DNA of 64,000 nt, from the NCBI RefSeq assembly GCF_005877005.1, contig NZ_SSNH01000001.1, positions 62,001 to 126,000 on the forward strand, written 5' to 3'. The position numbers and the translations under genes are program-made. The notes beneath the pieces were generated by a model that saw nothing but the letters and a program-made list of their open reading frames with translations, searched no databases and had not been told where the DNA came from. Source of the DNA: Sinomonas susongensis. Lineage in GTDB: Bacteria; Actinomycetota; Actinomycetes; Actinomycetales; Micrococcaceae. Positions 1 through 64,000 of this stretch are shown one piece after another. Each line of letters opens with the position of its first letter. Position 1 is the stretch's first letter.

Positions 1-285
1 CCAGACCACACGATCGTGCTGCTCATGGGGGTGCGCCGCCTCGCGCACTCCGTACGGCACCTGCTTGCGCACGGCCTCCCCGGCAGAACTCCCGTCGCGA
101 TCGTGGAGAGCGGCTGGACCGAGCGCCAGCGCGTCACGATCGGAACGCTCGAGACGATCGTGGACCAAGCCGAGCGCGTCGGCGTCGCGAACCCTGCCGT
201 CATCGTGGTGGGCGACGTCGTGCGTGTGAGCCCCTACGCCGTCGGCTCCCTGCCCAGCACGTCGGCCGCCCATCCGGCGCAGTGA
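1..285 (+). CDS. cobA: uroporphyrinogen-III C-methyltransferase, C-terminal part (5' truncated by window edge)
   Basis: The reading frame is open from base 1 and ends at a TGA at 283-285; the start lies outside the window. The visible 94 residues contain the MGVRRL segment, a P-V-A-I-V-E strand followed by the Q-R-VTIGTL motif, and the closing P-A-V-I-V-V-G-D-V-V strand. These are the C-terminal signatures of SUMT-type S-adenosylmethionine methyltransferases that make precorrin-2 for siroheme and cobalamin. The full protein could be a stand-alone CobA or a CysG-type fusion; the missing N terminus decides. Its closeness to a ferredoxin-NADP reductase suggests a sulfite/nitrite assimilation setting, because siroheme is the cofactor of those reductases, but that link is inferred from position only. 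Confidence 0.85.
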   Translation, partial: PDHTIVLLMGVRRLAHSVRHLLAHGLPGRTPVAIVESGWTERQRVTIGTLETIVDQAERVGVANPAVIVVGDVVRVSPYAVGSLPSTSAAHPAQ

Positions 286-328
286 GCGCCCACCGGAACC
301 TCTGAACCCCATCCGAAGGAACAACCCA

Positions 329-1804
329 GTGTCGAACACGAACTCCACCCCAGCCCGAGGCACGGCTGGACGCCCGCTCCGCATCGCCGTCGTCGGCTCC
401 GGCCCCGCCGGCGTCTACGCCGCCGACCTGCTCACCAAGAGCGCGCCCGCCGCGTCGGGTGAGCTCGCGCTGAGCATCGACCTCTTCGACCGCTACCCGG
501 CGCCCTACGGCCTCATCCGCTACGGCGTCGCGCCGGACCACCCGCGGATCAAGGGCATCGTCAACGCGCTCCACAAGGTCCTCGACCGGGGCGACATCCG
601 CTTCTTCGGCAACGTCGAGTACGGGACGGACCTCACGCTCGAGGACCTCCGCCGCCACTACGACGCCGTGATCTTCGCGACCGGCGCGATCAAGGACGCC
701 GACCTCAACATCCCGGGCATCGAGCTCGAGGGCTCCTTCGGCGCGGCAGACTTCGTCTCGTGGTACGACGGCCATCCCGACGTGCCCCGCGAGTGGCCGC
801 TCGAGGCCAAGGAGATCGCAGTGATCGGCAACGGCAACGTCGCGCTCGACGTCGCGCGGGTGCTCTCCAAGCACGCCGACGAGCTGCTCGTGACCGAGAT
901 CCCGGACAACGTGTACCGCATCCTCAAGGATTCACCGGTCACTGACGTGCACGTCTTCGGCCGGCGCGGCCCCGCGCAGGTCAAGTTCACCCCGCTCGAG
1001 CTCCGGGAGCTCTCGCACTCGCACGACGTCGATATCGTCCTGTACCCCGAGGACTTCGAGTTCGACGAGGCCTCGGACCGCGAGATCCAGACGAACAACC
1101 AGGTCAAGACGATGGTCGGCACGCTGACCAACTGGATCGCGGAGCAACCCGAAGACCTCTCCGAGCTCACCGCCTCCCGGCGCCTGCACCTGCACTTCCT
1201 GCACAGCCCGGTCGAGATCGTCGACTCGACCGAGACTCCGGGCAGGGTCGCCGGGATCCGCTTCGAGCGCACAGAGCTCGACGGCACGGGCAACGCGCGG
1301 GGTACGGGCGAGATCGTCGAGTACCCGGTCCAAGCTGTGTACCGCGCGATCGGCTACTTCGGTTCGCTGCTCCCCGACGTCGAGTTCGACCACACTCGCG
1401 GGGTGGTCCCCAACGACGGCGGTCGCGTCCTCGACGCCGAGGGCGCCTTCGTGCCCGGCCTCTACACGACGGGCTGGATCAAGCGCGGTCCCGTCGGTCT
1501 CATCGGCCACACGAAGGGCGACGCCCTCGAGACCATCGGCCACCTCCTCGAGGCCCGCGAGGACCTTCCGGTCGCAGCCGAGCCCCGGGAGGACTCTGTC
1601 GTCGCCCTCCTCGAGGAGCGGGGAACCGAGTACACGACCTGGGAAGGCTGGCTTGCCCTCGACGCGCACGAGCGCTCGCTCGGCGAAGCCGCCGATCCTG
1701 CCCCGACCCACAAGGGGCCGGTCGTGCGTGAGCGCGTGAAGGTCGTCGCGCGGGAGGAGATGGTGGGCATCTCCCGCGAGGGCGCGGCAGTCGCCGCCGG
1801 CTAG
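329..1804 (+). CDS. fprA: FAD-dependent ferredoxin--NADP+ reductase, FprA type (copy 1)
   Basis: This 491-residue protein belongs to the FprA/adrenodoxin-reductase family, which moves electrons between NADPH and ferredoxin through FAD. The N-terminal Rossmann motif VVGSGPAGVYAA (about residues 20-31) binds FAD, GNGNVALDVAR binds NADP, and the family blocks DRYPAPYGLIRYGVAPDH, FGRRGPAQVKFT and the C-terminal GWIKRGPVGLIGHTKGDA are intact. The GTG start at 329 is preceded by a GAAGGAACAA ribosome site. It follows the siroheme methyltransferase, consistent with supplying electrons to sulfite reductase. A second, very similar copy lies at 10442-11872. The 3' end interlocks with the convergent PucR gene: both stop codons are read from one CTAG at 1801-1804. 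Confidence 0.93.
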   Translation: MSNTNSTPARGTAGRPLRIAVVGSGPAGVYAADLLTKSAPAASGELALSIDLFDRYPAPYGLIRYGVAPDHPRIKGIVNALHKVLDRGDIRFFGNVEYGTDLTLEDLRRHYDAVIFATGAIKDADLNIPGIELEGSFGAADFVSWYDGHPDVPREWPLEAKEIAVIGNGNVALDVARVLSKHADELLVTEIPDNVYRILKDSPVTDVHVFGRRGPAQVKFTPLELRELSHSHDVDIVLYPEDFEFDEASDREIQTNNQVKTMVGTLTNWIAEQPEDLSELTASRRLHLHFLHSPVEIVDSTETPGRVAGIRFERTELDGTGNARGTGEIVEYPVQAVYRAIGYFGSLLPDVEFDHTRGVVPNDGGRVLDAEGAFVPGLYTTGWIKRGPVGLIGHTKGDALETIGHLLEAREDLPVAAEPREDSVVALLEERGTEYTTWEGWLALDAHERSLGEAADPAPTHKGPVVRERVKVVAREEMVGISREGAAVAAG

Positions 1805-3234
1805 GCGCGGGAGACCCGCCGCACCGCGAGCGCGAGGTAGAGCTGCACGCGGTCCGCGGTGACGGCGGGGTCGTAGCCCGTGAGCTCGGCGATCTGCGCG
1901 AGCCGGTACCGGACGGTGTTCCGGTGCAGGTTGAGGTCGTCGGCCACGGAGGCCACCGACCCGTTGAGGTTGAGGTACGTCTCGAGCGTGTGCACGAGCT
2001 CCGAGCCGTGCTGCTTGTCGAAGCGGACGAGGGGACCGATCGCCTCGCCCGCCATGTCAGCGAGCGGGACGTCCTCGCTCGAGAGCAGGAGCGAGGTGAG
2101 GCTCAGCCGCTCGGGTTCGTTGACCTCGAGCCCGCGCGCGGCCGCCTCCTTGGCCTCGAAGAAGCTCCAGCGCAGCCCGTTCGGCTTCGTGTAGCTGCCT
2201 CCGATGCCGATCGTCGCGTGAATCCCCGCCTCCACGAGGTGGTCGGCGAGACTCCTTGCGAGCTTGGGAGCGCGGCTTCCGTCGTCCTCGACCACGACGA
2301 CGAGGTCCCGGTCCACCATGGCGGTGACCGCGCCGTCGAGCACCGCGGGCAGTGTGGTGCCCCGCAGGTTCTTGTAGTGGGCGGCGGACTCCGCGAGCAG
2401 CACGACGTTCCGCTTGGTCGAATTGACCCCGACCCCCGCGAGGCGGCGCGAGGCCTCGTCCGTGTCGAGGGAGCCGCGTACGACGTCGGCCATCACCTGC
2501 CCGGCGAGGGCCCGCTGGGCCTGGCGCTGCTTCGTGAGGTTGTTGAGCTCGACGCTGATGAGGTTCTGGGCGTACCCGATGATTCCCGTGTCGTCGAAGG
2601 GCTTCCTGGCCCAGAGCGTGCACGCGTCGCGGCGCCCGGTGGGTACGGGGAAGGGGACCCAGCGGTCCATGGTCGGCGCCCCGGCGTCCTTGCTGCTCGA
2701 GTAGAGCTCCGCCGTGAACTGCGTGAGCACGAGCTCGGTGCCGAGCATCCCGCCGAGATGCTTGAGGAGCTCGGGGAGGCCGCCGCCGCTGAGGAGGGAG
2801 CGCGCGAGGATCTGGTGGTCGGCGATGAGCTTCTCGAGCTTGGCGTAGTGGTCGGCGGACAGCGAGTCGGCGACGAGCCGGCTGATCGCCATGAACGGGG
2901 TCTGGTACGGGACCTCGATGACGGGCAGTCCCCAGCGATTTGCTTCGGCGACGAGGGCCGGCGGAACGCTGTCGTGCCCGAGCCCCACCCCGAAGCCGAT
3001 CCCGACGGCTCCTGCGCGCTGCAGGACGCGGACGAAGCGCCGCTGCTCCTCGGCCGAACGCTGCCGCACTCCCGTCGTGAGCACGAGTTCCCCGCCGCTG
3101 AGGAACATCGACGGATTCTCCTGTTCGGTGACCGCCACCCACGCGATCTCGCGCCGGAGGGGCGCCGTTGCCGAACCTGCGAGCACGAGCCCGAGGCCGG
3201 GTGCCTCGAGCAGTGCGGAGAGGGTGAGAGCCAT
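1801..3234 (-). CDS. PucR-family transcriptional regulator
   Basis: The 477-residue protein has the PucR-type N-terminal domain (MALTLSALLEAPGLGLVLAG...), a GGDEF-like middle region and a C-terminal helix-turn-helix of the CdaR/PucR type (LETYLNLNGSVASVADDLNLHRNTVRYRL). This family senses small nitrogenous metabolites and usually activates neighbouring catabolic genes. The ATG at 3234 is chosen because it is the family N terminus and because TATAGT lies 6 nt upstream on this strand, a typical leaderless promoter; longer upstream extensions have no family similarity. It is divergent from an aminobutyraldehyde dehydrogenase-GABA transaminase pair, so control of GABA or putrescine breakdown is the likely job (inference). 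Confidence 0.9.
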   Translation of the reverse strand: MALTLSALLEAPGLGLVLAGSATAPLRREIAWVAVTEQENPSMFLSGGELVLTTGVRQRSAEEQRRFVRVLQRAGAVGIGFGVGLGHDSVPPALVAEANRWGLPVIEVPYQTPFMAISRLVADSLSADHYAKLEKLIADHQILARSLLSGGGLPELLKHLGGMLGTELVLTQFTAELYSSSKDAGAPTMDRWVPFPVPTGRRDACTLWARKPFDDTGIIGYAQNLISVELNNLTKQRQAQRALAGQVMADVVRGSLDTDEASRRLAGVGVNSTKRNVVLLAESAAHYKNLRGTTLPAVLDGAVTAMVDRDLVVVVEDDGSRAPKLARSLADHLVEAGIHATIGIGGSYTKPNGLRWSFFEAKEAAARGLEVNEPERLSLTSLLLSSEDVPLADMAGEAIGPLVRFDKQHGSELVHTLETYLNLNGSVASVADDLNLHRNTVRYRLAQIAELTGYDPAVTADRVQLYLALAVRRVSRA

Positions 3235-3265
3235 GCGACAACTATAGGGGTTGAGGGCTGGCCGT

Positions 3266-3297
3266 TTGCACCATGAGCCCGATCCTTTCCAGTGCAA
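3266..3297. promoter_or_regulatory. candidate PucR operator (inverted TTGCAC/GTGCAA)
   Basis: TTGCAC at 3266-3271 and GTGCAA at 3292-3297 form inverted half-sites separated by 20 bp in the divergent intergenic region between pucR and the aldehyde dehydrogenase. The spacing places the half-sites on one DNA face. Binding by the adjacent PucR protein is inference. Confidence 0.4.
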
Positions 3298-3327
3298 TCG
3301 GCCATACTCCGTGTGGCCTGCGTCGCC

Positions 3328-3333
3328 TAGTCT
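3328..3333 (+). promoter_or_regulatory. -10 element for the GABA catabolic pair
   Basis: TAGTCT at 3328-3333 is the best -10 hexamer upstream of the GTG start at 3386 and would give a leader of about 45 nt carrying the GAGGAAAG ribosome site. Confidence 0.4.
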
Positions 3334-3385
3334 CGTGGGGAGGCCGGAGTGGCCCCGAGAGACCCAGCGAACGAGGAAAGACACC

Positions 3386-4816
3386 GTGGTCCAGACCTTG
3401 CAGAACTTCATCGGCGGCGAGTTCGTGACGCCGACCGGCACCGAGGTGCTCGAGATCGTCAACCCGACGAACGGGGAAGTCGTCGCGCACGCCCCCGTCT
3501 CGATCGCGGAGGACGTCGACGCCGCGATGGCGGCCGCTGAGGGCGCCTTCTCGGGATGGAAGCGCACGACGCCGAGCGAGCGGCAGCGTCTCCTGCTGCG
3601 CCTCGCAGACGCGGTCGAGGCCGCGAGCGACGAGCTCGTCGAGGCGCAGCACCGGAACACGGGCCAGGTGCGTTCGCTCATCGCCTCGGAAGAGGTCGCA
3701 GCAGGCGCGGACCAGCTGCGCTTCTTCGCGGGCGCCGCCCGGCTGCTGGAAGGCAAGTCGGCGGGGGAGTACTTCGAGGGGCACACCTCGTTCGTGCGGC
3801 GCGAGCCGATCGGCGTCGTCGCCCAGGTGGCTCCCTGGAACTACCCGTTCCTCATGGCGATCTGGAAGATCGGGCCGGCCCTCGCGGCCGGGAACACGGT
3901 CGTCCTCAAGCCCTCTGACACCACTCCGGAGTCGACCCTCGTGCTCGCCCGGCTGATCCAGGGCATCTTCCCCGCCGGCGTCGTGAACGTCGTGCTCGGC
4001 AACGGGGCCACGGGCGCCCTCATGGTCGAGCACCCCGTGCCCGGCCTCGTGTCGATCACGGGCTCCGTGCGGGCTGGCGTCGCCGTCGCGACCGGGGCGG
4101 CGAAGGGCCTCAAGCGGGCCCATCTCGAGCTCGGCGGGAAGGCACCCGCCGTCGTCTTCGCCGACGCCGACCTCAAGAAGTCAGCCGCCGCGATTGCCGA
4201 GTTCGCCTTCTTCAACGCGGGGCAGGACTGCACGGCGATCACGCGCGTGCTGGTCGAGGATGACGCGCACGACGAGTTCGTCCGGCTCCTGGTCGAGCAC
4301 ACCAAGACCCTCGAGACGGGCCACGAGGACGACGCAGAGAACTACTTCGGACCCCTGAACAACGTGAACCACTTCAACGCCGTCACCCACGTCGTCGAGG
4401 CGCTTCCCGAGTACGCTCGGGTCGAGACCGGCGGCCACCGGACGGGGGAGAAGGGCTTCTTCTTCGAGCCCACCGTCATCACGGGCGTGCATCAGGACGA
4501 CGACGTCGTCCAGAAGGAGACGTTCGGCCCGGTCCTCACGGTCCAGAGGTTCACGAGCGAGGACGAGGCCGTCGAGCTCGCGAACGACGTCGAGTACGCC
4601 CTCGCCTCGAGCGTGTGGACCTCGAACCACGGCCGCGCCATGCGGCTGGCCCGCGACCTGGACTTCGGCGCGGTCTGGATCAACACCCACATCCTGCTCA
4701 CGGCGGAGATGCCCCACGGAGGCTTCAAGCAGTCCGGGTACGGCAAGGACCTCTCCATGTACTCGGTCGAGGACTACACGCGTATCAAGCACGTCATGAG
4801 CAACCTGGACGCCTGA
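3386..4816 (+). CDS. gamma-aminobutyraldehyde dehydrogenase / betaine-aldehyde-type dehydrogenase
   Basis: This 476-residue NAD(P)-dependent aldehyde dehydrogenase has the full ALDH fold: the cofactor strand WNYPFLMAIWKIGPALAAGN, the TGSVRAG turn, the catalytic glutamate in HLELGGKAP (Glu248) and the catalytic cysteine in GQDCTA (Cys282). Overall it resembles PatD/PuuC-like aminobutyraldehyde dehydrogenases, which oxidise 4-aminobutanal from putrescine to GABA. The GTG at 3386 fits the family N terminus (QNFIGGEFV...) and a GAGGAAAG site; a longer in-frame extension from 3251 has no homology. The next gene, 52 bp downstream, is a GABA transaminase, so the two catalyse consecutive steps. Substrate is assigned from context; a related amino-aldehyde cannot be excluded. 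Confidence 0.85.
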   Translation: MVQTLQNFIGGEFVTPTGTEVLEIVNPTNGEVVAHAPVSIAEDVDAAMAAAEGAFSGWKRTTPSERQRLLLRLADAVEAASDELVEAQHRNTGQVRSLIASEEVAAGADQLRFFAGAARLLEGKSAGEYFEGHTSFVRREPIGVVAQVAPWNYPFLMAIWKIGPALAAGNTVVLKPSDTTPESTLVLARLIQGIFPAGVVNVVLGNGATGALMVEHPVPGLVSITGSVRAGVAVATGAAKGLKRAHLELGGKAPAVVFADADLKKSAAAIAEFAFFNAGQDCTAITRVLVEDDAHDEFVRLLVEHTKTLETGHEDDAENYFGPLNNVNHFNAVTHVVEALPEYARVETGGHRTGEKGFFFEPTVITGVHQDDDVVQKETFGPVLTVQRFTSEDEAVELANDVEYALASSVWTSNHGRAMRLARDLDFGAVWINTHILLTAEMPHGGFKQSGYGKDLSMYSVEDYTRIKHVMSNLDA

Positions 4817-4867
4817 AGGCGCGGAAACGCCTGAAGCCGCCGGAAAAGCTTGGAAAGGAACCACTCA

Positions 4868-6229
4868 ATGGACATCACGTACCGTCTCGAGCAGAAGCGC
4901 AGGGTCCTCGGGGACTTCCCCGGCCCCAAGTCCCTCGAACTCGCCGCCCGCCGCGCGGCAAGCGTCGCCAAGGGCGTCGCCTCCTCCGTCCCCGTCTACG
5001 TCGCAGACGCTGACGGCGGAGTGATCCACGACGTCGACGGCAACTCGTTCATCGACCTCGGCTCCGGCATCGCGGTGACGACTGTCGGCGCGTCGGACGC
5101 CGCCGTCGTCGGCGCCGTCAAGGAGCAGGTGGAGCACTTCACGCACACGTGCTTCATGGTCTCCCCCTACGAGGGCTACGTGGCCGTTGCCGAGAAGCTC
5201 AACCGGCTCACGCCCGGCGAGCACGAGAAGCGCACCGTCCTGTTCAACTCCGGTGCGGAGGCCGTCGAGAACGCCGTGAAGATCGCCCGTGTCGCGACCG
5301 GCCGCGACGCCGTTGTGGCGTTCGACCACGCCTACCACGGCCGCACCAACCTCACGATGGGCCTCACCGCGAAGGCGATGCCCTACAAGCACGGCTTCGG
5401 CCCGTTCGCCGGCGAGATCTACCGCGCCCCGATGAGCTACCCGTTCCGCGAGGAGAACCCGCAGATCACGGGCAAGGAAGCCGCCGAGCGCGCGATCCTC
5501 CTGATCCAGAAGCAGATCGGCGCGGACCAGGTTGCGGCCATCATCATCGAGCCGATCCAGGGCGAGGGCGGCTTCATCGTCCCTGCGGACGGCTTCCTGC
5601 CGCGCATCGCCGAGTTCGCCAAGGAGAACGGCATCGTCTTCATCGCGGACGAGGTCCAGTCGGGCTTCTGCCGGACGGGCGAGTGGTTCGCGGTGCAGCA
5701 CGAGGGCGTTGTCCCGGACCTCATCACGACGGCGAAGGGCATCGCTGGCGGCATGCCCCTCTCGGCGGTGACGGGTCGCGCTGAACTGCTCGACGCCGTC
5801 CACGGTGGCGGTCTCGGCGGCACCTACGGCGGAAACCCGGTGGCCTGCGCGGCAGCGCTCGCCGCGATCGAGACGATGGACAGCCAGGACCTGCGCGGCC
5901 GGGCCCGCGAGATCGAGGCGACGGTCAAGCGCCGCCTCGGCGCGCTGCGCGACGAGCTCGGCGCCGACAGCATCGTCGGCGACCTCCGTGGGCGCGGCGC
6001 GATGCTCGCGATCGAGTTCGTCAAGAAGGGCAGCGCGACCACGACCAAGGAGCCCGACGCGGACGCGACCAAGAAGATCGCGGAGTACTGCCTCAAGGAG
6101 GGTGTCATCATCCTCACGTGCGGCACCTACGGCAACGTGATCCGCCTGCTCCCGCCGCTCGTCATCAGCGACGAGCTGCTCGCCGACGGCCTCGACGTGC
6201 TCGAAGCGGCGATCCGCGCCAACTCCTGA
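4868..6229 (+). CDS. gabT: 4-aminobutyrate--2-oxoglutarate transaminase
   Basis: A 453-residue class-III PLP aminotransferase that converts GABA and 2-oxoglutarate to succinate semialdehyde and glutamate. GSGIAVTTVGASD, NSGAEAVENAVKIAR, the histidine-rich DHAYHGRTNLTMGLT, IIEPIQGEGGF and the aspartate of ADEVQSGF are GabT hallmarks; the PLP-binding lysine lies in TTAKGIAGG (about Lys290). The ATG at 4868 is preceded by GGAAAGGAA. It is co-directional with the upstream dehydrogenase and ends at a strong stem-loop, so the two form a bicistronic unit probably controlled by the divergent PucR protein. No succinate-semialdehyde dehydrogenase is present nearby. Confidence 0.93.
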   Translation: MDITYRLEQKRRVLGDFPGPKSLELAARRAASVAKGVASSVPVYVADADGGVIHDVDGNSFIDLGSGIAVTTVGASDAAVVGAVKEQVEHFTHTCFMVSPYEGYVAVAEKLNRLTPGEHEKRTVLFNSGAEAVENAVKIARVATGRDAVVAFDHAYHGRTNLTMGLTAKAMPYKHGFGPFAGEIYRAPMSYPFREENPQITGKEAAERAILLIQKQIGADQVAAIIIEPIQGEGGFIVPADGFLPRIAEFAKENGIVFIADEVQSGFCRTGEWFAVQHEGVVPDLITTAKGIAGGMPLSAVTGRAELLDAVHGGGLGGTYGGNPVACAAALAAIETMDSQDLRGRAREIEATVKRRLGALRDELGADSIVGDLRGRGAMLAIEFVKKGSATTTKEPDADATKKIAEYCLKEGVIILTCGTYGNVIRLLPPLVISDELLADGLDVLEAAIRANS

Positions 6230-6240
6230 CGATCCGGCTC

Positions 6241-6293
6241 GGCCGCCCCGGGCTGCAGACGCGAGGACCACGCGCCTGCAGCCCGGGGCGGCC
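6241..6293 (+). terminator. stem-loop terminator after gabT
   Basis: A perfect 18-bp inverted repeat (arms 6241-6258 and 6276-6293) with a 17-nt loop lies 12 bp after the gabT stop and is followed by TCTCGTTT. It is of the U-poor type common in high-GC bacteria. Confidence 0.75.
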
Positions 6294-6322
6294 TCTCGTT
6301 TCTGTGACGTAGAGTCGGCTCC

Positions 6323-7195
6323 ATGCGGTATGTCGTCGGATACCAGTCGGACGAGCGCGGAGGGGACGCGGTCGCTCTCGGCGTCGCCATCGCCCGGGCC
6401 CAGGGCGCCAAGCTGGACATCATGCTCGTCCTCGACGAGGACGCACCCTACGTCGCCGTCGATCCGGACGGCCCTCGCGGCAACCCGTTGGAGCAGCTCG
6501 TCCTGACGGCCCAGCGCAAGGCTTTGGCCCTGGTCCCGGAGGACGTCGACGCTGAGTTCCACGTGCGACGGGGAACCTCGGCTCCGGCCGTCCTCATCGA
6601 GGCCGCGGTGGAGTTCGAGGCCGCACTCATCGTGGTCGGCGCGGCAAGCAACGGCCTGTTCAAGCGCTACACGGTCGGTACGGTGGCCAACGCGCTCCTC
6701 CACGCGTCGCCGGTCCCCGTGGCCCTTGCGCCGCGGGGCTACACCCGCACCGACCCCATCCAACGGCTCACGGCCTTCATCGGCCACAGGCAGGGCGCGG
6801 ATGCCGCGGTCGATGTAGCGCTCGTTGCCGCGGGGCGCCGCGACGTTCCACTGCGCCTCGTCTCCCTCGTGGAGCTCGACGAGCGGGGAGAGCACGGCGA
6901 GAACGTCAACGCCGCGCATCGCCACGCGAACACCGTCCTCGCAGACGCCGCGCACCGGTTGCCCAAGGGCCATGAGGCAAGTGTCGAGGTGGCGCACGGG
7001 CGCACTTTCGAGGAGGCCGTCGACAGCATCGACTGGCTCGAAGGGGAGCTCGTGATCATCGGTTCGAGCCGGCTCGCCCAGAAGCGCCGCCTGTTCCTCG
7101 GCTCCACAGCGAACAAGATCCTGCGAGTGCTCCCGGTCCCGCTCGTCGTCGTGCCCCTCGAATACGAACGTGCGGAGTCCCACCCGCTCGGCTAG
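6323..7195 (+). CDS. universal stress protein, two UspA domains
   Basis: The 290-residue protein contains two UspA domains. The first (about residues 1-140) has VGYQSDERGGDAVALGVAIA, the VVGAASNGLFKRYTVGTVANALLHASPVPV phosphate/adenine loop and PVALAP. The second (about 150-285) ends in IIGSSRLAQKRRLFLGSTANKILRVLPVPLVVVP. The G-2x-G-9x-G-S/T ATP motif is close to consensus in both, so nucleotide binding is likely. It is transcribed alone: TAGAGT at 6310-6315 lies 7 nt before ATG 6323, giving a leaderless message, and the previous operon is closed by a terminator. The physiological trigger cannot be told from sequence. Confidence 0.88.
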   Translation: MRYVVGYQSDERGGDAVALGVAIARAQGAKLDIMLVLDEDAPYVAVDPDGPRGNPLEQLVLTAQRKALALVPEDVDAEFHVRRGTSAPAVLIEAAVEFEAALIVVGAASNGLFKRYTVGTVANALLHASPVPVALAPRGYTRTDPIQRLTAFIGHRQGADAAVDVALVAAGRRDVPLRLVSLVELDERGEHGENVNAAHRHANTVLADAAHRLPKGHEASVEVAHGRTFEEAVDSIDWLEGELVIIGSSRLAQKRRLFLGSTANKILRVLPVPLVVVPLEYERAESHPLG

Positions 7196-7205
7196 CTTCT
7201 GGGAC

Positions 7206-7279
7206 CGGCGCAGCCGTCCGCAGCGGCACCGCCGTCCTCAAGCGGCATAGCCGTCCCGCAGCGGCACAGCCGTCCCGCA
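7206..7279 (+). repeat. left 19-bp repeat array beside the DUF559 gene
   Basis: Three full 19-bp units begin at 7223, 7242 and 7261, with a degenerate partial unit before them. The consensus is GCGGCAYAGCCGTCCCGCA. A related array in inverted orientation lies at 8496-8548 on the other side of the DUF559 gene. The rest of the 7196-7386 gap holds no gene. Confidence 0.85.
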
Positions 7280-7386
7280 CGCCCGACGGTTCTGCCGTCG
7301 AAGGACGGTCGAAACCCGCCTTGCCAGGAACCAGGTCACAGGCCGGGATCGGTCACAAGCCGAGACCGGTCCCAGGCCAAGACCAG

Positions 7387-8349
7387 TCACAACGCGAGCC
7401 TTCGGGCCCGCTTGAACGCCGCAGCGACCTTCGCCGGTATAGCGCCGGGAACCGAAAGCTCGGCCCAACGGGCTCGGACGAGCGTCCACCCTTCCGCGAC
7501 GAGGGCATTCTCCCGACGGCGCTCGGCGAGAAGGACAGAAGGAATTGGACGATAGTCGAAGTACTTGTTCTCGCCGTCGAACTTGAGAATCACCATCACG
7601 TCCGGCCACGCGAAATCAGCCCGGAAGGTGCCCTCGGCCGTGCGGATCTCGAATTGGAGCTCGGGCGAGGGGAGGCCCGCGGCGGCCAACGCCAGTCGAG
7701 TCCGGGTCTCGCCCGGCGATTCGGAGCGGGGATCCAGCACGCCGAGAAGCTTTTCGAGGCGACGTGATCCTCGAGCCGATCCCGTCCGTTCAGCGGCTGC
7801 GCGGATCCCCTCGACCGTCGCACCCATCCGCAGGGCATGGTCTCCGATGATGGCGGCCCGCTCAAGGTCGCTGGTTCTCGCGCAGTCCAATACGGTCCGC
7901 TCGAGCGTCGTCGCCCGGGCAACGTTGCCCGAGCTGAGGTGGATCGCAGTGATGTCCTCCTCGGGCAGTCGAAGGCGGTGCGGCATCACGTCGGAACCGT
8001 GGCTCGCCCTCGACGCCGAGTAGGGGACGGTCACATGGACCTGCTCGTCCCTGTCCCAGGTCGAGCAGCGCCGCAGTCGAGCGGCCGAGACATGGCTGTA
8101 GACGGATTGGCCGCGGGTAGCCAGCCAGTGGGCCTCGATGCGGAACCGATCGCGCTCCCACGGGGAGAGGGCCAGCCAGAGGTCGCGACGCACGTACACA
8201 CCCCGACGGACGCGCAAGAGGATCCCTTCGCGGACTGCGGCTGTGAGGGCCCGGTGGTCGACCCCCGCCACGCGAAGCTGATTCGACGATGCAATCCCCT
8301 CCGCGGGCCATCGAGAAGCGAGCAGTTTCGAGAGCTGGTGTGAAGACAT
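7387..8349 (-). CDS. AbiEi-like winged-helix protein with DUF559 (PD-(D/E)XK-like) domain
   Basis: The 320-residue protein has an N-terminal winged-helix segment of the AbiEi antitoxin-like type (about residues 1-60, with RVAGVDHRALTAAVREGILLRVRRGVYV) and a C-terminal DUF559 domain (about 205-315) related to very-short-patch-repair endonucleases. In the nuclease core the first acidic residue is present (Asp245 in RADFAWPD), but the usual glutamate of the E-F-D-G motif is lysine (Lys256 in VILKFDG), which may make it catalytically inactive. Such proteins are abundant and variable in Actinobacteria; their role is unknown, and defence or toxin-antitoxin functions are guesses. No cognate toxin is adjacent. 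ATG 8349 is the only good start. Repeat arrays flank both ends. Confidence 0.8.
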   Translation of the reverse strand: MSSHQLSKLLASRWPAEGIASSNQLRVAGVDHRALTAAVREGILLRVRRGVYVRRDLWLALSPWERDRFRIEAHWLATRGQSVYSHVSAARLRRCSTWDRDEQVHVTVPYSASRASHGSDVMPHRLRLPEEDITAIHLSSGNVARATTLERTVLDCARTSDLERAAIIGDHALRMGATVEGIRAAAERTGSARGSRRLEKLLGVLDPRSESPGETRTRLALAAAGLPSPELQFEIRTAEGTFRADFAWPDVMVILKFDGENKYFDYRPIPSVLLAERRRENALVAEGWTLVRARWAELSVPGAIPAKVAAAFKRARRLAL

Positions 8350-8399
8350 GGCGCCAGTCTCGTAGCGCTCGGGTCGTCGAGGGAGCGAATCGTGGCTCT

Positions 8400-8446
8400 A
8401 TGTGGACAACGGCCGTCTGTGGACAACGCACGTATGTGGGCAACGA
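8400..8446 (+). repeat. degenerate TGTGGACAAC repeats upstream of the DUF559 gene
   Basis: TGTGGACAAC occurs twice, starting at 8401 and 8419, and a third variant TGTGGGCAAC starts at 8435. They sit between the start of the DUF559 gene and the larger inverted array. Confidence 0.6.
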
Positions 8447-8458
8447 CCGTCCCTGAAC

Positions 8459-8548
8459 GGCATAACCGTCCCGCACGCTAAACGGTCATGCCGTTTCGGG
8501 ACGGTTATGCAGCTGCGGGACGGTTATGCAGCTGCGGGACGGTTATGC
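8459..8548 (-). repeat. right 19-bp repeat array with 14-bp inverted repeat
   Basis: Three units of CGGGACGGTTATGC recur every 19 bp (ending at 8510, 8529 and 8548). A copy in the opposite sense at 8460-8473 pairs perfectly over 14 bp with 8497-8510, giving a hairpin with a 23-nt loop. The unit matches the reverse complement of the left array at 7223-7279 at most positions. Confidence 0.85.
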
Positions 8549-8561
8549 CCCAGAACGCCGG

Positions 8562-9605
8562 CTAGGCCCTCTGCGTTCCTGCGGCGGCACTGTCCCGGGC
8601 GGCGCGGACTGCCGAGCGGCGGCGCCTGCCCGCGAGCAGCATGTCAGCGGTCAGCACCACGAGAGCGAGCCAGACGATCGCGAACCCGGCCCAACGCTCC
8701 GGGCCCATGTGCTCGCCGAGGACGGTCACGGCGAGGATGAACTGCAGGAGCGGCGTCATGTACTGGAGCATGCCGATCATGGTCATCGGGAGCCGCCGGG
8801 CCGAAGCTCCGAAGAACAGCAGGGGGACTGCCGTGACGATGCCGCTCGCCGCCAGGAGCCAGAAGTGCCCGGGCCCGTTGCCGGTGACCGTGAGGGTTCC
8901 CGCCGCGCCCAGCCATGCGACCGCGACGAGGGCGAGCGGCGTGAGGACTACGGTCTCGACGGTGAGGCTCGTGACCGCAGGCACGGTGGCGCCGACCCGG
9001 TTCTTGACGAAGCCGTAGAAGCCGAAGCTGAACGCGAGGATGAGGGCGATCCACGGCACGCGCCCGTAGGCGACGGCGAGGACGATGACGGCCACGAAGC
9101 CGATGACGACGGCAGTCCACTGCAGCGGGCGCAGCCGCTCCTTGAGCAGGATCACGCCGAGGAGCACGCTCACGATGGGATTGATGAAGTAGCCGAGGGA
9201 CGCCTCGATCGCCTGCCCGCTCAGCACGCCATACGTGTACGTGAGCCAGTTGATCGCGATCAGAACGGCGGCGACCGCAAGGATCCCGAATCCGCGCCGG
9301 GACCGGAAGACTGCCGCAAGCGAACCCCATGACCGGGTCACCGCGATCAGGACGAGGCACACGACGAGCGAGAACAGCACGCGGTCGGAGACGATCTCCA
9401 CGGGGCCCGCGGGCGCCAGCGTGATGAAGTAGAGCGGGAGGAGCCCCCAGAGCCCATAGGCTCCGATGCCGTACAGGAGACCCGCCCCGGTGCGGGGAGC
9501 TTCCGTCGGGTCCGTCTGGGGACTGTTCTGGGCGGCCCGTTCCTGGGCGCCGTTGTTGCCGTTGTTCTGAGCGGGAAGGTTCTGGGCGGGCGGCTTCACG
9601 GTCAC
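8562..9605 (-). CDS. rarD: RarD-like EamA (DMT) family transporter
   Basis: A 347-residue integral membrane protein of the drug/metabolite transporter superfamily with two EamA repeats and about ten hydrophobic segments. RarD hallmarks are present: LYGIGAYGLWGLLPLYF near the start, a long INWLTYTYGVLSGQAIEASLGYFINP block and LLLFFGASARRLPMTMIGMLQYMTPLLQF-type sequence in the second repeat. The natural substrate of RarD proteins is not firmly established. The first 40 residues are a low-complexity Gln/Asn/Ala/Pro tail, unusual for the family. GTG codons at 9605 and 9599 are both possible starts. The stop falls 14 bp from the right repeat array, so the gene borders the repeat-flanked DUF559 module. 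Confidence 0.85.
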   Translation of the reverse strand: MTVKPPAQNLPAQNNGNNGAQERAAQNSPQTDPTEAPRTGAGLLYGIGAYGLWGLLPLYFITLAPAGPVEIVSDRVLFSLVVCLVLIAVTRSWGSLAAVFRSRRGFGILAVAAVLIAINWLTYTYGVLSGQAIEASLGYFINPIVSVLLGVILLKERLRPLQWTAVVIGFVAVIVLAVAYGRVPWIALILAFSFGFYGFVKNRVGATVPAVTSLTVETVVLTPLALVAVAWLGAAGTLTVTGNGPGHFWLLAASGIVTAVPLLFFGASARRLPMTMIGMLQYMTPLLQFILAVTVLGEHMGPERWAGFAIVWLALVVLTADMLLAGRRRRSAVRAARDSAAAGTQRA

Positions 9606-9629
9606 GACCGTACAACGGGATTGCTCCTG

Positions 9630-10379
9630 TCAGGTATTCCGGCGCCCCCAGACGCCCGCGGCGCACAGGTGGAGCGCGACGGCGGCCGCGATGGCACCGA
9701 CGGCGACGAGCGAGACGAGCACCACGAGCTGCACGATGGCGGCCTCGACTGGACTGGCCCCGCCGAGCATCATTCCGACGAAGGCCCCTGGGAGGGTCAC
9801 CGTGCCGACCGTGCGCGTCTGGTCGAGGGTCGGCAGAAGGCCTTCGCGCGCCGTGTGCTGCGAGACGAGGAGGCGCGCGGGCCGCCATTCGAAGCCGAGC
9901 GCGACGGCGGCCTCGACCTCTCCGCGCCGCACCTCCAGCTCGGCGAGGACCCGACGTCCCGCGAGGCTCGTCGTCGTCATCGCCCCGCCGACCTGCTGCC
10001 CGAGGAGGGCGATGAGCGCGAGCCCGTTGAAGGGCAGCACTCCCGTGGCAAGCAGGATGACCGCGGCCGGCAGCACGCTCGCCCCGATCGGGACGGCGGC
10101 CCACCACCAGCGTGGCGGATCGATGCGCCTGCCCGAGGTCACGACGGCGACGGCGAACATCACCAGGGCGAACACGAGTGCGAGCCAGGGGTTCTGGCCG
10201 AGCTGGGAGACGAGGAGGGCGACGACGGCGAGCTGGACGACGGCGCGCACGCTCGCCGTGACCGGAGGGAGCCACCCGCCGTCGAGCGCCCAGCGGTGCA
10301 CAGCGGCTGCGAGCGCGGTGAGGAGGACGACGGCGACGACGACTCCGGGCCCCAAGCCTAGAAGCGTCGAACTCTGCAC
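9630..10379 (-). CDS. FetB-type ABC transporter permease (UPF0014)
   Basis: The protein (about 249 residues) has seven hydrophobic segments and the UPF0014 core: RAVVQLAVVALLV in the second helix, ALLGQQVGGAMTTTSLAGRRVLAELEVRRGEVEAAVALG, and TVGTVTLPGAFVGMMLGGASPVEAAIVQLVV. FetB in E. coli is the permease of an iron-efflux ABC transporter; the ATPase partner FetA is not adjacent here. I place the start at GTG 10379, where TATTGT lies 7 nt upstream and the N terminus matches the family; a GTG at 10412 is an alternative adding 11 residues. The gene is divergent from the second ferredoxin reductase with overlapping -10 elements. Confidence 0.8.
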   Translation of the reverse strand: MQSSTLLGLGPGVVVAVVLLTALAAAVHRWALDGGWLPPVTASVRAVVQLAVVALLVSQLGQNPWLALVFALVMFAVAVVTSGRRIDPPRWWWAAVPIGASVLPAAVILLATGVLPFNGLALIALLGQQVGGAMTTTSLAGRRVLAELEVRRGEVEAAVALGFEWRPARLLVSQHTAREGLLPTLDQTRTVGTVTLPGAFVGMMLGGASPVEAAIVQLVVLVSLVAVGAIAAAVALHLCAAGVWGRRNT

Positions 10380-10385
10380 CCGAAC

Positions 10386-10391
10386 TACAAT
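10386..10391. promoter_or_regulatory. shared -10 region between fetB-like gene and second fprA
   Basis: TACAAT at 10386-10391 can serve as the -10 hexamer for the rightward ferredoxin reductase; the overlapping TATTGT on the other strand lies 7 nt before GTG 10379 of the leftward permease. Both readings use nearly the same bases, implying mutually exclusive transcription. Confidence 0.4.
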
Positions 10392-10441
10392 AGGAGGCTG
10401 CGTGCCCAACACGGCGCGCCCGCTGCCGGAAGGATGCCCAC

Positions 10442-11872
10442 GTGACCAACGTCTCTGCCCGACCCCTGCGCGTCGCCGTCATCGGCGCCGGGCCAGCCGG
10501 TGTCTACGCGGCAGACATCCTCACGAAGTCGAACGAGGTCAAGGACGGAGACGTCGAGGTCAGCATCGACCTCTTCGACCAGTACCCGGCTCCCTACGGG
10601 CTCATCCGCTACGGCGTCGCGCCGGACCATCCCCGCATCAAGGGCATCGTGAACGCGCTCCACAAGGTCCTCGACCGGGGAGACATCCGTTTCATCGGCA
10701 ACGTGACCTACGGCCGAGATCTGACCCTGAGCGACTTCCGCCACCTCTATGACGCAGTCATCTTCGCGACGGGCGCGATCAAGGACGCAAGGCTCGACAT
10801 CCCGGGCGCCGACCTCGAAGGCTCCTTCGGGGGTGCCGACTTCGTCTCCTGGTACGACGGGCACCCCGACGTGCCCCGCGACTGGCCGCTCGATGCCAAG
10901 GAAGTCGCCGTCCTCGGCAACGGCAACGTCGCCCTCGACGTGGCCCGCATGCTGTCGAAGCACGCCGACGACCTGCTCGTCACCGAAATCCCCGACAACG
11001 TCTACCAGGCGCTCAAGCGAAGCCCCGTCACGGACGTCCACGTCTTCGGCCGCCGTGGCCCGGCCCAGGTCAAGTTCACACCGCTCGAGCTCCGCGAGCT
11101 CTCGCACTCGCGCGACGTGGACATCGTGCTGTACCCCGAGGACTTCGAGTTCGATGAGGCCTCGGACGAGGCGATCCGCACGAACAACCAGGTCAAGACG
11201 ATGGTCAACACTCTCGCGAACTGGATGGCCGAGGACCAGGACACGGGGGCCTCGCGCCGCCTGCACCTGCACTTCCTCCACAGCCCCGTCGAGATCTACG
11301 ACTCGCCGGAGACGCCGGGCAGGGTCGCGGGGATCCGCTTCGAGCGTATGGAGCTCGACGGGACGGGCAACGTGCGCGGCACCGGCGAGTACGAGGACTA
11401 CCCGGTGCAGGCCGTGTACCGTGCCATTGGCTATCACGGCTCCGAACTCGCCGAGCTCGAGTACGACGTCCACCGGGGCATCATCCCGAACGACGGCGGG
11501 CGCGTCCTCGACGCGGAGGGGAAGCCGGTTCCCGGGGTGTACACGACCGGATGGATCAAGCGAGGGCCCGTCGGGCTCATCGGCCACACTAAGGGCGACG
11601 CCCTCGAGACGATCGGCTGCCTGCTCGAGGACCGCGACTCGCTCGAGCCCGCGGACAACCCGGACGAGCACGCGATCATCGCGCTGCTCGAGGAGCGCGG
11701 CGTCGAGTACACGACGTGGGAGGGCTGGAACGAGCTGGACGCCCACGAGCGGGCCCTCGGCGAGAAGTTCACGGCCGAGTCCGCTGAGCGCGGGACCACG
11801 GTGCAGCGCGAGCGGGTCAAGGTCGTACCGCGCGAAGAGATGGTGCGGATCTCGCGGAAGAACGCGGGCTAG
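10442..11872 (+). CDS. FAD-dependent ferredoxin--NADP+ reductase, FprA type (copy 2)
   Basis: The 476-residue protein is a close paralog of the product of 329-1804; most of the alignment is identical, including VIGAGPAGVYAADILTKS, the PAPYGLIRYGVAPDHPRIKG block, FGRRGPAQVKFTPLELRELSHS and GWIKRGPVGLIGHTKGDALETIG. The copies differ mainly near the N terminus, around residues 270-280 (copy 2 lacks several residues of the QPEDLSELT stretch) and at the C-terminal tail. GTG 10442 has a GGAAGGA ribosome site. The redox partner could be a different ferredoxin from that of copy 1. Three short tandem repeats start at its stop codon. Confidence 0.92.
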   Translation: MTNVSARPLRVAVIGAGPAGVYAADILTKSNEVKDGDVEVSIDLFDQYPAPYGLIRYGVAPDHPRIKGIVNALHKVLDRGDIRFIGNVTYGRDLTLSDFRHLYDAVIFATGAIKDARLDIPGADLEGSFGGADFVSWYDGHPDVPRDWPLDAKEVAVLGNGNVALDVARMLSKHADDLLVTEIPDNVYQALKRSPVTDVHVFGRRGPAQVKFTPLELRELSHSRDVDIVLYPEDFEFDEASDEAIRTNNQVKTMVNTLANWMAEDQDTGASRRLHLHFLHSPVEIYDSPETPGRVAGIRFERMELDGTGNVRGTGEYEDYPVQAVYRAIGYHGSELAELEYDVHRGIIPNDGGRVLDAEGKPVPGVYTTGWIKRGPVGLIGHTKGDALETIGCLLEDRDSLEPADNPDEHAIIALLEERGVEYTTWEGWNELDAHERALGEKFTAESAERGTTVQRERVKVVPREEMVRISRKNAG

Positions 11873-11930
11873 CGGATCAAGCAGGGCTAGCGGATCGAGC
11901 ACAGGATAGCGGATCGAGCACGGGCTAACC
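11867..11930 (+). repeat. tandem repeat overlapping the stop codon of fprA copy 2
   Basis: About three and a half copies of an 18-20-bp unit (core TAGCGGATCRAGCA) run from the last codons of the ferredoxin reductase into the intergenic region. Each unit carries a TAG, the first of which is the gene's stop. Confidence 0.75.
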
Positions 11931-11983
11931 CGGTTCACACGGGTCCCGTCCTGACCCGGGAAGTCCGTGGCCGCGAGGCGTCA

Positions 11984-11989
11984 TAGAAT
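11984..11989 (+). promoter_or_regulatory. -10 element for the sigma factor gene
   Basis: TAGAAT at 11984-11989 would start transcription near 11996, giving a leader of about 45 nt with the GGAAGGA ribosome site at 12029-12035 in front of ATG 12042. Confidence 0.45.
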
Positions 11990-12041
11990 CGGCGGAGCGA
12001 ACTCCAACGTCATTGCGACCGTCGAGCCGGAAGGACGTTCC

Positions 12042-13792
12042 ATGGCCGCGAGCGCCGACTCCGAGGCACTGCCCCCAGCGACGAACAGCTGATTGCCGAG
12101 GTCCGCGCGGGGGCGACCGAGGCGTATGCGCAGCTCTTCGAGCGCCACCACAGCGCCGCCGTCGCCCTTGCGCGCCGGTATGCCCGCAACGCGAGCGACG
12201 CCGAAGACCTCGCCTCCGAGGGCTTCGCCAACGTGCTGTCCGCTCTGCGAAGCGGTTCGGGCCCCGAGGCCTTCTTCCGCGCGTACCTCTTCACCTCCAT
12301 CGCCCGGCTCGCGACCCGGGGCAACGTCAAGGCCGGGCGGCAGACACCGAGCGACGAGATGGAGCGGTACGAGGGCGAGCAGCCCTACGAGGATCCGGTC
12401 CTCGAGAGCTTCGAATCGGACGCTGTCTCAGCGGCCTTCAGCGCGCTCCCCGAACGGTGGCAGGCGGTGCTCTGGTACACCGAGATCGAGGGGATGCGGC
12501 CGGCTGCGGTCGCCCCGCTCCTCGGGCTCTCACCGAATGCCGTCTCCGCCCTCGCCCTCCGCGCCCGGGAGGGTCTCCGCCAGGCCTACCTGCAGGCGCA
12601 CGTCGGGAAAGCAGCGGTCGACGACGGGTGCGCGCCGTTCGCGGACCAGCTCGGCGCCTACGTGCGGAACGGGTTGAGTCCCCGCAAGGCGAAGAAGGTC
12701 CGCGAGCACGTCGAGTTCTGCCCCCGCTGTTCCGCGGCCCTGCTCGAGCTCGACGATGTCGGCGTCGGCATGCGGGCTGTGGTCTTCCCTCTCGTGACCG
12801 CACTGCCGTTCGCGGCGCCGGCGGCGGGGAAGATCGTGGGCGGGGGTCTTGCGCTGGGAGGCGGCGAGTGGCTCCGTCGGGCCGTCGGCAAGGTCGGCGC
12901 GGGGAATCTCGTCCTGGTCGGCGCCGCCCTGGCCATGGTCGTCGCGGGCGGCGTTGCCGTCGCGTCAATCGGGTGGTTGCCCCCTGATCCGCTCGTCGAC
13001 GCAGCCCGCCCGTTGGGTTCCGCGTCGTCGAGTGCCAGCGTCCTGCCCGAGGCCCCCGGTTCCGGCGCCTCCGGCGTTCCGGCTGAAGAAGCGGTGCGGG
13101 CCGGGGAAGCGGTGCGGGCCGGGGAAGCGGTGCCGTCTGAGGAAGCAGTGCCTATTGAAGAAGCAGTGCCTGTTGAGGAAGCAGTGCCTGTTGAAGAAGC
13201 GGTACCGGCTGAACGGGCAGCCCCGGCGCGACCGCTTGCGCGACGCCTTCCTCCTGCCGCGCCTGTCCAGGCGCCTGTCCCGGCGTCTGCACCGGTCGCT
13301 ACAGGGGTCCCGACACGTATCCCGGCACCTCCAACGGCGCCGGCTCCCTTCGCCCCCACGAGCCCCACGCTGCCGAGGCTCCCGCCGAGCCCGACGGCGG
13401 TTCCGACGGCGGTTCCGACCCCAAGCGCTGCCAGCTTCCCGTACACCCTCGCGGGGACGGTCTCGCATGCTTCGGGAATGCCGAGCACGGACTCGGTCCA
13501 GCTCAGGGCGAATCTGGCGCGACAGCCGTCCCAGCCCACCGAAGTGGTCGTCAGGATCCGCTACGGCTCCCTCGACCAGCCTGCGTGGTCGGCGCCGTGG
13601 TCGTGCTCGCCGTTCCTCGACGTGACCGTCCCCTCGACAACCCTCACGTGCGTAGCTCCGTTCGGCGGCGGTCCACAGCTCCCGGCGCTGACCCTCGCGT
13701 GGGGGACGGCCACCCCTCCGGGCATCGGCGGCGAGGCCGTCCTCGAGGAGCTCCTCACCGGAGCTGCAGTCTCCAACCGCTGGACCTTCTGA
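12042..13792 (+). CDS. membrane-anchored ECF-like sigma factor fused to zinc-binding anti-sigma segment; apparent frameshift at codon 11-12
   Basis: ATG 12042 with an ideal GGAAGGA site opens a frame that ends after 16 codons. From 12074 the -1 frame continues without interruption to 13792, and the joint peptide (MAASADSEALPP then SDEQLIAEVRAGATEAY) is what sigma-70 region 2 requires. The shift lies in the C5 run 12072-12076; one more C would restore the frame. The joined protein (about 583 residues) has sigma region 2 (about 13-75), region 4 (about 135-180), an H-x3-C-x2-C zinc motif (HVEFCPRC), a hydrophobic span VLVGAALAMVVAGGVAVASIG, a Pro/Ala-rich linker with seven hexapeptide repeats and a Trp/Cys-containing C-terminal domain. 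It resembles actinobacterial ECF groups with C-terminal anti-sigma and membrane extensions. Without frameshifting, the first in-frame GTG (12233) would cut region 2. Confidence 0.75.
13088..13213 (+). repeat. in-frame 18-bp minisatellite in the sigma factor linker
   Basis: Seven tandem 18-bp units encode EAVRAG, EAVRAG, EAVPSE, EAVPIE, EAVPVE, EAVPVE and EAVPAE. The units keep the frame, so copy-number change would alter linker length only. Confidence 0.9.
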
Positions 13793-13950
13793 CTAGAGGA
13801 TCACCGCAGAGGCTCAGGGGGCGCGACGTCGGCTTCCGCATGGTGAGACGATTTGATCGTCCCATGGAGTGGACTCCTAAGGTTAACGGGTTGTTCTGGC
13901 CTAGCCGGGTTCGTTGCCCGCGGCCCCATCACCCGAGCCCCAGGAAGACG

Positions 13951-15483
13951 ATGCAGATCCTTCGCACCAAACCCATCGAGCAGTCGCTCGCCGATTCCGA
14001 CGAGCCGGGGAGGCGGCTCAAGCGGTCGCTCAGTACCTGGGACCTCATGATCATGGGCATCGCCGTCGCGGTCGGTGCCGGCATCTTCTCGGTGGGCGCA
14101 AAGGCCGCCGCGAGCTTCGCCGGACCGGCAGTGACCGTCTCGTTCGCGATCGCTGCCGTCGCGTGTGCGCTGGCCATCATGTGCTATGCCGAATTCGCGA
14201 CCGCGATCCCCGTGGCCGGCTCCGCCTACGTGTTCACCTACGCCACGATGGGCGAGCTCCTCGCATGGATCATCGGCTGGAACCTGATCCTCGAGCTCTT
14301 CACGGCGGGTGCCGTCGTCGCGAAGTACTGGGGTCTCTACCTGAGCAAGGTCTTCGCCCTGGTGGGGCTCGACGTCCCTGCCAGCATCCAGCTCGGGCCG
14401 GTCGAGCTCGTCTGGGGCCCGTTCCTGATCGTCGCAATCTTCACGGACCTGCTCGTCCTCGGGACGAAGCTCTCCGCGCGCGTCGCGAACTTCTTCACCA
14501 TCGTGAAGATCGCCGTCGTCCTCTTCGTCATCGTCGTCGGATTCATGTACGTCAAGGCGCAGAACTACGCCCCCTTCGTTCCCGCGTCGGTGCCCTCGCA
14601 CGCATCGGGGGGCACGGCGGTCCTCCAGCAGTCCCTCTTCGCCTTCGCGACCGGCTCGGCCCCGGCGCAGTACGGCCTCTTCGGCGTGTTCGCGGGTGCT
14701 GCGCTCGTGTTCTTCGCGTTCATCGGCTTCGACGTGGTCGCGACGAGCGCGGAAGAGGTCAAGAATCCCCAGAAGACCCTGCCGCGCGGCATCTTCGCCG
14801 GACTCGCCGCTGTGACGCTGCTCTACATCCTCGTCTCGCTCGCCCTGACCGGGATGGTGCCCTACACGACGCTCGCCGCAGCGGACCAGCCCACCCTCAC
14901 CACGGCGTTCGAGGCCGTCGGCAACACGGGTGCCGCGAAGGTCATCGCGTTCGGCTCGCTCGTGGGCCTCACGACCGTCATCATGGTCCTGCTCATGGGC
15001 TTCGCGCGCGTTGTGCTCGCGATGAGCCGTGACGGACTCCTGCCCCGCGCGCTTTCGGTCACCTCGGAGAAGCGTTCGACGCCGGCCCGTCTCCAGATCC
15101 TGTGCGGCGCCCTCGTCGCCCTCGTCGCGGGCCTCACGCAGGTCGATGTGCTCGAAGAGATGATCAACATCGGCACGCTCTCGGCCTTCGTCGTCGTGAG
15201 CCTCGGGATCATCGTCCTGCGCCGGCGCCGCCCCGACCTCAAGCCCTCGTTCCGGGTGCCTTTCGGAAAGGTGATCCCGATTGTGTCGGCCGTCCTGTGC
15301 CTGTACCTCATGACCAACCTCGCGGTCGAGACCTGGATCTACTTCGCCGGCTGGCTCGTGGTGGGCCTGATCATCTACTTCTCCTATGGACAGCGCCACT
15401 CGCGGCTCAACGAGCGCTTCGCTGCGGCGCGGGAGGCGGTTGCGCCGGCGGCCGCAGAACGTGTCCCGAGCCGCGAATCCTGA
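13951..15483 (+). CDS. APC superfamily amino acid permease (cationic amino acid transporter type)
   Basis: The 510-residue membrane protein has about 12 hydrophobic segments and the APC signatures LSTWDLMIMGIAVAVGAGIFSVG in helix 1, ATAIPVAGSAYVFTYATMGELLAWIIGWNLILE in helices 2-3 and FFAFIGFDVVATSAEEVKNPQKTLPRGI after helix 6. These are typical of the CAT-like branch (YfnA/Rv2320c type). Import of a cationic or branched amino acid is probable; the substrate cannot be fixed. ATG 13951 has an AGGAAG site and matches the family start, while the frame upstream back to 13585 is non-homologous. The 13793-13950 gap shows no clear promoter. A TetR regulator follows on the same strand and may control it. 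Confidence 0.88.
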   Translation: MQILRTKPIEQSLADSDEPGRRLKRSLSTWDLMIMGIAVAVGAGIFSVGAKAAASFAGPAVTVSFAIAAVACALAIMCYAEFATAIPVAGSAYVFTYATMGELLAWIIGWNLILELFTAGAVVAKYWGLYLSKVFALVGLDVPASIQLGPVELVWGPFLIVAIFTDLLVLGTKLSARVANFFTIVKIAVVLFVIVVGFMYVKAQNYAPFVPASVPSHASGGTAVLQQSLFAFATGSAPAQYGLFGVFAGAALVFFAFIGFDVVATSAEEVKNPQKTLPRGIFAGLAAVTLLYILVSLALTGMVPYTTLAAADQPTLTTAFEAVGNTGAAKVIAFGSLVGLTTVIMVLLMGFARVVLAMSRDGLLPRALSVTSEKRSTPARLQILCGALVALVAGLTQVDVLEEMINIGTLSAFVVVSLGIIVLRRRRPDLKPSFRVPFGKVIPIVSAVLCLYLMTNLAVETWIYFAGWLVVGLIIYFSYGQRHSRLNERFAAAREAVAPAAAERVPSRES

Positions 15484-15567
15484 GAGGCCCGCTGTAGGAT
15501 CTTCGCAAGGGGACACACAGTCGGCACATCCGATTACGCGTTTGTGATCGGTAGCAAGGAATGGTTT

Positions 15568-16170
15568 ATGGCAAGACCGCCGCGGCCAGAGCGGAAGACG
15601 GAGCTGCTTGAGCAGATTCTCGAATTCCTACTGGACAAGACGCTTGCAGACCTGACCTTCCGGAGCCTCGCCGACGGGCTGGGCATCAGCAGCTACGTCC
15701 TCGTCTACCACTTCGGGAACCGCGAGCAGCTCGTGTCGGAGATCATCCGCGGCATCGAGTCCCGCTTCGACCGGCTGCGCCCGGGCCCCGAGCATCTTGG
15801 CCTCTCCGAGCTGGTCCTGTGGTCCCGCGCAGTGTTCGAGCAGTCGCTCGAGAACCGCGGCCGCCAGCTCCAGCGGCTCGAGTTCGAGGCAGCCGTCCAG
15901 GACGCGGTGGCGGAGCGCGCCCGGGGGAACTCGGTCGCAGGGTACCTCGGCTGGTGCTCCTTCCTCGCGTCGTGGCTCGAGGAGGAGGGCCTCCCGGCGA
16001 AGGAGGCCGCAGTGCGGGGACGTGCGTATGTCGCCTCCGTGATGGGCATCCTCTACGACTACGTCATCTGCGCCGACCGCGAGTCGGCGAGTGCGTCGTT
16101 CGAGATGCTCACCGACGCGTTCATCCGGCAGCTTGACGCGGCGCGCCCGTCATTCGAGGGCCGGGCATAG
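15568..16170 (+). CDS. TetR-family transcriptional regulator
   Basis: The 200-residue protein has an N-terminal helix-turn-helix (about residues 12-58; LADLTFRSLADGLGISSYVLVYHFGNREQLVSEII) and a C-terminal helical ligand domain as in TetR repressors. ATG 15568 is chosen for its AAGGA ribosome site (15556-15560); a GTG at 15544 would add eight residues. It lies 84 bp after the amino acid permease on the same strand, suggesting co-transcription or control of that gene. The ligand is unknown. Confidence 0.85.
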   Translation: MARPPRPERKTELLEQILEFLLDKTLADLTFRSLADGLGISSYVLVYHFGNREQLVSEIIRGIESRFDRLRPGPEHLGLSELVLWSRAVFEQSLENRGRQLQRLEFEAAVQDAVAERARGNSVAGYLGWCSFLASWLEEEGLPAKEAAVRGRAYVASVMGILYDYVICADRESASASFEMLTDAFIRQLDAARPSFEGRA

Positions 16171-16193
16171 ACCAACGCCGTACGCCGAAGCGG

Positions 16194-16234
16194 AACGGCC
16201 ACGCCCCGACGGATTCCGTCGGGGCGTGGCCGTT
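16194..16234. terminator. bidirectional terminator between tetR and katA
   Basis: A perfect 20-bp inverted repeat (arms 16194-16213 and 16215-16234) sits between the convergent TetR and catalase genes. It ends in GTTTCC on the top strand and is nearly symmetrical, so it can serve both. Confidence 0.8.
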
Positions 16235-16245
16235 TCCTTGCGTGC

Positions 16246-17691
16246 CTACTTGCCGAGTTCTGCCCGGAGCTTGGCGCCGAGCCCGGCGTCCACGTTCGTC
16301 CAGTACTGGATCGCGCGCTCCTTGATGTCGGCGCGCTTCACGCCGCCCACCGCGCCGGCGATCGTCTCGAGGAAGCGGGCCCGGGCGGCGTCGTCGAACA
16401 CCTCGCGGTAGAGGATGCCCGGCTGCACGAAGTCGCCGTCCTCGGCGTGGAGGGAGTGCGCGGCGAGGGTCAGCTCGCCGTCGTTCTCCCAGCCGCCGCC
16501 CGGGTTGGCGGGCTCGATGGCGGCGGGACCGCCGAGCGAGTTCGGTGCGTACACCGGAGCCGCGGGGGAGTTGTAGTGGAAGCGGGCCGAGCCGTCCTGG
16601 CTGTAGTTGCGGACTTCGGTCTTGGGTGCGTTCACCGGAAGCTGGGCGTGGTTCGTGCCGACCCGGTAGCGGTGCGCGTCAGCGTAGGAGAAGATGCGCG
16701 CCTGCAGCATCTTGTCCGGCGACGCGGCGATCCCCGGCACGAAGTTCGACGGCGCGAACGCCGCCTGCTCGATCTGCGCGAAGTAGTTCTCCGGGTTCCG
16801 GTTGAGGGTCATCGTGCCGACCTTGATGAGGGGGTAGTCCTTCTTGGACCACGTCTTCGTGAGGTCGAACGGGTTGTACCGGTAGGTCTTGGCCTCCTCG
16901 TACGGCATGACCTGGACGAAGAGGTCCCAGCTCGGGAAGCTGCCCTCCTCGATGCTCTCGTAGAGGTCCTGGATGTAGTAGTCCGCGTTCTCGCCTGCGA
17001 TGCGCTCGGCCTCTTCGCCCGTGAGGTTCTCGACGCCCTGGTTCGTGTGGAAGTGGTACTTGACCCAGAAGCGCTCGCCCGCTGCATTGATCCACTGGTA
17101 CGTGTGCGAGCCGTAGCCCTGCATGTTGCGCCACGTCTTGGGGAGGCCGCGGTCGCCCATGAGCCACGTGACCTGATGGGCCGACTCGGGGGAGAGGGTC
17201 CAGAAGTCCCACTGCATGTCAGCATCGCGGAGGTGGCTGCCCGGGAGGCGCTTCTGGGAGTGGATGAAGTCGGGGAACTTGATGCCGTCGCGGATGAAGA
17301 AGACGGGGGTGTTGTTGCCGACGAGGTCGTAGTTGCCCTCGCTCGTGTAGAACTTGATGGCGAAGCCGCGCGGATCGCGCCACGTGTCGGGCGAGCCGTT
17401 CTCGCCGGCGACCGAGGAGAAGCGGATGAGCATCTCGGTCTCGGCGCCCGGCTGGAAGAGCGCCGCCTTCGTGTACCGGGAGACGTCCTCGGTGGTCTCG
17501 AAGACGCCGAACGCGCCGCCGCCCTTGGCGTGGACGACGCGTTCCGGGACGCGCTCGCGGTTGAACTGGGCGAGCTTCTCGACCAGGTAGTGGTCCGTGA
17601 GGATGATGGCGCCGTCGGGGCCCAGCGACTGTGCATGGGCGTCCGAAGTGACAGGGGCGCCGGACTGTGTCGTCGAGTAGTTGACCGTCAT
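16246..17691 (-). CDS. katA: monofunctional heme catalase
   Basis: The 481-residue protein is a small-subunit (clade 3-like) catalase that dismutates hydrogen peroxide. The distal histidine region [16 protein letters not shown], the [27 protein letters not shown] block and the heme tyrosine in [14 protein letters not shown] are complete, and the length is normal for the clade. ATG 17691 has an AAGGAG site. It lies 38 bp downstream of a Fur-family gene on the same strand, the arrangement of peroxide-sensing regulator plus catalase known from Streptomyces catR-catA and mycobacterial furA-katG, so co-transcription and peroxide induction are likely. Confidence 0.95.
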
Positions 17692-17729
17692 GACTCTCCT
17701 TCTTTCCGCGCTCGTGCGCGGTCGGGGTT

Positions 17730-18224
17730 TCAGGTGGAGGGGAGGGTTTGAGGGGGCCCGGACGGAGGAGTGTGCTGCTTGGCAGCGCAGTCCGAGCAGA
17801 CGCCGACGTACGTAACATCGGCGATCATGATCGTCATACCGTGCGTCTCGCTCGGCGTGAGGCAGGGCGCGTGGCCCACGGCGCACTCGACATCCTCGAC
17901 GCGACCGCACACGGAGCAGATGGCGTGGTGGTGGTTGTCGCCGACGCGGGTCTCGTAGAGCGCGGGGGAGTGCGGAGGCTCGAAGCGGCGCAGCATCCCG
18001 AGGTCCGTGAGGTCGCCGAGGACTACGTATACGGACTGAGGCGTGAGCTCGGGAAGGTCTTCGCGGGCCATCGCGAGGATCGCGTCCGCCGAGGAATGCG
18101 GGTGGCGTTCGACGGCGTCGAGCACCGCGAGGCGCTGGCGCGTGACGCGCCTGCCGTGCTCGCGGAGGGCCGAAGACCAGACCGGGGCAGAAGCCCCGGG
18201 GCCGTTGCCGTGCGTGCGTTCCAT
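17730..18224 (-). CDS. Fur-family metalloregulator (PerR/CatR-like)
   Basis: The 164-residue protein has the Fur winged helix (about residues 17-85, with [23 protein letters not shown] and [23 protein letters not shown]) and the dimerisation domain with the metal motif [17 protein letters not shown] and a second CSDC pair at the end, giving two C-x2-C zinc ligands. In this family such proteins sense peroxide by histidine oxidation or sense iron; the catalase directly downstream favours a peroxide sensor. ATG 18224 is preceded on its strand by TTCAAT six bases upstream, suggesting a leaderless message. The AT-rich stretch before it probably contains the autoregulatory operator. Confidence 0.9.
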
Positions 18225-18227
18225 GAC

Positions 18228-18272
18228 CTCATTGAATCATTTATTTTGAGGAAGTCACAATAAGGGGAGCCT
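18228..18272 (-). promoter_or_regulatory. AT-rich promoter/operator of the fur-katA operon
   Basis: The only markedly AT-rich stretch in this part (around 18231-18262) precedes the Fur gene. It includes TTCAAT as -10 and TTGTGA as a possible -35, with imperfect inverted AT-rich half-sites typical of Fur-family boxes. No exact published consensus is matched. Confidence 0.45.
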
Positions 18273-18380
18273 CACCTGAGCTTGACAGGAAGTGGCCCAA
18301 GTGTGACAGCTTCTGCACAGGAGCCGTGATTACGCTGGCTGCAATTGGACTTTGTGTTCCCCTCCGTGGAAGGAGCATCC

Positions 18381-19148
18381 GTGGACACAGCGATGGGCAC
18401 GACGGCGGCGCCCCGTGAGGCGCTCGGCGTCGCCGGTGGCTTCGTGCTCGACTGGGGCTATGCGCTCTGGCGGCAGGTGGCCTCCGTCGCCCGAGGGCGT
18501 GTCATGGTGACGACGGTCCACCCGCCGGAGGGCGAGCCGGGGGGCTCTCCCACCAGGAAGACGAAGGTCGACGTCGTCCTCATCCCCGGAATCTACGAGC
18601 CCGCGGGCTTCATGGACCCCCTCCGCCGCAGGCTCCAGGAAAGGGGACACCGCGTCGTCGTCCTACCCGAGCTCGGGTACAACCGACGGACCATTCCGGA
18701 GACCGCCGACGTCGCCGCGGCGAGGCTCCGCGAGCTCGGGATGAAGGACGCCGTCGTCATCGCCCACAGCAAGGGCGGTCTCGTGGGGAAGCTGCTCATG
18801 ACGGCCTACGCCCAGGACGGCCTCGTCGCGCGGATGCTGGCCGTCGGAACTCCGTTCGAGGGCGCGCGGTACTCGAGGTACGCGCCGACCAGGCCCCTCC
18901 GCTCCTTCTACCCGGGCCACCCCGTTCTGGGCTCGCTCGCGAAGAACCTCGAGGTGAACGCCCGCATCGTCTCGGTCGGCGCCCGCGTCGACCCGCTCGT
19001 CGGGCGCTCGACCCGGCTCGAAGGCGGGAGCAATATCGTGCTCCCGGTCACCGGGCACTTCCGGATCCTCGAGAGCCCGGAGTTCATGGCGGTGGTCGAC
19101 GGATTCCTCCGGGACGAACTTGGCGGTTCCGGGGAGCAAGCAGGCTGA
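18381..19148 (+). CDS. alpha/beta-hydrolase, lipase-like
   Basis: The 255-residue protein has an alpha/beta-hydrolase core: strand VDVVLIPGIYEP with the oxyanion region, then the nucleophile elbow AHSKGG (a G-x-S-x-G variant with alanine first), an aspartate in VGARVDPLVG and the final histidine in VTGHF. This resembles triacylglycerol lipase/esterase-type proteins of Actinobacteria. GTG 18381 follows an AGGAG site (18371-18375). No signal peptide is evident, so a cytoplasmic enzyme is likely. HtpX starts 29 bp downstream, so the two may be co-transcribed. Substrate unknown. Confidence 0.78.
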   Translation: MDTAMGTTAAPREALGVAGGFVLDWGYALWRQVASVARGRVMVTTVHPPEGEPGGSPTRKTKVDVVLIPGIYEPAGFMDPLRRRLQERGHRVVVLPELGYNRRTIPETADVAAARLRELGMKDAVVIAHSKGGLVGKLLMTAYAQDGLVARMLAVGTPFEGARYSRYAPTRPLRSFYPGHPVLGSLAKNLEVNARIVSVGARVDPLVGRSTRLEGGSNIVLPVTGHFRILESPEFMAVVDGFLRDELGGSGEQAG

Positions 19149-19177
19149 GTCGTTCGTTGAAGGTGCAGGAGGTTACT

Positions 19178-20056
19178 GTGCACAACCATCACAACGGGCT
19201 CAAGACTGCCGTCCTGTTCGGCGTCCTGTGGGCCGTGCTCCTCGGTATCGGGGGGCTTATCGGCGCGGGCACCCGCAGCGCCGCGCCGATCTGGCTCTTC
19301 GCGGCGATCGGCATCGCGACGACCGCGTACAGCTACTGGAACAGCGACAAGATCGCGCTCCGCTCGATGCAGGCCTATCCGGTCAGCGAAGCGGAGGCCC
19401 CCGGGCTGTACCAGATTGTCCGCGAACTCTCCCAGCGGGCCAACCAGCCCATGCCGCGGATCTACGTCTCACCCACCCAAGCGCCCAACGCGTTCGCGAC
19501 CGGGCGCAATCCACAGCATGCGGCGGTGTGCTGCACCGAGGGCATCCTCCAGATGCTCGACGCCCGCGAGCTGCGCGGTGTGCTCGGCCACGAGCTCATG
19601 CACGTCTACAACCGCGACATCCTCACCTCGTCGATAGCGGCCGCGGTGGCCGGGGTCATCACCTCGGTCGCGCAGTTCGCGATGTTCTTCGGCGGCGGGG
19701 ACAGCCGCAACCGCAACGCGAACCCCTTGGCCCTCCTCGCGCTCGCGCTCCTCGCGCCGTTCGCGGCGACGATGATCCAGCTCGCGATCTCGCGCACCCG
19801 CGAGTACGACGCCGACGAGGACGGTTCGCGCCTCACGGGCGACCCGCTCGGGCTCGCGTCCGCGCTCAGCAAGATCGAGGGCGGCGTGCGGCAGTACCCG
19901 CTCCCGCAGGACCAGTCCCTCGTGAACACCTCGCACCTCATGATCGCGAACCCGTTCAAGCGGGGCGGCGGCGTGGCCAACATGTTCTCGACCCACCCTC
20001 CCATGAAGGAGCGCATCGGCCGCCTCGAGAGCATGGCGGGACGCCTGGAGCGCTGA
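19178..20056 (+). CDS. htpX: HtpX-like membrane zinc metalloprotease
   Basis: This 292-residue M48 protease has four hydrophobic spans (around residues 10-32, 37-55, about 150-175 and 185-205), the zinc motif HELMH at about residues 138-142 and the third ligand region TREYDADEDG. HtpX degrades damaged membrane proteins. GTG 19178 is preceded by CAGGAGG; a TTG at 19157 would add seven residues. In mycobacteria htpX is induced by envelope stress sigma factors, but no such promoter is obvious here. A stem-loop terminator follows. Confidence 0.93.
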   Translation: MHNHHNGLKTAVLFGVLWAVLLGIGGLIGAGTRSAAPIWLFAAIGIATTAYSYWNSDKIALRSMQAYPVSEAEAPGLYQIVRELSQRANQPMPRIYVSPTQAPNAFATGRNPQHAAVCCTEGILQMLDARELRGVLGHELMHVYNRDILTSSIAAAVAGVITSVAQFAMFFGGGDSRNRNANPLALLALALLAPFAATMIQLAISRTREYDADEDGSRLTGDPLGLASALSKIEGGVRQYPLPQDQSLVNTSHLMIANPFKRGGGVANMFSTHPPMKERIGRLESMAGRLER

Positions 20057-20099
20057 CCTCCCGGGGCCCCTGCCCCGGCACCCAGACCAGCAGCGGCAG

Positions 20100-20141
20100 G
20101 CCGCCGTCGTCGTGCGCACGTGAGGCGCGCACGACGGCGGC
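20100..20141 (+). terminator. stem-loop terminator after htpX
   Basis: Arms 20100-20110 and 20131-20141 pair over 11 bp, with a further GCGC/GCGC inner pairing. It lies immediately before the -10 of the next gene. Confidence 0.6.
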
Positions 20142-20147
20142 TAGGCT
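20142..20147 (+). promoter_or_regulatory. -10 element of leaderless MFS exporter gene
   Basis: TAGGCT at 20142-20147 is followed after 6 nt by the GTG start at 20154, so the transcript probably begins at the start codon. Confidence 0.5.
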
Positions 20148-20153
20148 GTCCCG

Positions 20154-21425
20154 GTGGGAAGTCTGCTGGCCGATGTAACGCCCCTGAGGGAGAGCCCGGA
20201 CTTCCGGCGCATGTGGACGGGGCAGCTCCTCAGCATCCTCGGAAGCCAGCTGACGCTCACCGCGGTGAGCCTCCAGGTCTACGACCTCACGCGGTCGAGC
20301 TTCGACGTCGGCGTGCTGGGACTCGTGGCGCTCGTCCCGCTCATCGCGGCAGGCCTCTACGGAGGCTCGATCGTGGACGCCCACGACCGGCGGATCGTCG
20401 CGATCGCCTCATCCGCGCTCCTCTGGGGCACGAGCGCCCTCATCGCCCTGCAGGCCTGGCTGCACGTGGGGAGCCTGGCGCTCATCTATGTGCTCATCGC
20501 GCTCCAGGCCCTCGGCTCCGGCATCAACATGCCCGCGAGGAGCAGCATCATCGCGCGGCTGATCCGGCCCGAGCTTCTCGTCGCGGCCAATTCCCTCAAC
20601 ATGATCACGTTCGGCCTCGGTGGCGCCGTCGGGCCGCTCCTCGCCGGCACGCTCGTCGCGAGCGTCGGGTACGGCTGGACCTACACGCTCGACGTCATGA
20701 GCTTCACGGTGGCCATGTGGGCCCTGTTCCGGCTCCCGCCCCTGCCCCCTGAGGGGGAGGTCCGGCGGGCCGGCCTCCGATCGGTGGCAGAGGGCTTCCA
20801 GTTCCTCGGGACGCGCCCCAACATCCGCATGACGTTCGTGATCGACCTCTGCGCGATGGTCTTCGCCATGCCACGCTCGCTCCTCCCCGCAGTCGCCGCT
20901 GTCTCGATCGGCGGTGGAGCCGCGACTGCCGGGGCCCTGCTCGGCGGAATCGCGGCCGGGACGTTCCTCGGAGGACTGTTCTCAGGGCCCGTGGGACGGC
21001 TGCGGTGGCAGGGCCGAGGCGTCCAGCTGGCCGTTGCAGGATGGGGGGCGAGCATCCTTGGGTTCGGCCTCGTCGTCCTGGGCGCGGGTCATAGCTCGCC
21101 GGGCGGGGCCACTTGGTGGCTCGTGCCTGCGCTCCTGTGCATGGTGGCGGCCGGGGCCGCCGACTCGGTCAGTGCGTCCCTCCGATCCACGATCCTGCAG
21201 GCCGCCACCCCCGACTCCATGCGGGGCCGGCTTCAGGGCGTGTTCACGGTCGTCGTCGCGGGTGGCCCCCGTCTCGGCGACGTTTTCGCAGGCGGGATGG
21301 CCGGCTGGGTCGGCGAGGGGTTCGCCGTCGTCGTCGGGGCCCTCGTGTGCCTCGCGCTCGTCGTCGTGCTCCGACTCGCCCAGCCTCGGTTCGCCGAGTA
21401 CGACGCCCTCAACCCGACGCCCTAG
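20154..21425 (+). CDS. MFS transporter, EntS/MFS_3-like exporter
   Basis: The 423-residue protein has about 12 hydrophobic helices. The opening LRESPDFRRMWTGQLLSILGSQLTLTAVSLQVYDLTRSSFDVG and the loop DAHDRRIVAIAS are typical of the EntS-like (MFS_3) exporters that expel siderophores or drugs. QALGSGINMPARSSIIARLI in the fourth/fifth helix region is also a family block. It is a single leaderless gene convergent with the following hydrolase. No siderophore synthesis gene is near, so the cargo is unknown. Confidence 0.83.
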   Translation: MGSLLADVTPLRESPDFRRMWTGQLLSILGSQLTLTAVSLQVYDLTRSSFDVGVLGLVALVPLIAAGLYGGSIVDAHDRRIVAIASSALLWGTSALIALQAWLHVGSLALIYVLIALQALGSGINMPARSSIIARLIRPELLVAANSLNMITFGLGGAVGPLLAGTLVASVGYGWTYTLDVMSFTVAMWALFRLPPLPPEGEVRRAGLRSVAEGFQFLGTRPNIRMTFVIDLCAMVFAMPRSLLPAVAAVSIGGGAATAGALLGGIAAGTFLGGLFSGPVGRLRWQGRGVQLAVAGWGASILGFGLVVLGAGHSSPGGATWWLVPALLCMVAAGAADSVSASLRSTILQAATPDSMRGRLQGVFTVVVAGGPRLGDVFAGGMAGWVGEGFAVVVGALVCLALVVVLRLAQPRFAEYDALNPTP

Positions 21426-21452
21426 CCGGCCCCGCCCCGCCCTGGTCGGCCC

Positions 21453-22235
21453 CTAGCTTGCAGGCAGCCGGGACGCGAAGTCCACGACGGCAGCCGTGAG
21501 GAGGTCCGCCGAGACGTCATGGGTCTGCCCGTCGAGGCTGCCGTACGCCGACCCGGGGATCGCGGCTGCAGCGGCCTTCGCCCCGTCCTGCAGCATCTTC
21601 GGGCTCGCGCCGCCGGACAGCACGAGCGCGGGGACGCTGATCGTGCCGAAGACGTCTGCGGGGATGGGGCCGCCGAGAGCTGCGTCGTCGTAGGCGAGGG
21701 TCGGGGCGAGGCGGACGCCCCGGGGCCAGTACGGGGACTGGCGCATCCCCGCGATCGCCTCGGCGGGAAGGCCGACCCGCTCGAGGAAGAGGGTGAAGGC
21801 CCCGTCGTGGTCGCCGTCGTCGATGCGCTTTTTGAGCTCGAGCGTGTACGCAGCGGCTGCAGCGATGCCCTGCTCGTCGGTCGGGTACGGCGGCTCCCAC
21901 ATGACGAGTGCGCGGACTGGCAGACTCGCGGCGGCACGCGCCGCGAGGGCCGCCCCCGACGAGAAGCCCACGAGGACCGGGGGAGCCCCGGCGACGTCGA
22001 GCAGGGCCGCGATGTCGTCGATTTCGCGTTCGACCGCGAACGGCAGTGTGTCGGTGCTGTCGCCGCGCCCGCGGCGGTCGTAGTTGAGGACGTCGAAGTG
22101 CTCGGCGAGTGCGCTGGCGAGGGCCGCGTCCGCCTGGCGGTCGCTCGACGCGCCCGAGACGACGATGAGGGGTTCACCTCGGCCCGACCGATCGAAGGCG
22201 ATGACAGTTCCGTCCTGAGAGGTCACGGTTTCCAT
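21453..22235 (-). CDS. alpha/beta-fold hydrolase
   Basis: The 260-residue protein is a typical alpha/beta hydrolase: GEPLIVVSGASSDRQAD oxyanion segment, NYDRRGRGDS, nucleophile elbow GFSSGAA (G-x-S-x-G), an acidic residue in the VPALVLSGGASP region and His in LDGQTHDVSADLL. It resembles small non-secreted esterase-like hydrolases. Start is ATG 22235 (METVTSQDG); GTG 22244 would add three residues. It stands alone, convergent with the upstream exporter. Confidence 0.82.
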   Translation of the reverse strand: METVTSQDGTVIAFDRSGRGEPLIVVSGASSDRQADAALASALAEHFDVLNYDRRGRGDSTDTLPFAVEREIDDIAALLDVAGAPPVLVGFSSGAALAARAAASLPVRALVMWEPPYPTDEQGIAAAAAYTLELKKRIDDGDHDGAFTLFLERVGLPAEAIAGMRQSPYWPRGVRLAPTLAYDDAALGGPIPADVFGTISVPALVLSGGASPKMLQDGAKAAAAAIPGSAYGSLDGQTHDVSADLLTAAVVDFASRLPAS

Positions 22236-22353
22236 GGGCTTCACCGTAGGACGCGAACCACGATCGGGAAATGCTTGCGCGCGTCGGTTCTCGGTGAAAA
22301 GCTGCCTTTTACATCTGGATTATTGCCGTTCCGGCACTGGGTTTGGGGGGACC

Positions 22354-23286
22354 GTGGGGACCAAGGATGCTTCGAAGCTGCTCGGCGTTGCTGCAGCAGC
22401 ACTGACGTTGGCTCTGGCGGGGTGCGGGGGAACGCCGGTGTCGAGCGCGGGCGGCGTGTCGTCGTTCGCTCCGTCGTCCTCGGCGACGGCATCGCCGAGG
22501 ACCTCTCCGTCCGCAACCGGCACGCCTTTCGTGACGCCGACGGCGACACCGACGACGGCGGCGGCTCCGGCGTCGTCAGCCCCGCCCTACGCCGGCGCGG
22601 CGCTCGGCGGGACCTACGCCGCAGCCGTTGGAGGCGCAGGCATCCTCCCGGACGGCAGCGTGACCCCGGGCGCCACGAATCCCGCGGTGTCCCAGGGGGA
22701 CATCGGCACCACCATCTGTGTGTCCAACTGGACGACGACGGTGCGGCCGCCGTCGTCGTACACTTCCCAGCTCAAGCTGGACCAGCTGCGCGCAGGGTAC
22801 TCCTACAACGGCGATCTCAACCCCGCCGACTACGAAGAGGACCACCTCATCCCGCTCGAGCTCGGCGGCGCGCCCTCGGATGTGCACAACCTCTGGCCCG
22901 AGCCGTCGACGGCGGCGACCGGCGGCTCGAAGGCGAAGGACGAACTCGAGAACAAGCTGCACTCGCTGGTCTGCTCGGGGCAGCTCGCGCTGGCTTCCGC
23001 CCAGCAGGCCATCGCGTCCAACTGGTGGGATGCGTATGAGCAGTACGTTGCTCCAGCCGCTGCTCCTGCACCGGCGCCCGCGGCTCCGGCGCAGCCCGTG
23101 GCCCCGGCACCCGCACCCGCCGCTCCGGCGCAGCCCGATCCAGCACCGGCGGCACCCGCGCCTGCTCCTGTGGCCCCTGCCCCGGCAGGTGCCATGGCCA
23201 AGTGCAACGACGGCACCCTCTCGTACTCCGCGACCCACAGTGGAACCTGCTCCCACCACGGCGGCGTCGCGATCTGGTACAGATAG
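22354..23286 (+). CDS. lipoprotein with HNH-like (His-Asn) domain and C-terminal DUF3761
   Basis: This 310-residue protein starts at GTG 22354 (GGGGGGA upstream) with a signal peptide ending in the lipobox LAGC (about residues 21-24), so it should be lipid-anchored outside the cell. A Ser/Thr/Pro-rich stalk precedes a domain with EEDHLIPLELGG...NLWPEP (about 165-195), the pattern of HNH/His-Me-finger-like secreted proteins. A second Ala/Pro-rich linker leads to a C-terminal DUF3761 domain with C-N-D-G-T-L-S...C-S-H-H-G-G-V-A-I-W. A cell-surface nuclease is possible, but the full HNH catalytic set is not proven. Confidence 0.78.
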   Translation: MGTKDASKLLGVAAAALTLALAGCGGTPVSSAGGVSSFAPSSSATASPRTSPSATGTPFVTPTATPTTAAAPASSAPPYAGAALGGTYAAAVGGAGILPDGSVTPGATNPAVSQGDIGTTICVSNWTTTVRPPSSYTSQLKLDQLRAGYSYNGDLNPADYEEDHLIPLELGGAPSDVHNLWPEPSTAATGGSKAKDELENKLHSLVCSGQLALASAQQAIASNWWDAYEQYVAPAAAPAPAPAAPAQPVAPAPAPAAPAQPDPAPAAPAPAPVAPAPAGAMAKCNDGTLSYSATHSGTCSHHGGVAIWYR

Positions 23287-23304
23287 GCTCTGTGTCCCCC
23301 TATG

Positions 23305-23332
23305 GACAGAACGTTCTGTCTACCTGTAGCGT
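23305..23332 (+). promoter_or_regulatory. 16-bp palindrome and -10 element before a 76-residue gene
   Basis: GACAGAACGTTCTGTC at 23305-23320 is a perfect palindrome. TAGCGT at 23327-23332 then lies 7 nt before ATG 23340. The palindrome therefore covers the -35 region of a leaderless promoter and is a likely operator. It lacks the GAAC-N4-GTTC spacing of actinobacterial LexA sites. Confidence 0.55.
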
Positions 23333-23339
23333 CGCGTCC

Positions 23340-23570
23340 ATGGTTGAGGTGTTGGCGGCCGAGATGATGCCCGGGCCCCTGCTGCTGCAGGAGGACAGGG
23401 AGACGTTGGGCGAGCAGGTGGTCGGGATCCTGCGAGAGCTGCTCGAGGGTCCGGCACTCTGCGAAGCAGCCAAGGTCCGCCTCCGCCGCACGCTCGTGAA
23501 GCACCGCGGCCACCCCGAACGGGCCCTGCTCGAGCACCTGCGGTCGATGGGCGTCGAGCCGCCGGAATGA
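23340..23570 (+). CDS. small hypothetical protein, 76 residues
   Basis: I do not recognise this gene. It encodes an acidic-to-neutral, helix-rich 76-residue protein with repeated Leu/Glu heptad-like spacing (EDRETLGEQVVGILRELLEG) and a basic middle (AKVRLRRTLVKHRG). Third codon positions are almost all G or C, as in the surrounding genes, which supports real coding. ATG 23340 is set by a TAGCGT -10 element 7 nt upstream and a perfect 16-bp palindrome in the -35 region, so it is probably regulated. A strong terminator follows at 23630. Confidence 0.65.
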   Translation: MVEVLAAEMMPGPLLLQEDRETLGEQVVGILRELLEGPALCEAAKVRLRRTLVKHRGHPERALLEHLRSMGVEPPE

Positions 23571-23629
23571 CCGTCCTGGCTCTTGGTCGCGGGGTCGCGT
23601 CCCCGTAGCCGACTGCCCCCGGAACGCAC

Positions 23630-23657
23630 GAGGCCCCGGACCGAAGTCCGGGGCCTC
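23630..23657 (+). terminator. terminator stem-loop after the 76-residue gene
   Basis: A perfect 12-bp stem (23630-23641 with 23646-23657) is closed by the stable tetraloop CGAA. Confidence 0.8.
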
Positions 23658-23682
23658 ACCCATGCGAAGGGAAATAGGCGGC

Positions 23683-23738
23683 GATGCACCCGGCACAGGG
23701 CCTCGATTCTGAAGCCCTCGCACCGTACCGGGTGCATC
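23683..23738. other. unassigned two-tier hairpin between convergent genes
   Basis: Arms 23683-23693 and 23728-23738 pair perfectly over 11 bp (GATGCACCCGG with CCGGGTGCATC). Inside, AGGGC (23697-23701) pairs with GCCCT (23714-23718) around a 12-nt loop. It lies after a separate terminator and before the end of the convergent yajQ gene. It is not a tRNA or a known RNA that I recognise. Confidence 0.55.
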
Positions 23739-23891
23739 ACCTAGACGCGACGCGGAGTTCTGCCATCCGCGCACCTGACGAAGCTATCCAGCCAGACTGT
23801 GCTGCACCTATGCCGCGGCAATGAGCCGGCCCGGAGAACGGGCGGGCCTCACTCGCGGGGACCGTGCCCGCGGAGACGGTGCGGTCAGCGA

Positions 23892-24377
23892 TCAGCGGAA
23901 GTTGACGAACTGGAGGTCTGCGTCTTCGAATCCCTTGAGGAGGGCGATCGTGGCCTGGAGGTCGTCGCGCGACTTCGATGAGACGCGCAGCTCGTCCCCC
24001 TGGATCTGGGCCTTGACGCTCTTCGGCGCTTCGTCCCGGATGAGCTTCGAGATCTTCTTCGCGTGCTCCTGCGAGATGCCCTCCTTGATCGACGCCTCGA
24101 TCCGGTACTCCTTGCCCGAGGCGAACGGCTCGCCGGCGTCGAGGGACTTGAGGGAGATGCCGCGCTTGACGAGCTTGGACTGGAAGACGTCGAGGACTGC
24201 CTTCACGCGCTCCTCAGAATTGGCCTTCATGAGGATCTTCTCGCCGCTGTGGTCGATCTCCGCACCGACTCCCTTGAAGTCGTAGCGCTGCGCAATCTCC
24301 TTCTGCGACTGGTTGAGCGCGTTCGCGACCTCCTGCTTGTCGACCTTGCTCACGACGTCGAATGTCGAATCGGCCAT
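23892..24377 (-). CDS. YajQ family nucleotide-binding protein
   Basis: The 161-residue protein matches YajQ (UPF0234) along its length: [36 protein letters not shown] at the start, [45 protein letters not shown] in the second half and the ending DLQFVNFR. YajQ proteins bind nucleotides or RNA, and one Xanthomonas member binds cyclic di-GMP. ATG 24377 has a GGAGGC site and the family N terminus. The gene is monocistronic; function in Actinobacteria is unclear. Confidence 0.93.
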
Positions 24378-24555
24378 TGCTGCCTCCTGCACGTGGCTCG
24401 CCGCCTCCCGGCGGTTGAATCTGTCCGCGCCCAGCCTAGTTGCTCCCTGTGCGGGGGCGCTCGGCGTCACAGTTCACTCTTAGCCGAAGCCCAGCGGGAC
24501 CGGATGTTCGCACGGGAACGTTGAGTGGACGGAAGATCCCCCGAAGGGAGCAATC

Positions 24556-24840
24556 GTGGCACGGAAGTCCAACCCCGAGCGCGCGGCGAGGCGCTCGGCA
24601 GCCCGGGTCGTTGCGGACGGTGTGGCGGCCGCTGCAGGGGGAGTGGTCGCAGCGACCTTTGCCGCCGGCATCGTGATGTCGCCCGCACAGGCGCCCCAGG
24701 CTCGTCTCGGAGGCATCCACGAGGACCTTCAGCGAGCCGTTGCGCTTCAGCAGATCACGCCCGAACAGGCCGCTCTCTTCGAGGTCAAGCTCCAGCGGGA
24801 GATCCTCCGCGACACGTCCGACGACGAGTCGCCTGCCTGA
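24556..24840 (+). CDS. small hypothetical protein, 94 residues
   Basis: The 94-residue protein begins with a basic segment (MARKSNPERAARRSAARVV) followed by an alanine/glycine-rich hydrophobic stretch (about residues 20-42), then a soluble acidic tail with the short ITPEQAALFEVKLQREI helix. This could be a single-pass membrane or secreted protein, but the hydrophobic stretch is weak. GTG 24556 follows GGGAG. I do not recognise a family. Codon use matches neighbours. tRNA-Tyr follows about 130 bp downstream. Confidence 0.6.
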   Translation: MARKSNPERAARRSAARVVADGVAAAAGGVVAATFAAGIVMSPAQAPQARLGGIHEDLQRAVALQQITPEQAALFEVKLQREILRDTSDDESPA

Positions 24841-24886
24841 CGCTGGAGGGTGGCCGGGCGGTGCTACGACTGGGTCGGAGGGTCGA

Positions 24887-24916
24887 TTCGACTGGCGCCC
24901 CGATGTTCTGTAAGGT
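24887..24916 (+). promoter_or_regulatory. tRNA-Tyr promoter
   Basis: TTCGAC (24887-24892) and TAAGGT (24911-24916) are separated by 18 bp and would start transcription about 45 nt before the tRNA. Confidence 0.4.
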
Positions 24917-24968
24917 TGTCTTGCTCGCTCAGCGGAACGTTGCCCAGGCTCGTTCTGATGGCGTGCTC

Positions 24969-25050
24969 GGCAGATTACCCGAGCGGCCAAAGGGGGCTGA
25001 CTGTAAATCAGCTGGCATTGCCTACGGGGGTTCGAATCCCTCATCTGCCA
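24969..25050 (+). tRNA. tRNA-Tyr (anticodon GTA)
   Basis: An 82-nt class-II tRNA: acceptor GGCAGAT pairs with ATCTGCC, D arm CCGAGCGGCCAAAGG, anticodon stem-loop CTGACTGTAAATCAG with GTA, a long variable arm and T arm GGGGGTTCGAATCCCTC. Discriminator A at 25050; a full CCA is not encoded. A terminator follows. Confidence 0.97.
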
Positions 25051-25056
25051 CCGCGG

Positions 25057-25082
25057 AAACCCCGGTCTACGGACCGGGGTTT
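25057..25082 (+). terminator. terminator after tRNA-Tyr
   Basis: Eleven-bp perfect stem (25057-25067 with 25072-25082) with loop TACG, followed by CGTCGT. Confidence 0.8.
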
Positions 25083-25143
25083 CGTCGTACCCGGCGCCTC
25101 TTCGCCGGCTCCGTCGCGTGAACTCCGTCTCGCCCGCTTGAAT

Positions 25144-25172
25144 TTAGGCTCCCTAACATTTAGGCTACCTAA
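25144..25172 (+). promoter_or_regulatory. double 13-bp palindromic operator before marR
   Basis: TTAGGCTCCCTAA (25144-25156) and TTAGGCTACCTAA (25160-25172) are two near-identical palindromes (TTAGG-N3-CCTAA) 16 bp apart. TAACAT overlaps the first as a possible -10, and the ATG of the MarR gene begins 3 nt after the second. They probably bind the MarR dimer and autoregulate the operon. The half-site also resembles part of the DtxR/IdeR iron box, which is an alternative reading. Confidence 0.65.
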
Positions 25173-25174
25173 GT

Positions 25175-25636
25175 ATGAATGAACAGGAGCTCGCGAGCCT
25201 CGCTGACCGCTTCCGCAGCATGCTGCGCCTCGCCGTCTTCGTCTCGCGCCGCCTCGACGGCGACCTCGAGCTCTCGACAACCCAGCTGAGCATCCTCACC
25301 ATGTGCGGCAACGACGGACTCCGGATGGGAGTCATCGCCGGGAACCTCGGTGTCAGGGTCCCCTCCGCGACCGAGCAGGTCAGCCGGCTCGAGCGCGCCG
25401 GCCTCCTCGAGAGGCACGCCGACCCCAAGGACGCGCGCGCCGTCGTCGTCCGCCGGACCCCCAGAGGGGACAAAACCGCCGCAGAGGTGAGCCGCCGCCG
25501 GACAGCCCGCATGGTCGACGTCCTCGAAACCCTCGAGCCCGCCGAACTCGAGGCCCTTCGCACGGCGCTGCCCGTCATGGACAAGATCAACGAGCGACTG
25601 CACAGCATTTCGAACCCCAAGGAGCGCATCGCATGA
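25175..25636 (+). CDS. MarR-family transcriptional regulator
   Basis: A 153-residue winged-helix regulator: LSTTQLSILTMCGNDGLRMGVIAGNLGVRVPSATEQVSRLERAGLLERHADPKDARAVVVRRTPRG covers the MarR helices and wing, including the D-x-R turn of the wing. Members usually repress an adjacent exporter and release DNA when bound by a phenolic or drug ligand. ATG 25175 lies directly after two tandem operators. The stop overlaps the ATG of the MFS gene (ATGA at 25633-25636), so the two are translationally coupled. Confidence 0.9.
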   Translation: MNEQELASLADRFRSMLRLAVFVSRRLDGDLELSTTQLSILTMCGNDGLRMGVIAGNLGVRVPSATEQVSRLERAGLLERHADPKDARAVVVRRTPRGDKTAAEVSRRRTARMVDVLETLEPAELEALRTALPVMDKINERLHSISNPKERIA

Positions 25637-26862
25637 CTGCCGAGTCCGCAGTCCATACTTCCGAAACAGAGAAGACCCTCCAGGCCGAAAAGGCCTCCTT
25701 CTTCCGCCAGCCGAAGGCCGTCTGGGCCACGGCGGTCGCGGCAGTCTTCGCCTTCATGGGCATCGGCCTTGTCGACCCGATCCTCCCGTCCATTGCGGTC
25801 AACCTCAGGGCGACCCCGAGCGAGGTTTCGCTCCTCTTCACGAGCTACTTCCTCGTCACTGCGGTCGCGATGCTCGTGACGGGCTTCGTCTCCTCGCGCA
25901 TCGGCGGCAAGAAAACGCTCCTCATCGGCCTCGCCCTCATCGTCGTCTTCGCCTCGCTCTCCGGCACGAGCGGCTCGGTATGGCAGCTCGTCGGCTTCCG
26001 CGCAGGCTGGGGCCTCGGCAACGCCCTGTTCGTCGCGACCGCGCTCGCGGTCATCGTCGGCGTCGCCACCGGCGGAACGTCGACCGCGATCATCCTCTAC
26101 GAGGCTGCCCTCGGCCTCGGCATCTCGCTCGGCCCGCTCGTGGGCGCCCTGCTGGGCGGCTGGAAGTGGCGCGCTCCGTTCTTCGGCACCGCGACGCTCA
26201 TGGCCGTCGCGTTCATCGCCCTCATCGTGATGCTGCCCAAGACTCCCGTCCCCGCACAGAAGACACGGCTCAGCGCGCCCCTCCGCGCGCTGGGGCACCC
26301 GGGACTGCGGACGACCGCGGGCAGCGCCTTCTTCTACAACTTCGGCTTCTTCACCGTGCTCGCCTTCGTCCCGTTCATCCTCGGCATGAACGCCTACGGG
26401 ATCGGCGCCGTGTTCTTCGGCTGGGGCGTGGCCCTCGCTCTGTGCTCCGTTCTCGTCGCACCGCAGCTCCAGGCGCGCTTCGGCGACGTGAAGGTCCTCA
26501 CCGGAACGCTCGCGTGCCTGGCCCTCGACCTCGTCGGCATCGGCATCTCGGCTGCGGCCCACTCGGTTCCGGCTGTCGTGGTGTTCGTGATCGTCGCGGG
26601 CGCCCTGCTCGGCGTCAACAACACCGTCTACACCGAACTCGCCATGGGCGTCTCCGATTCGCCGCGCCCCGTCGCGAGCGCCGGCTACAACTTCGTGCGC
26701 TGGATGGGCGGGGCACTCGCCCCCTATGTCGCGACGAAGCTCGGCGAGACATTCGGTGCGCCGATCCCGTTCTTCGTGGCCGCGGTCGCCCTCGTCGTCG
26801 CCATCGGAATCGCCCTCGCCGGGCGCTCCTACCTCTCGGAGCACGAGCCCGCGGCCGTTTGA
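25633..26862 (+). CDS. MFS transporter (drug or small-molecule exporter)
   Basis: The 409-residue protein has a cytoplasmic N tail and 12 hydrophobic helices. VFAFMGIGLVDPILPSIAVNLRATPSEVSLLFTSYFLV and the loop SSRIGGKKTLLIG match motif A of the AraJ/multidrug MFS exporters, and GAGWGLGN-like FRAGWGLGNALFVATA follows motif B geometry. It is coupled to and almost surely controlled by the MarR protein whose stop codon it overlaps. The exported compound is unknown. Confidence 0.88.
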   Translation: MTAESAVHTSETEKTLQAEKASFFRQPKAVWATAVAAVFAFMGIGLVDPILPSIAVNLRATPSEVSLLFTSYFLVTAVAMLVTGFVSSRIGGKKTLLIGLALIVVFASLSGTSGSVWQLVGFRAGWGLGNALFVATALAVIVGVATGGTSTAIILYEAALGLGISLGPLVGALLGGWKWRAPFFGTATLMAVAFIALIVMLPKTPVPAQKTRLSAPLRALGHPGLRTTAGSAFFYNFGFFTVLAFVPFILGMNAYGIGAVFFGWGVALALCSVLVAPQLQARFGDVKVLTGTLACLALDLVGIGISAAAHSVPAVVVFVIVAGALLGVNNTVYTELAMGVSDSPRPVASAGYNFVRWMGGALAPYVATKLGETFGAPIPFFVAAVALVVAIGIALAGRSYLSEHEPAAV

Positions 26863-26876
26863 GGCTCTCGGTCGCG

Positions 26877-26902
26877 GGAATGTTCCTCCGGAGCAGGTCG
26901 TT
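26877..26902 (+). promoter_or_regulatory. SigR/SigH-type promoter of thioredoxin
   Basis: GGAAT (26877-26881), exactly 18 bp, then GTT (26900-26902) matches the GGAAT-N18-GTT consensus of the actinobacterial thiol-stress sigma factors (Streptomyces SigR, mycobacterial SigH), whose classic targets are thioredoxin genes. Transcription would start near 26908, about 30 nt before ATG 26940. Confidence 0.75.
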
Positions 26903-26939
26903 GATGCACTAGACGACCGCAACCGTGAGGAGAGCGTCA

Positions 26940-27317
26940 ATGCCCACCAAGAACATCACAGGCGAGACCTTCGCCGACACCATCGAGAAGAACGACATCG
27001 TGCTCGTAGACTTCTGGGCCTCGTGGTGTGGGCCCTGCCGCCAGTTCGCCCCGACCTACGAGGCGGCCTCGGAGAAGCACCAGGACGTCGTGTTCGCCAA
27101 GGTGGACACCGAGGCCGAGCAGGTCCTCGCTGCCCAGGCCAACATCACGTCGATCCCGACGCTCATGGCCTTCCGCGAAAAGGTCCTCGTCTTCTCCCAG
27201 CCCGGTGCACTCCCGCCTGAGGCGCTCGAGCAGGTGATCACCGCGGTGAAGGGACTCGACATGGAGGACGTCCACCGCAAGGTCGCCGAGGCCCAGGCAG
27301 CGCGAGGCGATAACTGA
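26940..27317 (+). CDS. trxA: thioredoxin
   Basis: A 125-residue thioredoxin with the redox-active WCGPC motif (within VDFWASWCGPCRQFAP, about residues 25-40) and the cis-proline in ITSIPTLMAF. It reduces protein disulfides in the cytoplasm. The C-terminal extension after about residue 105 (GLDMEDVHRKVAEAQAARGDN) is slightly longer than in E. coli TrxA but common in actinobacterial Trx-like proteins. ATG 26940 has a GAGGAGAG site. It is preceded by an exact SigR/SigH-type promoter and followed by a terminator, so it is a single gene of the thiol-stress response. Confidence 0.94.
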   Translation: MPTKNITGETFADTIEKNDIVLVDFWASWCGPCRQFAPTYEAASEKHQDVVFAKVDTEAEQVLAAQANITSIPTLMAFREKVLVFSQPGALPPEALEQVITAVKGLDMEDVHRKVAEAQAARGDN

Positions 27318-27330
27318 TCCAACCCGACGC

Positions 27331-27364
27331 CACGGCGCCGTTTCCCTTCGGGGGAGCGGCGCCG
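27331..27364 (+). terminator. terminator after thioredoxin
   Basis: Nine-bp perfect stem ACGGCGCCG / CGGCGCCGT (27331-27339 and 27356-27364) followed by CGTCGTCTT. Confidence 0.65.
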
Positions 27365-27491
27365 TCGTCGTCTTAGGGACGGGTGCGAGCCTGCTGGCGC
27401 GCTCCCGCCCGTTTCTCGGCAGCCGCAAGCGGTGTCCCGCGCGACACGCCGGTTCCGGGCCGATTGGGAAAGCACAACCGGGCGGGAAGAA

Positions 27492-27575
27492 CGGCCGGGG
27501 AGCCGGGAAGGGCGGTCGGGGAGCCGGGAAGGGCGGTCGGGGAGCCGGGAAGGGCGCTAGGGAGCCGGAAAGAGG
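27492..27575. repeat. 21-bp tandem repeats at the 3' end of the permease gene
   Basis: About four copies of a 21-bp unit (GGGAGCCGGGAAGGGCGGTCG on the top strand) start inside the last codons of the leftward permease and run into the intergenic region. The TAG stop of the permease is created within the first unit. Confidence 0.85.
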
Positions 27576-28849
27576 GAGGCGAGCAGCGCCGCGGGCACGA
27601 TCATGATCGGAACGAGCACGAGCCCCGCCGCGGCGTAGCCCCACCACGAGATCCCTACCCCGAGCCGCCGCAGCTGCTCGTGCCAGATGAGCGTCGCGAG
27701 GGACGCCCACGGTGTGATGAGAGGCCCCGCGTTGACTCCCACGAGCAGCGCCGCGAGCCGAGCAGGCGTCCCCGCCGCCTGCTCCAGCGCGAGGTACGCG
27801 GGCAGGTTGTTGACCACGTTCGCTCCGAGGACGCCCACGCCGGAGACCCGCAGGAGGTCGAGGGGGCCGCTGCCCGCGCCGAGCAGACCACTCGCCAGCT
27901 CCTTGGCCCCGAGATGCTGGAGCGCCTCGACCACTACGAAGAGCCCAGACGCGAAGACGATGAGCTGCCACGGCACGAGCGACCATCTGAGCGCCCTACG
28001 TCGCCGGCGCCCGAACGCGACGACGAGCACCGCGGCTGCCGCCGTGGCCGGGATCCACACGGGGACCCCCGAGACGAGTGCAGGCAGGAGCGCCGCCAGC
28101 ACGGCACCGCCGATCCCGAGCAGCACGCGGTCGGCGGGCGCGGGGTCGCGGTCGGCAGGCGTAGGGTCGGCCGGCGTCGGGTCGCGGTCGGCGGGCGCGG
28201 GGTCGCGGTCGGCAGGCGCAGGGTCGGCAGGCGCAGCGTCGGCAGGGGCGGGGGCGTCCTCGGACAGGGTGCGCGCCGGCGAGACCGGGCGGTACCGGCC
28301 CGTCAGCTCCTTCCGGAAGAGGACGACGACGGCCGCAAGGGGCACGACCGCGCACCAGAGCGCGGGCAGCGCCATGCGGCCCGCGAACTCGGCTGGGGAG
28401 ACGTCGCCGAAGGTGTGCAGCGCCAGCAGGTTGGTCAGGTTTGAGACCGGGAGGAGCAGCGAGCCCGTGTTCGCAAGCCACACGGTCGTGAGCGCGAACG
28501 GCAGTGGAGGGAGCCCGCACCGCCGGGCCAGGACGACGACGATCGGCGTGAGCAGGACGGCCGTCGTGTCGAGCGAGAGGAAGATCGTTGCGGCCAGTGA
28601 GAGGCACGCGACGAGGATCCACAGGGTGAAGGCACGGCCGCGTCCCCACCGGCGGAAGTGCTCCGCGATCCAGTCGAACAGGCCGGACGCGTTGAGCAGC
28701 TCCGTCACGACCGTGATGGCCGCGACGAATACAAGTATCGGAACGACTCGATCGGCCAAGGCGCCGAGCCCCACCCACGGCAGGAGCCCGGTAGCGACGG
28801 CGACGGCCCCGAGAACGAGCAGTGCGGCTCCAGTGACGGCGAGCGGCAT
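27557..28849 (-). CDS. SLC13/ArsB-NhaD-type anion or arsenite permease
   Basis: The 430-residue protein has about eleven hydrophobic segments and the ArsB/SLC13 signatures FVAAITVVTELLNASGLFDWIAEHF near the N terminus, FLSLDTTAVLLTPIVVVLARRCG, LANTGSLLLPVSNLTNLL and GVNAGPLITPWASLATLIWHEQL. These fit ArsB-like permeases; no ArsR or ArsC is near, so arsenite is not assured. The central cytoplasmic loop (about residues 195-235) is a repeated Pro-Ala-Asp-Arg run absent from most relatives. ATG 28849 overlaps the TGA of the upstream glycosylase by one base (TGATG), indicating translational coupling. Confidence 0.82.
   Translation of the reverse strand: MPLAVTGAALLVLGAVAVATGLLPWVGLGALADRVVPILVFVAAITVVTELLNASGLFDWIAEHFRRWGRGRAFTLWILVACLSLAATIFLSLDTTAVLLTPIVVVLARRCGLPPLPFALTTVWLANTGSLLLPVSNLTNLLALHTFGDVSPAEFAGRMALPALWCAVVPLAAVVVLFRKELTGRYRPVSPARTLSEDAPAPADAAPADPAPADRDPAPADRDPTPADPTPADRDPAPADRVLLGIGGAVLAALLPALVSGVPVWIPATAAAAVLVVAFGRRRRRALRWSLVPWQLIVFASGLFVVVEALQHLGAKELASGLLGAGSGPLDLLRVSGVGVLGANVVNNLPAYLALEQAAGTPARLAALLVGVNAGPLITPWASLATLIWHEQLRRLGVGISWWGYAAAGLVLVPIMIVPAALLASLFPAP
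28128..28250 (-). repeat. in-frame PADRDPA minisatellite in the permease loop
   Basis: Imperfect units of 12-21 bp encode alternating PAPADRD, PTPAD and PADP peptides in the central loop of the permease. The coding frame is kept in every unit. Confidence 0.75.
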
Positions 28850-29829
28850 CAGTGCGCCCTGTGGTCCTGGATGGTCATCCTCGGGCCGAAGCGCGGGGCC
28901 CGAACGCCCGAGAGGAGCAGCAGCCGCACGACGCGCTGCCGCTGGCCCAGCCACGGCTCGAGGAGACGGAGCATCCCGGCGTCGTCAGTGCGCTGCCCTG
29001 TCAGGGCGACGCCCACGAACTTGGCAAGGTGGAAGTCGCCCACCGAGACCGAGTCGGCGTCGGCGTGGGTGCGCTGGGTGACCTCGGCCGCCGTCCAGAC
29101 GCCGATGCCGGGGATGGACTTCAGGGCCGTCGCCGCCTCGGGGGCGGTCTTCTCCGCGAGCCGTTCAAGGCCCGACGCCGAACGGAGCGCGCGCATGACA
29201 GTAGCCGACCGTTGGGGCCCGACCCCGGCGCGATGCCATTCCCACGACGGCACCCGGAGCCATTCGGCCGCGGTCGGCGCCACGACGAGGCCCGCGGGCG
29301 CGATCCGGCCAGCACCGGGCGCGGGGGATCCGAACCGCCGCAGGAGATAGCGGTACGCGCGCCGAGCCTCCACTGTCGTTACCTTCTGCTCGAGGATCGT
29401 CGGAACGAGCGCGTCGACCATCCGCCCGGTCGCGGGGAGCCGCAAGCCGGGATGGCGCCGTCGGGCCTCCCGGACGAGGCGCGGGAGCGACGCGTGGAAA
29501 GTCTCGTCGTCGAACGCCGCCCACGAGTCGGTGAGCCCGAGCAGCGCGGGCGCCGAGGCCACGGCCGACGCCGCCCCCTCACCCCACGCCCGCGCACGCA
29601 CCTCATCGCCGTTCTGGGTGAGGAGGACGGAAGCGGGCCCGTGGGCAGTGCGGAAGGCGGTCCAGAGACCGCCCGGGTGGGCGGCGAAGGTCGGGTCGCC
29701 GTCGCCGCGCTGCAACGGGAAGCACGTCGTGGCGAGCGAGTACCGCTCGGGCGCCTCCCAGGCCCCGGCCGCGTCGGCCGTGCTCCTGTCCATGCCGCCG
29801 GTGCGGGGGAGCGGGGCTGCGAGCGTCAC
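28849..29829 (-). CDS. AlkA-like DNA-3-methyladenine glycosylase (HhH-GPD)
   Basis: The 326-residue protein has a HhH-GPD glycosylase core in the C-terminal half: LVPTILEQKVTTVEARRAYRYLLRRFG, the helix-hairpin-helix LKSIPGIGVWTAAEV and the catalytic aspartate in SVGDFHLAKFV. The N-terminal part resembles the TBP-like AlkA domain. The reaction is excision of alkylated purines. The start is GTG 29829 with CATGAT six bases upstream (leaderless). It is coupled to the permease downstream by a one-base overlap. It is one of several DNA repair proteins in this window. Confidence 0.87.
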   Translation of the reverse strand: MTLAAPLPRTGGMDRSTADAAGAWEAPERYSLATTCFPLQRGDGDPTFAAHPGGLWTAFRTAHGPASVLLTQNGDEVRARAWGEGAASAVASAPALLGLTDSWAAFDDETFHASLPRLVREARRRHPGLRLPATGRMVDALVPTILEQKVTTVEARRAYRYLLRRFGSPAPGAGRIAPAGLVVAPTAAEWLRVPSWEWHRAGVGPQRSATVMRALRSASGLERLAEKTAPEAATALKSIPGIGVWTAAEVTQRTHADADSVSVGDFHLAKFVGVALTGQRTDDAGMLRLLEPWLGQRQRVVRLLLLSGVRAPRFGPRMTIQDHRAH

Positions 29830-30012
29830 CGGAGAATCATGTCACGAGCCTCCGACACCGCCAGGCAGACGGGCCGATCAGGCCATTGACGCAAGAGGAA
29901 GCCCACCGTGAAAATCGCGGTGTACCGGCCGGAGGCCGCGTCCGGGAGGGGGCCGGAGAACACACAGGAACGAAGCAGAACCAAGCGGAGACAACCAGAG
30001 AAAGGCTCCACC

Positions 30013-30411
30013 ATGTCCGGAAAAGTCGTGCACTTCGAGATTCCCGCGGATGACATGGACCGCGCGAAGGCGTTCTACAGCGAGGCTTTCGGCTGGAACA
30101 TGATGCCGGTACCCGAGATGGACTACACGATGGTGGGCACCACGCCGTCGAACGAATCGGGCTCTCCCCTCGAGCCCGGCAGCATCAATGGCGGCATGTA
30201 CACCCGGAACGACCAATTTCCCCGGACCCCGGTCGTCACCCTGGACGTCGCGGACATCGACACTGCCTTGGCCAAGGTCGAGCAGCTCGGAGGCAAGACT
30301 GTCGCGCCGAAGATGCCGGTCGGCGAGATGGGCTTCGCGGCCTACTTCCAGGATCCCGAAGGAAACGTGCTCGGCCTGTGGGAGACAATCCAGACCGCAG
30401 CAGCAGAGTGA
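30013..30411 (+). CDS. VOC-superfamily (glyoxalase/bleomycin-resistance fold) protein
   Basis: A 132-residue single-module VOC protein: FEIPADDMDRAKAFYSEAFGWNMMP opening strand-helix, VVTLDVADIDTALAKVEQLGGKTVAPKMPVGEMGFAAYFQDPEGNVLGLWE with the metal-ligand glutamates at the end. Such proteins cover dioxygenases, isomerases and resistance proteins, and this type (first found as CFP32/Rv0577-like) has no fixed reaction. ATG 30013 follows GAGAAAGG; the frame upstream is open but lacks homology. It is divergent from the glycosylase and convergent with dnaE2. The 29830-30012 gap shows nothing else. Confidence 0.85.
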   Translation: MSGKVVHFEIPADDMDRAKAFYSEAFGWNMMPVPEMDYTMVGTTPSNESGSPLEPGSINGGMYTRNDQFPRTPVVTLDVADIDTALAKVEQLGGKTVAPKMPVGEMGFAAYFQDPEGNVLGLWETIQTAAAE

Positions 30412-30459
30412 GGACTGCTGCCTGAAGCTGGGACTGTCCGCCCCAGGGGAAGCCCTGCG

Positions 30460-33400
30460 TCAGTGGAAGTTCCTTGACGATGTCTTCGCCGAAAGCCCGA
30501 GCGGTTCGAGGCGGTCCGCTACCAGATTGGTGACGCCCTCCTTCGACCGCTCGAGCAGTCCCCGTACGACCATGGCACGTGCTCCCTGGGCGACGCGCCG
30601 ATACCTCGTCCACACGCCTCGGCTGCAGACCACATTCAGGATCCCGGTCTCGTCCTCGAGGTTCATGAACGTAATGCCTTGGGCCGTTCCCGGGCGCTGC
30701 CGGTGGGTCACGACGCCGGCTGCCTCGACGCGGCTCCCGGGTTCCGCGTGCCACAGCTGGTCTATCCGGAGGACTCCCCGCGCGTCGAGGCCGGCGCGGG
30801 CGTGCCGCACCGGGTGGTCGTCGGGGGCGACGCCGGTGGCCCAGAGGTCGCTCGCGACGGCTTCCTCCGCGCTGAGCTCGGGCAGGAGCGGCGGCTGCAC
30901 GAAGGGCTGGCTGCCGGGCAGCTGGCCCGGCCGCTCGAGCGCCGCGGCCCCCGCACGCCACAGGGCCTCGCGTCGTGTGAGGCCGAGGACCTCGAACGCC
31001 CCAGCGGAGGCGAGTGCCTCGAGCTGCTCCGACGAGAGGCCCACCCGACGGGAGAGCTCGGCGAGCTCCCTGTAGGGGCCATTGGCCTCGCGCTCGGCCA
31101 CGATCCGCTCGGCGAGGTCCTTCCCAATCCCCGTGACGCTCGAGAGGCCCATGCGCACGGCCCGCGAAGCGTCCCGGCGATGTTGGGCGCTGCGGTCGGG
31201 TGCGTCCGGGTCGAACGGTCCGGGCTCGGGCTGGTTGAACTCGAGGCACGAGTCCATGCCCCGCTGCCGGGACGCTCCCGCGGAACGGGCCACGCCGTCG
31301 TCAGGGGCCCCCTCGACCGGCTCGAGGCATGCCTCCGCCTGCGAACGCAGGATGCACGGCCGCAGCACTGCTACACCGTGCCGTCGGGCATCCGCGACGA
31401 GCGTCTGCGGTGAGTAGAAGCCCATGGGCTGGGCGCGCAGGAGCGCCGCGAGGAACGCCCCCGGGTAGTGGAGCTTGAGCCACGAGCTCGCATAGACGAG
31501 CACGGCGAAGCTGATGGAGTGAGACTCTGCGAAGCCGAAGTCGGCGAACGCTGCAATCTGGGTGTAGATCGCCTTCGCCTCCTCTTGGGAGAGGCCGTTT
31601 GCGGCCATGCCCGCGAACAGCTTTTCCTGGAGGCTCCCGATGCGTTCGACGCCGCGCTTGGACCCCATGGCGCGGCGCAGCAGGTCGGCGTCCTCGGCCG
31701 TGCAGCCGCCGATCGCCATAGCCATCTGCATGAGCTGCTCCTGGAACAGGGGCACGCCCAGCGTCCGCTCCAGGACCGGCTCCAGAAGGGGATGCGGGTA
31801 CGTGACGTCCTCCTCCCCGGCCCGACGGCGGATGTAGGGGTGCACAGCCCCGCCTTGGATGGGCCCCGGCCGGATCAGTGCGATCTCTACGACGAGATCG
31901 TAGAAGCGACGCGGCCGGAGCCGGGGAAGCGTGCTCATCTGGGCCCGGGACTCGACCTGGAAGACCCCTACGGAGTCGGCGCGGCACAGCATGTCGTAGA
32001 CGGCAGCCTCCTCCTTCGGAATGTCCTCGATCCGCCAGCGCTCGCCGAAGTGCTCGTCCACGAGGTCGAAGCAGTACTGCAGCGCGGCAAGCATCCCGAG
32101 CCCGAGCAGATCGAACTTGACGAGTCCCATCCATTCGCAGTCGTCCTTGTCCCACTGCAGGACCGTCCGGCCCTCCATGCGGGCGTGCTCGATCGGCACC
32201 ACCTCGCCCACGGGCCGCTCGGTGAGCACCATGCCGCCCGAGTGGATGCCCAGGTGGCGCGGGGCGCCGAGCAGCCTTTCGGCGAGGGCCAGGACCCGCG
32301 GCGGGATGCCGTCGTCGTCCGTCTCGCTCTCCGGACGCTGCGCCGCCGAGAGCGCGTCCCAGCGCTCGAGGCGCTTGGACCACGCATCCTGCTGTCCCTG
32401 GCTGTACCCGAACGCCTTCGCGACGTCCCGGACGGCGTTCTTCGGCCGATAGCTGACCACGTTCGCGACCTGCGCCGCGTTCGCCCGCCCGTACTTCTCG
32501 TACGCGTGCTGGATCACCTCTTCGCGTCGGTCGGAATCGAAGTCCACGTCGATGTCCGGCTCCTCCTCCCGCAGGCTCGAGAGGAACCGTTCGAACGGGA
32601 GTCGATAGCGGATGCTGTCGACGGCGGTGATGCCGAGCAGGTAGCACACAGCCGAGTTCGCGGCCGACCCCCGGCCCTGGCACAGGATGCCCCGGCTGCG
32701 TGCGAACTGGACGAGCTCGTGCACGATGAGGAAGTAGCCCGGGAAGTCCTTCCGCTCGATCACGTCGAGCTCCTGCTCGATGCGGTGCCGCACGTCCTCG
32801 ACCGGGGCGGGTCCCCGCCAGTCAGTTCCGGGGGTGCCGTAGCGGTCGACGAGGCCGCGCTCGACGAGCACGCGGAGGTAGCTCATCGGGGTGTGCCCCT
32901 GGGGGACTTCCTGCTTCGGGAGCTTCGGGCGGGCCGAGCGCAGGGGGAAGGCGAGTTCGTCGGCGAACCGGACCGTGTTCTCAACCGCGCCCGGGTAGCG
33001 GGCGAATCTCCGGGCCATCTCGGCACCGCTCCGCAGGTGCGCGCCGTCGCTCGCGGGCAGCCAGCCGTCGGCCTCGTCGAGGCTGCGGCGGGCACGGACG
33101 GCGGCGACGGCGGTCGCGAGCGGGTGGCTTGCCGGATCGGCGTAGTGGACCGCGTTCGTCGCGACGAGCGGAAGCGCGAGCCGGGCCGCGATGTCCGCGA
33201 GGGCGTCGTTGTGTGCGCTGTCGAGGGGGTTGCCGTGGTCGAACAGTTCGACCGCGACGCCGTCCTCGCCGAAGAGGCGCACGAGGCGGCGGACTTCGCG
33301 TTCGGCGGCCAGTTCGCCGTCTTCCGCGAGAGCCCGCCGGACGGCTCCCTTGCGGCAGCCCGTCAAGATGAGCGCGTGGCCGCGCAGGGCACCGGCGAGG

Positions 33401-34008
33401 GAGTCGAGACCGTACACGGGCCGGCCCTTCTCGGCCCCGTCCGCGAGCTGGGCTCGCGTGATGGCGCCGGCCAGGCGATGGTAGCCCTCCTCGCCCCTGG
33501 CGAGGACAAGGAGGTGTTCCCCTTCGGGATCGGGCACCCCGTTCTGAGGTGCGGACAGCCCGAGCGAGAGCTCCGCCCCGAACACCGTCTTGAGCCCGTA
33601 GGCCTCGGCAGCCTCGGCGAGCCGCACCACCCCATAGAAGCCGTCGTGGTCCGTGATCGCGAGTGCGTTCAGGCCCAGCCGCACCGCCTCTTCCACGAGT
33701 TCTTCGGGTGAGGACGCGCCGTCGAGGAAGCTGTAGTGCGAGTGCGCGTGCAGTTCCGCGTAGGGGACATGGCGGGCGGCGGCGCTCGACGACGGCCCGT
33801 CGGCTTCCCGTCTCGGGTCGCCTTGGGCAGCACCCTCAAGCTGCGGGAGCGGCATGTACGGACCGCGCTTGCGTGACCACGCGGGGCTGTCGCCGCCGTC
33901 GTGCTGCTCGGGCTCGCGGCCGCCCCCGGTCCTGTCGAGCCGGACCTCTTTGCCGACGAGGATGTCGTGCAGGTCCTGCCAGCGGATGGACGGATTGTTG
34001 AAGCCCAC
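30460..34008 (-). CDS. dnaE2: error-prone DNA polymerase III alpha-like subunit
   Basis: The 1182-residue protein starts with GTG 34008 (GAGGAGG upstream) and an actinobacterial N tail [13 protein letters not shown], then the PHP domain ([26 protein letters not shown]...ITDHDGFYG). The C-family palm carries the acidic patch [18 protein letters not shown] and [22 protein letters not shown], followed by the fingers block [34 protein letters not shown] and a C-terminal OB fold. DnaE2 performs translesion synthesis with ImuB. It lies 121 bp after imuB on the same strand. An unusually long insertion of about 45 residues occurs near 890-935. Confidence 0.95.
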   Translation of the reverse strand: [1182 protein letters not shown]

Positions 34009-34129
34009 GGGTCCTCCTCTCAGGCTCGGGATGAGTTTTCGCGGGGCCGTCCCCGGGACGGTGGTGTCTCTTTCAGACGGTCAGGACGTTCAAGCAGCCG
34101 ATGAGTCGGTCAAGGGAGCCGACAGCGCC

Positions 34130-35758
34130 TCAGTCGTAGCGCGCCTCGGCCCACCACTGGCCGTCGTCCCCCAAGAGCAGCCACGCCTCGCCGTCGCCGT
34201 CGACTATCTGGTACCGCTCCGCGCGTCGTCGGCTCTCCGTCGCGTCCCACCACCGCTGGTGAAGGGGCCAGGGCCCCGCCCAGGCCCGCACCGGGCGTTG
34301 GCCGTGGCCCGGCCCCGGTCGGAACCAGGCTGGGGGAGGCGCTGCACCGCGTTCGTCGGCTCGGAGGGGCTGCCCGTCGGCGTCGAGGAACTCGACCGGA
34401 ACCGGCTCGGCGAACACCGTTGCGGGCAGCGGCGCCGGGACGGCTCCGGGCCACGGGCGCTCCGCCAGAGCCGTGGTCCCGTTGGGGGCGTCCTCGCCCC
34501 ACGGCACCATGAGGGAGCGTTCTGCGAGGAGACGCCCGCCGGCGCTCACGGCGTGCAGCACCGAGCCGTGGCCGAGCATGCTCTGGAGCCGCCTGAGCCC
34601 GTGGTCGAGCCGTTCGTCGACGCCGCCGAACAGCGCCTGGCCCCGCAGCCCGAGCTGGTCAGTCCGCTCCGGGAGCAGCCGGACCTGCACGACGGGTGCC
34701 GAGAGTTCTTCGCCCGTCGAGCGCCACCTGCTCCCGCGTCGGCCTCCCGCGGGGCCGCTGGGAGAAGGCGTTTCCCCGGACTGGAGCTGCCAGCGCACGC
34801 GGTCAACGACGTCGGCCGCCCCGAACTGCCGCGGATGTCCCCAGGAGCGCTCGGACCGCCGCCCGGCGTCGTCCATGATGTGAACGCGAAGCTCAGTGCA
34901 TGCGAGGCCCGCGCGCCGCAGCCCCTCCACGAAGTCCTCGGCAGTGGGCCGCAGTGCGAACGCGATCTGGTCGATGCGGTCGAGTCCGGGATCGAAGTCC
35001 GCCGCCCGCTCGAGCGGGATGGGCGCGACGCGCGGCACGATGGCCTGCGGATCGAGTCCCGAGGCGCGCGCGTGGGCGAGAGCCCCCTCCGGCCCGAACC
35101 GCGAGCGGACCTCGGGCTCGGGAAGGGCAGCGAACGCCCCGAGCGTGCGGACGCCGAGCCGCACGAGGAGCGAGGCCAGCTTGGGGTCGCCGAGAGCCGC
35201 GACCGGCAGGGGCCCGAGGAAGTTGCGGGAACCTCCCCGGGGGACGACGAGGAGCGACGTGAGCTCGCTCGCGCACCGTGCCGCCTGCTCGGCGGCGAAG
35301 ACGGAGTCGGCGACACCGACGCGTGCCTCGAGCCCCATCCGGGCCACCGCTTCGAGCGCTGCGCCGCCAGCCTCGTCCTCGCTTCCATAGAACCGGGTCG
35401 CTCCGCGGACGCGGACCGCGCAGAGCCCCGGCCGCAGCACATGGACGCCGGGCAGCACGCGTTCGACGGCGGCGAGGACGTCCTCGAATTCCCGCGCGTC
35501 GCGCCCGGGGTCGGCGGGAATGGCCGCGAGGTCCGGGCACCGCGACTGGGCCTCCCGCAGACGCAGCCCGCGGACGACTCCGGCGGACCGGGCCTCCGAG
35601 GAGCACACCGCCACGAGGCCTTTCTCCATGACCGCTGCTGCCATCCGGTCGGGCAGCTCGCCCGCGAGCTGTGCGGCCACGAGCGGCCAGTCGGGGATCC
35701 ACACGACAAGGACGCGCGGAGGTGCTTGGCCCCGTCCAGTGACGCCGGCCGTGCTCAC
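34130..35758 (-). CDS. imuB: ImuB-like inactive Y-family polymerase
   Basis: The 542-residue protein is ImuB: the opening RVLVVWIPDWPLVAAQL replaces the catalytic acidic residues of active Y-family polymerases, and the fold continues through GLRLREAQSRCPDL, GVADSVFAAEQAA, LPVAAL and LGVRTLGAFAALP. ImuB bridges the beta clamp and DnaE2. The start is GTG 35758, overlapping the TGA of imuA' (GTGA at 35755-35758), which shows tight coupling; the open frame extending upstream is not homologous. The C-terminal half ends in WWDATESRRRAERYQIVDGDGEAWLLL, typical of actinobacterial ImuB. Confidence 0.93.
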   Translation of the reverse strand: MSTAGVTGRGQAPPRVLVVWIPDWPLVAAQLAGELPDRMAAAVMEKGLVAVCSSEARSAGVVRGLRLREAQSRCPDLAAIPADPGRDAREFEDVLAAVERVLPGVHVLRPGLCAVRVRGATRFYGSEDEAGGAALEAVARMGLEARVGVADSVFAAEQAARCASELTSLLVVPRGGSRNFLGPLPVAALGDPKLASLLVRLGVRTLGAFAALPEPEVRSRFGPEGALAHARASGLDPQAIVPRVAPIPLERAADFDPGLDRIDQIAFALRPTAEDFVEGLRRAGLACTELRVHIMDDAGRRSERSWGHPRQFGAADVVDRVRWQLQSGETPSPSGPAGGRRGSRWRSTGEELSAPVVQVRLLPERTDQLGLRGQALFGGVDERLDHGLRRLQSMLGHGSVLHAVSAGGRLLAERSLMVPWGEDAPNGTTALAERPWPGAVPAPLPATVFAEPVPVEFLDADGQPLRADERGAAPPPAWFRPGPGHGQRPVRAWAGPWPLHQRWWDATESRRRAERYQIVDGDGEAWLLLGDDGQWWAEARYD

Positions 35759-36435
35759 GGCAGGCCTCCGGCGGGCGTCGCCTCGCCCCAAGGAGTCGGG
35801 TCGGCGTGCAGGGCTGCGAGGTCGATGCCCGTCCTCCGCCGCGTCCCGCGCTGGGACCACACGAGGTTCATTCGATGGCTGCGCAGGTGCCCATGTCCTT
35901 CGCCGAGCCCGTCCCAGCGGGAACCCTCCACGCCCAGGACTCCCTCGGCCTGCAGCCACGGGCCGAGGACCAGCAGGGTGCAGCCGCGCTCCCTGAGCCT
36001 GGAAGAGAGCCGGGAGGCGTCGCCCGCGCCCGGGCGGGCGGGCGGCCGGACGAGCAGCAGCGGCAGGACGTCGGCGAGGGCCGAGGCCGTCACGAGCCAG
36101 CGATCGCCGGGATCGGGGACGAGGACGGTCCGCTCGAGCGAGATGCCGAAGCCTTTGGCAGCCTCTGCGCCGAAGTCCGGGACTCCTGCGACGCCGCACC
36201 AGTGGCCCTGGGAGGACGGCCCGGCGAGCAGCGCCATGGCAACGGAGAGAGGCGCCTCGACGGAATAGACCGCTCCCGCCCGGAGGCCGTCGGGCAGAAG
36301 CGGCGAGAAGGCGGGAAGGAGGGGGTACGAGACCTCCCGGTTCCGCCGCCCCTGCAGCAGGTGGATCCGCTCCTGGAGCTCGCGCAGCTGCTCGGCCGCC
36401 GAGGCGACGGACGTGGAGCTGAGCGGAACCGACAT
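35755..36435 (-). CDS. imuA: ImuA'-like RecA-fold mutasome accessory protein
   Basis: The 226-residue protein matches ImuA'-type proteins: ELQERIHLLQGRR, LPALLPDGLRAGAVYSV-like region and the VAMALLAGPSSQGHWCGVAGVPDFGAEAAKGFGISLERTVLVPDPG RecA-like core, but without an intact Walker A. ImuA' is needed with ImuB and DnaE2 for damage-induced mutagenesis. ATG 36435 is preferred over ATG 36444 because GAAAAT and TTGACT position transcription start exactly at 36435, and 36444 lies inside the -10. A LexA box sits between -35 and -10. Confidence 0.88.
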   Translation of the reverse strand: MSVPLSSTSVASAAEQLRELQERIHLLQGRRNREVSYPLLPAFSPLLPDGLRAGAVYSVEAPLSVAMALLAGPSSQGHWCGVAGVPDFGAEAAKGFGISLERTVLVPDPGDRWLVTASALADVLPLLLVRPPARPGAGDASRLSSRLRERGCTLLVLGPWLQAEGVLGVEGSRWDGLGEGHGHLRSHRMNLVWSQRGTRRRTGIDLAALHADPTPWGEATPAGGLP

Positions 36436-36442
36436 ACACCCC

Positions 36443-36471
36443 ATTTTCGAAAGTGTGTTCGATTAAGTCAA
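36443..36471 (-). promoter_or_regulatory. LexA-controlled promoter of the imuA'-imuB-dnaE2 operon
   Basis: On the minus strand TTGACT (36471-36466), a 17-bp spacer and GAAAAT (36448-36443) form a promoter 7 nt from ATG 36435. CGAACACACTTTCG (36461-36448) in the spacer matches the actinobacterial SOS box CGAAC-N4-GTTCG except for one base. This implies SOS induction. Confidence 0.85.
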
Positions 36472-36571
36472 TTGCGCGCGTGTCGCTTTCGCACCCGGGT
36501 GCCTCGGCACTGCTGCAAGGGGCTGGCGTCAACCGAGTACACCCGATCGCTGGGGCGTCTGGCCCAGCGGC

Positions 36572-36577
36572 TAGAGT
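36572..36577 (+). promoter_or_regulatory. -10 element of leaderless cbs
   Basis: TAGAGT at 36572-36577 is followed after 7 nt by the GTG start at 36585. Confidence 0.55.
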
Positions 36578-36584
36578 TGGGGTC

Positions 36585-37970
36585 GTGAAATACGCCAACT
36601 CCGTCGTCGAGCTCATCGGCCATACACCCCTGGTCAAGCTCCAGAAGGTCACCGAGGGCATCAGGGCCACCGTCCTTGTCAAGCTCGAGTACCTCAACCC
36701 CGGCGGCTCCATCAAGGACCGCATCGCCCTCAAGATGATCGAGGAGGCGGAGCGCAGCGGCAGGCTGAAGCCCGGCGGGACCATCGTCGAGCCGACGAGC
36801 GGGAACACCGGCGTCGGCCTCGCGCTCGTGGGCCAGCAGAAGGGCTACAAGTGCATCTTCGTGGTGCCGGACAAGGTCGGCCAGGAGAAGCGCTCGGTCC
36901 TCGAGGCCTACGGGGCTGAGGTTGTCGTGACGCCGACGGCGGTTCCCCCGGATTCGCCGCATTCCTACTACGGCGTCTCGGACCGGCTCGTCCGCGAGAT
37001 CCCGGGCGCGTTCAAGCCCGACCAGTTCTCCAACCCTGGCGCCCCGGAGAGCCACTACGAGACCACGGGGCCCGAGATCTGGGCCGATACCGAAGGCAAG
37101 GTGACCCACGTCGTCATCGGGGCCGGCACGGGCGGCACGATCACCGGCACTGGCCGGTTCCTCAAGGAAGTCTCGAAGGACCGCCCGGAGTCCGAGGGCG
37201 GCCAGGTCACGGTCATCGGCGCGGACCCGGAGGGCTCGGTCTACTCGGGCGGCACGGGCCGGCCCTACTTCGTCGAGGGTGTGGGCGAAGACATGTGGCC
37301 CGCGAACTACGACAAGGCCGTCCCCGACGACGTGCTCGCCGTGAATGACGCGGAATCGTTCGCCATGACCCGCAGGCTCGCCCGGGAAGAGGGACTGCTC
37401 GTCGGCGGCTCGTCCGGCATGGCGGTAGTGGCGGCGCTGCGCGCGGCGCGGGACCTGCCCGAGTCGGCGATCGTCGTCGTCGTCCTCCCGGACAGCGGGC
37501 GCGGCTATCTCGCCAAGATCTTCAACGACGACTGGATGCGCTCGTTCGGGTTCCTCCCCGGCACGTCGGAGGCGACGGTCGGCGACGTGCTCAAGGGCAA
37601 GGACGGAAAGCTCCCGGACCTCGTCCACACGCACCCGAACGAGACGGTGCGCGAGGTCATCGACATCATGACGGAATACGGCGTGAGCCATCTTCCGGTC
37701 CTCTCGAACGAACCCCCGGTCGTGATGGGCGAGGTGCTCGGCGCGGTGGACGAGCGCGATCTGTCCGCGAAGCTGTTCAGGGGCGAGGCGAGGCTCACCG
37801 ACAAGATCTCCGAGCACATGGGCGCTCGCCTGCCCGTGATCGGCTCGCTCGAGAGCCAGGCCACGGCGCGCGAGATGCTCACGGAGGCGGACGCCCTCAT
37901 GGTGACGTTCGTCGGCGCCCCCATCGGCATCGTCACGCGGCATGACCTGCTCGCGAACCTCAACAAGTAG
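36585..37970 (+). CDS. cbs: cystathionine beta-synthase
   Basis: A 461-residue PLP enzyme joining serine (or O-acetylserine) and homocysteine to cystathionine. The PLP lysine is in NPGGSIKDRIA (Lys44), the substrate loop is TSGNTGVGLA, and the PLP phosphate loop is GAGTGGTITGTGR. Two C-terminal CBS domains (about residues 335-460, with VREVIDIMTEYGVSHLPVLS and AREMLTEADALMVTFVG) are present; the heme-binding N extension of animal CBS is absent. The GTG start is fixed by the leaderless promoter. With the next gene it forms a transsulfuration pair. Confidence 0.93.
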   Translation: MKYANSVVELIGHTPLVKLQKVTEGIRATVLVKLEYLNPGGSIKDRIALKMIEEAERSGRLKPGGTIVEPTSGNTGVGLALVGQQKGYKCIFVVPDKVGQEKRSVLEAYGAEVVVTPTAVPPDSPHSYYGVSDRLVREIPGAFKPDQFSNPGAPESHYETTGPEIWADTEGKVTHVVIGAGTGGTITGTGRFLKEVSKDRPESEGGQVTVIGADPEGSVYSGGTGRPYFVEGVGEDMWPANYDKAVPDDVLAVNDAESFAMTRRLAREEGLLVGGSSGMAVVAALRAARDLPESAIVVVVLPDSGRGYLAKIFNDDWMRSFGFLPGTSEATVGDVLKGKDGKLPDLVHTHPNETVREVIDIMTEYGVSHLPVLSNEPPVVMGEVLGAVDERDLSAKLFRGEARLTDKISEHMGARLPVIGSLESQATAREMLTEADALMVTFVGAPIGIVTRHDLLANLNK

Positions 37971-38003
37971 ACGAACACTTCGACGTAGACGAACACCTCG
38001 ATG
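37969..38003 (+). repeat. 18-bp duplication between cbs and the cystathionine lyase/synthase
   Basis: A unit TAGACGAACACYTCGAYG occurs twice in tandem; the first TAG is the stop codon of cbs. The second copy runs into the AAGGAG ribosome site of the next gene. Confidence 0.7.
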
Positions 38004-38015
38004 AAGGAGCTGCAC

Positions 38016-39179
38016 GTGAGCGAGACCAACCAGGGCTTCAACACCCGTGCCGTCCACGCTGGCCAGGAATTCGAGCCGCGCACCGGCGCGGTCGTCCCGC
38101 CCCTGCATTTCAGCTCGACCTATGCCCAGGAGGGCATCGGCGGCCTTCGTTCCGGCTACGAGTACGGCCGCGGCGGCAACCCGACCCGCGACGCCCTCCA
38201 GGAGCAGCTCGCTGCCCTCGAGGGCGGGAAGCACGCCTTCTCGTTCGGTTCGGGGCTCGCCGCAGAGGACGGACTGATCCGGGCGCTCTGCACGCCGGGC
38301 GACCGTATCGTGCTCGGCAACGACGCGTACGGCGGGACCTACCGCCTCATCAGCCGCGTGCTCGGCGGCTGGGGCATCCGCAACCAGCCCGTTGACATGG
38401 CGGCGCTCGACGACGTGCGTGACGCCGTCGCGGCCGGCGGGAGTGCGGCGCGGCTCGTGTGGGTCGAGACGCCGTCGAACCCGCTCATGAAGGTCACGGA
38501 CATCTCGGCCCTCGCGTCGATCGCGCACGACGCCGGGGCCCTCCTCGTCGTCGACAACACGTTCGCGTCGCCCTACCTCCAGAACCCGCTGGCCCTCGGC
38601 GCCGACATCGTGGTCCACTCGACGACCAAGTACATCGGCGGCCACTCCGACGTCGTCGGCGGCGCCGTCGTCGTCAACGACGACGAGCTCGCCGGGAAGA
38701 TCGGCTTCGTCCAGTTCGCGGTCGGGGCCGTCTCCGGCCCGATGGACGCCTTCCTCACGACCCGCGGCCTCAAGACCCTCGGGGTACGGATGGAGCGCCA
38801 CTCGGACAACGCCCAGAAGATCGCCGAGTGGCTCGTCGGCCGGCCCGGCATCGAGAAGGTCCTCTACCCCGGGCTGCCCGAGCACCCAGGGCACGAGCTC
38901 GCGGCCCGGCAGATGCGGCGCTTCGGCGGCATGATCTCGGTCCAGTTCAGCGGCGGGGAGGCTGCGGCCCGCAAGGTCGCCGAGTCGACGAGGCTCTTCA
39001 CGCTCGCCGAGTCGCTCGGCGGCATCGAGTCGCTCATGAACTACCCGTCCGAGATGACCCACGCTTCCGTCAAGGGCACCGAACTGGCCGTTCCCGAAAA
39101 CCTCATCCGGCTCTCCGTCGGCATCGAGGACGCGGAGGACCTCATCGGGGACCTCGACAGCGCGATGAGCCACCTCTGA
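38016..39179 (+). CDS. cystathionine gamma-lyase/gamma-synthase
   Basis: A 387-residue Cys/Met-metabolism PLP enzyme. FNTRAVHAGQEFEPRTGAVVPPLHFSSTY opens the family, YEYGRGGNPTRDALQ and FGSGLAAEDGLI bind PLP phosphate, DNTFASPYLQ and the Schiff-base lysine in HSTTKYIGGHSD (Lys205) complete the site. Sequence alone does not separate lyase (reverse transsulfuration, cystathionine to cysteine) from synthase; pairing with cystathionine beta-synthase favours the lyase role. GTG 38016 follows AAGGAG (38003-38008). Confidence 0.88.
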   Translation: MSETNQGFNTRAVHAGQEFEPRTGAVVPPLHFSSTYAQEGIGGLRSGYEYGRGGNPTRDALQEQLAALEGGKHAFSFGSGLAAEDGLIRALCTPGDRIVLGNDAYGGTYRLISRVLGGWGIRNQPVDMAALDDVRDAVAAGGSAARLVWVETPSNPLMKVTDISALASIAHDAGALLVVDNTFASPYLQNPLALGADIVVHSTTKYIGGHSDVVGGAVVVNDDELAGKIGFVQFAVGAVSGPMDAFLTTRGLKTLGVRMERHSDNAQKIAEWLVGRPGIEKVLYPGLPEHPGHELAARQMRRFGGMISVQFSGGEAAARKVAESTRLFTLAESLGGIESLMNYPSEMTHASVKGTELAVPENLIRLSVGIEDAEDLIGDLDSAMSHL

Positions 39180-39211
39180 CCCGTCCCACCTGACCGAGAG
39201 GACCACCCCAG

Positions 39212-40150
39212 ATGCCGACGTCACCGTCGACTGCTCCCGCCTGGACCAAGGCGCCTTGGTTCAGGCCCGCCTTGATCGCCCTCGGCGCGGTCATCGTCCT
39301 GGGGATCGTCGTCCTGCTCGCGAAGTGGCTCCGCAGCACGGAGCCCGTCTCGTCGTTCATCGCGACGTACCCCGGCTATGCGTCGCAGCCCGCCGGCACG
39401 CCCGTCGGCCTGCCGGCGTGGCTCAACTGGAGCCACTTCCTCAACATGTTCTTCATCGTCCTGATCGTGCGCTCGGGCCTCCAGGTCCGGTACACGACCC
39501 GGCCGCAGGGCTACTGGAGGCGGAACAACAAGGGACTCATCAGGACCAAGGGGCAGCCCAAGAAGATCAGCCTCGACCTGTGGTTCCATCTCACGCTGGA
39601 TGCCCTGTGGGTGCTCAACGGCCTCGTCTACTGGATCCTGCTCTTCTCGACGGGCCAGTGGAAGCGGGTGATCCCGACGAGCTGGGACGTCTTCCCGCAC
39701 GCCGTCTCGGTGGCAATCCAGTACGCGTCGCTCAACTGGCCCCTCGAGAACGGGTGGACGGACTACAACGCCCTCCAGCTCCTCTTCTACTTCATCACGA
39801 GCTTCATCGCGGCGCCGCTCGCGATCCTGACCGGGCTGCGGATGTCCGGCGCCTGGCCCTCGAAGGCGCCCCGCCTCAACAAGGCGTACCCGATCGAGCT
39901 CGCCCGGCGCGTGCACTTCCCTGTGGCGGTCTACTTCGTCGCGTTCGTGATCGTGCACGTGACGCTCGTCCTCACCACGGGCGCGCTGCGGAACCTCAAC
40001 CACATGTTCGCCGCGAACGACGGCGACAGCTGGCTCGGGTTCGGGTTCTTCGCGGCGGCCGTCGTCGTCATCGTGGCCGCGTGGTTCCTCGCGCGTCCGC
40101 TGTTCCTGCGGCCGGTTGCCTCGCTCATGGGTTCGGTCACGCGCAACTAG
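39212..40150 (+). CDS. cytochrome b/b6-domain membrane protein
   Basis: The 312-residue protein has about five membrane spans and histidines placed as heme ligands in NWSHFLNMFFIVLIV, LWFHLTLDALWVLNGLVYW and RRVHFPVAVYFVAFVIVHV. It fits the diheme cytochrome b561/hydrogenase-type b subunit family that passes quinol electrons to a periplasmic redox partner, often a molybdopterin enzyme. No such partner is adjacent, though a MOSC protein lies 2.3 kb away. ATG 39212 follows GAGAGGA, 32 bp after the cystathionine enzyme, so read-through is possible. Confidence 0.8.
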   Translation: MPTSPSTAPAWTKAPWFRPALIALGAVIVLGIVVLLAKWLRSTEPVSSFIATYPGYASQPAGTPVGLPAWLNWSHFLNMFFIVLIVRSGLQVRYTTRPQGYWRRNNKGLIRTKGQPKKISLDLWFHLTLDALWVLNGLVYWILLFSTGQWKRVIPTSWDVFPHAVSVAIQYASLNWPLENGWTDYNALQLLFYFITSFIAAPLAILTGLRMSGAWPSKAPRLNKAYPIELARRVHFPVAVYFVAFVIVHVTLVLTTGALRNLNHMFAANDGDSWLGFGFFAAAVVVIVAAWFLARPLFLRPVASLMGSVTRN

Positions 40151-40185
40151 GCGGGCAGGGTCCGGGGATGTGACAGCATGGTCGC

Positions 40186-41712
40186 ATGCCGCAGCGCGTT
40201 CCGCTCCTGCCTGCCCGAGAGCATCGCCTCAGGCTGGCCGAACTGGGCGTCCTGGACCGCCGTCGGACCCTGTGGGGCCTCGCTCTAGCCCTCGCCCTGC
40301 CGGTCACGGTCGAGGCGACGGTCGTCGCGGGCGGCTACCACAACATGGCGATGACCATGCTCGTGCAGCTCGCCGCCGCGGTCGCTGTCGCCGTCGTCGG
40401 GGGCCTCTGGCCCGCTGCCGTGGCCGCGGTCGTGGGCTCCCTCCTGCTCAACTACTTCTCGGTCGCGCCGGTCGGGAGCTTCCAGATCGCGGATCCCCAG
40501 GTCGTGGGCGAGCTCCTCATCTTCCTCGCGGTCGCGTGCGCTGTGGGCCTCGCGGTCGGTGCCGCGACGCGGCGGTTCGAGCAGGCCGCGCGGGCTCAGG
40601 CGGACGCCCGTGCGATGGCCGAGCTCGCGCGCGGGATCCTCGGCTCCGGGGGGCAGGTGCAGGAGTTCCTCGAGCGTGTCCGGGCCGCGCTCGGGCTGCG
40701 TGCTGTGACGCTCCTGGAGCGGCGCGAACCCGGGACACCGCGCGCGGTCAGGCCGGGGTGGGAGGTCGTCGCGAGTGCAGGCGAGGCGCCGCCCGTGACG
40801 CCCGCGGCCGCGGACGGCCTCGTCATCGCCGACGAGCACTACGCGCTCCTCGCGGGAGGCCGGGAGCTCGAGCCCGCGGAACGGCGCATGATGGAGGCCT
40901 TCGGTGCGTACCTCGTCGCGATCCGGCAGGGTCGGCAGCTGGCCTCGAGCCGCGAGGCGAACCGCCGGCTCGAGGAGGGCAACACGATCCGGACGTCGAT
41001 CCTCCGGGCCGTCTCGCACGACCTCCGCACGCCGCTCTCCGGGATCAAGCTGAGCGTGAGCAGCCTGCGGCAGCCCGGCGTCGACTTCACGCGCGAGGAG
41101 CAGGCGGAGCTGCTCGAGACGATCGAGGACTACACCGACAGGCTCTCCGCGCTCGTGGGAAACCTCCTCGACATGTCCCGCATCTCGGCAGACAGCGTGA
41201 CACCGCTCCTGCGTCCGGTCCGCTGGCGCGAGGTGCTTCCGCCCTGGCCGAAGGATGCCGTCGTCGACGACCGGGTCTCGCCCGGGTGCCCTCCCGTCGA
41301 GGCCGATCCGGTGCTCCTCGAGCGCGTTGTGGCCAACCTCGTCGAGAACGCCCTCAAGTACGCACCCGGACTGCCGCTCGAGCTCGAGGCGGGCGCGGGG
41401 GAGGCCGACCCCTCGGGCCGGGCGATGGGCGAACTGCGCGTTGTGGACCACGGCGGGGGCATCCCGCCCGAGCAGCTCATGGCCGTGTTCAACCCGTTCC
41501 AGCGCGTGGGCGATGCGAGCCGTCACGGTGCCGGGATCGGTCTCGGGCTCGCCGTGGCGAAGGGCTTCGTCGAGGCGATGGGCGGTCGGATCTCAGCGGG
41601 GCAGACGCCGGGCGGTGGCCTCACGATGCGGATCGTCCTTCCGCTGGCAGCGCCCGACGGCGATGGGTCGCCGGGCGGCGCGGCCCCCGCCGAGGCGGGG
41701 AGCACGGCATGA
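40186..41712 (+). CDS. KdpD-like sensor histidine kinase lacking the N-terminal KdpD domain
   Basis: The 508-residue kinase has four closely spaced membrane helices of the DUF4118/KdpD type (about residues 27-125), a GAF-like segment, and a HisKA-HATPase core: ILRAVSHDLRTPLSGIKLSVSSLR (phospho-His278), VVANLVENALKYAPG (N box), VVDHGGGIPPEQL and GAGIGLGLAVAKGFVEAMGG. E. coli KdpD additionally carries an N-terminal KdpD and Usp domain that senses potassium; both are missing. ATG 40186 is the only good start. It overlaps the response regulator by ATGA. Confidence 0.9.
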   Translation: MPQRVPLLPAREHRLRLAELGVLDRRRTLWGLALALALPVTVEATVVAGGYHNMAMTMLVQLAAAVAVAVVGGLWPAAVAAVVGSLLLNYFSVAPVGSFQIADPQVVGELLIFLAVACAVGLAVGAATRRFEQAARAQADARAMAELARGILGSGGQVQEFLERVRAALGLRAVTLLERREPGTPRAVRPGWEVVASAGEAPPVTPAAADGLVIADEHYALLAGGRELEPAERRMMEAFGAYLVAIRQGRQLASSREANRRLEEGNTIRTSILRAVSHDLRTPLSGIKLSVSSLRQPGVDFTREEQAELLETIEDYTDRLSALVGNLLDMSRISADSVTPLLRPVRWREVLPPWPKDAVVDDRVSPGCPPVEADPVLLERVVANLVENALKYAPGLPLELEAGAGEADPSGRAMGELRVVDHGGGIPPEQLMAVFNPFQRVGDASRHGAGIGLGLAVAKGFVEAMGGRISAGQTPGGGLTMRIVLPLAAPDGDGSPGGAAPAEAGSTA

Positions 41713-42383
41713 CGCGCGTGCTCGTGGTCGAGGACGAGGCGCAGATTGCGCGCGCGCTCCAGATCAACCTGCGGGTCCACGGCTATGAGGCGGTCACGGT
41801 CCAGTCGGGCGAGGCAGCTCTCGAGAACGCGGCCTCGGCGCCGGTGGACATCGTGGTCCTCGACCTGGGGCTTCCGGGCATGGACGGCGTCGACGTCATC
41901 CGCCGCCTGCGGGAGTGGACGACCGTCCCGATCATCGTGCTCTCGGCCCGGCACGCTGCCGAGGACAAGGTCGAGGCCCTCGACGCCGGCGCGGACGACT
42001 ACGTCACGAAGCCGTTCGGCCTCGAGGAGCTCCTGGCCCGTCTCCGGGCGGCAGCGCGGCGCAGCGCCGTCCGGACCGAGGTGCCGCGGATCCAGACCGC
42101 CGACTTCAGCGTCGACCTCGCCGCCCGCCGCGTGGTCCGCGGGGGCAAGGACGTGCGGCTCACGCCGACGGAGTGGAGCATCCTCGCGCTCCTCGTGCGG
42201 CAGCAGGGCACGCTCGTGACGCAGCGCGAGCTCCTGACCCAGGTCTGGGGGCCGGCGTACGCGAAGGAGGCACAGTACCTGCGGGTCTACATGGCCCAGC
42301 TTCGCCGGAAGCTCGAGCGGGACCCCTCGAACCCGCGCCATCTCAAGACCGAAGCCGGCATCGGCTACCGCTTCGATCCGTGA
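41709..42383 (+). CDS. KdpE-like OmpR-family response regulator
   Basis: The 224-residue regulator has a receiver domain (VLVVEDEAQIARALQINLRVHGYEA, phospho-Asp52 in VVLDLGLPGMDG, conserved Lys in YVTKPFGLEELLARL) and an OmpR winged helix (LTPTEWSILALLVRQQGTLVTQRELLTQVWGPAYAKEAQYLRVYMAQLRRKLE). It best resembles KdpE. ATG 41709 overlaps the kinase stop, so the pair is co-translated. The kdpFABC potassium pump genes are not adjacent, so either they lie elsewhere or the system controls something else. Confidence 0.93.
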   Translation: MTRVLVVEDEAQIARALQINLRVHGYEAVTVQSGEAALENAASAPVDIVVLDLGLPGMDGVDVIRRLREWTTVPIIVLSARHAAEDKVEALDAGADDYVTKPFGLEELLARLRAAARRSAVRTEVPRIQTADFSVDLAARRVVRGGKDVRLTPTEWSILALLVRQQGTLVTQRELLTQVWGPAYAKEAQYLRVYMAQLRRKLERDPSNPRHLKTEAGIGYRFDP

Positions 42384-42406
42384 GGGCGCTCGGCTACGCT
42401 TTGGCC

Positions 42407-43057
42407 ATGAAGTCCGCGCGCCTCGTTGCCGTCTGCCGCGTCCGGCAGCTCCTGCCCGATTCGGGCGTCGTCGGCGTGACGGCGATCGACAAGCGGCCCG
42501 TCGAGGGCCCGGTGCGGATCCGGCGGATCGGGGTGCACGGCGACGTCCAGGCTGATCGGGCGAACCACGGCGGCGAGGACAAGGCCGTCTACGCATACTC
42601 CGAGGACGACGCCGCGCTGTGGGCCGGCGTCCTCGGGCGTGAGATCCCGCCGGGCTACTTCGGGGAGAACTTCCGCGTGGACGGGATCAGCGCGAGTGAC
42701 GCCGTGATCGGGGAACGCTGGCGCTTCCCGGGCGGCACGGTCCTCGAGGTCACGATGCCCCGCGTGCCCTGCGCGACTTTTGCTCGTCGGATCGGCGAAG
42801 ACGGCTGGGTCAAGCGCTTCAAGGCGGCCGGGCTCTCGGGGGCCTATCTCAGGGTCATCACCCCCGGTGACGTCGAGGCCGGCGAGCAGTTCGGCATCGA
42901 GCACGTCCCGGACCACGGCGTCCGGGTCGGCCAGTGGCTCGCGGACCCGACGCCCGAGCGGGCGGAGGCGCTCCTCGACGCCGAGGCCGAGGGCGCGATC
43001 CGTCTCGCGAGCGCGATCCGGCCTTACATCGATCGCGTGCTGGGTCGCGAGGCGTAG
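42407..43057 (+). CDS. MOSC-domain protein (YiiM-like)
   Basis: The 216-residue protein carries a MOSC domain: GPVRIRRIGVHGDVQADRANHGGEDKAVYAYSEDDAALW, GYFGENFRVDGI and the conserved cysteine in MPRVPCATFARRI, the expected sulfur-carrying residue. YiiM-type MOSC proteins use molybdenum cofactor to reduce hydroxylated compounds. A 3-alpha tail follows (about 160-215). TACGCT at 42395-42400 lies 6 nt before ATG 42407, so the gene is leaderless and separately transcribed from the two-component system 24 bp upstream. Confidence 0.87.
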   Translation: MKSARLVAVCRVRQLLPDSGVVGVTAIDKRPVEGPVRIRRIGVHGDVQADRANHGGEDKAVYAYSEDDAALWAGVLGREIPPGYFGENFRVDGISASDAVIGERWRFPGGTVLEVTMPRVPCATFARRIGEDGWVKRFKAAGLSGAYLRVITPGDVEAGEQFGIEHVPDHGVRVGQWLADPTPERAEALLDAEAEGAIRLASAIRPYIDRVLGREA

Positions 43058-43140
43058 CGTTCCCTGTCGAGTCAGGGCCCTGTGTGGAAGCTCACGGGCC
43101 GTGATGCACGACCGCGGCGGGTCCGGCCTCGTCCGTCCTG

Positions 43141-43146
43141 TACGAT
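43141..43146 (+). promoter_or_regulatory. -10 element of the DEAD-box helicase gene
   Basis: TGTACGAT (hexamer TACGAT at 43141-43146) would start transcription near 43153, leaving a 5' untranslated region of about 230 nt. Confidence 0.5.
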
Positions 43147-43152
43147 AGATGT

Positions 43153-43385
43153 ATCCCCCACTGCGCCGGTATTCCCTCTTCCTGCCCAATTCTTGAGGCA
43201 GGAGTAGTGCGTGTTGGGGCCCGCGAGGCGGGCAGTTTCATAGGGGAGCCGGCTGAAGAAAACGCTGTTGGTGCGCGTGTGGCGCCGAGTGCAGCGAGAA
43301 GTCCTGCCACGGGATTGAGACAGCGCCGGGCTTCGGCATTGACCGATGAGCCGCCATTAAGGCTCCCCTACCGGAGGATTCCTCT
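43153..43385 (+). ncRNA. long structured 5' leader of the DEAD-box helicase mRNA
   Basis: This stretch has no open reading frame of note. It can fold into CCTGCC/GGCAGG (43181-43186 with 43197-43202), GCCCGC/GCGGGC (43219-43224 with 43228-43233), CGCTG/CAGCG (43263-43267 with 43292-43296) and a perfect 10-bp long-range helix TAGGGGAGCC (43241-43250) with GGCTCCCCTA (43361-43370). The long-range helix ends two bases before the GGAGG ribosome site (43373-43377), so folding could gate translation. Cold-shock or autoregulated leaders are known for helicase genes elsewhere. Confidence 0.6.
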
Positions 43386-45404
43386 ATGTCTGAAACTTTG
43401 GATGCCCCTTTCGCAATGGACGAAGAGGCTCCCGAAACCACTTCTTCCCCTGAGACCACTGCTGCCCCAGCCGTGCCGGAGGCCAGCGAGGACCGCGGTG
43501 TGCTCTTCACCGACCTCGGCATCGACGACCGCATTCTCGCGGCACTGAGCGACGTCGGCTACGAGAAGCCGTCGCCCATCCAGGCGGCGACCATCCCGCT
43601 CCTGCTCGAGGGGCGCGACGTCGTCGGCCTCGCCCAGACGGGCACCGGCAAGACCGCGGCCTTCGCGGTTCCGGCGCTCTCGCGTCTCGCGGAACTCCAC
43701 GACCAGAACGGGCCGTCCCGCTCGACCCAGGCCCTCGTCCTCGCCCCGACCCGCGAGCTTGCGCTCCAGGTCGCCGAGGCCTTCACGTCCTATGCGAAGC
43801 ACCTCGAGGACTTCACGGTCCTCCCGGTCTACGGCGGTTCCGCCTACGGCCCGCAGCTCGCAGGCCTGCGCCGCGGCGCCCAGGTCGTCGTCGGCACGCC
43901 TGGCCGCGTGATCGACCACCTCGAGAAGGGCTCGCTCGACCTGTCGGGGCTCCAGTACCTCGTGCTCGACGAGGCCGACGAGATGCTCCGCATGGGCTTC
44001 GCGGACGATGTCGAGCGCATCTTCCAGGAGACCCCGGACGGCCGTCAGGTCGCGCTCTTCTCCGCGACCATGCCGTCGCAGATCCGCCGCATGTCGAAGC
44101 AGTACCTCAACAACCCTGAAGAGGTCACGGTCAAGTCGAAGACCACGACCGGGCAGAACATCCGCCAGCGGTACGTGCAGGTCGTCGGCTCGCAGAAGGT
44201 GGATGCACTCACGCGCATCCTCGAGGTGGAGGAGTTCGACGGCGTCATCGCGTTCGTCCGCACGAAGATGGCCACCGAGGATCTCGCCGACAAGCTCAAG
44301 GCCCGCGGCTTCCAGGCGGCGGCGATCAACGGCGACATCGCCCAGGCCCAGCGAGAGCGCACCGTTGAGGCGCTCCGCGACGGCAAGATCGACATCCTGG
44401 TGGCGACCGACGTCGCGGCGCGCGGCCTCGACGTCGAGCGCATCAGCCACGTCGTGAACTACGACATCCCCCATGACACCGAGAGCTACGTGCACCGCAT
44501 CGGCCGTACGGGCCGCGCGGGCCGCAAGGGCGACGCGATCCTGTTCATGACGCCTCGCGAGAAGTACCTGCTCCGGGCGATCGAGAAGGCGACCCACCAG
44601 CCCGTCGAGCAGATGTCGCTCCCGACGGCGGAGACCGTCAACTCGCTGCGCATGAGCAAGTTCGCCGACCAGATCACCGAGACCCTCGAGTCCGAGGACG
44701 TCTCGCTGTTCCGCGATCTCATCTCCTCCTACGAGGCCGAGCACAACGTGCCCGCTGCTGAGATCGCGGCCGCACTTGCCGTGATGGTCCAGGGCGACAC
44801 TCCGTTCCTCGTCCAGGAGATCCCGAGCGTTCCGGACTTCGCGAAGCGCGGGCGTGACCGGGATGCGCGCGACGGCGGCCGCGGCCAGGGGCGTGCCCCT
44901 CGCGGCTCGTCCGAGGGCAGCGCAACGTACCGCATCGCGGTGGGCCGCCGGCAGCGTGTCCAGCCGGGCTCGATCGTCGGCGCGCTCGCGAACGAGGGCG
45001 GGTTCCACTCAAGCGAGATCGGCGGGATCGACATCCGCTCCGACTTCTCCCTCGTGGAGCTCCCCGCTGAGCTCTCAAGCGAGCAGTGGAAGGCGCTCTC
45101 GAAGACCCGGATCGGCGGCGAGCTCATCAAGCTCGAGCTCGACTCCGGCGGCCGCCCCGCTCGTGAGGGCGGCGACTGGGGCTCCCGCGGCGGCCGGGAC
45201 CGGGATCGCGGTCCGCGTGACGGCGACTGGGGCCGTGGTGGCAGGGGTGGCTCCGGCGCGCGCGAGCGCCGGGACGACTGGGGCGACCGCGGCAATCGTG
45301 GCGACCGCGGTGGCCGTGAGGGCTTCGCGTCCCGGGGTGGCTTCGCCGGCCGCAGCGGGGCTGCTTCCGGCGGCGCACGCCGTTTCGGCGGCAGCCGCGG
45401 CTGA
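43386..45404 (+). CDS. DEAD-box ATP-dependent RNA helicase (DeaD/CsdA-like)
   Basis: The 672-residue protein has all helicase motifs: the Q motif YEKPSPIQAATIP, AQTGTGKTAAF (motif I), PTRELALQV, VGTPGRVIDHL, DEADEML (II), SATMPS (III), ATDVAARGLDVERISHVVNYDIP and HRIGRTGRAG (VI). A DbpA-type RNA-binding domain follows (about 510-590, YRIAVGRRQRVQPGSIVGALANEGG...SDFSLVELP) and the tail from about 590 is an Arg/Gly/Asp-rich disordered region. This is the DeaD/CsdA layout, acting on ribosome assembly and mRNA structure, especially in the cold. ATG 43386 follows CCGGAGGA and a long structured leader. Confidence 0.95.
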   Translation: MSETLDAPFAMDEEAPETTSSPETTAAPAVPEASEDRGVLFTDLGIDDRILAALSDVGYEKPSPIQAATIPLLLEGRDVVGLAQTGTGKTAAFAVPALSRLAELHDQNGPSRSTQALVLAPTRELALQVAEAFTSYAKHLEDFTVLPVYGGSAYGPQLAGLRRGAQVVVGTPGRVIDHLEKGSLDLSGLQYLVLDEADEMLRMGFADDVERIFQETPDGRQVALFSATMPSQIRRMSKQYLNNPEEVTVKSKTTTGQNIRQRYVQVVGSQKVDALTRILEVEEFDGVIAFVRTKMATEDLADKLKARGFQAAAINGDIAQAQRERTVEALRDGKIDILVATDVAARGLDVERISHVVNYDIPHDTESYVHRIGRTGRAGRKGDAILFMTPREKYLLRAIEKATHQPVEQMSLPTAETVNSLRMSKFADQITETLESEDVSLFRDLISSYEAEHNVPAAEIAAALAVMVQGDTPFLVQEIPSVPDFAKRGRDRDARDGGRGQGRAPRGSSEGSATYRIAVGRRQRVQPGSIVGALANEGGFHSSEIGGIDIRSDFSLVELPAELSSEQWKALSKTRIGGELIKLELDSGGRPAREGGDWGSRGGRDRDRGPRDGDWGRGGRGGSGARERRDDWGDRGNRGDRGGREGFASRGGFAGRSGAASGGARRFGGSRG

Positions 45405-45622
45405 CTGGACGTCAGCTCTCACTTAGTTCACCGATCTGTCAAACGTTAGTGACAAGACCGGTTGTGTCATGTCAAGATAGTCCGGGGGTGGGCAGCGGAA
45501 GCGCGGACTCCCGCGCTACCGCGAACGAGGTCCGGCTGCAGCCTGCTGGGGGGGTGCGGCCGGGCCTCGTCGTTTCCGCTCCCGACCCTTGACTGGGCGG
45601 GCGTTGAAGGGCCGCTTTCGAT

Positions 45623-45651
45623 TTGTTCGCGGGTCGGGGCTCCGGTAAAGT
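45623..45651 (+). promoter_or_regulatory. promoter of the tRNA-Thr/tRNA-Met unit
   Basis: TTGTTC (45623-45628), 17 bp, TAAAGT (45646-45651) ends 11 nt before the first tRNA base. The 45405-45622 stretch before it holds no gene that I can support. Confidence 0.65.
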
Positions 45652-45662
45652 ATCTGTCTGTT

Positions 45663-45734
45663 GCCCCCCTAGCTCAGTGGTAGAGCGCCATCTTGGTAAG
45701 ATGGAGGTCACGGGATCGATTCCCGTGGGGGGCT
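45663..45734 (+). tRNA. tRNA-Thr (anticodon GGT)
   Basis: A 72-nt cloverleaf: acceptor GCCCCCC with GGGGGGC, D arm AGCTCAGTGGTAGAGC, anticodon stem-loop CCATCTTGGTAAGATGG with GGT, T arm CGGGATCGATTCCCG, discriminator T at 45734. No encoded CCA. Confidence 0.96.
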
Positions 45735-45738
45735 CTCT

Positions 45739-45812
45739 GGCGGTGTAGCTCAGTTGGTTAGAGCGCACGACTCATAATCGTGAGGTCGGGAGATCGAGCC
45801 TCCCCACCGCTA
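45739..45812 (+). tRNA. tRNA-Met, elongator (anticodon CAT)
   Basis: A 74-nt cloverleaf: acceptor GGCGGTG with CACCGCT (first pair G-U), D arm GCTCAGTTGGTTAGAGC, anticodon stem-loop CACGACTCATAATCGTG with CAT, T arm GGGAGATCGAGCCTCCC, discriminator A. The paired first base excludes an initiator tRNA. It follows tRNA-Thr by 4 nt. Confidence 0.95.
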
Positions 45813-45818
45813 CGGCTC

Positions 45819-45842
45819 AAGGCCCCGGGTAACCGGGGCCTT
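45819..45842 (+). terminator. terminator after the tRNA pair
   Basis: Perfect 10-bp stem AAGGCCCCGG / CCGGGGCCTT (45819-45828 with 45833-45842) with a GTAA loop, followed by TGTCGTG. Confidence 0.8.
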
Positions 45843-45913
45843 TGTCGTGTCCCGGGACAGATGACGGGCGTATTCTGGGCGCTGTCCCGCGTGTTCGACT
45901 GGCAGGGGGAACC

Positions 45914-46588
45914 ATGCCAAAGGAGACCAGCAGATTCAGCCGCGGGAGGCTCGGGGGGTGGGCGGCCCTCGCCGTTCTCGCGGGCGTGGTCGCTGCGGCC
46001 GGCACCGTGCGCAGTCTGCCGGAGGCCAAGGGCCCGGCGTGGCCTTCCACGGAAGTGAGGGCGGTCAGATTCGCGGCAGTGGGGGACTCCATCACGCAGG
46101 GCGACAGCCCGGGCTTCAGCGTCGGCCTCACGGGGAGCCTCTCGTGGGTCACGTACGCCCGTTCGCCTCTCGACCTCTTCGCGGGCGGGTGGGCGGCCGG
46201 CGGGGCGACGACCGCGCGGATGGCCGCAAACGTCCGTCCGGTCAGGGCAGACGTCCTCGTCGTCATCGGCGGCACGAATGATCTCGCGCAGGGCGTGCCG
46301 TTCTCGGTGACGGCAGCGAATATCGAGAGGATCGTCGCGACCGTCGGCGCGCCGCGCGTCATCGTCTCGGCGATCCCACCGCGCGACTCGGCGCAGGGCG
46401 CCACCGTGGCGTTCAATGCGTCGCTCAAAGAGCTGGTGCTCGCGCACGGCTGGGAGTGGGTCGATGCGCCCGCCGGCGTGCGGGAGGGCGAGCAGTACGC
46501 GCCGGGGATGTCCCACGACGGCATCCATCCGAGCCAGGCCGGGGCCGAGGCGCCGGGCCGTGCCCTCGACGCGGCGATCTCCCGCTGA
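45914..46588 (+). CDS. SGNH/GDSL hydrolase with N-terminal membrane anchor
   Basis: The 224-residue protein starts at ATG 45914 (GGGGGA upstream) with a basic N end and a hydrophobic helix WAALAVLAGVVAAAGTV (about residues 16-33), a signal anchor or uncleaved signal peptide. The SGNH blocks follow: VGDSITQGD (nucleophile serine), GGATTARMAANVRP, VIGGTNDLA and DGIHPS with the catalytic Asp/His. It is probably an extracytoplasmic esterase or deacetylase. A membrane acyltransferase follows 53 bp downstream, a pairing often seen in cell-envelope O-acylation, so a role in modifying surface polymers is reasonable inference. Confidence 0.85.
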   Translation: MPKETSRFSRGRLGGWAALAVLAGVVAAAGTVRSLPEAKGPAWPSTEVRAVRFAAVGDSITQGDSPGFSVGLTGSLSWVTYARSPLDLFAGGWAAGGATTARMAANVRPVRADVLVVIGGTNDLAQGVPFSVTAANIERIVATVGAPRVIVSAIPPRDSAQGATVAFNASLKELVLAHGWEWVDAPAGVREGEQYAPGMSHDGIHPSQAGAEAPGRALDAAISR

Positions 46589-46628
46589 AGCGAGAGTCGG
46601 CACTCCCAGCCTCACCAGCAACTCTCGG

Positions 46629-46634
46629 TACACT
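46629..46634 (+). promoter_or_regulatory. -10 element of leaderless acyltransferase gene
   Basis: TACACT at 46629-46634 followed after 7 nt by ATG 46642. Confidence 0.5.
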
Positions 46635-46641
46635 TGCTCCG

Positions 46642-47703
46642 ATGACCGTTACTCAAACGTTACCCGTCCAGTCCCCGGCGGAACGTGTACCCACTCAGCG
46701 CCTCGGGTACGTTCCCGCCCTCGACGGGCTGCGCGCCCTGGCCATTGCGTTGGTGGCGGTCTACCACGCTGTCATGCCGGCCCACTTCGGCGGGGCCGGC
46801 GGCGTCGACGTCTTCTTCGTGCTCTCGGGCTTCCTCATCACGACCCTTCTCCTCCAGGAGCACGGAGCCGCCGGGAGGGTCTCATTCCGCCGGTTCTACA
46901 CGCGCCGACTCGTGCGCCTCGGACCTCCGCTCGTGCTCATGCTCGCCGTCGTCTTCGTGCCGATCGCCGCGACGATGGGGCTCAGCACCGCGCTCAGCGG
47001 CTCTGGGCTCTCGCTGTTCTACCTCATGCCTGTCGGCGCAGAGTCGGGCTCGACGATGCTCTCGCCGTACGAGCACACATGGTCGCTCGGGGTGGAGGAG
47101 TGGTTCTACTTCCTCTGGCCCCCGGCTCTCGTCCTGCTCCTGCGCGGGCGACGGCGCTGGGCACTCATCGCCGCGGCCGTCGCCGCAGGAGGACTGGCGG
47201 TCGCGGCACTCTTGGCGGAGGCCCAGTCGGCGGAAGTCTCCTTCATCCTGCGTGCGTGCGGACTCATGGCGGGCTGCGCTGCGGCGCTGGCGCTTCACGG
47301 CAGGCGGCTCTCGGTGGGGCGCTGGGCCGCCCTCGCGGGGCTGGCCTTCCTTGCACTGAGCGTGGTGCGTTCCACCATGGCCCCGTTCTCGACCCTCGAC
47401 GTGCTGTCGGCGGACCTCGGCGCCGTGCTGCTCGTCGTCGGAATCATGCGAGGCCCGCGCGGGCTCCTGCACCGGGCACTTTCCGTGCGGCCGTTCGTCG
47501 CGGTCGGCCGCATCAGCTACGAGATCTACCTGTGGCACTATCCCGTGCTCTGCATCCTCGGCGTCCTCAACCACTCCGACTGGCTCGAAGTCGGCTGGAT
47601 TGCGCTGCCGGTCTCCCTCGTGCTCGCCGTCGTCGCCCATCGCGTCACGGAGCCGGTCATCGTGCGGCTCCGCACGAGGATCGCGGCGTGGATCCCCGCC
47701 TGA
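46642..47703 (+). CDS. acyltransferase 3 family membrane O-acyltransferase
   Basis: The 353-residue protein has about ten hydrophobic segments and the AT3 signatures YVPALDGLRALAIALVAVYHAVMP with the catalytic-type histidine, GGVDVFFVLSGFLIT, RRFYTRRLVRLGPPL, TWSLGVEEWFYFLWPP and RISYEIYLWHYPVLCILG. AT3 proteins transfer acetyl or other acyl groups onto cell-wall, capsule or glycolipid sugars. ATG 46642 is fixed by the leaderless -10. It follows a GDSL hydrolase, which could act on the same polymer. Confidence 0.9.
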   Translation: MTVTQTLPVQSPAERVPTQRLGYVPALDGLRALAIALVAVYHAVMPAHFGGAGGVDVFFVLSGFLITTLLLQEHGAAGRVSFRRFYTRRLVRLGPPLVLMLAVVFVPIAATMGLSTALSGSGLSLFYLMPVGAESGSTMLSPYEHTWSLGVEEWFYFLWPPALVLLLRGRRRWALIAAAVAAGGLAVAALLAEAQSAEVSFILRACGLMAGCAAALALHGRRLSVGRWAALAGLAFLALSVVRSTMAPFSTLDVLSADLGAVLLVVGIMRGPRGLLHRALSVRPFVAVGRISYEIYLWHYPVLCILGVLNHSDWLEVGWIALPVSLVLAVVAHRVTEPVIVRLRTRIAAWIPA

Positions 47704-47722
47704 CCGACCCGCGCGTGGCCCG

Positions 47723-48982
47723 CTAGCCGACGTCTGGCAGTGCGATCGCGAGCGACCTCTCGGCCACGTCGTCGAGCGCCCGCCGGATGGCCCCGAGCGC
47801 TACGGCCTCGCCGCCGAGCCCCGATACCTCGATCTCGGCGGGCGTCTCGGTCAAATCGGGGAGCGCAGCGCGGATCCCGGGCAGGAGGCGGGCGGCCGCG
47901 GGGGCGATCGCCCCTCCCAGCACCACGAGCTCCGGGTTCAGGAGGGTGCTGAGCACGGCGATGACGCGGGCCATCCGATCCTCGAGCCGGACCAGGACAG
48001 CAGCCGCCGCGGCGTCGCCGTCCTCGGCTGCCGTGAACACGGCCTCCGCGGTGACCTCGGACGGGGCCAGCCCGGCGAGGCCCGTGGGCTGGGCCGCTGC
48101 CTCGGCGCCCCATTCGCGCGCGAGCTGCGCAATGCCGTGCGGCCCGACCGCGCCGTCGACGAGCCTGAGGAACGCGAGCTCGCCCGCCGCGCCGTTCCGC
48201 CCGTGCAGGAGGCGGCCGGATTCGATGATCCCCGCGCCGAGGCGCTCGCCGGCCAGCAGGACGGCCACGTCGTCTAGCCCCTGGGCCGCGCCGCGCCACT
48301 GCTCCGCGAGGGCAGCGAGATTCGCGTCGTTCTCGAGGAGCACATGCCACCCGTGGCGGTCGAAGAGGGCGGCCGCAAGCCCGACGTCGAACATCTCCCA
48401 GAAGTCCGAGCCAGCCGCGACGTGCCCGTTCCGGTCCACTGGCGCCGCGACGCCGACGCCGACGGCGAGGACGTGCCGGGGTTCACGCCCCGCGTCGCGC
48501 AGCGCCGCGAGGGCCACCCCGCTCACCACATCCAGGCGCGCCTGCGCCGTCCTGGCACCCCGGGGGAGGTCCCCGGAGGCTGTGGAGAGGATGTCGCCGC
48601 GCAGGTCGGTCACAAGTGCCGTGGTCTTGTGGGCGCCGACGTCGAGGCCCACGACGACGCCGGCGTCCGCCCGGAAGCCGAACGTGCGCGGGGGGCGGCC
48701 ACGCTGGGGGCCGGTGCGCTCGGGGTCCTGCTCCTCCGCCCAGCCGCGCCGCACGAGGTCCTCGCACACGGCGATCACGGTCGCGCGCGTCAGGCCGGTG
48801 AGCTCGACGAGCTCGGAGACCGTGAATGGGCCCCCGCGGCGCAGTGCGGCGAGGACAGTGCGGGCTGTCACGAAGCGCACGACGTGCGGACCGACGGGCC
48901 CCGTCTCAGTGCCGGCGGGCTCGGGCCGCCCCTGCACGCCGCCTCGTTCCTGCACGGCCTTGACCTCCTCCTGCCCCGCCAC
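47723..48982 (-). CDS. ROK-family transcriptional repressor (NagC/XylR type)
   Basis: The 419-residue protein has an N-terminal winged helix (about residues 35-95; TARTVLAALRRGGPFTVSELVELTGLTRATVIAVCEDLVRRGW) and a ROK sugar-kinase-like domain (VGLDVGAHKTTALVTDLRG, VLLENDANLAALAEQWRGAA, ELVVLGGAIAP). The usual ROK zinc cluster C-x-C-G-x2-G-C is not visible, so this may be a regulator without kinase activity. GTG 48982 is taken as start, though a downstream GTG is possible. It is divergent from an alpha-glucosidase with a perfect palindrome between them, so control of that gene by a sugar is likely. Confidence 0.87.
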   Translation of the reverse strand: MAGQEEVKAVQERGGVQGRPEPAGTETGPVGPHVVRFVTARTVLAALRRGGPFTVSELVELTGLTRATVIAVCEDLVRRGWAEEQDPERTGPQRGRPPRTFGFRADAGVVVGLDVGAHKTTALVTDLRGDILSTASGDLPRGARTAQARLDVVSGVALAALRDAGREPRHVLAVGVGVAAPVDRNGHVAAGSDFWEMFDVGLAAALFDRHGWHVLLENDANLAALAEQWRGAAQGLDDVAVLLAGERLGAGIIESGRLLHGRNGAAGELAFLRLVDGAVGPHGIAQLAREWGAEAAAQPTGLAGLAPSEVTAEAVFTAAEDGDAAAAAVLVRLEDRMARVIAVLSTLLNPELVVLGGAIAPAAARLLPGIRAALPDLTETPAEIEVSGLGGEAVALGAIRRALDDVAERSLAIALPDVG

Positions 48983-49003
48983 AATAATGGTGACGCGAGC
49001 TAT

Positions 49004-49018
49004 ATTTAGATTCTAAAT
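49004..49018. promoter_or_regulatory. 15-bp palindromic operator between ROK repressor and glucosidase
   Basis: ATTTAGA-T-TCTAAAT (49004-49018) is perfectly palindromic and lies in the only AT-rich stretch of the divergent region. ROK repressors typically bind such AT-rich palindromes; binding here is inferred. Confidence 0.65.
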
Positions 49019-49020
49019 TA

Positions 49021-49065
49021 TCTCTCGGGGCCATGTCTCTCGAAGCCATGTCTCTCGAAGCCATG
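49021..49065 (+). repeat. three 15-bp tandem repeats in the glucosidase leader
   Basis: TCTCTCGRRGCCATG is repeated at 49021, 49036 and 49051, directly after the operator palindrome. The last two copies are identical. Each contains an ATG out of frame with the gene. Confidence 0.85.
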
Positions 49066-49119
49066 ACGGTCACCCGCACAGCATCTCTGTCCCCCACATT
49101 CCCATGACAAGGAGACCCC

Positions 49120-50817
49120 GTGTCCACGCCTGTCGAGTCCGCACCGGACACCACCGCTCAAGACGCCCACTGGTGGCGGCAGGCGGCCGTCTACCAGATC
49201 TACCCGCGCAGCTTCTCCGACTCGAATGGCGACGGGCTCGGCGACCTCAAGGGCATCACGTCGAAGGTCCAGTACCTCAAGGACCTCGGGGTCGACGCCG
49301 TCTGGCTGAGCCCGTTCTACCCGTCCGCGCTCGCTGACGGCGGCTACGACGTCGACGACTACCGCAACGTCGACCCGCGCCTCGGCACGCTCGAGGACTT
49401 CGACGAGATGGCGGCTGCGCTGCACGCCGTCGGCATCAAGGTGATTGTCGACATCGTCCCGAACCACACGTCCAACCGCCACGCGTGGTTCCAGGAGGCC
49501 CTCGCGTCACCCAAGGGCTCCGCGGCCCGCCGCCGCTACATCTTCCGGGACGGCCTGGGCGAGAACGGCGAGCTGCCGCCCAACGAGTGGACGTCGATCT
49601 TCGGCGGCCCAGCGTGGGAGCGCGTCACGGAGCCCGACGGCACGCCGGGCCAGTGGTACTTCCACCTGTTTGCGAAGGAGCAGCCTGACCTCGACTGGGA
49701 CAACCCCGAGGTCCACGAGGACTTCCTCAGGACCCTTCGCTTCTGGTCGGACCGCGGGGCCGACGGCTTCCGCGTCGACGTCGCCCACGCGCTCAAGAAG
49801 GACATGGACGCCGAGGTCGAGAGCCTCGAGCTGCTCCACCGCGCCGACCTCTTCCGCAACGGTGAGCACCCGCTGTGGGATCGCGACGAGGTGCACACGA
49901 TCTACGCCGAGTGGCGGCGGCTCTTCAACGAGTACAACCCGCCCCGCACGGCCGTAGCAGAGGCCTGGGTGCACGCCGACCGCCGCGCCCGCTACGCGTC
50001 TCCCGAGGGCCTCGGCCAGGCATTCAACTTCGATCTGCTCAAGGCCGACTTCGACGCTGAGCAGTTCCGCACCATCATCAGCAAGAACCTCGCCGAGGCT
50101 GCCGCGACCGGGGCATCCTCGACCTGGGTGTTCTCGAACCACGACGTCGTCCGCCACGCGACCCGGTACGGGCTGCCGAAGGGCAGCGGCCGCGAGGAGG
50201 GCGCGGGCGCGGACGGCAAGGACTGGCTGCTCGAGGGTGGCGACCCCGCACAGGTGGACGCCGAGCGGGGCCTGCGGCGAGCGAAGGCTGCGACGCTGCT
50301 CATGCTCGCACTCCCGGGCTCGGCCTACCTGTACCAGGGCGAGGAGCTCGGCCTGCAGGAAGTCGGCCAGATCGCTGACGAGGATCGGCAGGATCCGACC
50401 TTCTTCCGGAACAAGGGGGTCGAAGTCGGCCGCGACGGCTGCCGCGTGCCGCTCCCGTGGGAGCCGCAGGGCAGCTCGTTCGGCTTCGGCTCGAACGGCT
50501 CGCACCTTCCCCAGCCGGCTTGGTTCGCCGACTACGCGGTGAGTGTCCAGGCTGCTGACGCGGGCTCGACCCTCTCGTTCTACCGCCGGGCCCTCAAGCT
50601 CCGCCATGAGCTGCAGGCGGCAGAGGCGCTCGGCTGGCAGGATTCCGTGGACGACGAAGTGCTGCACTTCGTGCGTCCGGGCGGCTGGCACGTTGTGGCC
50701 AACTTCGGGACGGCCCCCGTGGTCCTGCCCGAGGGCGAGGTGCTCCTCGCGAGCGCCGAAGTCGAGGGTGGCAAGCTCCCCGGGGAAGCGACGGCGTGGG
50801 TGCGCGTCACCGGCTGA
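49120..50817 (+). CDS. GH13 alpha-glucosidase / oligo-1,6-glucosidase
   Basis: A 565-residue glycoside hydrolase family 13 enzyme. YQIYPRSFSDSNGDGLGDLKGI, DIVPNHTSNRHAWF, the nucleophile GFRVDVAH (Asp220), the acid/base VAEAWV (Glu281) and SNHDVVRHATR form the catalytic set, and QPDLDWDNPEVHEDF is typical of the oligo-1,6-/alpha-glucosidase subfamily. It hydrolyses terminal alpha-glucosidic bonds of short sugars in the cytoplasm; there is no signal peptide. GTG 49120 has an AAGGAGA site. It is divergent from a ROK repressor and followed by a strong terminator. Confidence 0.93.
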   Translation: MSTPVESAPDTTAQDAHWWRQAAVYQIYPRSFSDSNGDGLGDLKGITSKVQYLKDLGVDAVWLSPFYPSALADGGYDVDDYRNVDPRLGTLEDFDEMAAALHAVGIKVIVDIVPNHTSNRHAWFQEALASPKGSAARRRYIFRDGLGENGELPPNEWTSIFGGPAWERVTEPDGTPGQWYFHLFAKEQPDLDWDNPEVHEDFLRTLRFWSDRGADGFRVDVAHALKKDMDAEVESLELLHRADLFRNGEHPLWDRDEVHTIYAEWRRLFNEYNPPRTAVAEAWVHADRRARYASPEGLGQAFNFDLLKADFDAEQFRTIISKNLAEAAATGASSTWVFSNHDVVRHATRYGLPKGSGREEGAGADGKDWLLEGGDPAQVDAERGLRRAKAATLLMLALPGSAYLYQGEELGLQEVGQIADEDRQDPTFFRNKGVEVGRDGCRVPLPWEPQGSSFGFGSNGSHLPQPAWFADYAVSVQAADAGSTLSFYRRALKLRHELQAAEALGWQDSVDDEVLHFVRPGGWHVVANFGTAPVVLPEGEVLLASAEVEGGKLPGEATAWVRVTG

Positions 50818-50875
50818 CATCCGAGACTCGCCCGTTTCCCGGTCGGGAAGCCCCTGAGGGGCGACGAGTCAGGTG

Positions 50876-50916
50876 AGGCGGCGAGTGGAAGAGGAAGGCT
50901 CTTCCGCTCGCCGCCT
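50876..50916 (+). terminator. terminator after alpha-glucosidase
   Basis: An 18-bp stem (50876-50893 with 50899-50916) with one G-U pair and a 5-nt loop, followed by CTCTCGTGG. Confidence 0.75.
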
Positions 50917-50956
50917 CTCTCGTGGCAGGCTGAGGCTTGAGCGTGAGGAGACGGCC

Positions 50957-51391
50957 ATGCCCACGGTTGGCGACTCCGGGCCCGGGGTCCGGCACGAGGA
51001 CTTCGAGCTCGACGAGGAGAAATGCTGGGCGCTGCTCGGCTCCTCGGGGATAGGGCGCTTCGCGTTCACGGCGAGCGGGCGCATCCGGGTCTTCCCCGTC
51101 CACTACGCGGTCTACCGTGGCTGCGTGTACTTCCGCACCTCGCGCCACGGGGTCATTGCGGACGGGCTGCCCCAGGAGGGCGTGGCATTCGAAATCGACT
51201 CGGTGACCCCCGTGGCCCAGGCCGGCTGGTCGGTGCTTGTCTCGGGGACGGCGAGCGTGGTCGATGACTCCGACCTCCTCACCCAGCTGTTCGGGCTGGG
51301 GGTCGAGGAGCCCTGGGCGGGCGGCGTCCGGGACCGCTTTGTGTGCCTTGTCCCGCGGGAGCTGACAGGGCGGCAAGTCTTCCTCGCGTGA
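50957..51391 (+). CDS. pyridoxamine 5'-phosphate oxidase-like flavin split-barrel protein
   Basis: The 144-residue protein has the split-barrel pattern of PPOX-like proteins: CWALLGSSGIGRFAFTASGRIRVFPVHYAVYRGCVYFRTSRHGVIADGLPQEGVAFEIDSV followed by GWSVLVSGTASVV. Relatives bind FMN, F420 or heme and reduce or oxidise small molecules; many of this short type have unknown reactions. ATG 50957 has a GAGGAG site. It is a single gene after a terminator. Confidence 0.83.
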   Translation: MPTVGDSGPGVRHEDFELDEEKCWALLGSSGIGRFAFTASGRIRVFPVHYAVYRGCVYFRTSRHGVIADGLPQEGVAFEIDSVTPVAQAGWSVLVSGTASVVDDSDLLTQLFGLGVEEPWAGGVRDRFVCLVPRELTGRQVFLA

Positions 51392-51451
51392 CTCCTTCCG
51401 ACGACGGCGAGAACCTCCGCGGGAGCAGTCTGAGCAATTTATCAAATCAGT

Positions 51452-51544
51452 TGACATAATAATTCGGCCGTAGTGCACTGGTACTGGATCGTCGCGCTGG
51501 GGAGCGATTCGTCGACCATCCCGAGAAGTATCAGGAGCATAGCT
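51452..51544 (+). promoter_or_regulatory. AT-rich promoter-like region before small peptide
   Basis: TTGACA at 51452 lies in a markedly AT-rich stretch (51430-51470) with imperfect inverted TATCAA/TTGACATA elements. No convincing -10 at the standard distance can be named. It precedes the AGGAG site and ATG 51545. Confidence 0.3.
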
Positions 51545-51724
51545 ATGGCTGATATGGAGCCCCAGACTGCCCAAGGTACAGCGGTGGAGGACGCCACATC
51601 CCGCCCAGACCAGGGCAATTCCTCTTTGCGGTCCGCACCGGCCGGCGCCCCCGGCATGCGCTCCGGGATCACTTGGTGGGAGGCGTGCGGCGGATGGAGT
51701 TCGCGGTACGCCCTCAGCATCTAG
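51545..51724 (+). CDS. possible 59-residue peptide of unknown function
   Basis: ATG 51545 follows AGGAG (51534-51538) at 7 nt and opens 59 codons. The product has an acidic, Gln/Thr/Ser-rich first half and a Trp-rich end (GITWWEACGGWSSRYALSI). Third codon positions are less GC-biased than in neighbours, so this may be a recently acquired or decaying gene, for instance the remnant of the N end of a larger protein, or a small peptide. I do not recognise it. The complementary strand has an open frame of 92 codons (51442-51720) but without a better start context. Confidence 0.35.
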   Translation: MADMEPQTAQGTAVEDATSRPDQGNSSLRSAPAGAPGMRSGITWWEACGGWSSRYALSI

Positions 51725-51751
51725 GAGCACTAGGGCGAGCTGAGGCTTGTG

Positions 51752-51829
51752 CGGCGCTGGACCCGATGTGCCTGCGGCGCTGGACCCGATGTGCCTGCGG
51801 CGCTGGACCCGATGTGCCTGCGGCGCTGG
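51752..51829 (+). repeat. 23-bp tandem repeats upstream of the CitE-like gene
   Basis: Three full units of 23 bp at 51752, 51775 and 51798 plus 9 bp of a fourth (unit begins CGGCGCTGGACCCGATGTG). They end 8 nt before the -10 of the next gene. With the preceding peptide they account for the 51392-51848 interval. Confidence 0.92.
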
Positions 51830-51836
51830 CGCGGGA

Positions 51837-51842
51837 TACCGT
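51837..51842 (+). promoter_or_regulatory. -10 element of leaderless citE-like gene
   Basis: TACCGT at 51837-51842 followed after 6 nt by ATG 51849. Confidence 0.5.
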
Positions 51843-51848
51843 TGACCC

Positions 51849-52733
51849 ATGACCTCAACCACCGCCGCCGAATCGCCCCGTCCCACCGGTGCTGATCTCT
51901 CCCGCCCAGCCCGCGCTGTCAATCCCGAGATCGCCCGCTCGTGGCTGCTGGTCAACGCGATGCGGCCTGAGATCTTCGCGGAGGCTTCGTCATCACGGGC
52001 GGACGCCGTGATCCTCGACATCGAGGATGCAGTCGATCCCTCGCACAAGGGTGAGGCGCGGGAGAACGTGCTCCGCTGGATGCGCGATGGTGGCCAGGCG
52101 TGGGTCCGCATCAACGATGCGACGAGCCCGTTCTGGGCCGACGACCTTGCGGCCCTGCGCGGAACGGCGGGACTCCTCGGCGTCATGCTCGCGAAGACCG
52201 AGTCCTCGGACCAGGTGACGGAGAGCTACCACCGCATGGACGGCAAGACCCCCGTGATCCCGCTCGTCGAGTCGGCGGTGGGCATCGAGGAGGCGAACCA
52301 CATCGCCAAGGCCCAGGGCGCCTTCCGTCTTGCCTTCGGCTCGGGCGACTTCCGTCGTGACACAGGCATGGCGGCGACGCCCGAGGCGATGGCCTACCCG
52401 CGGGCCAAGCTTGTCGTCGCAAGCCGCGTCGGCGGCCTCCCCGGTCCCATCGACGGCCCGACCGTCGGGACCAACCACCCGATCCTGCGCGAGCAGAGCG
52501 CCATCACGGTGATGATGGGGATGACCGGCAAGCTGTGCCTCGCCATCGACCAGACCACCGTGATCAACGAGGTCATCAGCCCGACGCCGAGCGACGTCGC
52601 CTGGGCCTCTGACTTCATGCGCGACTTCGAGGCGAACGGCCGGGTCATCCGCGACGGCTCCGATCTCCCGCGGCTCGGCCGCGCAGAGAAGATCATGAAG
52701 CTCGCGACCGCCTTCGGCGTCCAGCCGGCCTGA
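51849..52733 (+). CDS. HpcH/HpaI aldolase / citrate lyase beta-like protein
   Basis: The 294-residue protein has the CitE/HpcH TIM barrel: RSWLLVNAMRPEIFAEASSSRADAVILDIEDAVDPSHKGEARENV with the metal-binding acidic residues, WVRIND, VIPLVESAVGIEEA and RLAFGSGDFRRDTG. It lacks the CitD/CitF partners of true citrate lyase, as usual for actinobacterial CitE-like proteins, which cleave malyl- or citramalyl-CoA-type thioesters or unactivated hydroxy acids. The first 25 residues are a non-conserved Thr/Ser/Pro tail. The start is fixed by a leaderless -10. Confidence 0.85.
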   Translation: MTSTTAAESPRPTGADLSRPARAVNPEIARSWLLVNAMRPEIFAEASSSRADAVILDIEDAVDPSHKGEARENVLRWMRDGGQAWVRINDATSPFWADDLAALRGTAGLLGVMLAKTESSDQVTESYHRMDGKTPVIPLVESAVGIEEANHIAKAQGAFRLAFGSGDFRRDTGMAATPEAMAYPRAKLVVASRVGGLPGPIDGPTVGTNHPILREQSAITVMMGMTGKLCLAIDQTTVINEVISPTPSDVAWASDFMRDFEANGRVIRDGSDLPRLGRAEKIMKLATAFGVQPA

Positions 52734-52744
52734 ACGAGGGACGC

Positions 52745-52966
52745 GTGAACGACTTCTGGGAGACGGCCCCTCCGCTCTACAGGAGGGTCGTGCTCTCCGG
52801 CATGGCCTTCCTGGGGGTCGGGATCATCCTCAACATCGTCGCGAACCTGAGCCACGTTGCGTGGCTCCTGTACGCATCGCTCGTCGTCATCGGCATCGGC
52901 CTCGTGGCGCACCTCTTCGGCATCGGCATCCGCGCGCGGGAGATGCGCCGGCGCCTCCGGGGCTGA
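52745..52966 (+). CDS. small membrane protein, 73 residues
   Basis: GTG 52745 (GAGGGA upstream) opens a 73-residue protein with two hydrophobic helices (about residues 16-34 and 38-60) and a basic C-terminal tail REMRRRLRG, so both ends should be cytoplasmic. Codon use is normal for the genome. I do not assign a function; small two-helix proteins of this kind are common next to the CitE-like gene or MaoC genes in Actinobacteria. It is 11 bp from the CitE-like gene and probably co-transcribed. Confidence 0.7.
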   Translation: MNDFWETAPPLYRRVVLSGMAFLGVGIILNIVANLSHVAWLLYASLVVIGIGLVAHLFGIGIRAREMRRRLRG

Positions 52967-52976
52967 GCTCGGGCGA

Positions 52977-52982
52977 TAGGCT
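52977..52982 (+). promoter_or_regulatory. -10 element of leaderless MaoC-like gene
   Basis: TAGGCT at 52977-52982 followed after 6 nt by ATG 52989. Confidence 0.5.
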
Positions 52983-52988
52983 TCTTCC

Positions 52989-53438
52989 ATGGCCATCAAC
53001 CCCGACCTGCAGGGTCGCGTCTACCCGCCCGCCGAGGCGTACGACGTCGGCCGCGAGAAGATCCGCGAATTCGCCCGAGCCGTCAAAGCCGTCAATCCCG
53101 CTCATTTCGACGTCGAGACCGCGAAGTCGCTCGGCCACGCCGACCTGGTCGCGCCGCCGTCGTTCGCGATCATCATCGCCCAGCGAGCCGACGCGCAGCT
53201 CATCGCAGACCCCGAGTCGGGCATCGACTTCTCGCGCGTCGTCCACGCCGAGCAGCGCTTCACCCACCACCGCCCGATCGTGGCGGGCGATCGCCTGACA
53301 GCCGAGCTGCACGTCGACAACGTGCGCGCGATGGGCGGCGGGGCCATGATCACGACCCGCGCCGAGATCGCGTCCGAGTCGGGGGAGAAGGTCGCCACGG
53401 CGACCTCGTCCATCCTTGTCCGGGGAGAGGGCCAATGA
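52989..53438 (+). CDS. UPF0336/MaoC-like dehydratase subunit (HadA/HadC type)
   Basis: The 149-residue hot-dog protein contains the FAS1-type dehydratase N module: AINPDLQGRVYPPAEAYDVGREKIREFARAVKAVNP, LVAPPSFAIIIAQ and FVHAEQRFTHHRPIVAGDRL-type sequence. It matches the UPF0336 proteins whose mycobacterial forms HadA/HadC pair with HadB in 3-hydroxyacyl-ACP dehydration. The catalytic H/D motif is in the partner gene. It is leaderless and overlaps the next gene by ATGA. Confidence 0.9.
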   Translation: MAINPDLQGRVYPPAEAYDVGREKIREFARAVKAVNPAHFDVETAKSLGHADLVAPPSFAIIIAQRADAQLIADPESGIDFSRVVHAEQRFTHHRPIVAGDRLTAELHVDNVRAMGGGAMITTRAEIASESGEKVATATSSILVRGEGQ

Positions 53439-53893
53439 CCGCCACAGGATCCGCCACCGCGCCCGCCTTCGACGAGCTCGAAACCGGGCTCGAGATCGGT
53501 CGCCGCGAGATCGCGGTGACCCGTGCCGACCTCGTGAAATACGCGGGGGCGTCCGGCGACTTCAATCCGATCCACTGGAACAACGACTTCGCGGTTGCCG
53601 TCGAGCTTCCGGGCGTGATCGCCCACGGCATGTTCACGATGGGCGCCGCAGTGCAGCTCGTCGTCGACTGGGCAGGCGATCCCGGCGCCGTCGTGGACTA
53701 CCAGACGCGGTTCACGAAGCCGGTGCCGGTCTCGGACACCACGGGACGCGACGAGCCGGGTGCCGTGCTCGACGTCGTCGGGACGATCGGCGCGCTCGAC
53801 CCCGAGGCCCGTACCGCCCGGGTCGACCTCACGGTCACGTGCGGGGGACAGCGGGTGCTGACGAAGGCGCAGGCCGTCGTCCGCCTCGGCTGA
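53435..53893 (+). CDS. MaoC-like dehydratase subunit (HadB type)
   Basis: The 152-residue hot-dog protein carries the hydratase-2 motif YAGASGDFNPIHWN with catalytic Asp and His, then PGVIAHGMFTMG. It is the catalytic partner of the preceding UPF0336 protein, with which it overlaps (ATGA at 53435-53438), forming a heterodimeric (R)-3-hydroxyacyl dehydratase. In organisms without mycolic acids the pair likely serves general fatty acid metabolism; this is inference. Confidence 0.92.
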   Translation: MTATGSATAPAFDELETGLEIGRREIAVTRADLVKYAGASGDFNPIHWNNDFAVAVELPGVIAHGMFTMGAAVQLVVDWAGDPGAVVDYQTRFTKPVPVSDTTGRDEPGAVLDVVGTIGALDPEARTARVDLTVTCGGQRVLTKAQAVVRLG

Positions 53894-53905
53894 GACGGGT
53901 CCGAC

Positions 53906-53911
53906 TAAGCT
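53906..53911 (+). promoter_or_regulatory. -10 element of leaderless murB
   Basis: TAAGCT at 53906-53911 followed after 6 nt by GTG 53918. Confidence 0.5.
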
Positions 53912-53917
53912 GGTCGG

Positions 53918-54982
53918 GTGAGCGAGACCCTCCTTTCCTCCCTGACCACGTCCGCCGTCGGCGGTCCCGCGGCCCGCTTCGAGGAGGCGCGTACCGAGGC
54001 GGAGATCATCGACGCCGTGCGTGCCGCCGACGATGCCGGGGAGCCACTCCTCATCGTCGGTGGCGGCTCAAACCTGATCGTCGCGGACGAGGGCTACCCG
54101 GGAACGGTCCTCAAGATCGCGTCGGAGGGCCTCGAGCTCGACTCTGCGGACGCGTGCGGCGGAGTCTCGGTCGGCGTCCAGGCGGGCCACCCGTGGGACG
54201 ACTTCGTGGACTACGCCGTGCACCACGCGTGGAGTGGCGTCGAGGCCCTCTCGGGCATTCCCGGCTCCACCGGGGCGACCCCCGTGCAGAACGTGGGCGC
54301 CTACGGTTCGGATGTCTCCCAGACCATCTGGCAGGTGCGCACGTGGGATCGTGAGGCACGCGCCGTCAGGACGTTCGTCCCCTCAGAGCTCAAGTTCGGC
54401 TACCGGGATTCCCTCCTCAAGCAGACGACGACGGAAGGCTCCCCCCGCTTCGTCGTGCTGCGCGTGGACTTCCAGCTTGCGCTGGGCCGCATGAGCGCCC
54501 CGGTCCGCTACGCCGAGCTCGCGAGGTCCCTCGGCGTCGAGCCGGGCCAGCGCGCCTCGGCCCTCGACGTCCGCCGCGAGGTCCTGCGGCTGCGCGGCTC
54601 GAAGGGCATGGTCCTCGACCCGTCGGACCGGGACACGTACTCGACCGGGTCCTTCTTCACCAATCCGATCCTCTCGCTCGACGCCGCAGCGGCGCTGCCC
54701 GCTGAGGCCCCGCGCTATCCCGCGGGGGAAGGGCTCGTGAAGACGTCGGCGGCATGGCTCATCGAGCACGCTGGTTTCCCGAAGGGCTACGGCCTCGAGG
54801 ACGGGAGCGTGACCGGCGGCCGCGCGTCGCTCTCCACGAAGCACACCCTTGCTATTACGAACCGCGGCGGAGCAAGCGCGAAGGACCTGCTGGCCCTGGC
54901 CCGCGAGGTGCGGGACGGAGTGCAGGCGCACTTCGGCATCGAGCTCAGCAACGAGCCGCTGCTCATCGGGCTCGAGCTGTGA
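53918..54982 (+). CDS. murB: UDP-N-acetylmuramate dehydrogenase
   Basis: The 354-residue flavoenzyme reduces enolpyruvyl-UDP-GlcNAc to UDP-MurNAc for peptidoglycan. FAD-binding blocks LTTSAVGGPAARFEEARTEAEI and LLIVGGGSNLIVAD, the GIPGSTGATPVQNVGAYGSDVSQTI segment, FGYRDSLLK, the catalytic serine in STGSFFTNPIL and a C-terminal WLIEHAGFPKGYGLEDGSVTGGRASLSTKHTLAITNRGGASAKDLL are all present (type I MurB). GTG 53918 is fixed by the leaderless promoter. Its stop overlaps a TetR gene by GTGA. MaoC-MaoC-MurB is a common actinobacterial order. Confidence 0.96.
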   Translation: MSETLLSSLTTSAVGGPAARFEEARTEAEIIDAVRAADDAGEPLLIVGGGSNLIVADEGYPGTVLKIASEGLELDSADACGGVSVGVQAGHPWDDFVDYAVHHAWSGVEALSGIPGSTGATPVQNVGAYGSDVSQTIWQVRTWDREARAVRTFVPSELKFGYRDSLLKQTTTEGSPRFVVLRVDFQLALGRMSAPVRYAELARSLGVEPGQRASALDVRREVLRLRGSKGMVLDPSDRDTYSTGSFFTNPILSLDAAAALPAEAPRYPAGEGLVKTSAAWLIEHAGFPKGYGLEDGSVTGGRASLSTKHTLAITNRGGASAKDLLALAREVRDGVQAHFGIELSNEPLLIGLEL

Positions 54983-55719
54983 CCGAAGCCGCGGGATCCG
55001 GCGGGGGGACGGTCGCGGCGCGCCAGGAACGCGCCCGGTTCCGTCACGACGTCGCGGCGGCAGCCGTCCGGCTGTACGCGGAACAGGGCTACGAGGGGAC
55101 GAATGCCGAGCAGATCGCGGCCGCCGCCGGGCTCTCGCGCAGCACGTTCTTCCGTCAGTTCCGCTCGAAGGAGGACGTGGTCTTCGCCGACCACGACGCG
55201 CTCCTCGATGAAGCCGGATCGTTCCTGGCCGAACCGCACGCGGACCCTTGGGAGGCCGTGTGCCGCGCGGCCGAGGGTGTGTTCGCCCATTTCGCCCAAC
55301 AGCCGGAGCTCGCCCGGCTCCGCTACGCGGTCGTGAACCGCGAGCAGATCCTGCGGGACAGGGAACTCGTGACGACGTTCCGGTACGAGCGGCTCTTCGA
55401 GGCATACCTGCGGGAGGCACTCCCAGCGGAAGCCGACCTCGACGTCGTCCGGTTCGCCTCGACCGTGATCGCAACTCACAACTACTTTCTCCGGGGCCTC
55501 ATGCGCGGCGACCCCGCGATGGACGCGGGGCGGCTCCGGGCTGAACTGGATGCCGTGCGGCGGCTCTTCGGCGTTGTTCGTCGATCGGACGATGGCCCGA
55601 GCGACGGCGCGCGCTCCCGTCCCATCGAGGCGGACGACGTCGTCGTCGCGGTCTTCAAGCGGTCCGTTCCGCCGGCCGACGTCGCGCGGCGCATCGAAGA
55701 GGCCCTCGGCAGCCCTTGA
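54979..55719 (+). CDS. TetR-family transcriptional regulator
   Basis: The 246-residue protein has a TetR helix-turn-helix (about residues 20-65; VAAAAVRLYAEQGYEGTNAEQIAAAAGLSRSTFFRQFRSKEDVVFADHDALLDEA) and a longer than usual C-terminal domain. GTG 54979 overlaps the murB stop, so it is translationally coupled to murB, which is unexpected for a regulator. The downstream acyl-CoA dehydrogenase 89 bp away, with a palindrome-rich promoter, is its most likely target; TetR proteins often repress acyl-CoA catabolic genes in this way. Confidence 0.88.
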   Translation: MTEAAGSGGGTVAARQERARFRHDVAAAAVRLYAEQGYEGTNAEQIAAAAGLSRSTFFRQFRSKEDVVFADHDALLDEAGSFLAEPHADPWEAVCRAAEGVFAHFAQQPELARLRYAVVNREQILRDRELVTTFRYERLFEAYLREALPAEADLDVVRFASTVIATHNYFLRGLMRGDPAMDAGRLRAELDAVRRLFGVVRRSDDGPSDGARSRPIEADDVVVAVFKRSVPPADVARRIEEALGSP

Positions 55720-55772
55720 GTCGGGTGAAACACCGTACCCGTGAAGCCTAGTGCCGTGAGACCCAGTTCCAC

Positions 55773-55808
55773 TTGACCTGACACTGAGTTTCAGGGTAAC
55801 TCTGAGGC
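55773..55808 (+). promoter_or_regulatory. promoter and candidate TetR operator of the acyl-CoA dehydrogenase gene
   Basis: TTGACC (55773-55778) and TAACTC (55797-55802) are 18 bp apart, and the GTG start at 55809 follows after 6 nt. The spacer contains CTGACACTGAGTTTCAG with inverted CTGA elements, placing a possible repressor site between -35 and -10. Confidence 0.5.
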
Positions 55809-56990
55809 GTGCCTGACTACGACCTCCAAGCTGCCCTCGACACCGACTACTACGCCGTGTTCGAGGGAATTCCCGGAACCGACCGTGCCGCCTGGGAACG
55901 GGCCCGGGAATTCGTCGAAGAAGCCCTCCCGGTGATGAACGGCCACTGGGACCGCGCCGAGTACCCGGTCCACCTCGTCAAGAGGATGGGCGAGCTCAAC
56001 CTCCTCGCCGACGGGATCGAAGTGCCTGGACTCGAGCCGATGAGTCCGCTCGCGGCCGGGCTTGTGAACATGGAGGTCTCGAGGGGCGACGGTTCCCTGG
56101 GGACTGTAGTCGCGGTCCAAGGCGGCCTCGCACTCCGCTCGATCGCGTTCCACGGCTCGCCCGAGCAGAAGGACCGCTGGCTCGGGCCGCTTGCGCGGGG
56201 CGAGGAGCTCGGCTCGTTCGCGCTCACCGAGCCGGACCACGGCTCCGACTCCGTGAGCCTTGAGACGACGGCCCGCCGTGACGGCGGGGAGTGGGTCCTC
56301 GACGGCGAGAAGAAGTGGATCGGAAACGGAGCCTCGGGCGGGGTCACCGTCGTGTGGGCCCGCGACGAGGACGGGAACGTCCGAGGCTTCCTCGTGGAGC
56401 AGGACACCCCGGGCTACAGGGCGGAGGTGATCGAGGGGAAGGGCTCGCTGCGGGCCATCCATCAGGCGCGCATCCGGCTCGAGGGCGTGCGGATCCCGGA
56501 GGCGAACGTCCTGCCTGGAGCGCGGAGGTTCAAGGACACGTCCCGGGTGCTTGTCGCGACCCGCCTCGGCGTTGCCTGGTCTGCGCTCGGGCACGCGACC
56601 GCCGCGTACGAGGCAGCGCTTGCCTACGCCCAGCAGCGGGTCCAGTTCGGCCAACGGCTCGCGAAGTTCCAGCTCGTCCAGGACCGGCTCTCGCAGATGC
56701 TCGCCGAGCTCACGAGCATGCAGCTCCACTGCGTCCACCTCGCTGGTCTCGATGCCGAGGGCCGCATGCGTCCCACGCAGGCCTCGATGGCGAAGTACCA
56801 CAACACGCGCAAGGCACGCTTCATCGCGTCCACTGCCCGGGACCTGCTCGGAGGCAACGGGATCCTGCTCGAGAACCACGTCATCCGGCACATGATGGAC
56901 ATCGAGTCGATCCACACCTACGAGGGCACCGAGAGCGTGCAGGCGCTGCTCATCGGCCGCGACGTGACGGGCGTCGGCGCCTTCGTGTAA
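55809..56990 (+). CDS. acyl-CoA dehydrogenase, glutaryl-CoA dehydrogenase-like
   Basis: The 393-residue flavoprotein oxidises an acyl-CoA with transfer of electrons to ETF. FALTEPDHGSDSVSLETTARRDGGEWVLDGEKKWIGNG is the FAD/substrate block, YAQQRVQFGQRLAKFQLVQDRLSQMLAELT the C-terminal helix, and the catalytic glutamate is in THYEGTES-like SIHTYEGTES. The overall spacing and the RAIHQARIRLEGVRIPEAN segment resemble glutaryl-CoA dehydrogenase rather than short-chain enzymes, but the decarboxylating arginine cannot be certified. Start GTG 55809 from the leaderless promoter. Confidence 0.87.
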   Translation: MPDYDLQAALDTDYYAVFEGIPGTDRAAWERAREFVEEALPVMNGHWDRAEYPVHLVKRMGELNLLADGIEVPGLEPMSPLAAGLVNMEVSRGDGSLGTVVAVQGGLALRSIAFHGSPEQKDRWLGPLARGEELGSFALTEPDHGSDSVSLETTARRDGGEWVLDGEKKWIGNGASGGVTVVWARDEDGNVRGFLVEQDTPGYRAEVIEGKGSLRAIHQARIRLEGVRIPEANVLPGARRFKDTSRVLVATRLGVAWSALGHATAAYEAALAYAQQRVQFGQRLAKFQLVQDRLSQMLAELTSMQLHCVHLAGLDAEGRMRPTQASMAKYHNTRKARFIASTARDLLGGNGILLENHVIRHMMDIESIHTYEGTESVQALLIGRDVTGVGAFV

Positions 56991-57042
56991 GCCCTCAGGC
57001 TCCGGACAGCCCCTGTCCGCAGCCGCGGTGCATCATGGAGGC

Positions 57043-58161
57043 ATGCCGACGGATGCCGCCCCCTCCATCAGTACGACGGCGCTGGCCCGCCTCCGCCTTG
57101 CGGCGCAGGGCCTCGTGGCAGGGGACTCCGTTCCCGCCGAATTGAGGATGACGCCGGACCCCGGCGCGGTCGTGCGGCGGATGGCGGCCCTCCAGAGCCA
57201 GGACCTGCCTGCCGGGATGCTCGCGGTCGGCGTCCGGGCCGAGGGCGGCACGGCGAGCGGGGTGGCGGCCGCCCTGGCGAGCGGCGCCGTCGTCCGCACG
57301 TGGACGATGCGCGGTACCCTCTTCCTCGTCGCCGCCGAGGACGCCCGCACCTATGTGCGGCTCGCCTCCGATCGGGTCATGCGCTCGGCGGCCTCCCGGC
57401 ACCGCGGGCTCGGGATCACGGAGGAGGACGTCGCGGTCGTGCGCAAGGTGGCGGAAGCGCGGCTCGCTGGAGGAGCGGGGCTGACGCGTGCCGAGCTGTT
57501 CGAGGCGTTCGAGGCAGCCGGACAGCCCACGCGCACCCAGCGGGGGATCCATCTCCTCTCGATCCTGAGTCATCGGCTGGTCCTCGTGCAGGGGCCCCTG
57601 CGCGGACGGCAGCAGGAGTTCCGGCTGGCCGACGAATGGCTGCCCCCTGGGGAGGGGCTCGAGGGCGACGACGCCCTCGAACACCTCGCGTGGCGGTATC
57701 TGGCCTCGCACGGGCCGGTGGACGAGCGCGACTTCGCGTGGTGGATCGGACAGCCGCTCGGGACCGTGCGAGGGCCCTTCCGTGCGGCGGGGGCGGGGGC
57801 AGTGGCCCTCGAGCATGAGGGTCGGGGCCTGTTCTGCACGGCCGAGATCGTGTCCCTGCTCGCCTCAGGGAGCGGCGAACGCACTGTAGTAGCACTGCCC
57901 GGCTACGACGAGCTCGCACTTGGCTACCGCGACCGCTCAGTCGCCATCCCTGACCCCTACCTCGAACGGCTCATCCCGGGGGTGAACGGGGTGTTCAAGG
58001 CCATGGTGGCGGTCGGGGGCCGTGCGGTCGGGACATGGCTCAAGGAGGGCACGCCGTCCGCGCCGCGCGTTCGCCCGGAACTGTTCGAGGAGCTCCCTCC
58101 GGATGTCGCTTCCGCAGTCGGCGAGGCGACGGCCCGGATCGAGGCCTACTGGAGGCGCTGA
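57043..58161 (+). CDS. winged-helix DNA-binding protein, AlkZ-like (HTH_42)
   Basis: The 372-residue protein belongs to the HTH_42 family that includes AlkZ and YcaQ DNA glycosylases. The N-terminal catalytic motif Q-x-Q appears as ALQSQDLPAG (about residues 51-60), followed by VVRTWTMRGTLFLVAAEDARTYVRL and the wing LTRAELFEAFEAAG. Streptomyces AlkZ unhooks azinomycin crosslinks and YcaQ handles nitrogen-mustard crosslinks; many actinobacterial copies have an untested role. ATG 57043 follows GGAGG and CATCAT. It is one of two putative glycosylases in the window. Confidence 0.83.
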   Translation: MPTDAAPSISTTALARLRLAAQGLVAGDSVPAELRMTPDPGAVVRRMAALQSQDLPAGMLAVGVRAEGGTASGVAAALASGAVVRTWTMRGTLFLVAAEDARTYVRLASDRVMRSAASRHRGLGITEEDVAVVRKVAEARLAGGAGLTRAELFEAFEAAGQPTRTQRGIHLLSILSHRLVLVQGPLRGRQQEFRLADEWLPPGEGLEGDDALEHLAWRYLASHGPVDERDFAWWIGQPLGTVRGPFRAAGAGAVALEHEGRGLFCTAEIVSLLASGSGERTVVALPGYDELALGYRDRSVAIPDPYLERLIPGVNGVFKAMVAVGGRAVGTWLKEGTPSAPRVRPELFEELPPDVASAVGEATARIEAYWRR

Positions 58162-58185
58162 GGGGTCGGCTCAGGAGGCCTCGGG

Positions 58186-59313
58186 TCAGAGGGTCCCGGT
58201 CGCGATCTTGAGCATGCGGCGGAGGGGCTCGGCGGCGCCCCACAGGAGCTGGTCTCCCACCGTGAACGCGGAGATGTACTCCGCTCCCATCTCGAGCTTG
58301 CGGATGCGCCCCACGGGAATGTCGAGGGTGCCGGAGGCCGCCACGGGCGTGAGCTGGTCCATCGAGGCCTGCTTCTCGTTCGGCACCACGTGCGCCCACT
58401 GGTTGTCGGCCTCGATGATCTTCTCGATCTCTGCGACCGAGAGGTCTTCCCGCAGCTTGAGCGTGAGCGCCTGGGAGTGCGAGCGCATGGCGCCGATCCG
58501 TACGCAGAGGCCGTCCATGATGACGGGGTCGATCGCGCTGCCGCTCCCGGTCCCGAGGATCTTGTTGGTCTCGACGCCGGCCTTCCACTCTTCCTTGGAC
58601 TGCCCGTTGCCGAGGTCGGCGTCGATCCACGGGATGAGCGAGCCTGCGAGCGGGACGCCGAACTGTGCCGCGTCCACGCCGCCGCGCTGGGCCGCGAGGA
58701 CCTTCCGGTCGATCTCGAGGATGGCCGACGCCGGGTCCTCGAGTTCCGACGCCACCGCGCCGTGCAGCGCACCGAACTGGTTCAGGAGCTCGCGCATGTG
58801 CCGGGCCCCGCCACCGGACGCCGCCTGGTACGTCATGGAGGTGCCCCACTCGACGAGGTTGTTGCGGAACAGGCCGCCGAGGCCCATGAGCATGCACGAG
58901 ACGGTGCAGTTCCCCCCGATGAAGTCGTTCACGCCGGAGGCAAGGCCCTGGTCGATGACCTCGCGGTTGACGGGATCGAGCACGATGATCGAGTCGTCGT
59001 TCATCCGGAGCGTCGACGCGGCGTCGATCCAGAGGCCGTCCCAGCCGGCTGCGCGGAGCTGCGGGTGCACCCTCTTCGTGTAGTCGCCGCCCTGGGCGGT
59101 CACGATGATCGGGAACTTGGCGAGGGTCTCGACGTCGTATGCGTCCTCGAGCGGCCCGGCGCCTCCAGCGAAGGCGGGAGCGGCACCGCCGGCGTTCGAC
59201 GTCGAGAAGAACACGGGGTCGATCGAGGCGAAGTCGCCCTCGTCCTGCATCCGCTCCATGAGCACGGAGCCCACCATGCCGCGCCAGCCGACAAAGCCCA
59301 CCGAAGAAGTCAT
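58186..59313 (-). CDS. asd: aspartate-semialdehyde dehydrogenase, E. coli type
   Basis: The 375-residue enzyme makes aspartate semialdehyde for lysine, threonine, methionine and diaminopimelate. [24 protein letters not shown] is the NADP Rossmann motif, the catalytic cysteine is in GGNCTVS (Cys132), and [15 protein letters not shown] follows. The length and these blocks match the gamma-proteobacterial (E. coli) branch closely rather than the shorter Mycobacterium-type enzyme. ATG 59313 is chosen for the TAAAAT 7 nt upstream and GGAAGG; ATG 59322 is an alternative. No other lysine-pathway gene is near. Confidence 0.93.
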
Positions 59314-59384
59314 GCCTTCCATTTTACGGGCGGCGACGGCACCTGCGCTGCGCGTTACTCCAGGGTGGCCAGCAGGCGCGGGGA

Positions 59385-60047
59385 TCAGTCGTTGCGCACC
59401 GCGCGCAGGGCGGTGAGGAGGACGACGTCGTCACCAGGGTCCTCGGGGATCTCCGCAGAGTCGGGAATCTTCACGCCGAGCAGCCAGCCGCCGTCGTCCG
59501 CCCGCCGCACGGACAGCGCGTAGCCTTGGCCGACGCCGTGGCGCTCGACCAGGACGCGCCCGCGGGGCTGCTCGCCGAGGTGGCCGGCGACGAGCTGCAG
59601 CGTGGCCTCCGCGGGCGGAAGGTCGGCGCGCTGGGGGAGCGCCCACCACGTGCCGTAGGCGCGGGGCCGCATGAGGACGGCGACGCCGGGCGCCTCGAGC
59701 AGGACGATGCGATCGGAGAACGCGGGGGATTCGAGGGTGAGGTTCATCCGGCGTTCGGCGTCGCCGAGCGCGGTGGCAATCCCGGCGACAGGGCCCTCCA
59801 CGAGGAGCTCGCCCGAGCCGCCGACGTCCGCGAACCCGCGTGCGACGAGCGCGGACGCACCTGCGGACAGCACTTCGGGGATGTCCGCGTAGTCGAGCAG
59901 GCCTAGGAGCTCCGCTGTCCCCTCTGTGCTTGGGCCGCCGTGCAGCGCGAGGAGCGCAAGGAGCTCCGCGAACCCGAGGCCGATCTCCTCGACCGTCCTC
60001 TCACCGCCGGCCGTGGTCCCGGCGCCCTTTTCCGTCTCGGCTTGCAC
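59385..60047 (-). CDS. hypothetical protein, 220 residues
   Basis: The 220-residue protein has no motif I can name. It begins with an Ala/Glu/Gly-rich tail, then alternating helices with many Leu, Gly and acidic residues ([28 protein letters not shown]), and an apparent beta-rich second half ([63 protein letters not shown]). It may be related to ESX/type VII-associated ESAT or winged-helix proteins, but this is a guess. GTG 60047 is set by TAGGGT 7 nt upstream. Confidence 0.65.
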
Positions 60048-60273
60048 GGACGCCACCCTACACGGCGCGGGCAGCCAGCCGACCCGCCGGCGCAACACGG
60101 AGCTGCCCGTGCCTTTCCACATCCGGGTTGCCCCGTTATGGTCTAAGGGTCGTTGGGGGCAGGTCTCGACCTGGAGGGCGGGGCCGGACTCTGCTCCACC
60201 CGCACCCCGAGGCGCCGAGCTGTCCGCAGCCTCTGCAGTCAAGGTGAAGCGCGAGCGACAAGGAGTGGGCCAC

Positions 60274-61944
60274 ATGACCCAAGAAGTTGTCAGCACCCAT
60301 CGCGGCCACGCCCTCAAACGGGTGGTCGGATTCTGGGGGCTGCTGTTCGTTTCCCTCGGATCCATCATCGGCTCGGGATGGCTCCTCGGTGCCCTCGGGG
60401 CCGCGAAGTCTGCCGGTCCCGCCTCGCTGGTCTCGTGGCTCCTCGCCGCGATCCTTCTCGTGGTCCTCGCCCTCATCCACGCCGATCTCGGCGCGGCCTA
60501 CCCGGTCGCGGGCGGGACGGCCCGCTATCCGTACTATGCGTTCGGTGCCCTCGCGGGGTTCACGGCAGGGTGGGCCGGCTACCTCCAGGCTGTGACGATC
60601 GCACCGATCGAGGTCGAGGGCAGCATCACGTACCTCGAGAGTGCGCCGTGGGCGTCGGGGATCAAGATGGTCAACCCGGATTCGACCCTCACGCCGCTCG
60701 GCCTGCTCATAGCGGCCCTGGCCCTTGCGCTGTTCACGGTCATCAACCTCATGGGCGCGAAGTGGCTCTCGGACAGCAACGTCGTCCTCGTGATCTGGAA
60801 GACGGCGGTCCCGATCCTGGCGATCATCGTGATCATCTTCCTCCGGTTCCACCCGGGCAACTTCGTCAACGGGGCGGGCGGCTTCGCCCCCAACGGCGTC
60901 CACGGCATCTTCGCGGCGCTGCCGCTCGGGGTCGTCTTCGCCCTCCAGGGCTTCGAGCAGGCCGCACAGATGGCGGGCGAGGCGCGGAATCCGAAGAAGG
61001 ACGTTGCGAGGGCCATCATCATCGCGATGTTCTTGGGGGCCGCGATCTACATCCTCCTCGAGGTCGCATTCATCGGGGCCCTGGACCCCGCGAACATCGC
61101 GAAGAGCTGGGACAACCCCCTCGGTGCGGGTGCGTATGGCCCGTACTACGACCTCGCCATCGCGGCCGGCGCTGGCTGGCTCGCGACGATCCTCCTCATC
61201 GACGCCGTCGTCTCGCCCGCGGGCACGGGCCTCGTGTACGTCGGCACGTCGGCCCGCATCTCCTATGCGCTCGGCGAGGACGACGCCCTTCCCTCGGCGC
61301 TGACGCGGGTCAGCCGGCGCGGCGTCCCGTGGGCGTCCATTGTGCTCTCGTTCATCATCGGGCTCATCGCGCTGCTGCCGTTCCCGAGCTGGCAGTCCCT
61401 CGTCGGGCTCGTGACGGACGCGACGGCGATCATGTACGCCTTCGCCCCAGTCTCGCTCGAGGCGCTCATCCGGCAGCACGCGGGCCGCGAGCATCCGTAC
61501 CGGGTCCCGTGGCCCAAGGTCCTCACGCCGTTCGGCTTCGTCGCCGCGAACCTCATCATCTACTGGTCGGGCTTCGAGGCGATCTGGAAGCTCCTGACGG
61601 CGATCCTCATCGGCCGGATCATCTTCGAGATCGCCCTCCGGCGCTCGAAGTCCCTCCGCGAGCGGCGCGACCTCGACTGGCGGGCGGCGTCCTGGATCTG
61701 GCCGTGGCTCATCGGGCTGCTCGTGCTCGGGCTGCTGGGCCGCTACGGGACGGGCGCCCTCAACATCCTCCCGGAATGGGTCGACATCCTGTTCGTGGTC
61801 GGCTACGCCCTCGTGATCTTCTACTACGCCGTTGGCCTGGCGATGAAGCGCGAGGACATCGAGGCCGCCGTTGGCGAGGACGAGTTCGAGTTCGAGAACG
61901 CCGAAGAGCTGGCTCCCGGCGCACGGCCACGGGCTGCGGGCTAG
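60274..61944 (+). CDS. APC superfamily permease
   Basis: The 556-residue protein has about 12 hydrophobic spans: LKRVVGFWGLLFVSLGSIIGSGWLLGALGAAKSAGPASLVSWLL in helices 1-2, PVAGGTARYPYYAFGALAGFTAGWAGYLQ, VVFALQGFEQAAQMAGEARNPKKDVARAI after helix 6, and a C-terminal acidic tail. It resembles amino acid permeases of the APC type, but differs from the permease at 13951. ATG 60274 has an AAGGAG site; the frame upstream to 59926 is not homologous. Substrate unknown. Confidence 0.87.
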   Translation: MTQEVVSTHRGHALKRVVGFWGLLFVSLGSIIGSGWLLGALGAAKSAGPASLVSWLLAAILLVVLALIHADLGAAYPVAGGTARYPYYAFGALAGFTAGWAGYLQAVTIAPIEVEGSITYLESAPWASGIKMVNPDSTLTPLGLLIAALALALFTVINLMGAKWLSDSNVVLVIWKTAVPILAIIVIIFLRFHPGNFVNGAGGFAPNGVHGIFAALPLGVVFALQGFEQAAQMAGEARNPKKDVARAIIIAMFLGAAIYILLEVAFIGALDPANIAKSWDNPLGAGAYGPYYDLAIAAGAGWLATILLIDAVVSPAGTGLVYVGTSARISYALGEDDALPSALTRVSRRGVPWASIVLSFIIGLIALLPFPSWQSLVGLVTDATAIMYAFAPVSLEALIRQHAGREHPYRVPWPKVLTPFGFVAANLIIYWSGFEAIWKLLTAILIGRIIFEIALRRSKSLRERRDLDWRAASWIWPWLIGLLVLGLLGRYGTGALNILPEWVDILFVVGYALVIFYYAVGLAMKREDIEAAVGEDEFEFENAEELAPGARPRAAG

Positions 61945-61956
61945 CGGAGGTTCCGG

Positions 61957-62517
61957 TCAGCGGCGGAAGACCGTGATCCGATAGCGGATCCCGCTCCGCG
62001 ACTCCTGCCACCCGTCCTCGGCCGGTTCGGCCCACACAGGCCGCCATTCCGGGCCGAGGACGGGTGCCTTCGTGTCGCCGTCGACTTCGAGGTCGAGGAG
62101 CGTCACGACGGCGGTCTCCACGGCGCCGAGGGCGAGGGCCTGCTCGAACAGCTCGCCGCCCCCGATGAGCCAGATGCGCTCGCCGCCGGGCTCTGCGGCG
62201 GCACGGGCGAGGGCGTCGGGGAGCGAATGGACGACGACGGCGCCCTCCGCCTCCCAGCCTTCCCGCCGGGTCACGACGACGTTCGTCCGGCCCTGGAACG
62301 GCCGGTACCTGGGCGGGATCGAATCCCAGGTCCGGCGCCCCATGACGACGGGGTGGCCGCGCGTGAGCGAGGCGAAGTGCGCGAGGTCCTCCGGCACGTG
62401 CCACGGCATCGTGCCATCCCGGCCGATGACCCCTCCCAGCGTCTGCGCCCATACGAGGCCGACGCCGCGCGTCCCGTTGGCGTCCTGCGGAGAGAAGCCG
62501 TAGGTGTCAGGGCTCAT
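61957..62517 (-). CDS. folA: dihydrofolate reductase
   Basis: The 186-residue enzyme reduces dihydrofolate with NADPH. GLVWAQTLGGVIGRDGTMPWHVPEDLAHF contains the Met20-type loop and substrate-binding acidic residue in PEDL, VVMGRRTWDSIPPRYRPFQGRTNVVVTR the NADPH site and IWLIGGGELFEQAL the C-terminal part. ATG 62517 has a strong GAGGGAGGGCGGA site; ATG 62532, overlapping the thyA stop as ATGA, would add five residues. The N tail is slightly longer than in E. coli. It is coupled with thyA, the enzyme that produces dihydrofolate. Confidence 0.94.
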   Translation of the reverse strand: MSPDTYGFSPQDANGTRGVGLVWAQTLGGVIGRDGTMPWHVPEDLAHFASLTRGHPVVMGRRTWDSIPPRYRPFQGRTNVVVTRREGWEAEGAVVVHSLPDALARAAAEPGGERIWLIGGGELFEQALALGAVETAVVTLLDLEVDGDTKAPVLGPEWRPVWAEPAEDGWQESRSGIRYRITVFRR

Positions 62518-62528
62518 TCCGCCCTCCC

Positions 62529-63362
62529 TCATACCGACACGGGAGCTTTGATGGCGGGATGGTGGCGGTAGTCGACGAGCTCGAAGTCCTCGAAGCGGTA
62601 GTCGAAGATGCTCTCGGGCTTCCGTGCGAGGCGAAGTCTCGGGTACGGATACGGCTCGCGGGAGAGCTGCTCGCGCACCTGCTCGAGATGGGTCTCGTAG
62701 ATGTGGCAGTCCCCGCCCGTCCAGACGAAGTCCCCCACACCCAAGCCCAGCTGCTGAGCCATGAGGTGGGTCAGCAGCGCGTACGAGGCGATGTTGAACG
62801 GCACGCCGAGGAACATGTCGGCGCTGCGCTGGTAGAGCTGGCACGAGAGCCGGCCCGGCTCGCCGTCGCGCCCCGGCTCGACATAGAACTGGAAGAACGC
62901 GTGGCACGGCGGGAGCGCCATCTTCGAGATCTCGGCGACGTTCCACGCCGAGACGATATGCCGCCGGGAATCCGGATTGCTCCGCAGCGACTCCATGACC
63001 GCCGCGATCTGGTCGATGTGCTCGCCGTCCGGGGTCGGCCACGAGCGCCACTGGACGCCGTAGACGGGGCCGAGCTCGCCGTCGTCGTCGGCCCACTCGT
63101 CCCAGATGGTGACCCCCTGCTCCTGCAGCCAGCGCACGTTGGAGTCGCCTCGCAGGAACCACAGGAGCTCGACTGCGACGGACTTGAAGTGCACGCGCTT
63201 CGTGGTCACGAGCGGGAAGCCCTGAGCGAGGTCGAAGCGGATCTGGCGCCCGAATACGCTGCGCGTCCCCGTGCCTGTCCTGTCCGACTTGTGGGTTCCG
63301 TGCTCGAGCACATCCCGCAGGAGGTCCTCGTAGGGCGTGGCGATGCGGGTCGGGGTGGGCAT
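62529..63362 (-). CDS. thyA: thymidylate synthase
   Basis: The 277-residue enzyme methylates dUMP to dTMP using methylene-tetrahydrofolate. [52 protein letters not shown], the catalytic cysteine in [12 protein letters not shown] (Cys153), [26 protein letters not shown] and [13 protein letters not shown] are all intact. TAGGCT lies 6 nt before ATG 63362, so the message is leaderless and covers thyA-folA as one operon. Confidence 0.96.
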
Positions 63363-63401
63363 GGCTCAAGCCTACCTAGGGTCGGCCGCGGTTGCGGAAG
63401 G

Positions 63402-64000
63402 TCAGTCCTCGAATGGCTTGACCTGCTCGACGGCGACGACCTGCGGCGTTCCCTCGACGGTCACGTGGAACACGAGCATCTCGCCGGCCGCGAGGTAGGG
63501 GTCCTCGGCGGGAAGTTCGCTCTCGATGCCCGGCTCGCACCGCTCTGCGAATGCCTTGATGAGGGTTGGGAGCACGGGCCGGTGAGTGCAGATGAGCCCG
63601 CTGGTCCGCCGGTCGAAGAGCTTCCCCACGATCGCGGCCGACTTCTCGGGCCGCCTCCTGTGCGCGGCCTCGGTGAGCTTCTCGTTGAGACGGACCTTCA
63701 CCGAGCCCTTGGAGGCTGCGATGTACGGCTGGACAGTGTCGACACAGCGCCGCCAGGGGCTCGTGACAACCCGCTTCGGCCGCCACACCGTGAGGAGCCG
63801 GGCGACGGCGGCTGCCTGCCGGACGCCGGAGGCTGCCAGGGTCCGGTCGCCCTCGGCCTTGGTCCACGAACCGCGGGGCTTCGCCTTCGCGTGCCGCAGC
63901 AGGATGAGGGGGATCGTGTCGAGCTCTCCGCGCCGGTGGCACTCTGCGAGCCAGCGCAGGGGCAGGACGTCGGTCGGGTTCGTGAGCAGGGCCGCAGCCT
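63402..64000 (-). CDS. MutT1-like Nudix/histidine-phosphatase protein, C-terminal part (5' end outside window)
   Basis: The frame stays open to the window edge, giving about 199 visible residues. ELDTIPLILLRHAKAKPRGSWT has the R-H-G-type histidine phosphatase motif (RHAKA), followed by VTSPWRRCVDTV and the second histidine region LICTHRPVLPTLI. The segment before it (ALLTNPTDVLPLRWLAECHRRG) matches the linker of mycobacterial MutT1, where an N-terminal Nudix domain hydrolyses 8-oxo-dGTP. The Nudix domain itself should lie past 64000, which is inference. It is 40 bp from thyA and may share the nucleotide-pool context. Confidence 0.8.
   Translation of the reverse strand, partial: AAALLTNPTDVLPLRWLAECHRRGELDTIPLILLRHAKAKPRGSWTKAEGDRTLAASGVRQAAAVARLLTVWRPKRVVTSPWRRCVDTVQPYIAASKGSVKVRLNEKLTEAAHRRRPEKSAAIVGKLFDRRTSGLICTHRPVLPTLIKAFAERCEPGIESELPAEDPYLAAGEMLVFHVTVEGTPQVVAVEQVKPFED

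Follow-up and report, generated by a model that had tools for sequence, protein, structure and literature searches.

A sigma factor gene of Sinomonas susongensis begins in one reading frame and continues in another. It lies in the window, i.e. the whole 64,000-nucleotide stretch of DNA analysed here, which comes from an assembly of 36 contigs and 3.77 Mb. Is the product of this gene lost, is the deposited sequence wrong, or does the frame change serve some regulatory purpose? The sequence-only reading had offered three explanations, an inactivating mutation, an assembly error and slippage on a run of five cytosines (C5). The first two are both still live, while slippage found no support, as an in-frame start was present in 42 of 42 homologous loci.

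Start codon, reading frames and domains

From ATG 12042, frame 0 indeed encodes only the 16 codons that had been read from it (MAASADSEALPPATNS). The opening codons, M-x-A-S-A-D, match MTASAD of near orthologs, which identifies frame 0 as the coding frame at this start. The sigma frame (-1) lies one base back and, read from 12071 (GCC CCC AGC), gives APSDEQLIAEVRAG...; it is open from 11987 to the stop ending at 13792, and its earlier assignment to sigma region 2 was confirmed by the Sigma70_r2 match. Among the 15 Sinomonas genomes compared (including that of the window), the closest orthologs are those of G014 and Sinomonas humi MUSC 117 (G008). The features of the locus are as follows:

11978-11991, + strand: GCGTCATAGAATCG, -10-like (TAGAAT), conserved upstream; candidate promoter element
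12029-12035, + strand: GGAAGGA, ribosome-binding site predicted from the alignment
12042-12092, + strand: original start (ATG, 12042-12044), 15 further codons and premature TGA (12090-12092), frame 0
12066-12071, + strand, bounds approximate to a few bases: interval of frame loss, net 4 nt shorter than in G014 and S. humi (DNA alignment of eight sequences)
12071-13792, + strand: remainder of the sigma factor gene, start-less and uninterrupted, stop included
12072-12076, + strand: C5 run, part of Ala-Pro-Ser codons, same as in the two nearest orthologs
12134-12319, + strand: Sigma-70 region 2 (PF04542), E 2.2e-11
12422-12571, + strand: Sigma-70 region 4 type 2 (PF08281, Sigma70_r4_2), E 3.1e-5, 24.0 bits, under the Pfam cut-off of 25.7
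12629-12730, + strand: zf-HC2 anti-sigma zinc finger (PF13490), E 2.4e-7, 31.2 bits against a cut-off of 22.2
12908-12964, + strand: predicted transmembrane (TM) helix, Kyte-Doolittle maximum 2.53 over 19 residues
13016-13429, + strand: Pro/Ala-rich linker, 46% Pro+Ala over 138 residues
13430-13789, + strand: C-terminal domain, presumably outside the membrane, 120 residues, no match in the Pfam search; the structural model is beta-rich and of low confidence (mean pLDDT 52)

The NCBIfam model of ECF sigma factors, TIGR02937, was matched with 68.4 bits (cut-off 42.9). No ATG, GTG or TTG occurs in the sigma frame from 11987 to 12232, which rules out an upstream start in that frame. The earliest one, GTG 12233, was also rejected as a start, as it lies inside the region 2 match. 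A second genomic copy was ruled out as well: no paralog of comparable similarity was detected in the strain's own genome, where the two other matches had 26% identity and 45% identity over 64 residues of the Pro-rich part, respectively.

The element GCGTCATAGAATCG is identical in G014, S. humi, G001 and G013, carries one change in G012 and two in G011, and is reduced to TAGAATCG in G007. Inspection by eye revealed no conserved -35 partner, and the element may therefore represent an extended -10 promoter. As for the ribosome site claimed to precede ATG 12042, GGAAGGA is present and aligns with the same motif in G014, S. humi, G001 and G007 and with GGAAGGAA in G013; it is absent at the aligned site from G011 and G012. 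Since the promoter-like element, the ribosome site and the start codon have all been kept, the strain probably still produces a transcript and the 16-residue peptide; the sigma factor itself would then be missing, or present at trace level only.

Trace expression might arise if ribosomes that have finished the 16-codon peptide reinitiate at CTG 12089 or ATT 12092 (CTGATT overlaps the TGA). These near-cognate codons are in the sigma frame, overlap the stop and precede the region 2 match, which begins at 12134, so the product would miss little beyond the variable linker; the low dN/dS of the sigma domain (see below) also agrees with continued expression. However, the two codons merely encode Leu-Ile of the conserved QLIAEV, and CTG-AT is common to G001 and G013, whose genes start with ATG. 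By visual inspection, the 18 bases preceding CTG 12089 and ATT 12092 contain nothing resembling a ribosome site, and CTG and ATT rarely serve as starts. We regard reinitiation as unlikely.

The C run and the linker in related genes

The proteins of near orthologs open with MTASAD, followed by a short variable linker and then by SDAQLIAEVRAG. Compared with the two nearest orthologs, the window gene matches in frame 0 to about codon 8 and in frame -1 from 12071, with 4 nt fewer between. The frame is therefore lost upstream of the C run, and not within it as had been proposed. Both G014 and S. humi possess the identical C5, in frame, within Ala-Pro-Ser codons. The run comprises six cytosines in G001, four in G013 and five in G014 and S. 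humi, always with the frame kept, and no such run was present at the aligned position in G007, G011 and G012. As C5 is in frame in the nearest relatives and run length varies while the frame is kept, the lesion lies elsewhere than in the C run. The linkers of the other orthologs differ from those of G014 and S. humi by 0 or 6 nt; all these differences are multiples of three, as expected if the frame is under selection. The 4-nt difference of the window gene would fit either one 4-base deletion, or the loss of a single base combined with an ordinary in-frame difference.

The same comparisons bear on programmed -1 frameshifting or transcript slippage on the C run, by which the level of the sigma factor would be tuned. 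Read through the junction, the -1 frame meets no stop, and re-pairing of a CCA-bound Pro tRNA on CCC is conceivable. Slippage should, however, have been recognisable by relatives sharing a conserved C5 and a shifted frame, and in both nearest relatives C5 is conserved while the frame is unshifted. An in-frame start at or upstream of the matched region was found in all of the 42 homologous loci, i.e. seven from the genus (7/7 with in-frame ATG, S. humi counted here), nine further ones (L025-L033) and 26 from a family search. The nine come from a search that gave 12 loci, from which L034 and L035, both weak matches in Pro-rich sequence, were dropped and S. humi was moved to the genus count. The family search obtained matches in 62 of the 197 genomes and supplied 30 loci, including four from genus members (the window among them), so the 42 are part of a larger set. 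This start criterion was lenient, accepting any ATG, GTG or TTG in the open frame; the nearest start lay at most 20 codons from the matched start in 40 of the 42 loci, and about 39 and 72 codons away in L059 and L051, respectively. No slippery heptamer X_XXY_YYZ was found in frame 0 of 12042-12092. Pseudoknot-free folding of the downstream RNA (12077-12150) was unremarkable (z -0.40, with 66 of 200 shuffles equally stable or more so), and the leader RNA folded no better than its shuffles (z 1.01). Five cytosines make a short run for slippage, and C5 is rarer in the window than in shuffles, yet common in absolute count (155 matches of CCCCC on both strands, overlaps counted, versus 308 expected). 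Given the missing conservation, the missing heptamer and the unremarkable RNA structure, slippage on the C run was rejected as unsupported, and we consider programmed frameshifting extremely improbable.

A related idea is that the 16-codon leader, standing before a sigma gene that has no usable ordinary start, keeps the sigma factor at a very low level, produced only by reinitiation at CTG/ATT or by rare slippage, and that selection has retained this level in the lineage. This appears very improbable.

Assembly error or genuine frame loss

If the deposited sequence were erroneous, the gene of the strain would be intact and the frame would have been lost only on paper, within the linker. Several observations agree with this. 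The remainder of the gene is uninterrupted and was under purifying selection, and the five other genomes of the same sub-clade all have an intact gene. Moreover, isolated frameshifts in genes with good protein matches are often errors; for a single frameshifted gene with BLASTp validation, the authors of the GeneTack survey of 2013, as excerpted, expected a sequencing error and not a real indel (PMC3711429).

Against an error stands the frame control carried out on the rest of the window. Open reading frames (ORFs) of the window were compared with syntenic ORFs of G014, G007, G001 and G013 at thresholds of at least 70% identity and at least 60% coverage, yielding 53 rows that cover 55,167 bases; the sigma gene itself was excluded by these thresholds. 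The control may miss genes broken near their middle, and some of the rows are possibly shadow ORFs. While 48 rows passed automatically, five were flagged: an ORF extended too far, the real gene starting downstream (51558), a gene beginning at ATG 52990 (52976), an ORF over-extended in the relative (10442), a shadow ORF inside the sigma gene (12370, - strand) and the window edge (63736). In a broader ORF listing, 21456-23283 proved to hold two neighbouring genes of opposite orientation, both of which can be read in the window, and the pieces at 13909, 20127, 26720 and 42173 were weaker ORFs overlapping or beside stronger matches. Pieces 8709 and 10442 were taken as shadow or over-extended ORFs because they are covered by stronger gene matches. 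Re-reading six stretches of this listing gave the same outcome, save for 24537-25103, which is ambiguous between strands. No other frame fault was found among the 52 other rows, which argues against poor assembly and rules out an assembly that is generally frame-faulty.

The frame control also brought up a 59-codon ORF at 51545-51724 (+ strand; MADMEPQ...GITWWEACGGWSSRYALSI) that is conserved in G014 (L065:4248). A region containing TTGACA is conserved upstream of it, and the gene downstream is presumably CitE-like.

Two further points weigh against an error. The C run of the window is neither shorter nor longer than that of the two nearest orthologs, and a one-base error would require an extra in-frame difference of 3 nt to account for the 4-nt shortening, which is possible since linker length varies. 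Modern short-read assemblies also contain fewer frameshift errors, which would count here if this assembly is of that kind. Taken together, an assembly error is a genuine possibility, although we think it rather doubtful.

Selection on the sigma domain bears on both explanations. Nei-Gojobori dN/dS was 0.108 between the window and G014, 0.116 between the window and S. humi, and 0.077 between G014 and S. humi. A value of about 0.11 indicates that function was maintained over most of the gene's past. In the domain, lineage-specific codon changes (synonymous/replacement) numbered 14/4 in the window, 11/4 in G014 and 7/0 in S. humi, and are not clearly skewed. Unique replacements at sites invariant in the other six sequences amounted to eight in the window, two in G014, one in S. 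humi and none in G001 and G013; G007 and G012 had 11 and 10. In relative-rate comparisons of the sigma domain, replacements leaned toward the window in eight of eight cases (12:6 to 15:4, p 0.019 to 0.263), for instance 13:7 and 15:4 with G001 as outgroup. Three neighbouring genes did not share this lean, with 26:39, 24:40 and 24:51 against G014, and 22:19, 21:21 and 23:24 against S. humi; Fisher tests of the sigma domain versus these genes returned p 0.001 to 0.157 in six non-independent comparisons. The zinc finger and TM part showed the opposite direction in five of eight comparisons (2:9, 1:5, 5:11, 1:11, 5:7), and no acceleration was seen in the relative-rate counts of the C-terminal part. 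We read this as a gene that worked until recently, with relaxed constraint as a weak, inconsistent hint. These data tip the balance only a little from an error toward a real break.

We infer that the assembly is correct at the break and that the product is lost. A recent inactivating indel in the linker between the start and sigma region 2 is the explanation we moderately favour and rank as most likely, with assembly error as the main rival and programmed slippage as very unlikely. A small, recent deletion-type change in a non-conserved linker would have cost an ordinary ECF sigma/anti-sigma fusion its frame, and the sigma switch of the strain is most probably inactive. Overall, the case is an ordinary one, in which a gene of a known kind has either lost its frame recently in a single lineage or been affected by an artefact.

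The locus in Sinomonas and its known relatives

Across the 15 genomes, the gene is intact in seven, frame-broken in one (the window), reduced to its C-terminal half in two and absent from five. It is flanked by fpr and a permease gene in the genomes where both sides could be seen. In G002, G003, G004, G009 and G010, fpr and the permease gene are 111-201 bp apart, and no sigma sequence was found in these five short gaps, the one match being of 12 residues in G004 (E 0.003). The gap amounts to 1307 bp in G005 and 1189 bp in G006. Neither of these two genomes gave a match at E 0.001 in the genus-wide ortholog search, and their halves were recognised from the gap sequence. The G006 gap matches residues 289-538 of the G012 protein (39% identity, E 1e-53, a figure helped by the Pro-rich part), and the G005 gap matches its residues 409-536 (38%, E 5e-16) in another frame than the Pro-rich part. 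Further matches in both gaps were low-complexity Pro-rich sequence and were set aside, and neither gap contained a sigma or zinc-finger match.

Both remnants correspond to the TM/Pro-rich/C-terminal half. The one in G005 spans about 3960-5270 of L077. That in G006 (L078:4366-5331, - strand) is an open frame of 322 amino acids with its own ATG, possibly encoding an orphan membrane-anchored protein. Apart from the sigma locus, and far from it, G014 carries an extra fpr copy (G014:C1:3669404-3670828, 91% identity).

When a tree was built from three proteins encoded next to the gene in 14 genomes (G011 left out), the window grouped with G014, S. humi, G007, G013 and G001, all five with intact genes, and the losses fell in the other half of the genus, where internal branches are weak (34-50) except for the G002-G004 group (100). 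C-terminal halves in two genomes and adjoining neighbours in five of the 15 indicate that loss of the locus is tolerated in the genus, while the sub-clade of the window is otherwise without loss.

A search of titles and abstracts on Sinomonas and sigma factors returned nothing on this gene. By architecture, rather than by published group models, it resembles the ECF52/53 kind of fusion, joining sigma domain, zinc finger, TM helix and Pro-rich part. According to the excerpted text of PMC5826349, the ECF52 protein SCO4117 of Streptomyces coelicolor consists of a sigma domain, a zinc finger, a TM segment, a proline-rich extension and a carbohydrate-binding module. The window gene, likewise from an actinobacterial host, shares the first four and has a further C-terminal domain. 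It differs in that this domain is without a Pfam match, the carbohydrate-binding module of ECF52 not being demonstrated here, and in that its start codon is out of frame. As for ECF53 and ECF48, excerpts of PMC8999054 describe a C-terminal fusion that carries a zinc finger together with one or two TM helices; this fusion is presumed to serve as the anti-sigma part, and activation is expected to proceed by proteolysis. The window gene also has a C-terminal zinc finger and TM fusion, a likeness drawn from description. ECF52/53 are also mentioned in excerpts of PMC10766802. An ECF52 sigma factor is presumed to be kept at the membrane by the zinc finger that it carries, until proteolysis frees it (PMC8999054 and PMC5826349), and by analogy the sigma factor of the window would behave in this way.

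Frame breaks in comparable genes have also been described. The singleton frameshifted genes of the GeneTack survey (PMC3711429, as excerpted), which are recent pseudogenes or errors, are similar in that they occur in one lineage, with intact homologs elsewhere and no conserved frameshift site; the window gene differs by a break at its very 5' end and an uninterrupted remainder. In Streptomyces clavuligerus, the ortholog of SCO4117 is an ECF52 gene split by a stop codon, perhaps through a sequence error in the opinion of its reporters (PMC5826349, same excerpts). That break is located in the proline-rich region, whereas the one in the window comes right after the start codon.

Two things follow. 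When the closest relatives have an identical homopolymer in frame, a frame break next to it has another cause. And a single genus presents a one-protein sigma/anti-sigma switch in four states, namely intact, frame-broken, reduced to the C-terminal half and absent; with such different states in one genus, the locus offers a natural series for what fused sigma factors are needed for.
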